DNA of 64,000 bases, from NCBI RefSeq assembly GCF_026929975.1, contig NZ_JANHOK010000003.1:186001-250000 (forward strand), written 5' to 3'. Below are positions 1-64,000 of the stretch, piece after piece (the first letter of the stretch is position 1; the number at the start of each line of letters is the position of its first letter). The DNA comes from Bartonella sp. F02. GTDB taxonomy: Bacteria; Pseudomonadota; Alphaproteobacteria; Rhizobiales; Rhizobiaceae. The notes below the pieces were generated by a model. The model was given only the letters and a program-made list of their open reading frames with translations, did not search any database and was not told the origin of the DNA. A program made the position numbers and the translations under genes.

Positions 1-1
1 T

Positions 2-637
2 ATCATAGCGTTTTTTGTTATTTCGCTTATTCTTGGATTAATATGGGATCCGTTATTTTGGTGTGGTCTTATTTTAACAATATGGTGTATATATTTTTTT
101 CGTGATCCGGAGCGCGTGATTCCCATGGATCCCGATTTAGTTTTATCTCCTGCTGATGGGCGTATTTCTTTTGTTGGACCATGTATTCCACCTGAAGAAT
201 TGGGGTTAGAAAACAATGAAATGATCCGTATTTCTGTATTTATGGATATTTTTTCGTGTCATATCAATCGTATTCCTATGAATGGTACAATAGAATCTGT
301 TATTTATCATGCGGGAAAATTTGTGAATGCTGAGTTAGATAAAGATAGCCAGTTTAATGAGCGAAATGGAATCATTATTGATGGAAAATATGGAAAAATT
401 GGTGTTGTACAGATAGCAGGATTGTTTGCGCGCCGGATTGTTTGTTGGACAAAGAAGGATGATTTAGTTATTCCAGGGCAGCGCTTTGGTTTGATTCGTT
501 TTGGCTCTCGTCTTGATGTTTATATACCGAAAGAGGTAAAGTTACGTGTTTCAGTTGGTCAAGTAGCGGTTGCGGGAGAGACAGTTTTGGGTTCTTTTGA
601 TTCTGCTGCTGAAATAGCTGATTTTAGACTCGATTAG
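2..637 (+). CDS. psd: phosphatidylserine decarboxylase proenzyme, 5' end outside window
   Basis: Decarboxylates phosphatidylserine to phosphatidylethanolamine at the inner membrane. The reading frame is open from base 2, so the gene is cut by the window edge; 211 residues are visible. The first ~35 visible residues are hydrophobic (membrane anchor), followed by FFRDPER and the family motif SPADGR. The C-terminus carries LGSFDS; the Gly-Ser pair (about visible residues 197-198) is the self-cleavage site that makes the pyruvoyl cofactor. The short length and this motif fit the small archaeal/rhizobial-type Psd rather than the long E. coli form. A GTG at 116 is internal to the conserved region, not the start. 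pssA follows after 8 bases, so the two successive steps of PE synthesis are co-transcribed. Confidence 0.95.
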
Positions 638-645
638 GACAAGTT

Positions 646-1485
646 ATGAGAAATTCTTCGCCATTTTCTTCTTTTGATCCTGAAGGACAGAGTGGTGATG
701 GCTTTTATCGACGGCGTTCGCCTATGCCAATACGATATGTTATCCCGAATATTCTTACTATTTTGGCAATTTGTGCTGGAATGAGTGGTATTCGTTTGGC
801 TTTTGAAAGTCGCTATGAATTGGCTATTTTTATGGTACTTTTTGCAGCTATTTTAGATGGAGCTGATGGTCGCGTTGCACGTTTGATGGATGGTAGTTCG
901 TCTTTTGGGGCGCAGATGGATTCTCTTGCAGATGTTATTAATTTTGGTGTTGCGCCTGCTCTTGTTGTTTATTCCTTTATTCTTACAGAAGTTCATCAAG
1001 TCGGTTGGGTTGCTGCACTTGTTTATTGTGTTGCTTGTTGTCTACGGTTGGCGCGTTTTAATGTGATGTTGGATAATGTTGATATTCCAGAGTGGCAACG
1101 GGATTATTTTGTTGGGGTTCCGGCTCCAGCAGGTGCATTATTACTTTTGTTGCCTGTTTATTTGGGTGCACTTGGTTTAACACCAAGTTGGGGATGGGCT
1201 TTATTTTTTAGTCTTTATACGGTTGTTGTTGCTTTCCTTTTGGTTAGCCGTTTCCCTGTATGGAATGCAAAATCAGTTGGTCAGAAGTTAAGGCGAGATC
1301 TTGTTATTCCGTGTATGCTTGTTATCGTGATCTATGTCGGGTTTTTGGCGACTTATACGTGGTATACTTTATTGATAACAGTTTTTGGTTATATGATTTT
1401 TCTACCTTATAGTGCTTTTATTTATAACAAACGTGCTTCTATAGAAGCAAAAAAAATAGATTTTCAAACAGATCAAGAGTCATGA
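646..1485 (+). CDS. pssA: CDP-diacylglycerol--serine O-phosphatidyltransferase
   Basis: Makes phosphatidylserine from CDP-diacylglycerol and serine, the substrate for the Psd encoded just upstream. The 279-residue protein has the CDP-alcohol phosphotransferase signature DG-x2-AR-x8-G-x3-D-x3-D at residues 74-96 (DGRVAR ... GAQMDSLAD), which binds the metal and the CDP group. Around it lie several hydrophobic membrane segments, as expected for the integral-membrane type II enzyme. The ATG is 8 bases after the psd stop. No clear terminator is visible in the 80 bases before the convergent SDR gene. Confidence 0.95.
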   Translation: MRNSSPFSSFDPEGQSGDGFYRRRSPMPIRYVIPNILTILAICAGMSGIRLAFESRYELAIFMVLFAAILDGADGRVARLMDGSSSFGAQMDSLADVINFGVAPALVVYSFILTEVHQVGWVAALVYCVACCLRLARFNVMLDNVDIPEWQRDYFVGVPAPAGALLLLLPVYLGALGLTPSWGWALFFSLYTVVVAFLLVSRFPVWNAKSVGQKLRRDLVIPCMLVIVIYVGFLATYTWYTLLITVFGYMIFLPYSAFIYNKRASIEAKKIDFQTDQES

Positions 1486-1565
1486 AACTTTACAGTTTGC
1501 TTATATTTTGGAAATAAGACTGTGCTGTGTAGGATACTTCTATTTCAATTCATAGTGTATCATCA

Positions 1566-2318
1566 TTATACAATAGATTCATGATATTGTATAAATCGAT
1601 CTTTGCGAACATCAAAAAGTTTTCCTGTTTCTTGCAAATCAGGTGATAATAAGTGTATTATTTTTTCAGCAACTGTTTGCGCAGAAGGGAGTGTTTGAGG
1701 ATCTTCATCGGGCATAGCTTGCGCACGCATTGCAGTGCGTGTTGCGCCTGGGTTAACACAATTAACTTTGACAGGTGTTTTTTTGAGTTCTTCTGCCCAA
1801 CAATAAGCAAGAGTTTCTAAAGCTGCTTTAGAGGCTGCGTATGGTCCCCAGCAGGCTCGTGTAGAGTGAGCAACGCTTGATGATAAAAAAATAGCTCGAC
1901 CGGCATCAGATTTTCGTAATAAAGGATCAAGTGCTTTCATTAAGTGCCATTGGCTGATTAAGTTCACTTGAAAGACATCTTGAAATATTGCATTTTTAAT
2001 AGAAGCTATTGGAGAAAGTGTTCCGAGAACACCAGCATTTGCAACCATAATATCAAGTTTTTTCCAGCGTTCATCAATTGATACACTCAAAGAGTCAATT
2101 TTTTCTGTATGATGCAAGTCAAGTTGTATGAGTGTTGCAGAAGCACCTTTTTTTTGTATTTGATGATTAAGAGCAATGAGATCTTGCATTGTTCGTGAAA
2201 GAGCAATGATGTGAGCACCGCGTGAAGCAAGTTCTAATGCTAAATGATAACCAATTCCTCTGGAGGCACCTGTAACGAGTGCAACACGACCAGAAAGATT
2301 AAAATCGGCTTTCTTCAT
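1566..2318 (-). CDS. SDR family oxidoreductase
   Basis: Short-chain dehydrogenase/reductase of 250 residues. The N-terminal Rossmann motif TGASRGIG binds NAD(P); NAG in VANAGVLG replaces the more usual NNAG. The catalytic Ser lies in FLSSSVAHS and the Tyr/Lys pair in YAASK, so the active site is complete. The substrate is not known; this family is too broad to assign one. It is the last gene of a minus-strand run and begins 2 bases after the purF stop, so it is probably read from the purF transcript. An SDR gene beside purF is common in rhizobial genomes. Confidence 0.88.
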   Translation of the reverse strand: MKKADFNLSGRVALVTGASRGIGYHLALELASRGAHIIALSRTMQDLIALNHQIQKKGASATLIQLDLHHTEKIDSLSVSIDERWKKLDIMVANAGVLGTLSPIASIKNAIFQDVFQVNLISQWHLMKALDPLLRKSDAGRAIFLSSSVAHSTRACWGPYAASKAALETLAYCWAEELKKTPVKVNCVNPGATRTAMRAQAMPDEDPQTLPSAQTVAEKIIHLLSPDLQETGKLFDVRKDRFIQYHESIV

Positions 2319-2320
2319 TA

Positions 2321-3814
2321 TTAATTTCTTGTTTTAAGAACAGATGATTTATGATTTTTAGAAATCATATTTTGATCGGTGAGATGTGTAGGATATTGAC
2401 CTGTGAAATAGTGGTCAGTAAATTGCGGATCAGAATTGTTTCGTTTTTCTTGTATGACAGCAAGATACAAACCATCGATTGAAAGAAATTCTAATGAATC
2501 AGCCCCAATAAAACTGCACATAGATTTTAAGTCTGGATATTGATTAGCTAAAAGGTTCTCACTATTAGGTGTATCAATACCGTAGAAATCAGGATAAAAA
2601 ATCATCGGGCTTGAAATACGCATATGGACTTCTTTTGCGCCTGCATCTCTGAGCATGCGTACAATTTTGACAGATGTTGTTCCACGCACAATAGAATCAT
2701 CGACGAGAATAACACGTTTTCCTTCAATAATAGGGCGGTTTGCAGAGTGTTTTAATTTAACACCAAAAGCGCGAATTTGTTGTGTTGGTTCGATGAAGGT
2801 ACGACCGACATAATGATTACGAATAATACCAAGCTCAAAAGGAATTCCAATTTCTTGCGCATAGCCAATTGCAGCGGGGGTTCCTCCATCGGGGACAGGA
2901 ACGACGACATCGCCATCACATGGCGCTTCTTGCGCTAGGCGGATCCCCATATTTTTACGGCTGATATAAACACTTCGCCCCCCAACGATTGAATCAGGGC
3001 GAGAAAAATAAACATATTCAAAAAGACAAAGTCTTTCTGGTTTATTTATTTCTGGTTGAATAATTTGCGTTGTGATTTCACCATTTTTTTGTATTTCGCA
3101 TATGATGATTTCACCATTTTTAACATCACGGATATATTTTGCTCCAATAATATCAAGTGCACAAGTTTCTGAACAAAAGATTGGTTTTCCGTCGAGTTCT
3201 CCCATAACAAGAGGTCGAATTCCTGTTGGGTCACGTGCCGCAATAAGTTTTGTACGTGTTAGAGCGAGCATAGCATATCCACCTTCTATTTGCTGAATAG
3301 CATCAACAAAGCGATCGGATGATGATTGATGACGCGAACGAGCAATGAGATGAAGCACAACTTCGGAATCTGATGTTGATTGACAAATTGCACCAGAGGC
3401 AATTAATTCACGACGTAAGGTAAAAGCATTTGTTAGATTGCCATTGTGCGCAATAGCAATTCCTCCAGCATTTAATTCAGCGAAAAGAGGTTGTACATTA
3501 CGTAACGCGACTTCTCCGGTTGTTGAATAGCGCGTATGTCCAATAGCGCGATCTCCTGGTAAACGGGCAAGCGTCACAGGGTCTGTATAGTGATCACCAA
3601 CAAGACCCAGATGTTTTTCTTGATGAAATGTTTTGTTGTGATAAGAAACAATTCCAGCGGCTTCTTGTCCGCGATGTTGGAGTGCATGCAATCCAAGAGC
3701 AGTTAATTTTGCTGCCTCTTCATGCCCAAGAATACCGAATACTCCACATTCTTCATGAAGAGTATCATCATCCAACGAAAAATTCTGATAAGGGATATTG
3801 ATTTTAGTCACCAT
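2321..3814 (-). CDS. purF: amidophosphoribosyltransferase
   Basis: Catalyses the first committed step of purine synthesis, moving the glutamine amide to PRPP to give phosphoribosylamine. The N-terminal glutamine amidotransferase (class II) domain has its nucleophile at Cys23 in HEECGVFGI; the 22 residues ahead of it are a propeptide normally removed. The C-terminal phosphoribosyltransferase domain has the PRPP loop VILVDDSIVRGTTS. Length (497 residues) is normal. It sits between cvpA and an SDR gene, the usual cvpA-purF pairing. The region ahead of the ATG (3815-3889) shows no strong Shine-Dalgarno. Confidence 0.96.
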   Translation of the reverse strand: MVTKINIPYQNFSLDDDTLHEECGVFGILGHEEAAKLTALGLHALQHRGQEAAGIVSYHNKTFHQEKHLGLVGDHYTDPVTLARLPGDRAIGHTRYSTTGEVALRNVQPLFAELNAGGIAIAHNGNLTNAFTLRRELIASGAICQSTSDSEVVLHLIARSRHQSSSDRFVDAIQQIEGGYAMLALTRTKLIAARDPTGIRPLVMGELDGKPIFCSETCALDIIGAKYIRDVKNGEIIICEIQKNGEITTQIIQPEINKPERLCLFEYVYFSRPDSIVGGRSVYISRKNMGIRLAQEAPCDGDVVVPVPDGGTPAAIGYAQEIGIPFELGIIRNHYVGRTFIEPTQQIRAFGVKLKHSANRPIIEGKRVILVDDSIVRGTTSVKIVRMLRDAGAKEVHMRISSPMIFYPDFYGIDTPNSENLLANQYPDLKSMCSFIGADSLEFLSIDGLYLAVIQEKRNNSDPQFTDHYFTGQYPTHLTDQNMISKNHKSSVLKTRN

Positions 3815-3889
3815 ATTTTTGGGGAAAGATATTAAAAATTAGTAGTATCATACAGCATATATTATTTGAAGACATTTTTTAATAAAAAG

Positions 3890-4471
3890 TCATTTACCAT
3901 TCTGTAAAGGTTCATTTTTATTATTATTTGTTTTGTCCGTTGTTATATTATTCTTTTTAAAGAATTTTTCTGCTTTATCAAGAGTAGAGTCTAGATCTTT
4001 CGGTAGTATTGTCAAAACTTTTTGACTCAATGAATCTAACAGAGGTTTTGTTTTTGCATTTTTGAGCCAATGAGCTTGTTGTTCAGGTTTGATAAGTGCA
4101 TTTAAAAGTATGATGCAGATGACCATAATTAGTAAACCACGGCATGCACCAAAAACAAAACCAATTGTGCGATCAAGTACCCCAATTCGACTATCAATGA
4201 TAAAATCAGATATTTTTAAGGTTATGATGGAAGTAATCACCAACACAATAATAAAAATTGTGATAAGTGTGGCAATCAATGCAACCATTTTGTTGGAAAG
4301 ATACTGTTCAGTAAAAGGGAGTAGGGGTTTAAACAAAAATAATGTCGCAATGGCTGAAACTATCCAAGAAAGCAGCGATAGAGCTTCACGTGAAAAACCT
4401 CGGAGCATAGCTAGAAAAGCGGAAAACAGGACAATTGCGATGACAATACCATCAAGGATTGTGACGTTCAT
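3890..4471 (-). CDS. cvpA: CvpA family inner-membrane protein
   Basis: Homologue of the colicin V production protein, a small integral-membrane protein; its biochemical role is unresolved, though in several bacteria it supports envelope stress tolerance. The 193-residue product has four predicted hydrophobic segments in the first ~135 residues, including LDGIVIAIVLFSAFLAML near the start, and a charged Asn/Lys-rich tail. AAGGAAT lies just upstream of the ATG as ribosome binding site. It stands between radA and purF, the order seen in many Rhizobiales. Confidence 0.85.
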   Translation of the reverse strand: MNVTILDGIVIAIVLFSAFLAMLRGFSREALSLLSWIVSAIATLFLFKPLLPFTEQYLSNKMVALIATLITIFIIVLVITSIITLKISDFIIDSRIGVLDRTIGFVFGACRGLLIMVICIILLNALIKPEQQAHWLKNAKTKPLLDSLSQKVLTILPKDLDSTLDKAEKFFKKNNITTDKTNNNKNEPLQNGK

Positions 4472-4599
4472 TTTGTTTATTCCTTATATATAATGTTGGA
4501 TATTGTGTTCTGTTTTAGTCAATGAAAAACGCATTTTTGTTATGTCAGTTTTTATTTTGAGATCAAGGATCTTTTGCATTTTATAAAATTTTCCCCGCA

Positions 4600-5994
4600 T
4601 TATTCTCTCTGTTGGATAGATTTTTTCTTTTTCGTTACAATATTTGCAATTAGTTCAGGAAGATCAGAAAACATTTTTTGTTGAAATATGTGCGATTTTA
4701 TTTCAGTTGTTGTTACAGGTTGAACAGCTCCTTGAAACCCAAGTTTTTCTGCTTCTTTTATACGTTGTCCTGAATGAGAGACAGAGCGGATTGCACCTGA
4801 AAGACTAACTTCACCGAAGTAAACATAATGAGTTGGTAGGGGAATATTTGCAAGGGAAGATACTAAAGCTGCTGCAACAGCTAAATCAGCGGCAGGTTCT
4901 GATATTCGATAACCTCCTGCAACATTAAGATAAACATCATGTTGTCCAAAGCGAACACCACAATGAGCTTCTAATACGGCTAAAATCATTGAAAGCCTAT
5001 TTCCATCCCAGCCGACGACAGCACGCCGTGGTGTTCCAAGTGAAGAAGGAGCAACAAGAGCTTGAATTTCTACAAGTATAGGACGTGTTCCTTCCATTCC
5101 TGCAAAAACAGCCGCCCCTGGTGCTTTTTCATTGCGTTCACCTAAAAACAATTCAGATGGATTAGTAACTTCTTGTAATCCTTTATCGGACATTTCAAAG
5201 ACACCAATTTCATCTGTTGCACCAAAGCGATTTTTTACAGTTCTCAAAATTCTATAATGATGGCCGCCTTCACCTTCAAAATAAAGAACACCATCAACCA
5301 TATGTTCAACAACGCGGGGGCCAGCAATTTGTCCATCTTTTGTAACATGTCCAACAAGAACAACGGCTGCACCTGTTTTTTTTGCAAAGCGTATCATCGC
5401 TTGAGCGCCAATGCGAACTTGCGTTACAGTTCCTGGTGCTGAATCTGCTGTATCTGACCATAACGTCTGAATTGAATCGATAATGACCATATCAAGATTT
5501 TTATGTTCGTTTAAAGTTGCAAGAATATCTTCTACATTGGTTTCAGCTGCTAATTTAACTGCTGTATTGGTTGCTCCAAGTCTTTGTGCACGGAGACGAA
5601 TTTGTGTAATAGCTTCTTCTCCTGATACGTAAATAACATGATATCCTTTGCGCGATAAGGCGGCGGCTGTTTGGGTGAGGAGTGTTGATTTTCCAATACC
5701 TGGATCACCACCAACAAGTAGTGCGGATCCACGGACAAAACCACCACCTGTAACACGGTCAAGTTCAGCAATGCCAGAATGAATGCGCGGAGTATTTTCA
5801 AAATCGCCAGAAAGAGAAGTGAGTGTAACTACACGTCCTTTACGAGTATTTTGGATAGGACCACTGCCAATACCGTTATTGGTATTTTCTTCTATAAGAG
5901 AGTTCCACTCTCCACAAGAATTACATTTCCCTGCCCAACGTGAATGAACGGTACCACAATTTTGGCAGATAAATTGAATACGATTACGTGCCAT
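4600..5994 (-). CDS. radA: DNA repair protein RadA
   Basis: RecA-like ATPase that drives branch migration in homologous recombination. Domains in order: an N-terminal four-cysteine zinc finger (CQNCG ... CNSCGEW), a RecA-type ATPase with Walker A GGDPGIGKST, the RadA-specific motif KNRFG, and a C-terminal Lon-protease-like domain. Length of 464 residues is normal. The ATG begins only 6 bases after the dnaB stop and has no clear Shine-Dalgarno, so translation is probably coupled to dnaB. In many related genomes alanine racemase (alr) lies between dnaB and radA; here there is no room for it. Confidence 0.96.
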   Translation of the reverse strand: MARNRIQFICQNCGTVHSRWAGKCNSCGEWNSLIEENTNNGIGSGPIQNTRKGRVVTLTSLSGDFENTPRIHSGIAELDRVTGGGFVRGSALLVGGDPGIGKSTLLTQTAAALSRKGYHVIYVSGEEAITQIRLRAQRLGATNTAVKLAAETNVEDILATLNEHKNLDMVIIDSIQTLWSDTADSAPGTVTQVRIGAQAMIRFAKKTGAAVVLVGHVTKDGQIAGPRVVEHMVDGVLYFEGEGGHHYRILRTVKNRFGATDEIGVFEMSDKGLQEVTNPSELFLGERNEKAPGAAVFAGMEGTRPILVEIQALVAPSSLGTPRRAVVGWDGNRLSMILAVLEAHCGVRFGQHDVYLNVAGGYRISEPAADLAVAAALVSSLANIPLPTHYVYFGEVSLSGAIRSVSHSGQRIKEAEKLGFQGAVQPVTTTEIKSHIFQQKMFSDLPELIANIVTKKKKSIQQRE

Positions 5995-6000
5995 GATGGT

Positions 6001-7503
6001 TTAACCGAATTGCTCTGGAAGATATTCGTTTTCGACCAGATCGCTAAAGCGTGTAAATTCTGATTGAAATGCAAGTCGAACTGTTCCTGTTGGTCCATGG
6101 CGCTGTTTTGCAATAATAATATCAGCTTTTCCAAAAAAATCGTCCATTGCAGCTTGCCATTTCAAATGCTCAGGAGTTCCGATTTTAGGTTCTTCATTTT
6201 TGAGATAATATTCTTCACGATATACAAAAAGGACAACATCAGCATCTTGTTCAATTGATCCTGATTCTCGTAAATCTGATAATTGTGGGTGTTTGTCTGT
6301 ACGGTTTTCAACTTGACGTGAAAGTTGTGAAAGGGCGATAATAGGAATATTGAGTTCTTTGGCTAAGGCTTTTAGTCCCGTAGTAATTTCTGTAATTTCT
6401 TGAACACGGTTTTCAGATGAACGTTTTGAATGCCCTGTCATTAATTGTATATAATCAATAATCAATACGTTTAAGCCGTGCTGTCGTTTCAAACGGCGTG
6501 CACGTGCAGCAAGTTGGGTGATTGATATACCACCGGTTTGATCAATATAAAGAGGCGCCTTTTGTAAACGGTTCATCGCCCGTAATAATTTCGAAAACTG
6601 TTCTTCTGAAATATTCCCTCGTCGAATTTCGGAAGAAGAAGTTTCTGTTTGTTCAGAAATAATCCGTGTTGCAAGTTGTTCTGATGACATCTCAAGTGAA
6701 AAAAATCCAACAATACCTCCTTCATTTTCTTGTGCGGTATTTTTTGTGTTGGTATTATGACTGTAAGCATTTGCAATATTAAAGGCTATATTCGTCGCAA
6801 GTGAAGTTTTCCCCATACCAGGACGCCCAGCAAGAATAATTAAATCAGAAGGTTGTAGTCCTCCCATTTTTTCGTCGAGAGTTTTAATATGAGTGGCAAT
6901 ACCGGATAATCGTGAAGATCGTTTTTTCGCTGCGCCAGCCATATCGATAGCTTTTTTTACTGCCGCATCAAAACTCTCGAAACCACCACCATATTTTCCT
7001 TTTTCTGCCAATGCAAATAAATGACGTTCAATGCTTTCAATTTGCTGAGTTGGTGTCAGTTCAATAGGAGAATCAAAAGCTGTATTAACAATTTGATTGC
7101 CGAGATCAATTAAAGATCGTCGAATAAAAAGATCATAAATAACACGTCCATAGTCTTCAGAATTAATAATTGTAACAGCTTCTGTTGTTAAACGAACAAC
7201 ATAGTCGAAGACCGTAATATCTCCAATTTTTTCTTCAGCTGGAATGAAGGGTTTAATTGTGATTGGACTTGCTAGTCTCCCTTTTGTGATAATTTGAGAC
7301 AAAGTATCAAAGATTTTTTGATGTAATGTTTCAAAAAAGTGTTCTGGTTTTAAAAAGTCTGAAACACGATCAAGCGCGTCATTATTAATGAGAATAGCAC
7401 CGAGCAATGCTTGTTCAGCTTCAATATTATAGGGGAGTTGCCGAAAAGAAGAAACTTCTTCTTTTTGCGAAGCGCTAAAATTAAGTATGCTTGTTTCTTC
7501 CAT
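6001..7503 (-). CDS. dnaB: replicative DNA helicase DnaB
   Basis: Hexameric 5'-3' helicase of the replication fork. The 500-residue protein has the N-terminal DnaB domain (LPYNIEAEQALLGAIL near residue 22, which forms the primase-binding collar), a linker, then the RecA-like ATPase with Walker A AGRPGMGKTS and the DNA-binding motif region IIDYIQLM. Its C-terminus is intact. It is followed immediately by radA and preceded by a 512-base spacer, so it may have its own promoter there. The upstream region shows no obvious Shine-Dalgarno, only an A/T-rich tract. Confidence 0.96.
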   Translation of the reverse strand: MEETSILNFSASQKEEVSSFRQLPYNIEAEQALLGAILINNDALDRVSDFLKPEHFFETLHQKIFDTLSQIITKGRLASPITIKPFIPAEEKIGDITVFDYVVRLTTEAVTIINSEDYGRVIYDLFIRRSLIDLGNQIVNTAFDSPIELTPTQQIESIERHLFALAEKGKYGGGFESFDAAVKKAIDMAGAAKKRSSRLSGIATHIKTLDEKMGGLQPSDLIILAGRPGMGKTSLATNIAFNIANAYSHNTNTKNTAQENEGGIVGFFSLEMSSEQLATRIISEQTETSSSEIRRGNISEEQFSKLLRAMNRLQKAPLYIDQTGGISITQLAARARRLKRQHGLNVLIIDYIQLMTGHSKRSSENRVQEITEITTGLKALAKELNIPIIALSQLSRQVENRTDKHPQLSDLRESGSIEQDADVVLFVYREEYYLKNEEPKIGTPEHLKWQAAMDDFFGKADIIIAKQRHGPTGTVRLAFQSEFTRFSDLVENEYLPEQFG

Positions 7504-8015
7504 AACAATTTTTTTTCATTAATATTTTGTGCATCTTTAAGCTTCAAATGTAACATTGTACATCAGAGAGACAGAATCGAAAGTTTTTATTTAACATTAT
7601 ACTTTCAATTTTATAAGGCAGTTACCTTCAATCTATCGTGCACAAGGTGCATTTTTTATATTTTATGATTAAATAGTTTTTAAAAAATATCAAAATTAAT
7701 TTTCAAAATAACACCCTTTTATTATTAAAAAAGAGACAGTTTACATGTGAAAAAGCGTTGATTTTTTGAGAACTTGAGAACAAGTTATTTTTAATATTCA
7801 CTATTAAGATTCATATAGGGTAACTGTATATTTTCTGTAATGTTTAGTTTTGAAAGTGCCGATAACGTTTTGAGTACTTATAATATAATATGAAGATCAT
7901 TTAATTTTTAAATTATGATAATAAAAAAGTACTCAATTTGAAAATTGAGTACTTTTGGTGGGAGATCACTTTTATAAAAATATAATAAAATCAAATAGAT
8001 GAAATGAATTTTTGA
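7504..8015. other. non-coding spacer between rplI and dnaB
   Basis: A 512-base AT-rich spacer. It holds the strong hairpin at 7925-7956 and, presumably, the promoter of dnaB-radA on the minus strand. I could not identify a clear -35/-10 pair or any coding remnant; no open frame here looks like protein. Confidence 0.6.
7925..7956 (-). terminator. strong intrinsic terminator after rplI
   Basis: A perfect 15-base inverted repeat: the arm at 7925-7939 (AAAAGTACTCAATTT) is complementary to 7942-7956, with two bases between. Read on the minus strand it is followed by a T-rich tract (TTTTTTATTA). It lies about 60 bases past the rplI stop and separates the ribosomal-protein unit from dnaB. The stem is nearly symmetrical, so it could also stop transcription from the other side, but no plus-strand gene precedes it. 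Confidence 0.85.
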
Positions 8016-8588
8016 TTAAGCTACTTCGGTAGAATTATTTTCATTCTTGTTATCATTTTTTTCTATCGATGGTTGTTCTTGAATTTCCTCTTTTGTTTCA
8101 GAAGAAATAAGATTTTCACCTTCTTTTTGACGTTGTGCCTCACTGGTTGAGCGTGCAACATTTAGTGTTACAGAAATTTGAACTTCGGGATGTAGGTTAA
8201 GATGGATGGTATGAAGACCAATATTTTTTATTGGATGGTTAAGCTCAATTTGGTTTCGCTCAATAGAAAAACCATCAGAAGTTATAATTTCTGCAATGTC
8301 GCGTGTTGATACAGAGCCATAAAGTTGACCTGTTTCACCAGCTGAACGGATAATAATAAATGATTTTCCATCGAGCTTGTCAGCAATTTGTTGAGCTTCA
8401 TTCTTACGTTCAAGATTACGTGCTTCAAGTTGTGCACGTTGAGTTTCAAAACGTTTTTTATTAGTTTCATTGGCACGTAAAGCTTTTCCTTGGGGCAAAA
8501 GAAAATTTCGTGCATAACCGTCTTTGACGGAAACAATGTCACCCATCTGGCCAAGACGAGTGATGCGTTCAAGTAGAATAACATCCAT
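8016..8588 (-). CDS. rplI: 50S ribosomal protein L9
   Basis: L9 bridges the base of the L1 stalk on the 50S subunit. The N-terminal 23S rRNA-binding domain is clear: [19 protein letters not shown] followed by [16 protein letters not shown]. The 190-residue length exceeds the ~150 of E. coli because of an acidic, Gln/Glu/Asn-rich C-terminal tail after residue ~150, a common alphaproteobacterial feature. AAAGGAA lies 6 bases ahead of the ATG. It is the last gene of the rpsF-rpsR-DUF2232-rplI run and is followed by a strong terminator. Confidence 0.97.
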
Positions 8589-8613
8589 AGTTTTTTCCTT
8601 TCAAATAAACCAC

Positions 8614-9594
8614 TTAGTGGAGTTTATCACGTGATTTGCTGTGGTATTGAATCGTTGCCCAAATGCCCATAAGAAGCATCATAATAAAAACAGGAGAGGC
8701 AAAAAAAACAGTAAAAATAGCGGTATAAACAAAGAACAATATAATTGTTCGCCCATTGATGCCTTTTGTAATATTATGGAGATATGATAAGCCGCTGATT
8801 GCTATGACAACAATATACGCAGTTGCAAAGACGCGTGTGCTTAAATCAAGGATAGAGCCGAGTCTCATCATTGATCCTGTACCAGCTACGATGAAGGTAA
8901 TTAAACCTGAAATTGGAAGGCGGAAAGTTTGGCTCCAATCATCACGAGGTCTTGTAAACCATTTCAGATATTGTGCTGTGACCATTGAAAAATAAAGATT
9001 TCCAATGAGAAAAATCAAGCTATAAACAGTAAGTATAATAGCCGTCAATGTTGCGGCATGTGTTGTTAAAAGCTCACTGAAAGCAAGAATATCTGCTTCT
9101 GATATAGATTGTGATTGTCGCATAGCTTGTACTATGGTTTCAGTGATTTCTTTTATTATAATAGGAGCACTTTGGTTTGTTTGAATATAAACACCAATAA
9201 AAGTCGATATTAGAGCAATAAAATTGGTTAAAAGAAAAATGACTGATGACAACGGATACCATACGAGTGAATTTTCTTTTTGCGCAGGTCGCGCAAGTCC
9301 AAGAAGCCAAGAAGCATAGAAAGCAGGTAGAAAGAAAAATAACATAAAGCCAAAACCAATATAAAAATTATTAGTGATGGCAAGCATAATCGTTGCACTT
9401 ATTAAGGCAAAAAAACTAGATAAGGTTCCTCGACCAAATGCAACAATGAAGATCGGAAGTGAAATAAAGCATCCGAGAAGAGGAGAAAGATAAGGTGCTA
9501 TATTCGCTACATTTATGATTATTATTCCTATAATAGAGGAAAATAATCCAGCTAAAATACCAATCATGATTTGATAAAAATAAAAATTTTTCAT
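8614..9594 (-). CDS. DUF2232 family multi-spanning membrane protein
   Basis: A 326-residue protein with roughly eight hydrophobic membrane segments spread along its length and no catalytic motif that I can see. Family DUF2232 (a YybS-like group) has no established biochemical function. The placement between rpsR and rplI is conserved in rhizobial genomes. GGAC lies about 9 bases ahead of the ATG. A hairpin between rpsR and this gene (9696-9719) probably lowers its transcription relative to the ribosomal genes. Confidence 0.8.
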   Translation of the reverse strand: MKNFYFYQIMIGILAGLFSSIIGIIIINVANIAPYLSPLLGCFISLPIFIVAFGRGTLSSFFALISATIMLAITNNFYIGFGFMLFFFLPAFYASWLLGLARPAQKENSLVWYPLSSVIFLLTNFIALISTFIGVYIQTNQSAPIIIKEITETIVQAMRQSQSISEADILAFSELLTTHAATLTAIILTVYSLIFLIGNLYFSMVTAQYLKWFTRPRDDWSQTFRLPISGLITFIVAGTGSMMRLGSILDLSTRVFATAYIVVIAISGLSYLHNITKGINGRTIILFFVYTAIFTVFFASPVFIMMLLMGIWATIQYHSKSRDKLH

Positions 9595-9689
9595 TTATTG
9601 CTGTCCTGCTTTTTGCAGTTAGGAGAACCATGATGCTCCAACCTTGGGTATTTTATGCGTCCTTTAATAGGTCTAATAATCAATTAAAG

Positions 9690-9720
9690 GGAAAAGCAGT
9701 CAAATAGCTATCTGACTGCA
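9690..9720 (-). terminator. intrinsic terminator or attenuator after rpsR
   Basis: Arms TGACTGC at 9713-9719 and GCAGTCA at 9696-9702 form a 7-base stem with a 10-base loop. On the minus strand the stem is followed by TTTTCCCTTT. It lies 20-40 bases past the rpsR stop. Because DUF2232 and rplI follow in the same direction without another obvious promoter, partial read-through is likely. Confidence 0.6.
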
Positions 9721-9735
9721 CAATGTATTTATACT

Positions 9736-9984
9736 TTATTTAACTACATATGGAAGCAAACCAAGAAAACGAGCGCGTTTGATTGCTTTTGCTAATTCAC
9801 GCTGCTTTTTTTGGCTAACCGCTGTAATCCGTGAAGGAACAATTTTCCCTCTTTCTGAGATATAACGTTGCAATAATTTTACATCTTTATAATCAATTTT
9901 TGGAGCGTTTTCACCTGAAAACGGACATGTCTTACGACGACGATGAAAAGGACGACGAGCTACAGTTTGATTAGTATCAGTCAT
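9736..9984 (-). CDS. rpsR: 30S ribosomal protein S18
   Basis: S18 binds 16S rRNA as a heterodimer with S6 on the platform of the 30S subunit. The 82-residue protein shows the family core ([18 protein letters not shown], then the basic [19 protein letters not shown]). Its ATG shares one base with the rpsF stop (TAATG), so the two partners are translationally coupled in equal amounts. No zinc-binding cysteine pattern is evident beyond one cysteine near residue 20. Confidence 0.97.
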
Positions 9985-10391
9985 TATTCTACTCCTTTTC
10001 CAGTATCCTCAGTTTTGTGATGTGAATAACGAGATCGTTCTTCATCTCTTCCATGAGAATCACCACGATTAAGGCGTGAAAGCATAGCAGATTGCTCTTT
10101 CTCATGTTTTTCTACGCGAATAGTCATATAGCGCAAAATATCTTCATTGATACGCATTTTGCGTTCAATTTCAGAAATTGCTTCAGCTGGAGAATCAATA
10201 TTCACCAAAACATAATAGGCTTTACGATTCTTACGAATACGATAAGCAAGAGGGCGAAGACCCCAGTTTTCTATACGCCCAACTTTCCCACCATGTGCCT
10301 CAATGATATCTTTGTAGATTTTTAAAAGCTCATCAATTTGCTGCAGTGCAATGTCTTGTCGGGCAAGGAATATATGTTCATAAAGAGCCAT
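9984..10391 (-). CDS. rpsF: 30S ribosomal protein S6
   Basis: S6 partners S18 in the 30S platform. The 135-residue product has the S6 fold pattern: [14 protein letters not shown] at the start, [19 protein letters not shown] in the middle and the basic [11 protein letters not shown] strand, followed by a charged Arg/Asp/Glu tail, which is disordered in this family. GAAAGG lies ahead of the ATG. First gene of the minus-strand ribosomal unit; a G+C-rich leader region precedes it. Confidence 0.97.
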
Positions 10392-10726
10392 TGTTTTTGC
10401 CTTTCTTCAATTAAAATTCACCGGGTTTAGCGCAAAGCCTCTGCGACTTGTCTTTTTGGAAAATCCAAAGAAGAAAGGACGCTTTGTGTATACTTAGAGA
10501 CATCCGAGAGCGGAGATACGGGAGGTCGGAATTTATTATGTTTCCTACTGGTTATTTCCAGCCCTCCGTTCAACCCCCAGCTAAAGTGCCGGTAATAAAC
10601 CACTCATGTTTACAGCTTATCTTAAGAAATAGCAAGTTTACGTTTGCAAAAAATATAACTTATTGAGTTTTGATATATTTTTATATACTTCATCATTAAT
10701 CATAAAAATTAAACAGAGAAATAAAA
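10392..10726 (-). promoter_or_regulatory. rpsF upstream region with G+C-rich, hairpin-prone segment
   Basis: This 335-base spacer lies between divergent genes rpsF and the PAP2 gene. The part at about 10430-10610 is clearly richer in G+C than the rest of the window. On the minus strand it can form local stems, for example CGCAGA with TTTGCG (about 10430-10446), TCCGA with TCGGA and CTGG with CCAG. This is compatible with a structured 5' leader for rpsF. S6:S18 autoregulatory leaders are known in other bacteria, but I could not match their consensus. Promoters for both divergent genes must also lie here. Confidence 0.4.
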
Positions 10727-11314
10727 ATGGATTTTTTGAGTCAGATTGATATGGCGCTTTTTGAAATACTGTCTGGCAATTGTGAGTTGTGGTCAGTTTT
10801 TATTTGGGTTGGAATTATTTGTGCCAAGTTTTTGATTTATATTCTTCCTTTGCATCTTTGTGCTCTTTGGTTTTGTGGCGGATATAGAGAACGGCAAGTA
10901 ACGCTAAGTATATGTATTAGTATTTGTATCGCTCTTTTAGTAGGATATCTTATTTCTTGCATTTATTTTCGTCCACGTCCATTCGTTACGTATTTAGAGC
11001 CTCCTTTGATTAAGCATCAAGCAACTGCTTCTTTTCCAAGTAATCACGCGTTGGTTGTCTCAGCTTATATGTCGAGTCTTTATTTTTATCGGTACAAAAC
11101 TGCGTCTCGATTTGCTTTAATTCTTTTATGTTTAGTTTGTTGGGGGCGTGTTTTTACAGGTGTGCATTATCCTTTTGATGTTTTGGTTGGTTCAATTTTA
11201 GGAGGTTTAGTAAGTTGGGTTGTTTCTCGATTTATCGCATCATATTTTCCTGATTTTTTATATCACATTCCTCCTTTGAAGTATAATTTGAAGACAGGTA
11301 TTCGTTTCAAATAA
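10727..11314 (+). CDS. PAP2-family phosphatase (undecaprenyl- or lipid-phosphatase type)
   Basis: An integral-membrane phosphatase of 195 residues. All three PAP2 signature blocks are visible: RPRPF in CIYFRPRPFV (phosphate-binding arginine), the central PSNHA block with the catalytic His of the family, and SR-like GRVFTGVHYPFDVLVG with the second His and Asp. Hydrophobic segments surround them. Family members dephosphorylate undecaprenyl pyrophosphate or phosphatidic acid; the sequence does not decide between them. It is divergent from rpsF and separated by 72 bases from fabD, so a link to lipid metabolism is plausible but unproven. Confidence 0.85.
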   Translation: MDFLSQIDMALFEILSGNCELWSVFIWVGIICAKFLIYILPLHLCALWFCGGYRERQVTLSICISICIALLVGYLISCIYFRPRPFVTYLEPPLIKHQATASFPSNHALVVSAYMSSLYFYRYKTASRFALILLCLVCWGRVFTGVHYPFDVLVGSILGGLVSWVVSRFIASYFPDFLYHIPPLKYNLKTGIRFK

Positions 11315-11386
11315 ATTATTTTGATTTGTATTCACGAGATGAATCAAGATAAGAGAGCTTAATTGTATAATTTTAGGAGTTGGCGG

Positions 11387-12331
11387 ATGGAATCAGCATT
11401 TACTTTCCCAGGACAGGGAAGCCAAGTTGTTGGTATGGGTAAGGTTCTTGCGGAACAATTTCTTGCAGCACGAATGGTTTTTGAAGAAGTTGATGATGCT
11501 TTAGGTGAGAAATTATCACAAATTATTTTTGAAGGGCCTGCAGATACCTTGACTTTAACCGCTAATGCGCAACCCGCGTTGATGGCTGTATCTATTGCAA
11601 TTATCCGTGTAATGGAAGAATTAGGGCTCAATATAAAATCAAAAGTAAAATTTGTTGCCGGTCATTCTTTGGGGGAATATTCGGCACTTTGTGCGGCCGG
11701 TGCATTTAGTTTAGCAGACACAGCAAAGCTTTTACGGATTCGTGGAAATGCTATGCAGTCTGCTGTTGCTGTTGGAGAAGGTTCGATGGCAGCACTTATA
11801 GGTTTAGATGAGAAAGATGTCGAAGAAATTTGCACAACTGTTTTAGAAGAGGGGGTCTGTCAGATTGCAAATGATAATGGCGGTGGGCAAATTGTTATTT
11901 CAGGACAAACAAAAGCGATTGAGAAAGCGGTACAAATTGCATCAGGAAAAGGTGCGAAACGTGCAATCATTCTTCCTGTATCTGCTCCTTTTCATTCATC
12001 TTTAATGCAGCCTGCTGCTGAGGTGATGAAAGATGCACTTTTTTGTGTTAATAAAGTAGCACCTACTATTCCACTTGTTGCAAATGTTTCTGTTACTCCA
12101 GAAAGTGATCCTGAGCGTATTGTTACCCTTCTTGTTCATCAAGTAACTGGGAGAGTCCGATGGCGTGAAATAATTGAGTGGATGAGTACCAGTGGAGTGA
12201 ATAGACTGTTTGAAGTAGGCTCAGGGAAGGTATTAACAGGTTTAGCACGTCGTATTAACAAAGATATCAATGGGTTAACAGTAAATACAGCTGAAGAAAT
12301 TGAAGAGGCACTGCGAGTGCTTGGTGTTTAA
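11387..12331 (+). CDS. fabD: malonyl-CoA:ACP transacylase
   Basis: Transfers malonyl groups from CoA to acyl carrier protein for fatty-acid elongation. With the ATG at 11387 the protein has 314 residues: the oxyanion block FPGQGSQ near the start, catalytic Ser94 in GHSLGEYSA, and the partner His in SAPFHSSLM. I prefer this ATG over an upstream TTG at 11363 because AGGAG lies 8 bases ahead of it and the family starts a few residues before FPGQGSQ. First of the fabD-fabG-acpP-fabF set. Confidence 0.96.
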   Translation: MESAFTFPGQGSQVVGMGKVLAEQFLAARMVFEEVDDALGEKLSQIIFEGPADTLTLTANAQPALMAVSIAIIRVMEELGLNIKSKVKFVAGHSLGEYSALCAAGAFSLADTAKLLRIRGNAMQSAVAVGEGSMAALIGLDEKDVEEICTTVLEEGVCQIANDNGGGQIVISGQTKAIEKAVQIASGKGAKRAIILPVSAPFHSSLMQPAAEVMKDALFCVNKVAPTIPLVANVSVTPESDPERIVTLLVHQVTGRVRWREIIEWMSTSGVNRLFEVGSGKVLTGLARRINKDINGLTVNTAEEIEEALRVLGV

Positions 12332-12349
12332 TTTTTTAAGGATTTTGAG

Positions 12350-13087
12350 ATGTTTAATTTAGTTGGTCGTAAAGCACTTGTCACGGGAGCATCTGGAGAC
12401 ATCGGTGAGGCAATTGCTCGTTCTTTACATGCGCAAGGAGCAATTGTTGTGATTCATGGAACACGTGAAGAAAAACTTAAAGAAATTGCAGCAGATCTTG
12501 GCAAAGATGTTTTTATTTTTTCCGCTAATCTATCTGAACGTGAAGCTGTTAAACAATTAGCTAAAAAAGCAGAAGAAGAAATGGGTGGTATTGATATTCT
12601 TATTAACAATGCTGGAATTACTCGAGATAGTCTTTTAGTTCGGATGCAGGATCAAGATTGGGATGATGTATTGGCTATAAATTTGACAGCTTCTTTTATT
12701 CTAACACGTGAATTAGCGCATGCTATGATGCGTCGCCGTTATGGACGTATTATTAACATCACATCTATCGTTGGAGTTGTTGGGAATCCTGGACAAACGA
12801 ATTATTGTGCTGCGAAAGCTGGTATGATAGGTTTTTCTAAATCATTAGCACAGGAAATTGCATCACGAAATGTAACTGTTAATTGTATTGCTCCGGGGTT
12901 TATTCAGTCTGCAATGACCGATAAACTCAATGAAAAACAAAAAGAAGCAATTATGGCAGCAATTCCGATGAAGCGTATAGGAGTAGGGAAAGATATAGCT
13001 TCTGCGGCCGTTTATTTAGCAAGTGATGAGGCAGCGTATATTACGGGTCAGACACTACATGTTAATGGTGGTATGGCAATGATTTGA
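12350..13087 (+). CDS. fabG: 3-oxoacyl-ACP reductase
   Basis: NADPH-dependent reduction of 3-ketoacyl-ACP, the second step of each elongation cycle. The 245-residue SDR protein has the cofactor motif TGASGDIGEA, NNAGIT, and the full catalytic set Ser139, Tyr152 and Lys156 (TSIVG ... NYCAAK). It starts 18 bases after fabD with AAGGAT ahead of the ATG. The 272-base gap to acpP suggests that acpP has an additional promoter. Confidence 0.96.
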   Translation: MFNLVGRKALVTGASGDIGEAIARSLHAQGAIVVIHGTREEKLKEIAADLGKDVFIFSANLSEREAVKQLAKKAEEEMGGIDILINNAGITRDSLLVRMQDQDWDDVLAINLTASFILTRELAHAMMRRRYGRIINITSIVGVVGNPGQTNYCAAKAGMIGFSKSLAQEIASRNVTVNCIAPGFIQSAMTDKLNEKQKEAIMAAIPMKRIGVGKDIASAAVYLASDEAAYITGQTLHVNGGMAMI

Positions 13088-13235
13088 ATATTTTCTCTAT
13101 TTTGTATTATTCTACATTGATTTATAAAATTTATTATTTTAGATGATTATTGAATAAAATAGAGGGATGTGTGTATTGAATGTGATAGCTGCTTAAGTTG
13201 TATTAGGATGTCGAATGAATGCATTTTATAAAAGA

Positions 13236-13244
13236 TTATCCACA
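13236..13244 (+). other. single perfect DnaA-box sequence upstream of acpP
   Basis: TTATCCACA, the consensus DnaA box, occurs at 13236-13244 in the fabG-acpP spacer, about 115 bases ahead of the acpP ATG. A single box can be chance, but its position in a promoter region is worth recording. No cluster of boxes or other origin features is present. Confidence 0.35.
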
Positions 13245-13359
13245 GAGTAAATATTATAAACACTGTTAAAATTTTTGAGCAATGCATCTATTACTTGATT
13301 ATATTAGTTTATGTCGCTAATCAGATTCAGGAAAACAACATAAATTTAAGGATTTCAAC

Positions 13360-13596
13360 ATGAGTGATACAGAAGAGCGCGTTAAAAAGATTATCGTAGA
13401 GCATCTTGGCGTCGATGCAGATAAAGTCGTAGGCAATGCAAGCTTTATTGATGATCTAGGCGCAGATAGCCTTGATACGGTTGAGCTCGTTATGGCTTTT
13501 GAAGAAGAATTTGGTGTAGAAATCCCAGATGATGTCGCCGAAACGATTGTTACAGTTAATGATGCTGTGAAGTTTATTGATAAAGCTTCCGCGTGA
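13360..13596 (+). CDS. acpP: acyl carrier protein
   Basis: Small acidic carrier of growing acyl chains. 78 residues with the phosphopantetheine attachment Ser37 in [11 protein letters not shown] and the usual helix III sequence ([10 protein letters not shown]). AAGGAT lies ahead of the ATG. G+C in this gene is visibly higher than in its surroundings, as expected for a highly expressed gene. It has an intrinsic terminator directly after the stop, so most transcripts are likely monocistronic and abundant. Confidence 0.98.
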
Positions 13597-13601
13597 TTTT
13601 T

Positions 13602-13641
13602 ATTGAAGGGTAAAAACACGAATTTTTGTCCTTCAATTTTA
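13602..13641 (+). terminator. intrinsic terminator after acpP
   Basis: ATTGAAGG at 13602-13609 pairs with CCTTCAAT at 13630-13637, extended inward by A/T pairs (TAAAAA with TTTTTG), and is followed by TTTAAC. It lies just past the acpP stop and 60 bases before fabF. Confidence 0.6.
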
Positions 13642-13697
13642 ACTTGAAGCTGTTTGGGATGCGGCTTTAAGGGGGAGTTCGATTCAAGGTTAGAGAT

Positions 13698-14960
13698 ATG
13701 AGACGTGTAGTTGTTACTGGTTTAGGATTGGTATCTCCTTTGGCTGGTGATATCGAATATAGTTGGAGGCGACTTCTTGAAGGAAAAAGTGGTGTTCGAC
13801 GTATTACCGAATTTGATGTAGCTGATTTGCCATGTCAGATTGCCGCGCGGATTCCTTCAGGGGATGGAACAAATGGCACATATAATGCTGATTTGCATAT
13901 GGAGCCTAAAGAACAGCGTAAAGTTGATGCATTTATTGCTTACGCAATGGCTGCGGCGGATCAAGCCCTTTCAGATGCAGAATGGCATCCTAAAAATGAT
14001 GAAGACCAAGTTCATACTGGTGTGATGATTGGTTCAGGTATTGGTGGTATTGAGGGTATTGTTGAAGCAGGTTATACGCTTCGTGATAAAGGTCCGCGAC
14101 GGATTTCTCCTTTTTTTATTCCCGGTCGTTTAATTAATCTTGCTTCTGGTTATGTTGCTATTAAACACGGTTTGCGTGGTCCTAATCATTCTGTTGTAAC
14201 GGCTTGTTCAACGGGTGCACATGCGATTGGTGATGCAGCGCGTTTGATTGCATTGGGGGACGCGGATGTGATGGTAGCGGGAGGTACAGAATCTCCAATC
14301 AATCGGATTTCTCTTGCTGGTTTTTCTGCATGTAAAGCTCTTTCCACGTGTCGTAATGATGATCCTGAGCATGCATCACGTCCTTATGATATGGATCGTG
14401 ATGGTTTTGTTATGGGTGAAGGAGCTGGAATTGTTGTCTTAGAAGAACTTGAGCACGCAAAAAAGCGTGGTGTTCGCATTTATGCTGAAATTATTGGGTA
14501 TGGTTTATCCGGTGATGCTTATCATATTACCGCGCCTTCAGAAAATGGGGAAGGTGCGCAACGCAGTATGATCGCTGCTCTTAAGAATGCACGTGTAAAT
14601 GTATGCGATATTGATTATATTAATGCTCATGGTACATCGACAATGGCTGATGTGATAGAGTTGGCAGCTGTTGAACGTGTTTTGGGAAATTATGGATCAC
14701 AAGTATCTATGTCTTCCACAAAATCTTCTATCGGACATTTACTCGGTGCGGCTGGCGCTGTTGAAGCTATTTTTTGCGTTTTAGCGATACGAGATAATAT
14801 AGCACCTGCAACACTCAATCTTGATAATCCATCAGTTGAAACAAAAATCGACCTTGTTCCTCATAAACCACGTGAACGAAAAATTAATACGGTTCTTTCC
14901 AATTCATTTGGTTTTGGTGGAACAAATGCGTCTTTGGTGATGCGGCGTTTTGAAGGGTAG
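13698..14960 (+). CDS. fabF: 3-oxoacyl-ACP synthase II
   Basis: Condensing enzyme that elongates acyl-ACP with malonyl-ACP. The 420-residue protein has the catalytic triad of the family: Cys170 in VVTACSTGAHA, His in NAHGTST, and His in SSIGHLLGAAGA, plus the conserved C-terminal NSFGFGGTNAS. Length is normal. It lies after acpP and before mltG, the common alphaproteobacterial order. Confidence 0.97.
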   Translation: MRRVVVTGLGLVSPLAGDIEYSWRRLLEGKSGVRRITEFDVADLPCQIAARIPSGDGTNGTYNADLHMEPKEQRKVDAFIAYAMAAADQALSDAEWHPKNDEDQVHTGVMIGSGIGGIEGIVEAGYTLRDKGPRRISPFFIPGRLINLASGYVAIKHGLRGPNHSVVTACSTGAHAIGDAARLIALGDADVMVAGGTESPINRISLAGFSACKALSTCRNDDPEHASRPYDMDRDGFVMGEGAGIVVLEELEHAKKRGVRIYAEIIGYGLSGDAYHITAPSENGEGAQRSMIAALKNARVNVCDIDYINAHGTSTMADVIELAAVERVLGNYGSQVSMSSTKSSIGHLLGAAGAVEAIFCVLAIRDNIAPATLNLDNPSVETKIDLVPHKPRERKINTVLSNSFGFGGTNASLVMRRFEG

Positions 14961-15035
14961 ACAGTGTTTTTTCTTTTTTTATGGCAAGATATAAGTAAAA
15001 AATTGCAGCATAGTCTTTAGAAATTATTGAGATTT

Positions 15036-16151
15036 ATGATTATGTTCGATGAAAAAAACGAAAAGCTGATGCAAGATGTTAATGAAACTTCGTTGGATTA
15101 TTCGATAGAACATAGTGATATGTTAGCGCATAAAAAGCGAAAAAAATCACGTATTGCACGTAATCCATTTGTCATTCTCGGTAATTTCTTTTTGATGCTG
15201 ATTATGATCATTCTTTTAGCTGTGAGCATCCCTTTTTATATTGGAAAAAGTATTTTTGAAAATAAGGGAATAGCTAAGCAAGAACAAGTTGTTCTTATTT
15301 CTACTGGAATGGGTATTCGAGAAATTGCTACGTTGCTTGAAAAACGTGAACTTATTCGATCATCTGATATTTTTATTTATGGAGTTGGTTATTATGGAAA
15401 AGAAACCAGCCTCAAAGCTGGAGAATATTTAATTCCAGCTTATGCTTCTATGCAAGATATTATGGATATTCTTGTAAGAGGAAAATCTATTGAATATACA
15501 TTTACAGTACCGGAAGGTTTGACAGTTCAACAGGTTTTTGATCGATTAGCTGCGAATGAAATTTTGATTGGTGATCTTCCGAAGATTTTGCCTCCAGAAG
15601 GTAGCTTAATGACAGATACTATCCATTTTGTTCGTGGTACAACGCGACAGGAAATTGTAAAAAGACTTCATGAAGGACAAACAAAATTAATTAATGCAAT
15701 ATGGGCTACTCGTTCACCAGATTTACCAATTAAATCTATTGATGAGTTTGTTACATTAGCATCGATCGTTGAAAAAGAAACTGGCATTGCATCAGAAAGA
15801 CCTCTTGTTGCAGCAGTATTTTATAATCGTCTTTCTAAACATATGCGTCTTCAGTCTGATCCAACAGTGATTTATGGCATTTTTGGTGGGAAAGGAAAAC
15901 CTTCAGGTCGTGCGATTTATCGCTCAGATCTTGAAAAAGAAACACCATATAATACCTATAAGATTAATGGATTGCCGCCAACAGCTATTGCAAATCCGGG
16001 ACGTAGCTCTCTGGAAGCGGTTGCTCAATTCCCAAAAAGTGATGCGCTTTATTTTGTAGCGGATGGTTCTGGTGGGCATATTTTTTCTAAAACTTTAGAT
16101 GAACACAATAAAAATGTTCGTAAATGGCGTGCATTAAAACGTGAGCATTAA
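15036..16151 (+). CDS. mltG: endolytic murein transglycosylase MltG
   Basis: Inner-membrane transglycosylase that cuts nascent glycan strands and so limits their length. The ~371-residue protein has a basic cytoplasmic N-terminus, one membrane segment (FFLMLIMIILLAVSIPFYIG, about residues 50-70), a LysM-like region, and the YceG catalytic domain. The catalytic Glu is in SIVEKETG, followed by FYNRL and LQSDPTVIYG. The start could be ATG 15036 or ATG 15042; an upstream TTG is less likely. In many relatives yicC lies between mltG and gmk; only 68 bases lie there here. Confidence 0.93.
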   Translation: MIMFDEKNEKLMQDVNETSLDYSIEHSDMLAHKKRKKSRIARNPFVILGNFFLMLIMIILLAVSIPFYIGKSIFENKGIAKQEQVVLISTGMGIREIATLLEKRELIRSSDIFIYGVGYYGKETSLKAGEYLIPAYASMQDIMDILVRGKSIEYTFTVPEGLTVQQVFDRLAANEILIGDLPKILPPEGSLMTDTIHFVRGTTRQEIVKRLHEGQTKLINAIWATRSPDLPIKSIDEFVTLASIVEKETGIASERPLVAAVFYNRLSKHMRLQSDPTVIYGIFGGKGKPSGRAIYRSDLEKETPYNTYKINGLPPTAIANPGRSSLEAVAQFPKSDALYFVADGSGGHIFSKTLDEHNKNVRKWRALKREH

Positions 16152-16219
16152 GTTTTATAAATTTATGATCAAAGCTCTAATATTGTGGTATAGAGACGAG
16201 TTTTTACAAAGTAAGTGAT

Positions 16220-16885
16220 ATGATGTTACTGGATAGTAAATTGAGTATTCAAAAAAAAGATCATCGTCGCGGTTTTCTATTTATTCTTTCTTCTCCTTCA
16301 GGGGCAGGTAAATCAACTTTATCTCGGTTATTGTTAAAAGATCAAAAACTAGAGCTGTCTATAAGCGTAACGACGAGGCAAAGACGCTCCAGTGAAGTTG
16401 ACGGTATTCATTATCACTTTATTTCAAAAAAAGAGTTTGAGCGAAAGCGTGATGGAGACGAATTTATTGAGTGGGCGGAAGTTCATGGAAATTATTATGG
16501 AACTCTGCGTGAAAATGTTGAAAATACATTGAATGCTGGTCATGATATGCTTTTTGATATTGACTATCAAGGAACAGAACAGCTTCAAAAAAAAATGCCA
16601 GGAGATACTGTCTCTGTTTTTATTCTCCCTCCATCAATGAAAGAATTAGTTTCTCGTTTGCATCGTCGAGCAGAAGATAGTCAGGATATCATCCATTTGC
16701 GTTTGAATAATGCACGAGTAGAAATGGAACATTGGCGTTCTTATGATTATGTAGTAATCAATGAGGATTTAAATAAATCTTTGTTGTTAATTAAATCAAT
16801 TTATTTAGCGGAGACAATGAAACGTGATCGTTGTTGTTTTCTTGAAACTTTCATTGATAGACTAATTGCTGAAAAAATTGATTAA
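16220..16885 (+). CDS. gmk: guanylate kinase
   Basis: Phosphorylates GMP to GDP with ATP. The 221-residue protein has the P-loop [10 protein letters not shown], the GMP-binding arginine/tyrosine region ([17 protein letters not shown]) and a normal lid segment. There are two ATGs in a row and no strong Shine-Dalgarno, so the exact start is uncertain by one codon. The C-terminus converges on rsmA with a 40-base gap lacking a clear terminator. Confidence 0.96.
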
Positions 16886-16925
16886 ACATGGTTATCTTTA
16901 AGAAAATTTTTAAATAAGTAAGAGC

Positions 16926-17765
16926 TTAATCTTTCAAAACAAGTAAGTTAGCTAAAGCTACAAATTCTGGAATGGAAAGTGTTTCAGCTCGACGTGTTCC
17001 GTCAATTTCCGCTTTTTCTAAAAGTTTTTCTCCTCCAATAGATTTAAGGCTTTGACGAAGCATTTTTCGTCTTTGTCCAAAAGCAGCTTGTGTTACAAGG
17101 CTTAATTTTTGTGCAGAACAAACAAGAGGTTGTGGGCGTGGAATAATATGAACAACAGAAGATGTTACTTTAGGTGCTGGTGTAAAAGCCTGTGGTGGAA
17201 CATCAAATGCAATCTTTGCTAGAGTACGCCATCCAGATAAGACACTGAGACGTCCGTAATGAGGAGATTGAGGAATTGCAGTAATACGCTTAGCTACTTC
17301 ACGTTGAAACATTAGAGTCATGGATTCATAAAAAGGAGGCCATGGTTGCGTCAAAAGCCAGTTTAATAGGAGCTGTGTCCCGATGTTATATGGAAGATTT
17401 GCAATAATACGTGGCTTTTCTGAATTGGTTTCAAAAAGCTTTGAACAATCTTGTTTTAATGCATCATTAAAAATAAGATTTAATCTTTGAGGATAATGTT
17501 TTTTTATGTCTAATAATGCAGGAAGACAACGTTCGTCACGTTCGATTGCTGTGACTATAGCACCTTTGGCAAGTAAAGCGCGGGTTAATCCTCCAGGGCC
17601 AGGTCCAATTTCAATAACTGGTTTTTCTTCTATATTTCCAGCTTGATGAGCAATTTTAGAGGTTAAATTAAGATCGAGCAGAAAATTTTGACCTAAAGAT
17701 TTATGAGCTTTCAGTTTATATGTATCAATGATTTCACGGAGAGGTGGTAAATTATCTATTGGCAT
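16926..17765 (-). CDS. rsmA: 16S rRNA (adenine1518/1519-N6)-dimethyltransferase
   Basis: Dimethylates two adjacent adenines in the 3' terminal helix of 16S rRNA (also called KsgA). The 279-residue protein shows SLGQNFLLD, the SAM-binding motif [11 protein letters not shown], and the catalytic motif NLPYNIGT. The ATG overlaps the end of pdxA by 10 bases, so the two are translationally linked. Last gene of the lptF-to-rsmA minus-strand run, the same arrangement as E. coli surA-pdxA-rsmA. Confidence 0.96.
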
Positions 17766-18769
17766 GCTTGTTGATTGTTTTTTGCAAGTTGTTCTGCAAG
17801 TTTGAGAGCAGAAATGAAACTTTCTGGAGAGGCTATCCCTTTGTTGGCAATATCAAAAGCGGTCCCATGATCTGGAGACGTTCTTATAAAAGGAAGCCCT
17901 AATGTAACATTGACAGTGGTATCGAAATCTAATGTCTTAACAGGAATAAGGGCTTGGTCGTGATACATACAAAGAGCTACATCATACATTTTTCTCGCGC
18001 GATCATGAAACATTGTATCAGCAGGTAAAGGACCTACAATATTTAATCCTTTTTGTTTAAGATATTGTATGGAGGGAACAATAATATCAATATCTTCTTT
18101 TCCAATTCCTCCATTTTCTCCAGCGTGAGGATTAAGACCTGCAACTGCTAAACGTGGTGATGTTATGGCAAATTGTGCTTTTAAACTATTTTCAGTAATT
18201 AATGCAGTTTGGATGATTAAATTGCGGGTGAGGTGTGAAGAAACCTCACTGAGTGGAATATGAACTGTAATAGGTATTGTTTTTAATTGCGATCCGTATA
18301 ACATCATAACAGGATGATATTGTTTATTAGAAGTTTTATGAGCTAGATATGCAAGGAATTCAGTATGTCCTGGAAATTTAAATCCAGCATCATAAAGGTT
18401 TTTTTTTGCAATAGGACAAGTGATGAGTGCACATGCATGACCGCTTTGTATCAATTGAACGCTTTGTTCTATCGCTTCAATTATTCCAGCAGCATTATTG
18501 GGTGAAGGTAATCCTACCTGGTGATTTTGTTTGTTTTTTAATGGTAAAATAGGGAGAGCTGTTTGGAAGTTGTCGACAAGATTATTGATACGCACAGATT
18601 CTATATTAATAGTCAATTTTAAAAAGTGTGCTCGTGAACGAATCATTTCAGGATCCGCTAAAAGAACAAAAGGAGGAATATGACGTATATGACGCATATT
18701 CCACGCTTTTATAGCTATTTCAGGTCCAATACCGGCTGGATCACCACTACTAACAACTAATGGGAGCAT
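17756..18769 (-). CDS. pdxA: 4-hydroxythreonine-4-phosphate dehydrogenase
   Basis: NAD-dependent enzyme of the DXP-dependent pyridoxal phosphate pathway. The 337-residue protein has the start region [12 protein letters not shown], the metal-binding His in FPGHTEFLA, a second conserved His in GLNPHAGE and the third in MYHDQALIP. Its ATG shares one base with the surA stop (TAATG). A complete active site suggests that this organism makes its own vitamin B6 by the PdxA/PdxJ route. Confidence 0.96.
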
Positions 18770-38467: not shown

Positions 38468-39331
38468 CTAAGGGAATAGTTTCTCTTGCTGAAGCCATTT
38501 TTGAGTAATTCGTGCACTTTTATCTTGTCCAAGATGAGTGATAAGAAAAGGACTGAGTTTTTTCATTTCTTCTTCAAGAGTATATGGAGGATTGATAAGA
38601 ATCATACCGCTTCCATTCATTGTAGGTGATAGTGAGTTTTTTCGAATTCGCATTTCGAGCTGTAAAATTTTAGGAATGTCTGTTTGTTGAAGTGCAGAAA
38701 GAAAGTGTTCAATTTCTTTATCGTGTTTAACAGGATACCATAAAGCATATGTGCCTCCTGAAAAACGTCGATGTGCTTTTATTATTCCATCAATGAGACG
38801 AGAAAACTCACCAGGTTTTTCAAAAGAAGGATCAACGAGAATAAGTCCACGTTTTTCTTTTGGTGGCAGATGAGAATTCAGCGATAACCAACCATTTAAA
38901 TGTAAAACTTTTGTTTGATAATCACCGACAAAATTTTTTGCTAAAGTCTGATAATCTTCATAGTGTAATTCAATTGCAGTTAGCCGATCTTGTTTGCGCA
39001 ATAATTGGCGGATCAGAATAGGGGACCCGGGATAAAGTATAATTTCTTTATGTTCTTTATTGGTATTATAGATAGCATTGTACCACGGGGAAAGAAGTTC
39101 TTTCAAATGTTCTGGGATAGAAACAGATAAAAGTCGTCCAACACCTTCACGCCATTCACCTGTTTTTTGAGCTTCCAAAGAAGAAAGATCATAAAGTCCG
39201 ATTCCTGCGTGTGTATCTATAACGCGAAAAGCTTTCTCTTTGCGTTTGAGGTATTCTACAATGCGAGTGACAATAATGTGTTTAAAAACATCAGCAAAAT
39301 TGCCAGCATGATAAATATGCCGATAATTCAT
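38468..39331 (-). CDS. rlmJ: 23S rRNA (adenine2030-N6)-methyltransferase
   Basis: Methylates A2030 of 23S rRNA. With the ATG at 39331 the protein begins MNYRHIYHAGNFADVFKH, the family's fixed N-terminus; the TTG two codons upstream is less likely. The 287-residue product has the SAM-binding DTHAGIGLYDL and the catalytic block LILVDPSFE. The usual catalytic motif is DPP-[YF]; the second proline is serine here, which may or may not affect activity. It is a stand-alone gene flanked by long spacers. Confidence 0.9.
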   Translation of the reverse strand: MNYRHIYHAGNFADVFKHIIVTRIVEYLKRKEKAFRVIDTHAGIGLYDLSSLEAQKTGEWREGVGRLLSVSIPEHLKELLSPWYNAIYNTNKEHKEIILYPGSPILIRQLLRKQDRLTAIELHYEDYQTLAKNFVGDYQTKVLHLNGWLSLNSHLPPKEKRGLILVDPSFEKPGEFSRLIDGIIKAHRRFSGGTYALWYPVKHDKEIEHFLSALQQTDIPKILQLEMRIRKNSLSPTMNGSGMILINPPYTLEEEMKKLSPFLITHLGQDKSARITQKWLQQEKLFP

Positions 39332-39817
39332 AAGCAAACTTTAATTATATCTATGATTATTCCTAAATGTTCTTAACAATGAAAAATATATTGAAAATCT
39401 AAAAATTGAAATTTATTCTGATATGGTATTACTTTTAATGCATGAAATTAAATTTAGCCAGCGCATTATTTCTATTTTTCTTGATGGATGATATAGAAAG
39501 ATATCAAAGGGTGATTTAATAAAGATCAATTATTTTAACTTTTTATTTGATTTTTCAATTATCTCTTGTCACTAGTCTATTAACGAAAATTGAATTATTA
39601 ACATCTTCTCCATTAAGATTTTAAAATGGAGGTTCTTATTTTTTGTTGTAATAATAGTGATATGGTATGTTTTTTTGATTTATGTTGTTAATAGTTTTGC
39701 TAACAATTTCCTTATATGAAAGATTTTTATTAAATTGGTGGGTTAAAAAGAAAACTCTTAAAAGAAATTTATATTGTATATAAATACAGATAGAAACAAT
39801 ACAAATGAGGCGTTCTA
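39332..39817. other. non-coding spacer between rlmJ and serS
   Basis: A 486-base A/T-rich spacer between divergent genes. It must carry both promoters. ATTTATA and TATAAAT form a short interrupted palindrome about 45 bases ahead of serS. In many relatives tat genes precede serS; nothing resembling tatC can be read here. Confidence 0.5.
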
Positions 39818-41092
39818 ATGCTTGATATTAAATGGATTCGTGAATATCCTGAAAAATTAGATGAAGCACTGGCAAATAGAGGTATTGAACCACAAGCACA
39901 AAAATTGATTGAACTTGATCATGAACGCCGCATGCATATCTCTAAAGTTCAAGATGCGCGAGAGCGTCGTAATTTTGCTTCAAAAGAAATAGGGCAAGCT
40001 TTAGCTGAAAATGATCATAAAACTGCCGAACGTATTAAAGCTGAAGTTGAAGAACTGAAAGTTTTTCTTTCTTCTGCTGTTGCTGAAGAAAAGAGATTGA
40101 CTGAGAATTTAGAAAAGGCTCTTTCAGCTATTCCGAATATTCCATTAGATGATGTCCCAAAAGGAAAAGATGAACGTGATAATGTAATTGTTCGTCATTT
40201 TGGTACACCTAAGGTATTTGATTTTCCACCGAAAGAACATTTTGATCTTGGTCAAAATCTTAAGCAAATGGATTTTGAGAAAGCTAGTCGTTTATCTGGT
40301 GCGCGTTTTACAGTTCTTTCTGGAGAGTTGGCGCGGCTTGAACGCGCATTGGGTCAGTTTATGCTTGATATGCATGTTGACGAACACGGTTATAAAGAAG
40401 TTTCTGTTCCTTTTTTAGTTCGAGATGAGGCTGTCTATGGAGCAGCTCAGTTGCCGAAATTTGCTGATGATCTTTTTCGAACAACAGATGGTCGGTGGCT
40501 TATTTCTACAGCGGAAGTTCCATTAACCAATTTGGTAAATGATGAAATTCTTGAAGAATTAGATTTACCTCTGCGATTTTCTGCTCTTACTCCTTGCTTT
40601 CGTTCAGAAGCAGGAGCTGCAGGCCGTGATACACGTGGTATGTTGCGCCAGCATCAGTTTTGGAAGGTAGAAATGGTATCGATTACTACTGAGGAGCAAT
40701 CCTTAGCTGAATTAGAGCGTATGACCGAATGTGCAGAAAATGTATTAAAACGACTTCAATTACCTTTTCGTACTTTGGTTCTTTCTACTGGAGATATGGG
40801 ATTTGCAGCACGTAAAACTTACGATATTGAGGTTTGGCTTCCAGGTCAGGGATGTTATCGTGAGATTTCAAGTTGTTCAGTGTGTGGCGATTTTCAAGGA
40901 CGTCGCATGAATGCTCGATATCGTAAAACAGGCGAAAAAATATTGCAGTATGTTCACAGTTTGAATGGATCTGGTGTCGCTATTGGACGTTGTCTTGTCG
41001 CTATTCTTGAAAATTATCAACAAGCAGACGGTTCAATTATTATTCCAGATGCTTTGCAACCCTATATGAAAGTAAATTATATTACCCTTTAA
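39818..41092 (+). CDS. serS: serine--tRNA ligase
   Basis: Charges tRNA-Ser. The 424-residue class II synthetase has the N-terminal coiled-coil arm ([18 protein letters not shown], helices to about residue 100) that grips the long variable arm of tRNA-Ser, and the catalytic core with motif 2 [21 protein letters not shown] and motif 3 [21 protein letters not shown] precedes the ATG. In many rhizobia surE follows; here pcm follows after 146 bases. Confidence 0.97.
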
Positions 41093-41238
41093 TGTTGCAA
41101 AAAGAGAAACTAATATATTCTCTGTTGCTGATAAGCTATAGTGGTATTGGATACACAACAAGAGTTTACTATTTTATAAAAAGAAATAGTTTATATATGT
41201 GGTAATATTTTCATTCATATAGGAGATCGAATAACATC

Positions 41239-41898
41239 ATGGAGAAAAAGGATGTTTTGCGATTTCGTGAAGAACTTGCAGGCCTTGTCTTAAAAATGCG
41301 CAGTAAAGGCATTGATGATGTTCGTTTTTTTTCGGCGCTTGAGAAAATACCACGACAGCAATTTGTTTCTGCTCCTTGGCTGAATAGCGCTTATGATAAT
41401 AAGGTTATTCCAATTGAATGCGGTGAATATATTGAACGTTTAGAAGAGCAACTTTTAATTCTTTTTGCATTGTCATTAGAAAAAAAACATCGTGTTTTAG
41501 AAATAGGTACGGGGTCTGGTTTTTGTACTGCTCTTATGGCGTATTTGAGTGGTCGTGTTACAACGATTGATCGTTATAAAACACTTGTTGATTTAGCACA
41601 GCAAAAATTTCAAAATTTAGGAATTGAAAATATTGTTGTGCGGCAAATTGATGGGAGTCGAAGTGTTGCAGGTTTGGGATCATTTGATCGTATTCTTATT
41701 TGGCCTTCACGTTTTTGTGAGCCAAAAGAGTTTTTAGAACTTTTAACTGAAGATGGAATTCTCATTCAGGCTATAGGACCAGATGAAGGGGTGCAAGTGG
41801 TTACGCGTTATATAAAAAATGGCAGCCAATTTGAGCGTTCAGAAATGTTTCAAGTTCGCTATCAGCCTTTCATTGAAAGTGTTGCAGAAGCGCTTTAA
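41239..41898 (+). CDS. pcm: protein-L-isoaspartate O-methyltransferase
   Basis: Repairs damaged isoaspartyl residues by methyl transfer from SAM. The 219-residue protein has the SAM-binding block VLEIGTGSGFCTALMA and family motifs VTTIDRYKTLVDLA and the C-terminal FVRYQPF-like QVRYQPFIE. It lacks the canonical post-I spacing detail only slightly. AGGAGATC lies ahead of the ATG. Lies between serS and a LytM lipoprotein, the usual rhizobial neighbourhood minus surE. Confidence 0.88.
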   Translation: MEKKDVLRFREELAGLVLKMRSKGIDDVRFFSALEKIPRQQFVSAPWLNSAYDNKVIPIECGEYIERLEEQLLILFALSLEKKHRVLEIGTGSGFCTALMAYLSGRVTTIDRYKTLVDLAQQKFQNLGIENIVVRQIDGSRSVAGLGSFDRILIWPSRFCEPKEFLELLTEDGILIQAIGPDEGVQVVTRYIKNGSQFERSEMFQVRYQPFIESVAEAL

Positions 41899-42060
41899 TT
41901 TGTAGAATAAAACTAAAAAAATGCTCTATTTTTAGATTTAGTAGTGAGTTTTTTCCGTTTATTATAAGATATTTATGGATACAACCGCTAATCTTAACTT
42001 TTAGGTAATATTAGAAAGGTTTAATTAAAGTTGTGTTGAATATTGGTTAGTGAGCGAACT

Positions 42061-43152
42061 ATGTGTTTAAAAGTTTTTAGTAACATTGCATGGTATAAAT
42101 TTCAGAGATTATCTTTTGGGCTGGTAACAATAGTCATAGCAGGATGTAGTTCTGGTACGCAACGTTTCTCTAGTAATGTTTACAATAGTACAGTTCCTAT
42201 GCAATCAAATATGAACACAACGATATCTTACAATACAAGATTGTTATCGCAAGGAGATGTAATTCAAAGTAGTGAATTACCACCTGCGGAATCGAATGAT
42301 ATCGCAGAAGCTAATTATAATACTTCTTACCTTTCGTCTAATGGTCGAGTTATGGGTACTCCACCGAGAAACTTGGGAACGCTTTCTCGCTCGCAAGCGA
42401 ATAATCCTATCGCATCTCGCCGTAATTCTTATATTGTACAGAGTGGAGATACATTGCTAAGTATCGCGCAGCAAGTAGGAATTAGTGTTGATGCGTTGAA
42501 ATTAGAAAATGGTATAAATAATGATTTTGTCTATATCGGTCAGGTGCTTATAATTCCCAAAAAAGACACAATGATGTCTTCAACGAGAAATAAGAAATTT
42601 CCTTCAGCTTCATATAAAGCACCTACAACAACTATACCTTTTAAAAATAATGCTCAATCAAAGAGTGAGCAACATTTTTCTCAACAAGTAACCAAGTCAA
42701 AATCTGTGATCAATGGGCCGTCAATGAAAGAGAAGATTCATTCGAATGATTTTATTTCTCCTCAAACAACGGGTATTTCTAAAATGCGGTGGCCAGTACG
42801 AGGACGTTTATTGAGTCAATTTGGTCAGAAGAAAGATTCAATAATCAATCGAGGAATAGATATTGCAGTACCTGAAGGTTCGTCAGTAAAAGCAGCAGAA
42901 AATGGAATTGTTATTTATGCAAGCGATGGGATAAAAGAATTAGGCGAAGTCGTTATAATTCGACATGAAAATAATATTGTTACTATTTATGGACACAATA
43001 GTAAGTTTTTAGTTCATAAAGGTCAAAGAGTACGGCGAGGTGATGAAATTGCTAAATCTGGTGTTTCTGGAAACGCTAAGACACCACGTGTTTATTTTGA
43101 AGTTCGTAAAAATGCTGTACCTGTAGATCCTACAGATTACTTAGAAAGATGA
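42061..43152 (+). CDS. LysM / degenerate LytM (M23-like) lipoprotein, NlpD/EnvC type
   Basis: A 363-residue lipoprotein: hydrophobic signal with lipobox VIAGC (Cys29), a Ser/Asn-rich linker, one LysM peptidoglycan-binding domain (YIVQSGDTLLSIAQQVGI, about 129-172), and a C-terminal LytM domain. Zinc-ligand positions are changed: the first motif reads NRGIDIAVP (His to Asn) and the last reads PRVYFEVR (HLH to RVY); YGHNS is kept. A dead LytM of this kind would activate cell-wall amidases at division rather than cut peptidoglycan itself. The ATG 42061 fits a lipoprotein signal; an upstream TTG does not. Confidence 0.88.
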   Translation: MCLKVFSNIAWYKFQRLSFGLVTIVIAGCSSGTQRFSSNVYNSTVPMQSNMNTTISYNTRLLSQGDVIQSSELPPAESNDIAEANYNTSYLSSNGRVMGTPPRNLGTLSRSQANNPIASRRNSYIVQSGDTLLSIAQQVGISVDALKLENGINNDFVYIGQVLIIPKKDTMMSSTRNKKFPSASYKAPTTTIPFKNNAQSKSEQHFSQQVTKSKSVINGPSMKEKIHSNDFISPQTTGISKMRWPVRGRLLSQFGQKKDSIINRGIDIAVPEGSSVKAAENGIVIYASDGIKELGEVVIIRHENNIVTIYGHNSKFLVHKGQRVRRGDEIAKSGVSGNAKTPRVYFEVRKNAVPVDPTDYLER

Positions 43153-44013
43153 TTAATTATGCTTTAATTTCAAAAGTGTAATATATTGAACATGAGAATG
43201 TAGATTAATTAATTTTTTCTGAATTTGATAGGAATAAGTTGCTGCGCAGTTCTTATGAGAGAACGTGTTATAGAGTGTCTTTTGTTTCCCAAAAATATTT
43301 AAGCTTATCTAATAAACTGTATTGTCAGAAAAAGCTTTTAAAGATTTATTCTTTATTATTGCGTGATGGAAAAGTGTACAGAAAATCATATTGGTTTTTT
43401 ATGAAATTAATTGAAATAAGATAATTAATAATCTCTTTGCGATAGAGTTTTATGAGTTTGGATCATTTTTTATCTGATCTCTGTATCTGCTATGGTGTAT
43501 TTAGCAGTCATTCATAATGATAAGTTTTATATTATTTGTGATTTATAGAATAATCTCTGGTAGAGAATTCTTCTGGAAAAGTCATTTGTGATTCAAGTAT
43601 AATATTCCTGTTAATATCAATATTCCAACCAGATTTGATGTCAGTGTAATTGATGATATTGGTAGATTTCCAGCCTAATTTTTTCAATGTAAAGCAGATT
43701 ATGTGATTAGCTTAACAAAAAAATATTATCTCGTTTAGAATAGCGATTAAATAAGTTAAAAATTGTTTTGTGTTCTTTTTTATCTTGATTAAGAAAAAAA
43801 ATATTTATGATATACAAAAAAAGAAATAAATTTGTTTTTTAAGAGTTTTTAGCCGTTGCTTTCTGTTTTTGAAGGTTTTATTGCCTTTTAAGAAGATCAA
43901 AATTACGTGATGTAATATTACTTTTTGTATTTAGAGAAGTTTTCTTTTGCGAAAGTATCGGGTTTTTAAAATTAGAGTAAAAAATACTTCGGTTCAATTG
44001 ATGGGAGATCAAA
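43153..44013. other. 861-base spacer with possible coding relic
   Basis: No intact gene. On the minus strand 43532-43711 is open for 59 codons without a good start and reads protein-like (two Trp, no long homopolymer), but I recognise no family. The length matches a DUF815-type ATPase, which in many Rhizobiales sits between the LytM lipoprotein and yajC on the plus strand, yet no ATPase motif can be read. The yajC promoter must lie near the end. Confidence 0.4.
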
Positions 44014-44487
44014 ATGTTTATAACCAATGCTTATGCTCAAGCTGCAGGCGCTCAGACTGTAGGTAGTTTTTCAAGTAAAGAATTGCTGACCTCAGTTTTT
44101 CCTTTCATTTTAATTTTTGTAATTATGTATTTTTTAATTATTCGTCCACAGCGCGCTCAAATGAAAAAACGTCAAGAAATGCTTAACGCTGTTCGTCGTG
44201 GTGATACAGTTGTAACGGGAGGCGGTGTTGTTGGTAAAGTTATGAAAGTTAATGATGCAAGTGGTGAATTAGAGGTTGAAATTAGTGAGGGTATCCGGAT
44301 CCATGTTTTACGCTCCACATTGTCGGATGTTCGCGTTAAAGGTGAGCCACTTTCAGAAGAAAAATCGAAATCTGATGTTACGATGAAAACACAAAAAAAG
44401 TCTAAAGCTAAAACTGTGACAAAAGAAAACGTTGCTATGACTCGAAAGAAAAAAGATGAAACAAAAACAAATGAGTCAGATGCATAA
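44014..44487 (+). CDS. yajC: preprotein translocase subunit YajC
   Basis: Small inner-membrane partner of the Sec holotranslocon. The 157-residue protein has one membrane segment (FPFILIFVIMYFLIIRPQ, ending in the family mark RPQ), and the soluble domain VVTGGGVVGKVMKVND. A Lys/Thr-rich tail of ~45 residues is longer than usual. GGGAGATC lies ahead of the ATG. An intrinsic terminator follows; secD and secF, its usual neighbours, are not here. Confidence 0.95.
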   Translation: MFITNAYAQAAGAQTVGSFSSKELLTSVFPFILIFVIMYFLIIRPQRAQMKKRQEMLNAVRRGDTVVTGGGVVGKVMKVNDASGELEVEISEGIRIHVLRSTLSDVRVKGEPLSEEKSKSDVTMKTQKKSKAKTVTKENVAMTRKKKDETKTNESDA

Positions 44488-44929
44488 TTAAGGTTTATAA
44501 AACATTTTAAAGCTTATTTTTATGAAAACGAGGTGGCTTTTTATATTAAAGCCATTTTGTTCTTTCTGCTTAGTTTTATGATTGATAAATGAAAACTTGT
44601 TTTCTTTTGGTATTTTATAGAGCGTTTTATTACTCTTGTCAGTTTGTATGAGAGAACTTTGTTGTTTTTATATATGCAGTTGAGATAAATCTCCCCTTTT
44701 TATGTTATGTGTATAATGGTAGAGCTATATCGTGTTGTTAATTTTTGCTGATATCATTTGCGCGTTATGTTCTGTTATTATTTTAGCAAATATTGATTAA
44801 AATTTTGCATCGATATTGTTTGATGAGTTATGATTAGTAACATTTTGTTTATCAGTGTTTATTTTTAATTTGTTGCAAGTTTTTGAAGATAACACGCAGT
44901 CGGATTTTGAAAAATGAGGAATATTTGCT
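44488..44929. other. non-coding spacer in the position of secDF
   Basis: A 442-base A/T-rich spacer between yajC and the Mth938 gene. It holds the yajC terminator. In many alphaproteobacteria secD and secF lie exactly here. A short ATG frame at 44522 resembles a SecD N-terminus only superficially and ends after 19 codons within the terminator. Confidence 0.5.
44534..44567 (+). terminator. intrinsic terminator after yajC
   Basis: TGGCTTT at 44534-44540 pairs with AAAGCCA at 44548-44554 (7-base loop), followed by TTTTGTTCTTTCT. It lies 47 bases past the yajC stop. Confidence 0.75.
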
Positions 44930-45316
44930 ATGTTTCATGCAATTCAGGTTCGCGAAGCACATTTTCCAGGGCGTGCTCCTATTGACTCTTATGGAAATGG
45001 TGGCTTTCGTTTTGCTGATATGTCACATCGGGGCTCTATTGTTTGTGTTCCTTCAGGTGTTTATGGTATCAATATGAAGGAACCTATACCTTCTCGAGAA
45101 GATCTTTTTTATATTTTAGAAGAATCAGACACTATTGAAGTCTTGTTGGTTGGAACTGGCGTGGAATTATTACGTTTACCTGAAGAACTACGGGTACTTT
45201 TATGGGAAAAACGTATTTCAGCGGACACAATGAGTACAGGAGCAGCGGTGCGTACATTTAATGTTCTGTTGTCTGAAAATCGCGCAGTTGCTGCGTTGTT
45301 GTTTGCAGTAGAATGA
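44930..45316 (+). CDS. Mth938-like domain protein (NDUFAF3 family)
   Basis: A 128-residue single-domain protein of the Mth938/DUF498 family, whose human member NDUFAF3 is needed to assemble respiratory complex I. The pattern YGNGGFRFADMSHRGSIVCVPSGVY and the later VLLVGTGVELLRLPEELR with GISADTMSTGAAVRTFN-like block (ISADTMSTGAAVRTFNVL) are clear. No signal or membrane segment. Its stop overlaps the next gene's ATG (ATGA), so the two are translationally coupled. GAGGA lies about 12 bases ahead of the ATG. Confidence 0.85.
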   Translation: MFHAIQVREAHFPGRAPIDSYGNGGFRFADMSHRGSIVCVPSGVYGINMKEPIPSREDLFYILEESDTIEVLLVGTGVELLRLPEELRVLLWEKRISADTMSTGAAVRTFNVLLSENRAVAALLFAVE

Positions 45317-46176
45317 CGAATTTTCTTTCACATTGTCTTGAAGTTTTACGCGCTGCAGATCGTGATCGTTATATATCCGTTTTATTTGCTCCTCAAAAAA
45401 AACGTGAGGCATTAGCTGCGCTTTATGCGTTTAATGTAGAAATTTCTCGTATTCGTGAAAGCGTTAGTGATCCGTTTATTGGTGAAATGCGTTTACGTTG
45501 GTGGTATGATTCTATTGCGAATAATGAAATACAACAGAACGCAAACAATCCAATTATGAACCAATTGTTGACAACAATTACTCTTTATAACTTACCTAGA
45601 AAAGTTTTTTTACATTATTGTGATGCGAGAATTTTTGATCTTTATAGTGATTCAATGGCAACTATTCATGATCTTGAATCTTATTATAATAAGACGGCAA
45701 GCGCAATTTTGCATCTTTCTTGTCAGATATTGGATTCTGATATTTCTCAAAATTTTTCAGATGTGTGTAAACACGGAGGAATTGCTCAAGCATTAAGTGG
45801 TTTATTACGTCTTTTACCATTGATGCAATCACGCTATCAATCTTATTTCCCTTCTGATATGTTAAAAGCAGTAGGAGTTGAGAGGGAAGAATTGGAGAGA
45901 AATTGTGTCAATAATGAACAAAAAAAACGCATTATTGAAGCTATAATAGCTTTATCACAAGATCATTATCTTAAATTTTATGAACAGTTTATTGCATTGC
46001 CTAAAATTCTTAAACCAGCATTTCTTCCGTTGGCAATTACACCTGCATCTCTTCAAAAAGCAATACGATTGGGAGCTGCAATTTTTCAAGAAGATGCAAG
46101 GTTGTCATTGCTTTATCGTTATTGTTTAATAACAAAGGCTGCAATAAGTGGTAAACTTCCTAAATTGTTACAATGA
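45313..46176 (+). CDS. squalene/phytoene synthase family protein (NDUFAF6-like)
   Basis: A 287-residue member of the squalene/phytoene synthase fold. FAPQKKREALAALYAFNVE and IGEMRLRWWYDSI match the alphaproteobacterial group related to human NDUFAF6, a complex I assembly factor, rather than a true prenyl synthase. The Asp-rich pair is weak (YCDARIFDLYSD; no full DDxxD), arguing against phytoene synthesis. Coupled to the Mth938 gene by a 4-base overlap. A role in complex I assembly is inferred from the pairing, not shown. Confidence 0.8.
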   Translation: MTNFLSHCLEVLRAADRDRYISVLFAPQKKREALAALYAFNVEISRIRESVSDPFIGEMRLRWWYDSIANNEIQQNANNPIMNQLLTTITLYNLPRKVFLHYCDARIFDLYSDSMATIHDLESYYNKTASAILHLSCQILDSDISQNFSDVCKHGGIAQALSGLLRLLPLMQSRYQSYFPSDMLKAVGVEREELERNCVNNEQKKRIIEAIIALSQDHYLKFYEQFIALPKILKPAFLPLAITPASLQKAIRLGAAIFQEDARLSLLYRYCLITKAAISGKLPKLLQ

Positions 46177-46256
46177 GACAATATTTTATTAGTCTAAACA
46201 TTGTTTATGTTGAGTGTTCTGCAAGTATAAGCGCAATATTGAGTCCAATATTTATC

Positions 46257-48137
46257 TCATTGAGTAATGTTAAAAAGTTGATCATAATTAGATCGATTGA
46301 TTTTTAGAGGGTTCTCATTATTCGCAATTTGTAACATTTCTAGTTTTAAATCACCTCTGATCATCTGATCCATATTATTTCGGATAGCAGGTAAAATGGT
46401 ATGAGCAGTGATATTTGTAGGTATGATTGATGATGTTACTTTATAAATAATGCGATCTGTTCCGGCTGGGCTTTTTATAACACCATAATGATTTTTGGAA
46501 TCAGAGAATAATGCTTTTACACCATTAAAACCAAAAATTTCGGATGAATCCTGACGCCGCAAAGCCTGTGTTTTTTGTTTGATTATGCCAAGTTCACGAG
46601 CAAGTAAATCGAAACTTTTTCCTTCTTTGAGTTGTTCAAGAGCATCTTGTGCTTTTTTATCAAGAAGACGTTGGATTTCTGCATTTTTCCACTCAATAAC
46701 AGCATCTTGTTTTACTTCTTCAAGTGTTTTATTCCGAGTTGGAATAATTGCATCAATTTGATACCAGAGATATCCTTCTTGAAGTGATAATGGATCAAGT
46801 TCATCTTCTTTGTCAGCTTTATAAATGTTATCTAATAAAATATCTTTTTGAGGTAGATCTGTGAGCGTTATGCCATCAATTGTTTTTCCTGTTTTATCAA
46901 CAGTGATTTGACGAAGAGGTAATTTATATTGATCTGCAAGCTCTTTGAGAGAAGCGCCTTCAAAACGGGCATTTTCAATCTCCATGTAATTATTACGCAG
47001 ATCTGTTGTAGCGTAGTTTTTAGCTAATGTTTGACGAATATCTTTTTCTGCTTTTTCAAAAGGAATAAGACTTGAGGGTATGATGTGTGTAACGCGGACA
47101 ATTACAGGCCCTTGTAAATCATTAATTACAGAACTAACTTGTCCTTGTTGGAGTTCAAAAATTTCAGACGCTAAATAAGTAGGAAACTCATGCTCTGATA
47201 GAGGACCTTCTGTTATGTCGTTCAGAGTTTTATTTTCTTCTTTAACAAGATCATCAAAACTTAAGCCATTGGCTATTTTTTTTGCTGCATTATCGGCATC
47301 TTCGTGTGTGGAAAATTGTAATTTTTCAATGATTCGTTTTTCAGGAATCGTAAAACGTGAAGAATTTTGAGTATAATAAGCTTTAGCTTCATCTATTGAG
47401 ATATTTTTTCTTTTAATCAGTTCAGAAAGTTCTATAGGGAGTAAGGAGACAGTACGGTATTCGGGTGTTTTAAAATTATCTTGATGAGTATCAAACCATT
47501 TTTGCAATGTTTTTGAATCGGGATCTGCGATTGTTTTTTCTTTGAGATTAAGAACGAGATAATCTGCGGTTCGTGTTTCCTCTTGATACATGGCTAATAT
47601 TTTATAAAAAAGATTTGGTAATTTCATATCGGAGAGTGTGGCTGAAATGAGCAGGTTACGTTTTTCTCTTTTGCTATAATAATCAAGGAAGCTATTTTCA
47701 TTAACTCGTAATTGTTGAAGATAGTTAAGAAGGATGTTTCGGTTGAAAATTCCATTTTGTTGAAAAATACTATCAGTCCCGATGGCACGAGCGAGTGCAT
47801 CCTTTGAAAGATGAATTTTCATTTTTCGTGCTTGTTCATCTAAAAGTACATCTTGTTGTAATTGATTGAAAACGAAAGCAGGAATTCTATACTGCTGCAT
47901 TTCATCTGGTGTGAACATTCGTCCAAGAGAATCGAATGCGAGATTTATGCTTTTATCAGCAAATGCGAGTTGGTACATATCAACAGTTATTGTAGATTTT
48001 CCAGCAGTAAGAAGATTTTTGTCATCTTTGACATTTAACTGTGGGATTCCCCATAAAATGGCAAAACATAACAGCAAAATAATAAGAAAAGTTCTAACAA
48101 TCCAGGAGTTTGTAGTGTTTCTTATGATGTCAAGCAT
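46257..48137 (-). CDS. ppiD: PpiD-like membrane-anchored peptidyl-prolyl isomerase / chaperone
   Basis: A 626-residue protein with a short cytoplasmic N-terminus and one membrane anchor (TFLIILLLCFAILWGIPQL, about residues 16-35), a SurA-type N-terminal chaperone domain, a parvulin domain in the middle (LQFSTHEDADNAAKKIANGLSFDDLVKE, about residues 285-315) and a chaperone C-terminal region with further helices. It works at the exit of the Sec translocon. Divergent from tpiA; the same layout is common in Rhizobiales. Confidence 0.9.
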   Translation of the reverse strand: MLDIIRNTTNSWIVRTFLIILLLCFAILWGIPQLNVKDDKNLLTAGKSTITVDMYQLAFADKSINLAFDSLGRMFTPDEMQQYRIPAFVFNQLQQDVLLDEQARKMKIHLSKDALARAIGTDSIFQQNGIFNRNILLNYLQQLRVNENSFLDYYSKREKRNLLISATLSDMKLPNLFYKILAMYQEETRTADYLVLNLKEKTIADPDSKTLQKWFDTHQDNFKTPEYRTVSLLPIELSELIKRKNISIDEAKAYYTQNSSRFTIPEKRIIEKLQFSTHEDADNAAKKIANGLSFDDLVKEENKTLNDITEGPLSEHEFPTYLASEIFELQQGQVSSVINDLQGPVIVRVTHIIPSSLIPFEKAEKDIRQTLAKNYATTDLRNNYMEIENARFEGASLKELADQYKLPLRQITVDKTGKTIDGITLTDLPQKDILLDNIYKADKEDELDPLSLQEGYLWYQIDAIIPTRNKTLEEVKQDAVIEWKNAEIQRLLDKKAQDALEQLKEGKSFDLLARELGIIKQKTQALRRQDSSEIFGFNGVKALFSDSKNHYGVIKSPAGTDRIIYKVTSSIIPTNITAHTILPAIRNNMDQMIRGDLKLEMLQIANNENPLKINRSNYDQLFNITQ

Positions 48138-48289
48138 TGTTTAATCCCATCTTTTTTGCACTTATTTTCAAAGTCATGTTAGAACTTGCAATAAAGATGC
48201 GTAAGATGCAAGTTTAAAGACTTGCTTTCGTTATGTAATTTGATACTTAAAACGGTAAAGTCTTATTATGACAGTCTTTGAGGAAAAAT

Positions 48290-49054
48290 ATGAGCTCAAA
48301 AATTCGGCCTTTAGTTGCTGGGAACTGGAAAATGAATGGGACAGGCGAAACACTTAAAGAATTGTGTGCTATCGCTGCTGGCGTTAATTTTGACCGATGT
48401 CATTTATTTGAATCACTTATTTGTGTTCCGGCGACACTTTTATCGCGTGCTTTTGATGCATTAAAAGGTGAAAAGCTTTTTTTAGGAGGACAGAATTGTC
48501 ATTTTAATGATAGTGGTCCTTATACTGGAGAAATCTCAGCTTTTATGCTTAAGGAAGCAGGAGCGAGTCATGTTATTCTGGGGCATTCAGAACGTCGTAC
48601 ACTTTATCATGAAAGCAATGAAATTATTTGTGCTAAAATACAAGCAGCATGGCGAGCTGGTCTTGTCGCTCTTGTATGTATTGGTGAGACATTGGAAGAG
48701 CGTGAAAATGATAAGATATTTGATGTGCTTACGCAGCAACTTGATAACTCTTTGCCAGATGGGGCAACGGCACAGAATATAATTATTGCCTATGAGCCTA
48801 TGTGGGCTATAGGTACAGGGAAAACACCTCATTCAAAAGATATTGCTCAAGTGCATGATTTTATTCGAAAGAAAATTATTTCTCGTTTTGGTGATAATGG
48901 GTATAAAATACGTTTGTTGTATGGCGGATCTATAAAACCGTCTAATGCATTTGAATTATTGAGTGTACCTCATGTTAATGGTGCTTTAGTTGGAGGAGCG
49001 AGCTTAAAAGCAACAGATTTTTTAACTGTTTGTGATATTTATCGTAAATTATGA
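48290..49054 (+). CDS. tpiA: triose-phosphate isomerase
   Basis: Interconverts dihydroxyacetone phosphate and glyceraldehyde 3-phosphate. All active-site parts are present: Asn/Lys in AGNWKMNG, His in LGHSERR, Glu in AYEPMWAIGTGK and the phosphate-binding LYGGSIKP. I use the ATG 48290 with GAGGAAAAAT in front; a TTG at 48278 is less likely. 254 residues, normal. Confidence 0.97.
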   Translation: MSSKIRPLVAGNWKMNGTGETLKELCAIAAGVNFDRCHLFESLICVPATLLSRAFDALKGEKLFLGGQNCHFNDSGPYTGEISAFMLKEAGASHVILGHSERRTLYHESNEIICAKIQAAWRAGLVALVCIGETLEERENDKIFDVLTQQLDNSLPDGATAQNIIIAYEPMWAIGTGKTPHSKDIAQVHDFIRKKIISRFGDNGYKIRLLYGGSIKPSNAFELLSVPHVNGALVGGASLKATDFLTVCDIYRKL

Positions 49055-49132
49055 TGAAAGAATCACAGTTCCCTATTGGATTATGTGTAATTTGTGTGTA
49101 AAGAGCTAAGAAAATATTGAAGAGCGGAGTCT

Positions 49133-49594
49133 ATGCAAACAGTACTTCTTGTTATCCATTTTTTAGTTGTTATCGCTTTAATTATCGTTGTGTTGATACA
49201 GTCTTCCGACGGTGGTGGGCTTGGTATTGGTAGTGGTTCAGGTTCTAGCTTTATGAGAGCTCGTGGTAGTAAGAACGCTTTGACGCGTTTAACAGCCATT
49301 TTGGCGACTTGTTTTTTCATTATATCCATTGGGCTTGTTGTGGTTGGAAATGTGTCAAATTTTGATTCTGATATCCTTAATCGCATTCCAGTTAATTCAA
49401 GACAGGGGTCAATGAGTGAGAATGCATCAGAAGGTATACCGTTATCGAATGGTAAACAGCCGCTTTCCATTTATGAGCAATTAGGTGGTGTTATCACGCC
49501 TTCTCAAGAACAAAATGAGGTGAATGATTCGATTTCAGAAAATCCAGTTCCAATGCCGATTGAGGATCCAACTTCTGATCGTGGTGTTCAATAG
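49133..49594 (+). CDS. secG: preprotein translocase subunit SecG
   Basis: Third subunit of the SecYEG channel. The 153-residue protein has two membrane segments (LLVIHFLVVIALIIVVLIQ at the start and ILATCFFIISIGLVVVG) around the conserved loop QSSDGGGLGIGSGSGSSFM. The Ser/Asn/Pro-rich tail beyond residue ~90 is longer than in E. coli but usual for alphaproteobacteria. Lies between tpiA and pyrG, the standard rhizobial order. Confidence 0.95.
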   Translation: MQTVLLVIHFLVVIALIIVVLIQSSDGGGLGIGSGSGSSFMRARGSKNALTRLTAILATCFFIISIGLVVVGNVSNFDSDILNRIPVNSRQGSMSENASEGIPLSNGKQPLSIYEQLGGVITPSQEQNEVNDSISENPVPMPIEDPTSDRGVQ

Positions 49595-49673
49595 TTATTG
49601 TGTTTTTAGAAAGAACAACTTTTTATGTATTTTGCTGAAAAAATCATTATAAACTACGTATCATTATAGATCC

Positions 49674-51302
49674 ATGGCACGTTATATTTTTATTACTGGT
49701 GGTGTAGTTTCCTCTCTTGGAAAAGGAATTGCAGCTGCATCTTTAGCTGCATTACTTCAAGCGCGTGGGTATCGTGTGCGTATTCGTAAGCTTGATCCTT
49801 ACTTGAATGTTGATCCAGGCACGATGTCACCTTATCAACATGGTGAGGTTTTTGTGACGGATGATGGAGCAGAAACGGATCTTGATCTTGGTCATTATGA
49901 ACGTTTTACTGGGCGTTCTGCTAATAGGCAAGATAACATTACAACAGGGCGTATTTACCGTAATATCATTGAACGAGAACGACGTGGTGATTATTTAGGG
50001 GCTACGGTTCAAGTAATTCCTCATGTGACTGATGAAATAAAAACCTTCATTACTACAGGAAATGAGGAGTTTGATTTTATTTTGTGTGAAATAGGTGGAA
50101 CAGTTGGCGATATTGAAGCAATGCCTTTCCTTGAAGCAATCCGTCAGATTCGTAATGAATTACCAGGAAAAAGCGTTGTTTATGTCCATCTTACATTGAT
50201 GCCTTATATCTCTTCAGCAGGAGAACTAAAAACAAAACCAACGCAACATTCTGTTAGAGAATTACAGTCTATTGGTATTGTTCCTGATGTTTTGTTGGTT
50301 CGTGCGGATCGATTTATTCCAGCTTTAGAGCGACAAAAATTATCACTTTTTTGTAATGTTCGTCCCAATGCCGTTATTCAAGCATTAAATGTTCAAACAA
50401 TTTATGATGTGCCTATGGCATATCACAAAGAAGGTTTTGATACAGAAGTTCTTTCTGCTTTTGGTATTGATACAGCTCCTAACCCGAAAATGGATCGTTG
50501 GATGGATATTACGCATAGAATCCATCATCCTGAAGGGGAAGTTACGATTGCAGTTGTTGGAAAATATACAGGCTTTAAAGATGCTTATAAATCTCTCATT
50601 GAAGCGATTGCACATGGAGGATTGGCCAATAAAGTGAAGGTTAATATCGAGTGGATTGAAGCAGAGCTTTTTGAAACGAAAGATCCTACATCTTATTTAC
50701 AAAAAGTTCATGGGATTTTGGTGCCTGGCGCATTTGGTGCACGTGGTTCAGAAGGAAAAATTAAGGCAATACAATTTGCTCGTGAACGTAAAGTTCCTTT
50801 TTTTGGTATTTGTTTTGGAATGCAATTGGCTTGTATCGAGGTTGCGCGTAATGTTGCGAATATTAAAGATGCTTCATCAAGTGAATTTTGTGAAACAAAG
50901 AATGCCGTTGTTGGTTTGATGAAAGAATGGCTTAAGGGAGATATGCTTGAAAAGCGATCAGCATTGGGAGATCTCGGTGGAACAATGCGTCTTGGTGCTT
51001 TTGCTGCTGAATTAAAAGAAGAGAGTCATATCTCTAAAATTTATGGAACAACAAAAATTTATGAACGGCATCGTCACCGTTATGAAGTGAATATTCATTA
51101 TAAAGATAAGTTGGAAGAGTGTGGATTGATATTTTCTGGTTTGTCTCCGGATAGAGTTTTACCGGAGGTTGTTGAATATAAAGATCATCCATGGTTTATT
51201 GGTGTTCAGTATCATCCTGAATTGAAGTCGCGTCCATTTGATCCTCACCCGCTTTTTTCTTCTTTTATTGAAGCCGCTGTGGAGCAGAGCAGGCTGGTTT
51301 AG
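49674..51302 (+). CDS. pyrG: CTP synthase
   Basis: Aminates UTP to CTP using glutamine. The 542-residue protein has the N-terminal synthetase ([20 protein letters not shown]-loop-like [10 protein letters not shown]) and the class I glutamine amidotransferase with nucleophile Cys in [11 protein letters not shown] and His/Glu in [14 protein letters not shown] feeds phospholipid and Kdo activation, tying it to neighbours kdsA, pssA and pgsA in function. kdsA begins 36 bases later. Confidence 0.97.
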
Positions 51303-51337
51303 CTTGGTAGTTTTGTGTATATTTTTTGAAGGATAAA

Positions 51338-52174
51338 ATGTCTAAGCCAAATGCTATAGTTAACGTTGGGAATGTTGTCTTCTCAAATGAATCTCCTTTG
51401 TCTCTTATTGCGGGGCCTTGTCAAATGGAAAGCCGAGATCATGCTTTTGAAATGGCAGGTCGACTTAAAGAGATTACTGATCAAGTTGGTATTCGTTTCA
51501 TTTATAAATCAAGTTATGATAAAGCGAACAGAACATCTCTTAAGGCAGCACGTGGTGTTGGTCTTGAAAAAGCGATGGTTATTTTTGATGATCTTAAGAA
51601 AGAGTTTGGTCTTCCTATTTTAACGGACGTTCATACAGAAGAACAATGTGCAATTATTTCCTCAGTTGTGGATGTTTTGCAAATACCAGCTTTTTTATGT
51701 CGCCAAACAGATCTTTTGGTTGCTGCGGCTAAAACAGGGTGTGTTATCAATGTTAAAAAAGGTCAATTTTTAGCTCCTTGGGATATGGAAAATGTTTTAA
51801 AAAAGATAACTCATAGTGGTAATTCTAATGTTATGCTTTGTGAGCGAGGCACTTCATTTGGGTATAATTCTCTTGTCTCTGATATGCGGTCATTACCAAT
51901 TATGCGCTCATTTGGAGCACCTGTTATTTTTGATGCAACGCATTCTGTTCAAGAACCAGGAGGAAAAGGCGATTCATCTGGAGGACAACGGCAATTTGTT
52001 GAAGTTTTGGCACGAGCTGCTGTTTCGGTTGGTGTGGCGGGTATTTTTTTGGAAACGCATCAAGATCCAGATAATGCACCATCCGATGGCCCTAATATGA
52101 TTAAAATTGATCATTTGCAAAGATTGTTAGAAAATTTGATGAGTTTTGATCTTTTAGCAAAAAAGAAGAATTGA
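51338..52174 (+). CDS. kdsA: 3-deoxy-8-phosphooctulonate synthase
   Basis: Condenses arabinose 5-phosphate and PEP to Kdo 8-phosphate for the LPS inner core. The 278-residue protein has IAGPCQMESRDHA, FIYKSSYDKANRTS and the C-terminal DATHSVQEPGG. The Cys/Asn at the metal position cannot be decided by eye. ATG 51338 is preceded by GAAGGAT; a TTG 12 bases earlier overlaps that site. Enolase, which makes its substrate PEP, is next. Confidence 0.96.
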   Translation: MSKPNAIVNVGNVVFSNESPLSLIAGPCQMESRDHAFEMAGRLKEITDQVGIRFIYKSSYDKANRTSLKAARGVGLEKAMVIFDDLKKEFGLPILTDVHTEEQCAIISSVVDVLQIPAFLCRQTDLLVAAAKTGCVINVKKGQFLAPWDMENVLKKITHSGNSNVMLCERGTSFGYNSLVSDMRSLPIMRSFGAPVIFDATHSVQEPGGKGDSSGGQRQFVEVLARAAVSVGVAGIFLETHQDPDNAPSDGPNMIKIDHLQRLLENLMSFDLLAKKKN

Positions 52175-52210
52175 AGACACAAATATAGAAAATATTTATT
52201 AATATAATAA

Positions 52211-53506
<1,296 letters not shown>

Positions 53507-53610
53507 GAGTTATTGAAGAAAAATATTATATTCTGACTGATTGTAACAAGATCATCACATTTTATTCTTTCGTCGGTGATATGCGAATAACGATTTTATA
53601 GGTGGTAAAA

Positions 53611-54015
53611 ATGAGAGGTATAATTATTGGTCAAGATCAAGGCAAATATCTTGTTTCAGGAGATGATGGTCAGCGTTATCAATTTGCGAGTTGGGATTGG
53701 CTAGGAAAAAGTTCACCGAAAATTGGAGATTGTGTTGACTTTCTGTGTGAAGGCGGTGTTGTTAATTCCGTTTTTCCTCTTATCAAACAGCAATCAGAAC
53801 AGTTAAAATTGATGCTTGCTCTTATTTGTTGGTTTGCTGGTATATTTGGAATTCATCGTTTTATCGTTGGTAAAATGTGGACGGGTATTTTGATGCTTGT
53901 TTTGTCTTTATCGGTGGTAGGTCTAGTTATTACTGGAATTTGGGCTATTATTGATTTTATCTTCATTGTAGCAGGAAGATTTACTGATAAAAAGGGTAAT
54001 AGAATTACAACTTAG
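53611..54015 (+). CDS. TM2 domain-containing protein
   Basis: A 134-residue protein with an N-terminal soluble segment (RGIIIGQDQGKYLVSGDDG, an SH3- or cold-shock-like small strand pattern, then DCVDFLCEGGVV) and a C-terminal TM2 domain: two hydrophobic helices around FAGIFGIHRFIVGKMWTGILM, carrying the family Gly/His-Arg-Phe pattern. The function of the TM2 family in bacteria is unknown. AGGTGG ahead of ATG 53611 sets the start. It lies between eno and ftsB. Confidence 0.8.
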   Translation: MRGIIIGQDQGKYLVSGDDGQRYQFASWDWLGKSSPKIGDCVDFLCEGGVVNSVFPLIKQQSEQLKLMLALICWFAGIFGIHRFIVGKMWTGILMLVLSLSVVGLVITGIWAIIDFIFIVAGRFTDKKGNRITT

Positions 54016-54176
54016 CAGATATGTGCTACTGCATAGGTGATAGATGTGAAAGTGGATTGTGTGATTCACTGTTAAAGTCTTAAAGAATAATTTATTCAGA
54101 TATTATTGTTTTGGTAATGAGGTATTAATTAAAATTATGCATAATAGAATAATTTTTTTAAAAAGATTTTTCTATT

Positions 54177-54509
54177 ATGTGGACAAAGCAAAAACGTAGA
54201 TCGATCAAAACGCGTTTCATTCTGCCGCTTATGACGATTGGTGTTCTGAGTTATTTCAGTTATCATATGTATCACGGTGAATATGGGCTTTACGCGCGCA
54301 GTAAAATTAATCATCAGATTACAGCACTGAAAAAAGAGCTTCATACAGTGGAAGCTGAGCGGGTATTTATTGAAAAACGTATTTCTCTTTTACGTGATGG
54401 GCATATTGAGAAAGATATGCTGGATGAGTATGTGCGGAAAAATTTAAATTTTTCAAAACCAAATGAATTAACAATTTTAATGCCTGCCGACGATCTTAAA
54501 AATCAATAA
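54177..54509 (+). CDS. ftsB: septum formation initiator FtsB/DivIC
   Basis: Bitopic divisome protein that bridges FtsL and FtsQ. The 110-residue product has a basic N-terminus, one membrane segment (FILPLMTIGVLSYFSYHMY, about residues 14-32) and a periplasmic coiled coil (KINHQITALKKELHTVEAER) ending in a region with YVRKNLNFSKPNEL. Length and layout fit the alphaproteobacterial form. It stands between enolase and pdhA, as in other Rhizobiales. Confidence 0.88.
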   Translation: MWTKQKRRSIKTRFILPLMTIGVLSYFSYHMYHGEYGLYARSKINHQITALKKELHTVEAERVFIEKRISLLRDGHIEKDMLDEYVRKNLNFSKPNELTILMPADDLKNQ

Positions 54510-54558
54510 GAATTAATTGATCAAAAAGCCTTTTAAAACAATTATCTTTGAAAGAAAT

Positions 54559-54591
54559 ACCGATAATATCGGTTTAAATACAATTTATAAT
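54559..54591 (+). promoter_or_regulatory. pdhA promoter with perfect 15-base palindrome
   Basis: ACCGATAATATCGGT at 54559-54573 is a perfect palindrome (7-base arms around a central A). A TATAAT lies at 54586-54591, so the palindrome covers the expected -35 position. This looks like a repressor operator on the pdh operon promoter, about 60 bases ahead of the pdhA ATG. The regulator is not known. Confidence 0.5.
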
Positions 54592-54649
54592 ACTTGTAAC
54601 TTTTGTTCGTAAAGGCTATTCCTAAAATAATGATTAAAGGGAGTTTAAT

Positions 54650-55690
54650 ATGGCAGAACAGGCTAAAAAGAAATCTGCGTCTGTAATGCATACTGCATTA
54701 TCAAATACCATCAAGACAGCGCAAATAGCTAATTTTACAAAAGAAGAAGAAATTGACTCTTATCGCGAAATGCTTTTGATCCGTCGTTTTGAGGAAAAAG
54801 CAGGTCAGCTTTATGGAATGGGTTTTATTGGTGGGTTTTGTCATCTTTATATCGGGCAAGAAGCCGTTGTTACTGGTACATTAAAAGCAACCAAAGAAGG
54901 AGATCAGATTATCACATCTTATCGTGATCATGGTCATATGTTGGCGGCTGGGATGAGCCCGCGTGGCGTCATGGCGGAATTAACAGGACGTCAAGGAGGA
55001 TTCTCCAAAGGGAAGGGAGGATCGATGCATATGTTTTCTAAAGAAAAACACTTTTATGGTGGGCATGGCATTGTTGGAGCACAAGTTCCGATTGGTTCAG
55101 GTTTGGCATTTTCGAATCTGTATCTTGGTAAAGATAACGTGACCTTAGTTTATTTTGGCGATGGTGCAGCCAATCAGGGACAGGTTTATGAAAGCTTCAA
55201 TATGGCCTCTCTTTGGAAGCTTCCTGTTGTGTATATTATTGAGAATAATCAATATGCAATGGGGACATCAGTTTCACGTGCATCTGCAGAAACTGATTTC
55301 TCTCGCCGTGGTCTTTCTTTTGATGTTCCAGGTATTGTTGTTGATGGTATGGATGTTCGTGCAGTAAAAGGAGCTTCTGATGAAGCTATTGCTTGGGCAC
55401 GTTCGGGTAAAGGGCCGATCATTCTTGATATGCAAACTTACCGTTATCGTGGTCACTCGATGTCTGATCCAGCAAAGTATAGATCAAAAGAAGAAGTACA
55501 GAAAATTAAGGAAGATCATGATCCGATTGATCAGGTGAAGAATCGCATTCTTAAGCAAGGCTGGGCAAGCGAAAGTGATTTAAAGTCTATTGATAAAGAA
55601 GTTCGCGCAATTGTTGCTGATGCAGCAGATTTTGCACAAAATGATCAAGAGCCAGATGCTTCTGAGCTCTACACGGATATTCTAGTTTGA
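54650..55690 (+). CDS. pdhA: pyruvate dehydrogenase E1 component subunit alpha
   Basis: Thiamine-diphosphate-dependent decarboxylation of pyruvate, with the beta subunit. The 346-residue protein has the ThDP motif GDGAANQG ... IIENNQ and the phosphorylation-loop region [15 protein letters not shown] of the heterotetrameric type. GGGAG lies ahead of the ATG. First gene of pdhA-pdhB-pdhC; a candidate operator lies just upstream. Confidence 0.97.
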
Positions 55691-55706
55691 TGTGAGGGAA
55701 GCAAGT

Positions 55707-57074
55707 ATGCCTATTGATATTTTAATGCCAGCGCTTTCGCCAACAATGGAAGAAGGTAAATTGTCCAAGTGGATCAAAAGAGAAGGCGATAAAGTTAGCT
55801 CTGGTGATGTGATTGCTGAAATTGAGACAGATAAAGCAACAATGGAAGTAGAAGCCGTTGATGAAGGGACTATTGGTAAAATTTTAGTTTCTGAAGGCAC
55901 TGAAGGTGTAAAAGTCAATACTGTGATTGCTGTTTTGCTGGAAGAAGGAGAATCTACAGCAAATATTTCGCAAGTTACGACTTCTTTGAAGTTTGAAGAA
56001 AAAGTACAGGAAGAATCTTCGTCGTCGTCGATACCAGCATCTCCTATTTTGAATGTTCCTAATGATCCTGATATTCCTGCCGGAACCGAAATGGTTATGA
56101 TGACGGTTCGTGAAGCTCTTAATCAAGCTATGGCGGAAGAGATGCGCCGTGATGAGACTGTTTTCTTGATGGGAGAGGAAGTAGCAGAATATCAAGGAGC
56201 TTATAAAATTAGCCAAGGCTTGTTGGAAGAATTTGGTGAACGTCGCGTTATTGATACGCCTATTACAGAGCATGGTTTTGCAGGGTTAGGTGTTGGTGCT
56301 GCATTTGGAGGTTTGCGTCCTGTTGTTGAATTTATGACATTTAATTTTGCTATGCAGGCGATTGATCAAATTATTAATTCAGCGGCAAAAACGCGTTATA
56401 TGTCTGGTGGGCAAATGTCTGTCCCTATTGTTTTCCGTGGTCCCAATGGCGCTGCTGCGCGTGTTGCTGCCCAGCACTCTCAATGTTATGCTGCATGGTA
56501 TAGTCATGTGCCTGGGCTTAAGGTTGTTATGCCTTATAGCGCTGCGGATGCAAAAGGTCTTCTAAAATCAGCTATTCGCGATGAGAATCCGATCATTTTC
56601 CTTGAAAATGAGATTCTTTATGGACACCAATTTGAAGTTCCTAAAATGGATGATTTTGTTTTACCTATTGGTAAGGCACGGATTCACAAATCTGGTCAAG
56701 ATGTGACAATTGTAGCTTGCGGAATTGGAATGCATTATGCGGTTCAAGCATTGCCAGAAATTGAGAAACTGGGGATTGATGTTGAGCTGATTGATTTACG
56801 GACTGTTCGTCCAATGGATTTGCCGACGATCCTCACATCGGTCAAAAAAACGGGTCGTTTGGTCACAATTGAAGAAGGCTATCCTCAATCATCGGTTGGA
56901 ACTGAAATAGCAACACGGGTAATGCAACAGGCTTTTGATTATCTTGATGCGCCGGTAGCAACGATTGCTGGTAAAGATGTGCCTATGCCTTATGCTGCTA
57001 ATCTTGAGAAATTGGCTTTGCCAAGTATTGCTGAAATTGTCGAAGCTGTTAAAGCAGTGACTTATAAAGCATAA
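55707..57074 (+). CDS. pdhB: pyruvate dehydrogenase E1 component subunit beta with lipoyl domain
   Basis: The 455-residue protein has an extra N-terminal lipoyl domain ([16 protein letters not shown], lipoyl Lys in [11 protein letters not shown], about residues 1-80), a Ser/Pro-rich linker, then the transketolase-type E1 beta ([14 protein letters not shown], and the C-terminal domain with [12 protein letters not shown]). A lipoylated E1 beta is a known alphaproteobacterial trait. ATG 55707 follows GAGGGAA; an upstream GTG adds only five residues. It starts 16 bases after pdhA. Confidence 0.96.
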
Positions 57075-57088
57075 CGGAGGGACGCATT

Positions 57089-58408
57089 ATGCCTATTAAA
57101 ATTACAATGCCTGCGCTTTCTCCTACGATGGAAGAAGGAAATTTGTCAAAATGGAATATTAAAGAGGGTGATAAAGTTTCTTCTGGTGAAGTTATTGCTG
57201 AAATTGAAACAGATAAAGCTACAATGGAAGTAGAGGCTGTTGATGAAGGAATCGTTGCTAAAATTGTTGTTCCTGCTGGAACACAAGGAGTTAAGGTCAA
57301 TGCTTTAATTGCAGTTTTAGCAGAAGAGGGTGAAGACGTATCAGAAGTTGCGAAAGTTGCAGAAGGAGATGTTTCTTCTTCAGTGAAAGTATCTTCAGCA
57401 GAAACACAAACAAAATCTGAACAGATTTTTGCAGCGCCATCCGCTCAAAAATTATTACAGAACGATAAAAATAAAAAGCGTCTTTTTGCATCTCCTTTAG
57501 CGAAGCGTTTAGCGGCTCAAGCAGGTCTTGATTTATCATTGATTACAGGGACCGGTCCTCATGGTCGTATCATTAAGTATGATGTGGAGAAAGTGTTAAG
57601 TAGTGGTGTTTTTGGCGCTGCTCATGCTTCGAAATCTGGGCAATCAATGGCTCAGGGTGCTTCTGATCAGCAGATCATGAAACTCTTTAAAGAGAATGAG
57701 TATACTTTTTCACCGCACCATAATATGCGTAAAACTATTGCTAAGCGTTTGGTTGAGTCAAAACAAACAGTTCCGCATTTTTATCTGACTGTGGATTGTG
57801 AATTAGATGAATTATTAAATCTACGGACACAACTGAATGCTGCGGCTCCAATGATTAAGGAGCAAGAAGATTTTCGACCTGCTTATAAATTATCTGTCAA
57901 TGATATGATTATACGAGCTGTGGCACTTTCTTTAAAAGCTGTTCCTGCAGCTAATGTATCTTGGCTTGAAGGTGGCATGCTCCACCATAAGCATTGTGAT
58001 GTTGGTGTTGCTGTTTCTGTTCCAAATGGGTTAATTACGCCGATTGTTCGTCATGCAGAAGAGAAATCTTTGTCGATTATTTCCAATGAAATGAAAGACT
58101 TTACAAAACGCGCGCGTGAACAAAAGCTTAAAATGGAAGAATATCAAGGAGGAACAACAGCAGTATCAAATATGGGGATGTATGGTATAAAAGACTTCTC
58201 TGCTATTATTAATCCGCCACATGCGACAATTTTTGCAATTGGTGCAGGTGAACGGCGTGCAGTTGTGAAAAATGATTCCTTAGCGATTGCAACAGTTATG
58301 TCAGTAACACTTTCTGTTGATCATCGTGCTGTTGATGGTGCTTTGGCAGCAGAACTTATTCAAACTTTTAAAAAGTTCATTGAAAATCCATTGACGATGT
58401 TAATTTAA
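57089..58408 (+). CDS. pdhC: dihydrolipoyl acetyltransferase, E2 of pyruvate dehydrogenase
   Basis: Transfers the acetyl group to CoA and forms the core of the complex. The 439-residue protein has one lipoyl domain (lipoyl Lys in [11 protein letters not shown]), an E3/E1-binding domain (FASPLAKRLAAQAGLDLSL) and the catalytic domain with HRAVDG near the C-terminus. Its lipoyl domain is nearly the same as that in pdhB, down to DNA level, suggesting duplication or exchange. AACGGAGGG precedes the ATG. Confidence 0.97.
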   Translation: MPIKITMPALSPTMEEGNLSKWNIKEGDKVSSGEVIAEIETDKATMEVEAVDEGIVAKIVVPAGTQGVKVNALIAVLAEEGEDVSEVAKVAEGDVSSSVKVSSAETQTKSEQIFAAPSAQKLLQNDKNKKRLFASPLAKRLAAQAGLDLSLITGTGPHGRIIKYDVEKVLSSGVFGAAHASKSGQSMAQGASDQQIMKLFKENEYTFSPHHNMRKTIAKRLVESKQTVPHFYLTVDCELDELLNLRTQLNAAAPMIKEQEDFRPAYKLSVNDMIIRAVALSLKAVPAANVSWLEGGMLHHKHCDVGVAVSVPNGLITPIVRHAEEKSLSIISNEMKDFTKRAREQKLKMEEYQGGTTAVSNMGMYGIKDFSAIINPPHATIFAIGAGERRAVVKNDSLAIATVMSVTLSVDHRAVDGALAAELIQTFKKFIENPLTMLI

Positions 58409-58645
58409 GCGATTTTATTTGTTTCACATCTGTTGTACGACAATTTTTGTCATTGTGTGTGGCAATAGTGATTGGCGATTAAGAAAGCAGGTGTGAGCAG
58501 TTTTAATGGTAGTGTTGTAGCTTGTTTTGATTTAATGAAGGCATTCGTACAATATTAGAATAATAATGAAGAGTCTCGATGATTCTTTCATTTTAGTGCG
58601 GATAAATACATAATCCGTTTTGCGTATATCCATGGAGGGATTACT

Positions 58646-60106
58646 GTGAAAAATCTTTATGATGTAATTGTAATTGGCTCGGGACCAGGCGGGTATGTGA
58701 CCGCGATTCGTGCAGCTCAATGTGGTTTTAAAACTGCAATTGTTGAACGTGAGCATTTAGGTGGGATTTGTTTAAATTGGGGCTGTATTCCGACAAAAGC
58801 ACTCTTACGTTCGGCAGAAATAAAGCATTTTTCAGAGCACGCAAAAGATTATGGATTAAAACTTAATGGTTCAATTGAAGCAGATATTAAAGATGTTGTT
58901 GCACGTTCACGTGGGGTTTCAGCGCGTTTAAATTCTGGTGTTGGTTTTTTAATGAAAAAAAACAAAATCGATGTCATTTGGGGTGAAGCTAAATTAACAA
59001 AAGGCGCTAAAAATAACCAACCTGCAGAGATTGTGGTTTCTCCATCATCTAAAAAGATTATGCAGCCGCAAAATCCAATTCCTAAAGGAACATTAGGTGA
59101 GGGCACTTATCATGCAAAGCATATAATTATTGCAACGGGTGCTCGTCCACGTTCTCTTCCTGGTATTGAACCGGATGGAAAGCTTATTTGGACTTATTTT
59201 GAATCTATGGTTCCGCAAGTTATGCCAAAGTCACTTTTGGTGATGGGATCTGGGGCAATTGGTATAGAATTTGCTTCCTTTTATCATGATATGGGTGCTG
59301 AAGTTACTGTTGTTGAGATGATGCCTCAAATTATGCCCGTTGAAGATGCAGAAATTTCAACATTTGCACGTAAAGAATTAGAGAAAAAAGGTATACGCAT
59401 TCTTACCGAAGCAAAAGTAACAAAAGTTGAAAAAACTGCTGATTTTGTTACGGCATATATTGATATCAAAGGAAAAATAGAAAAAATAACAACCGATCGA
59501 TTAATTTCAGCTGTTGGAGTTCAAGGTAATATTGAACATCTTGGATTAGAAGTATTAGGGATCAAAACTGATCGTGGATGTATTGTCACTGATGAATGGA
59601 GTCGGACAAATGTGGACGGTATTTATGCCATTGGTGATGTTGCTGGTCCTCCTATGTTGGCTCACAAGGCAGAGGAAGAGGGTGTGATCTGTATTGAACA
59701 TATCGCTGGTTTGAAGAATGTCCATCCGCTTGATAAAAGCAAAATTCCGGGATGTACGTACTGTACACCACAGGTTGCTTCTGTAGGATTGTCAGAATCT
59801 GCAGCAAAAGAAGCTGGTTATGATATACGTGTTGGTCGTTATTCTTTTGCAGCGAATGGTAAGGCAATTGCTTTAGGTGAAGATCGAGGGTTAGTTAAAA
59901 CCATTTTTGATAAAAAAACTGGGCAGCTTCTTGGTGCACATATGGTAGGCGCAGAAGTAACAGAGCTTATTCAAGGTTTTGTTATTGCTATGAATCTTGA
60001 AACAACAGAAGAAGAATTGATGCACACTGTTTTCCCACATCCAACATTATCGGAAATGATGAAAGAAAGTGTCCTAGATTCTTTTGGCCAGGTTTTAAAT
60101 GCGTGA
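58646..60106 (+). CDS. lpdA: dihydrolipoyl dehydrogenase, E3
   Basis: FAD-dependent reoxidation of dihydrolipoyl groups. The 486-residue protein has the FAD motif VIGSGPGGYVTAI, the redox disulfide GGICLNWGCIPTKA, an NAD motif MGSGAIGIEFASF, and His/Glu in HPHPTLSE. The start is GTG 58646, set by GGAGGGA at 58634-58640; the nearby ATG is in another frame. A 237-base spacer from pdhC suggests its own promoter. Slightly longer than E. coli Lpd due to an insert near residues 120-155. Confidence 0.96.
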   Translation: MKNLYDVIVIGSGPGGYVTAIRAAQCGFKTAIVEREHLGGICLNWGCIPTKALLRSAEIKHFSEHAKDYGLKLNGSIEADIKDVVARSRGVSARLNSGVGFLMKKNKIDVIWGEAKLTKGAKNNQPAEIVVSPSSKKIMQPQNPIPKGTLGEGTYHAKHIIIATGARPRSLPGIEPDGKLIWTYFESMVPQVMPKSLLVMGSGAIGIEFASFYHDMGAEVTVVEMMPQIMPVEDAEISTFARKELEKKGIRILTEAKVTKVEKTADFVTAYIDIKGKIEKITTDRLISAVGVQGNIEHLGLEVLGIKTDRGCIVTDEWSRTNVDGIYAIGDVAGPPMLAHKAEEEGVICIEHIAGLKNVHPLDKSKIPGCTYCTPQVASVGLSESAAKEAGYDIRVGRYSFAANGKAIALGEDRGLVKTIFDKKTGQLLGAHMVGAEVTELIQGFVIAMNLETTEEELMHTVFPHPTLSEMMKESVLDSFGQVLNA

Positions 60107-60182
60107 TGACTTGATTGTATAAAAAGTTTTTAACTTTATAGATTTTTATTGGTGTTTCATGTCTAAAAGGCAGAGGTCTTAG

Positions 60183-61139
60183 ATGGTTACAGTTGTTGAT
60201 AAGGTTACGAATAGACGTGTGCGTCATCCTGAGAAGGCGCATCGTCCAGATACCAGTATTCAGAAAAAACCAGATTGGATTCGTGTAAAAGCACCAACAT
60301 CACAAACATATAAAGAAACTCATGGTATTGTTCGTACTCATAAGTTGGTAACAGTGTGTGAAGAAGCAGGTTGTCCAAATGTTGGTGAATGTTGGAGCCA
60401 ACGGCATGCTAGTTTCATGATTCTAGGTGAAATATGTACACGAGCTTGCGCTTTTTGCAATGTTACGACAGGTATTCCTCTTGCAGTTGATGATAATGAG
60501 CCAGAACGAGTGGCCGATGCTGTTGCGCAGATGGGGTTAAATCATGTTGTGATTACGTCTGTTGACCGTGATGATCTTCCTGATGGTGGTGCACAACATT
60601 TTGCGGAGGTGATTCATGCCATTCGTCGAAAGACTTCTACAACGACAATTGAAGTGTTGACACCAGATTTTCGTAATAAAGATAAGGCTTTAGAAATTGT
60701 CGTTGCTGCTAAACCTGATGTTTTTAATCATAATTTGGAAACGGTTCCGTCTAAATATTTAACGGTTCGTCCAGGAGCACGTTATTTTCATTCAATCCGG
60801 TTATTGCAACGTGTTAAAGAGATTGATCCAACGATTTTTACAAAATCAGGAATTATGGTTGGTCTGGGAGAAGAGCGCAATGAAGTCCTACAATTGATGG
60901 ATGATTTACGTTCTGCTGATGTAGATTTCATGACAATTGGGCAATATTTACAACCCACGCGAAAACATCATCCTGTTATTCGTTTTGTGCCTCCTGATGA
61001 ATTTGAGTCTTTTGCTAAAATAGGTAAAGTAAAGGGATTCTTACATATGGCGTCCAATCCTTTGACGCGCTCTTCTCATCATGCAGGAGATGATTTTAAA
61101 GCTTTACAAAAGGCTCGTGCTGAAAAATTGGCTCGGTAG
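60183..61139 (+). CDS. lipA: lipoyl synthase
   Basis: Radical-SAM enzyme that inserts two sulfurs into octanoyl groups to make lipoyl cofactors for PDH. The 318-residue protein has the auxiliary cluster cysteines in [12 protein letters not shown] and the radical-SAM CTRACAFC, with the C-terminal [10 protein letters not shown]. It lies directly after lpdA, so cofactor synthesis is next to its target complex. Confidence 0.97.
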
Positions 61140-61147
61140 GAATAGCT

Positions 61148-61609
61148 ATGCCAACTTTTACAACACAGAAAAAAATTGCTCATACAGCTCCTGAAATGTT
61201 TGATCTAGTTTCAGATATTGAATGCTATCCTGAATTTTTACCAATGTGTGAGGCTTTGACGATTCGTTCTCGAAAAAAAAATGAAGAAAAAACACTTATC
61301 ATTGCTGACATGACAGTTGGCTATAAAATGATCCAAGAAACTTTTACAACTCAGGTTTTTCTTCAACCGAAAGAAAGTATTATTGAAGTTCAATATATTG
61401 ATGGTCCATTTAAATATCTTGAAAACCGTTGGAGATTTCACTCTCTTGAAAACTCGAATGCGTGTAATGTAGAGTTTTTTATTGATTATGAATTTAAAAA
61501 TAAAATATTTGGGCTTGTAATGAGCTCAGTATTTGATATCGCTTTTCATAAATTTACAGATGCTTTTGAGATGCGAGCTCATCAAGTTTATGGTTTCCCA
61601 GAAACGTAA
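61148..61609 (+). CDS. COQ10/RatA-like START-domain protein
   Basis: A 153-residue START-fold protein of the COQ10/SRPBCC group. TAPEMFDLVSDIECYPEFLPMCEAL and DYEFKNKIFGLVMSSVFD match mitochondrial COQ10, a coenzyme Q chaperone; bacterial members were also named RatA. The alphaproteobacterial context (after lipA) favours a quinone role. It starts 8 bases after lipA, so is in the same transcript. Confidence 0.85.
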   Translation: MPTFTTQKKIAHTAPEMFDLVSDIECYPEFLPMCEALTIRSRKKNEEKTLIIADMTVGYKMIQETFTTQVFLQPKESIIEVQYIDGPFKYLENRWRFHSLENSNACNVEFFIDYEFKNKIFGLVMSSVFDIAFHKFTDAFEMRAHQVYGFPET

Positions 61610-61674
61610 TGGATTTAGTTTTTGATGTAATGGGAATGTGATACTCTAGAGATATTTTATAATAAGAGAAAAAC

Positions 61675-62163
61675 TCACTTGAGTGATGCAAGAGTTAGTT
61701 GCAAAGCATTTTCAACAGTTGCATGACGAATAGAATGACGATTCATTTTATCGAACCGCATTTCTTTATGTACAGTTTCATGATTTTTACGAGCAATTGC
61801 AAAATGCACGAGTCCAATTGGTTTTTCTGAACACGCTCCTCCTGGTCCAGCAATTCCTGTTACTGCGATTGAGATAGCTGCAAGTGAGTATTTTAATCCA
61901 CCTTCAGCCATTGCAATGGCTACTTCTTTTGAGACTGCCCCATGTGTTTTTATAAGTTCAGCGGATACACCAACAAGACGTGTTTTGGATTCGTTTGAAT
62001 AGACAACAAACCCGCAATCTAAGATATCTGATGATCCTGCAATGTTCGTAAGGCTTGCTGCAATAAGTCCTCCGGTACAGGATTCGACCGTCGTTAGTAA
62101 CAGGCCTTTTTGACGACAAGCTGTAAGAACTGCCTCTGCTTGTTTTTCACAAATATGTGTCAT
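61675..62163 (-). CDS. pncC: nicotinamide-nucleotide amidase (CinA C-terminal family)
   Basis: Stand-alone CinA C-terminal domain of 162 residues; the family deamidates NMN to nicotinic acid mononucleotide in NAD recycling. The hallmark TVESCTGGLIAA, VVYSNESKTRLVGV and VTGIAGPGG blocks are present. Its ATG overlaps the ispDF stop by 4 bases, so the two are coupled; the same order occurs in many Rhizobiales. Convergent with the COQ10-like gene. Confidence 0.9.
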   Translation of the reverse strand: MTHICEKQAEAVLTACRQKGLLLTTVESCTGGLIAASLTNIAGSSDILDCGFVVYSNESKTRLVGVSAELIKTHGAVSKEVAIAMAEGGLKYSLAAISIAVTGIAGPGGACSEKPIGLVHFAIARKNHETVHKEMRFDKMNRHSIRHATVENALQLTLASLK

Positions 62164-63353
62164 TTTGGAACTTCTCCTGGATAGACAACAGTAGCAGTCG
62201 CGAGAGCAGCAATTCCTTCGCCACGACCAATAAATCCTAGTTTTTCATTCGTGGTTGCTTTGATAGAAATGCGATCAATAGAGATGGTGAGTATATTCAT
62301 AAGATTTGTTACCATCATATGACGATAAGGACCAATTTTAGGCTCTTCAACAATCAATGTAATATCAATGTTTGCAATACGGCCATCTGCTTGTTTAATA
62401 ATTTTAAGAGCGTGGCGTAGAAAAATATGCGATGGAGCATTTTTCCATTGAGGATCAGAAGGAGGAAAATGAGTCCCAATATCTCCGGCACTTTGTGTAG
62501 CGAGAAGAGCGTCCGTTAATGCATGAAGTGCAACATCAGCATCTGAATGTCCTTTTAATTTCTTTTTAAAAGGGATTTTTATGCCACAGAGTGTGATATA
62601 ATCTCCTTCTTCAAAAGAATGAACGTCATAACCATTACCGGTGCGAATATCAGGAAACATTTGTACTCTTTTCTGAAGATGTAGATATGCAGTGTCAAAA
62701 TCTTCTGGCCACGTAATTTTTATATTATCAGGATTTCCATGAATAGCACGCATGGGAATGCCAAACCATTCTGCGATTGCAGAATCGTCTGTAAATTCAT
62801 GTTTGCATGATTGTATTGCTTGTTCGTGAGCAGCTAAGATTCGATCGAATGGAAAACATTGTGGAGTTTGTGCATTATAAAGATCAGCGCGTGGAACTGT
62901 TTCTGAAATATACAGTGTATCGTTGACACGTTTAAGAGTATCAGAAATGGGTAAAACAGGAAGAACACCTTCACGCTTATTGACAGTAATATGGATTTTT
63001 TCAAGAAGTTTATTATCAACGAAGGGGCGTGCACCATCGTGGATATGAACATATTGTGGTTGAATATTTTTGAGTGCACGTAATCCACATAGGGTAGATA
63101 TTTGACGTGTAGCACCTCCTTCAACAATGATAATGTGCTTTTTAAAATCAGCTATAGCATTTTCGCATATTTGGCGATCTTCTGGATGGATAACCAAAAC
63201 GATAGTTGTGATCGCTGTATTTTGCAAAAAGCAGTGTACAGTATGATAAATAACCGGTTTTTTCCCTAAAAGCAGATATTGTTTTGGATTGTTGGGAGGT
63301 GATCCTGCTCTTTTTCCACGCCCAGCGGCTAATATTACAGCTGCAATAGAAAT
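62160..63353 (-). CDS. ispDF: bifunctional IspD/IspF, apparent ATT start
   Basis: Two steps of the MEP isoprenoid pathway in one 397-residue protein: IspD (CTP transfer; LAAGRGKRAG near residue 8, PKQY) and IspF (cyclisation; GYDVHSF and GHSDADVALHALTDA). The frame runs open upstream of a TTG at 63227 for 42 more residues that include the essential IspD nucleotide-binding motif, so that TTG cannot be the start. No ATG, GTG, TTG or CTG occurs between the in-frame stop and this motif. The ATT at 63353, where an ATG is expected (ATT-SIAAVILAAG), lies 6 bases behind AGGAGA. Rare AUU initiation, a recent mutation or a sequence error are the options. Confidence 0.85.
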   Translation of the reverse strand: MSIAAVILAAGRGKRAGSPPNNPKQYLLLGKKPVIYHTVHCFLQNTAITTIVLVIHPEDRQICENAIADFKKHIIIVEGGATRQISTLCGLRALKNIQPQYVHIHDGARPFVDNKLLEKIHITVNKREGVLPVLPISDTLKRVNDTLYISETVPRADLYNAQTPQCFPFDRILAAHEQAIQSCKHEFTDDSAIAEWFGIPMRAIHGNPDNIKITWPEDFDTAYLHLQKRVQMFPDIRTGNGYDVHSFEEGDYITLCGIKIPFKKKLKGHSDADVALHALTDALLATQSAGDIGTHFPPSDPQWKNAPSHIFLRHALKIIKQADGRIANIDITLIVEEPKIGPYRHMMVTNLMNILTISIDRISIKATTNEKLGFIGRGEGIAALATATVVYPGEVPK

Positions 63354-63359
63354 GCTTAG

Positions 63360-63365
63360 TCTCCT
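63360..63365 (-). promoter_or_regulatory. ispDF: Shine-Dalgarno that decides the ispDF start
   Basis: AGGAGA on the minus strand at 63360-63365, with 6 bases to the ATT codon at 63351-63353. It is the best Shine-Dalgarno in the region and supports initiation at the ATT. Confidence 0.65.
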
Positions 63366-63366
63366 T

Positions 63367-63825
63367 TTAATGTTCTTTCAACGGATTATTATTTGTTATT
63401 ATGTCGTCTACTTTCAGCTGATGCTGAAAAGATGAGTTTTGCAGATTAGTAATAGGTATCATTGATAATATATTGAAAAAAGAATTTAATGTGTTTTTGA
63501 GTACCATATTTAAATTATAAAAATGAACTAACAAGCCATTAAAAATTGTATTGTCAAAACATTCTACCATAGAAAAATTACCGTCAGTTTTTTTACAATA
63601 TCAGTAACTGAAATTTCTGTTGCGGATTTTGCTAATTTTACATCACCATTGCGTCTACGTACTGTTTTCATAAAATCAGCTTCAATTATAAGTTGAAAAA
63701 TTTTAAATAAAAAAGTTCTAATATAACATGTACTTTGGCAATATCAGGAATACAACTTAGAGTTTTTTGACGTGTTGTACTGTACATACGCATTCGAAGT
63801 GCGTAACTTGTTTCGTTAATCACAT
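63367..63825 (-). pseudogene. rirA: decayed Rrf2-family regulator (rirA-like)
   Basis: Three frames together spell an Rrf2 protein close to rhizobial RirA, the iron-responsive repressor with a [4Fe-4S] cluster. After ATG (63825) codon 2 is TGA where relatives have Arg (then LTKQ); about 4 bases are lost before YALRMRMY; then IPDIAKVH; one base is lost in a T run before LFKIFQLIIEADFMKTVRRR; one in an A run before DGNFSMVECFDN; the frame then runs to the stop. Of the three cluster cysteines, the first (ECF) is kept, the others read Gly and Tyr. A Shine-Dalgarno (AGGAAGTGAG) and promoter remain. It ends 13 bases before ispDF. Confidence 0.88.
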
Positions 63826-63844
63826 CTCACTTCCTATGGAAAGG

Positions 63845-63874
63845 ATTATAAAAAGCAAACGATTTTAAAGTCAA
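63845..63874 (-). promoter_or_regulatory. sigma-70-type promoter ahead of the rirA relic and ispDF
   Basis: On the minus strand TTGACT at 63869-63874 and TATAAT at 63845-63850 are spaced by 18 bases, a near-consensus promoter 20 bases ahead of the dead rirA start. With rirA dead, it probably persists to drive ispDF and pncC. The remaining bases to 64000 hold nothing else that I recognise. Confidence 0.7.
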
Positions 63875-64000
63875 TTTAAAAAATGTGAAAGCTCTTTCTT
63901 AATTTTTTGGATTGGCTATATTTAAGGTAACGTTATTAGCTTTTGTCACGAAAGATTATGTGAGAGCAATAAGATGTAAGTGATGTATCAATAATTATGA

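Follow-up and report, generated by a model that had tools for sequence, protein, structure and literature searches.

Evidence for an AUU start codon of ispDF conserved in Bartonella and found in related genera

The ispDF locus

We analysed a stretch of 64,000 nucleotides from Bartonella sp. F02, called the window below. By protein comparison the closest named relatives of its genome belong to Bartonella, with identities of up to 81%. Its minus strand carries ispDF (62160..63353; 397 codons and the stop), which encodes a bifunctional MEP cytidylyltransferase/MEcPP synthase and was identified with NF006899, PF01128 and PF02542. Read from the ATT at 63353-63351, the frame gives a full-length IspDF that scores 493 bits against NF006899 (cut-off 417) and holds both domains in one chain, PF01128 at residues 3-226 and PF02542 at residues 236-389. 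Comparison with seven relatives (dN/dS 0.12-0.16, dS 0.74-1.15) indicates that the gene is under purifying selection: the protein is kept and silent sites are heavily changed.

Isoprenoid products include the lipid carrier of the cell wall and quinones. IspH is present in the window's genome and HMG-CoA reductase was not found there, which leaves the MEP route as the one way to isoprenoids that was seen. An initial reading of the window from its letters (the sequence-only reading) had called an AUU start notable for this enzyme and had advised a search for a second ispD gene. The genome gave a single ispDF match and no second ispD gene; the remark on the start stands: the gene is single-copy, and no second route to isoprenoids was seen.

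The start region, in minus-strand orientation, reads TGA AAG AAC ATT AAA AGG AGA CTA AGC ATT TCT ATT GCA GCT GTA ATA TTA GCC GCT GGG. The presumed start codon is the ATT at 63351..63353 (minus strand). A Shine-Dalgarno sequence, AGGAGA, occupies 63360..63365 on the same strand and is separated from the ATT by a 6-base spacer. An in-frame TGA stands 9 codons upstream of the ATT. The last open frame in a remnant of the upstream gene rirA ends at a TAA (63367..63369, minus strand) that lies 13 bases ahead of the ATT.

In the window, no ATG, GTG or TTG is found in frame ahead of the IspD motif. Counting from the ATT, the earliest is the TTG that forms codon 43, which already lies beyond the nucleotide-binding loop LAAGRGKRAG; a CTG at codon 27, located by eye, is also beyond the loop. 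Canonical codons are thus unable to serve as the start, and a codon of the AUU class stands at the expected place. The sequence-only reading had described the site in the same terms, with the start at this ATT, AGGAGA 6 bases ahead of it and the motif lying upstream of every ATG, GTG, TTG and CTG; the window agrees on each point. To judge from the TTG at codon 43, a gene finder limited to ATG, GTG and TTG would begin IspDF after the nucleotide-binding loop. Predicted RNA structure over the start was unremarkable in the two ispDF leaders folded (z 0.48 and -0.12), and a phage search was empty.

Control genes and Shine-Dalgarno strength

For comparison we took 46 conserved open frames from the window and dropped four of them (two shadows and two long frames with partial homology), which left 42. 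The first ATG, GTG or TTG lies within 0-29 codons of the open-frame start in 41 of the 42; in ispDF it comes 50 codons in. The largest of these distances among the 41, 29 codons, belongs to the frame at 16929-17852, which overlaps the preceding gene at its end. Since ispDF is the sole such case among the 42 conserved frames, its late canonical start goes beyond chance.

Shine-Dalgarno strength was scored with one hand-chosen start for each control gene. With an anti-Shine-Dalgarno tail that was assumed, not taken from the 16S of this genome, the ispDF sequence has a duplex energy of -9.3 kcal/mol; the control median is -4.9, and two of the 41 control genes have a stronger one. By this measure the Shine-Dalgarno of ispDF in the window is strong, and it is properly spaced. 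Over 57 genomes of the genus the mean is -8.3 kcal/mol (range -12.8 to -5.1).

The plus strand of the window also holds two long open frames, 27952-30732 and 31143-34526 (927 and 1128 codons), with partial, low-identity matches in relatives. At a guess, they may encode fast-evolving or repetitive surface proteins.

Start codon conservation in Bartonella

We searched 71 genomes of the genus and found ispDF in all but one, G062, whose completeness is 85%. Of the 70 genes, 61 have ATT as codon 1 and the other nine have ATA. The 57 closer genomes all read ATT TCT; a more distant set of 13, at 61-63% identity, has ATA in nine and ATT in four. The alignment with other Bartonella starts that the sequence-only reading had suggested as a check thus supports its placement of the start, with ATT or ATA at this codon in 70/70, and the non-AUG codon is kept across species. 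In one genome (G027:C1:433285-434474) the ispDF match is split into pieces of 233 and 171 residues, each in its own open frame, which looks like a frameshift between the domains.

The same alignment bears on the view that translation begins upstream, or reaches the frame by a frameshift, and that the ATT merely encodes an isoleucine. ATT, ATA and ATC are exactly the isoleucine codons, and interchange among the three would be expected of a conserved internal isoleucine. Stray in-frame ATG, GTG or TTG codons do occur upstream of codon 1 in 11/70 genomes. They vary by species in kind and place, and in five genomes (L054, L086, L092, L102, L103) they fall on the Shine-Dalgarno spacer; the other 59 lack such a codon at any position at least six codons ahead of the AAG motif. 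A canonical upstream start common to the genus is therefore absent. In addition, codon 6 of locus L071 is GTG.

The in-frame stops leave such an upstream start little room. In all 70 genomes a stop stands 2 to 19 codons before codon 1, and in four (L055, L075, L099, L119) a single sense codon separates it from the ATT. The spacer between the Shine-Dalgarno and the ATT differs in length by single bases between close species (L079 against L081, L082 and L087), which argues that the bases upstream of the ATT are not a translated frame. The position of the Shine-Dalgarno also fits initiation at the ATT. We consider an upstream or frameshifted start very improbable, the stops near the ATT being the main reason for rejecting it.

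Codon usage at this position adds a little. Among 19 invariant isoleucine columns in 30 full-length sequences of the genus, column 1 is the only one with a single codon (30 ATT). Columns 3, 7 and 35 come close, at 29/30 each, so that the count for column 1 is weak by itself and serves as support, not as a decisive argument. In Bartonella and the genus g51 (see below) the third base drifts and is never G; about five such changes were counted by eye, too few to carry weight alone.

Further in-frame ATT, ATC or ATA codons lie upstream of codon 1 in 36/70 genomes; in the window this codon precedes the Shine-Dalgarno. Among the 13 distant genomes, a count by eye gave 12 in which an ATT or ATC immediately precedes codon 1. 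The exact start in those 12 is therefore uncertain by one or two codons, and its class is the same either way.

The upstream gene rirA

The sequence-only reading had placed a pseudogene 13 bases before the ATT. It is real, and proves to be a remnant of rirA, the gene of an iron-responsive regulator of the Rrf2 family, whose last open frame ends with the TAA at 63369-63367. The remnant (63406..63814, minus strand; tblastn, limits set by hand and approximate) consists of three separate pieces. They were found by searching the window with RirA of locus L002, itself recognised by NF008886 (254.7 bits, cut-off 193), and are 55-65% identical to it, ending 52-347 bases before the ATT. A Pfam search of the last open piece found nothing.

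In all 30 full Bartonella loci (L050-L079), rirA homology precedes ispDF on the same strand. It forms one long match in 29 of them (L051-L079), with its end 15-74 bases upstream of the ATT; the window's own is the broken one. Because a single long match is present in the other 29 of the 30 loci checked, we regard the decay of rirA as a separate loss.

The nearby pseudogene had suggested to the sequence-only reading that the whole 5' region might be eroding, and an ATG could likewise have been lost from this genome or misread in sequencing. The genus comparison refutes both ideas. The ATT or ATA occupies the same codon in 70/70 genomes, the Shine-Dalgarno is kept along with it, ispDF is full-length with the low dN/dS given above, and the 29 loci with a long rirA match have the ATT nonetheless. 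We leave erosion or sequencing error hardly any probability.

ispDF starts in related genera

The family search covered 151 genomes, two of them Bartonella, and gave a match in 148. Leaving out four fragmentary matches (G113, G125, G126, G147), we read 142 loci of the family, 12 of which have a frame that extends past the end of the retrieved sequence. A canonical start is impossible in six of the 142, which belong to four genera besides Bartonella: L121 and L148 (genus g7), L122 and L127 (g51), L142 (g96) and L149 (g6). Codon 1 in g51 is ATA in four genomes, ATT in one and ATC in one (n=6). It is ATT in 7/7 genomes of g96, in 3/4 of g7 (ATG in the fourth) and in the one genome of g6. Pooled over these genera, 17/18 genomes read have ATT, ATA or ATC and 1/18 has ATG. 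No canonical start lies upstream in 5/6 genomes of g51, 4/7 of g96 and 2/4 of g7; some of the others have a GTG or TTG there.

The genus g17 gave a match in 35 genomes, of which 32 were read after exclusion of G225, G231 and G244, whose matches are broken or partial. In all 32 the aligned codon is ATT, and it stands one codon farther away from the motif. Two of them have no in-frame canonical start upstream and two more have distant ones only; the majority of the remainder carry an ATG, GTG or TTG there, as would be expected if the ATT coded for an internal isoleucine. On the alignment, g17 probably shares the AUU start, which is not certain.

The start of ispDF in g73 is ATG. In g27 (L126, L132) the leader reads GAGGCTTT ATT ATT TCA ATG. 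Its Shine-Dalgarno lies 13 bases from the ATG and 7 from the second ATT and is better spaced for the latter, so the true start in g27 may be ATT despite the ATG. Most other genera of the family that were read have an ATG some codons upstream of the aligned position. The use of ATG in g73, in one g7 genome and possibly in g27 implies that some lineages can do without the weak start.

A midpoint-rooted ispDF tree of 60 rows requires five changes of the label AUH (AUU, AUA or AUC), at least four of them forced by well-supported branches. The AUH start may be ancestral with losses, or may have been gained repeatedly; the tree fits both.

The related genera also bear on a possible tie between the weak start and the rirA-ispDF pair, either as a means of keeping IspDF low relative to RirA or through translational coupling to rirA. 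The pairing is widespread: it is seen in 30/30 Bartonella loci (29 long matches and the remnant), and rirA also lies just before ispDF in the loci read from g6, g7, g27 and g73. However, no rirA was found within 1.5 kb upstream of ispDF in g51, g96 and g17, which have ATT, ATA or ATC; rirA accompanies an ATG in g27, g73 and one genome of g7; and the window's genome keeps its ATT although its rirA is broken. Since AUH starts occur without rirA and ATG occurs with it, the start codon is not a feature of the pair, and we judge the tie improbable.

Comparison with known AUU-class starts

To our knowledge, firmly conserved AUU starts are few. The sequence-only reading named infC and pcnB as the main cases; both are apt, and the list needs widening, because Borrelia pncA and staphylococcal cvfC1 have also been published.

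One likeness is to infC of E. coli and other bacteria, where an AUU-class start is kept by selection. There it serves autocontrol of IF3 (PMC5472188). Unlike ispDF, infC encodes IF3 itself and so forms an autogenous loop; IspDF is a metabolic enzyme. We know of no role of IspDF in initiation. In E. coli pcnB, whose AUU start was reportedly described by Binns and Masters in 2002, the codon limits the synthesis of an enzyme, as proposed here. The two differ in that pcnB is reported to be nonessential, whereas ispDF is a single-copy pathway gene whose codon spans several genera.

In Staphylococcus aureus, cvfC1 (AUU) and ccpN (AUA) resemble ispDF in combining a conserved start with an extended Shine-Dalgarno (PMC13009471). 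They belong to Firmicutes, code for a small protein and a regulator and not for a biosynthetic enzyme, and have had their output measured, whereas ispDF is known from sequence. The start of Streptomyces sigR is likewise non-canonical, conserved in the genus, of a codon class rejected by IF3 and accompanied by a strong ribosome-binding site; it differs in being GTC, in encoding a stress sigma factor and in that repression by IF3 was shown by experiment (PMC5472188). Borrelia burgdorferi pncA is, like ispDF, a gene of a metabolic enzyme with a needed N-terminal region upstream of the annotated start, and it begins with AUU; it is a spirochaete plasmid gene, and its case is backed by genetics and a crystal structure (PMC13398362).

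By its sequence traits ispDF would join the loose class formed by infC, pcnB, cvfC1, ccpN and sigR. Our search of the literature on Bartonella, Brucella and alphaproteobacterial AUU/ATT or non-AUG starts of ispD found no report; an arXiv survey of non-AUG starts could list ispDF. Retention of AUU, AUA or AUC in a metabolic gene, throughout a genus and into other genera, would be a strong natural case for selection on a weak start codon.

Proposed mechanism

Initiation at an AUU-class codon of ispDF is well supported by the comparisons above. The alignments give directly the position of this codon, the absence of a usable canonical start, the conservation of AUU, AUA or AUC, the strong Shine-Dalgarno and the signature of purifying selection. 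Translation in the window would begin at the AUU at 63353-63351, presumably with fMet. Its distribution suggests that the non-AUG start is old and has been retained by selection.

Only two bases of AUU, AUA and AUC pair with the anticodon of fMet-tRNA, and IF3 disfavours weak pairs at the third. The AUU of ispDF would mispair with the initiator tRNA at the third base, and IF3 would then discriminate against it, as at infC. An in vitro study gives an idea of the effect: with AUU, the CAU anticodon and fMet, the full-length share fell to 31.1% at 1.5 uM IF3 (PMC10158994). Slow initiation at the AUU would result in low, possibly IF3-responsive, synthesis of IspDF. The strong Shine-Dalgarno would prolong the stay of the 30S subunit at the site, giving the weak codon time to work. 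The sequence-only reading, which had assigned the start to the weak and IF3-sensitive class, is likely to be right on these points, low output and IF3 dependence being deduced from the codon.

Because the AUH codon, the strong Shine-Dalgarno and the long conservation match the known cases, we read the ispDF start as a selected brake that is probably sensitive to IF3. In full, our preferred reading is that the AUU is an old, selected and weak start, discriminated against by IF3, which limits IspDF synthesis and is partly offset by the strong Shine-Dalgarno. We hold this to be probable. Any physiological use of the brake would be a further step.

A related view is that the AUU is the start and is constitutively weak, so that IspDF is kept low and IF3 never regulates it. 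The two views overlap and are not exclusive, and everything that supports the AUU as the start fits both. Drift of the third base among U, A and C is what one would expect if only the avoidance of G matters. S. aureus offers examples in either direction: in poor medium its conserved AUU and AUA starts gave about 10% of AUG output in reporters, and cvfC1 (AUU) showed no response to media, yet ccpN (AUA) was responsive to medium (PMC13009471). Conservation of the infC start in Bartonella points the other way, as described next, and we consider a purely constitutive brake rather unlikely.

All 71 genomes of the genus have infC, and its start is ATT in 31/31 Bartonella loci read (L207, i.e. G000:C1, and L251-L280). 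An IF3 loop therefore probably exists in the genus, which is no direct test for ispDF. We tentatively suggest, as an idea that may well prove wrong, that ispDF and infC form one IF3-controlled set in these alphaproteobacteria, which would tie the entry of carbon into isoprenoids to the state of initiation by way of the AUU-class start codon that both share, and would have been kept or regained in five, probably six, genera. With ispDF, the question of an IF3 regulon beyond infC would become directly testable.

As a separate observation, in each of three genomes (G042, G050, G052) infC (IF3_N) matches twice, at places 1.8-13.8 kb apart, which may reflect local duplication or an assembly repeat.
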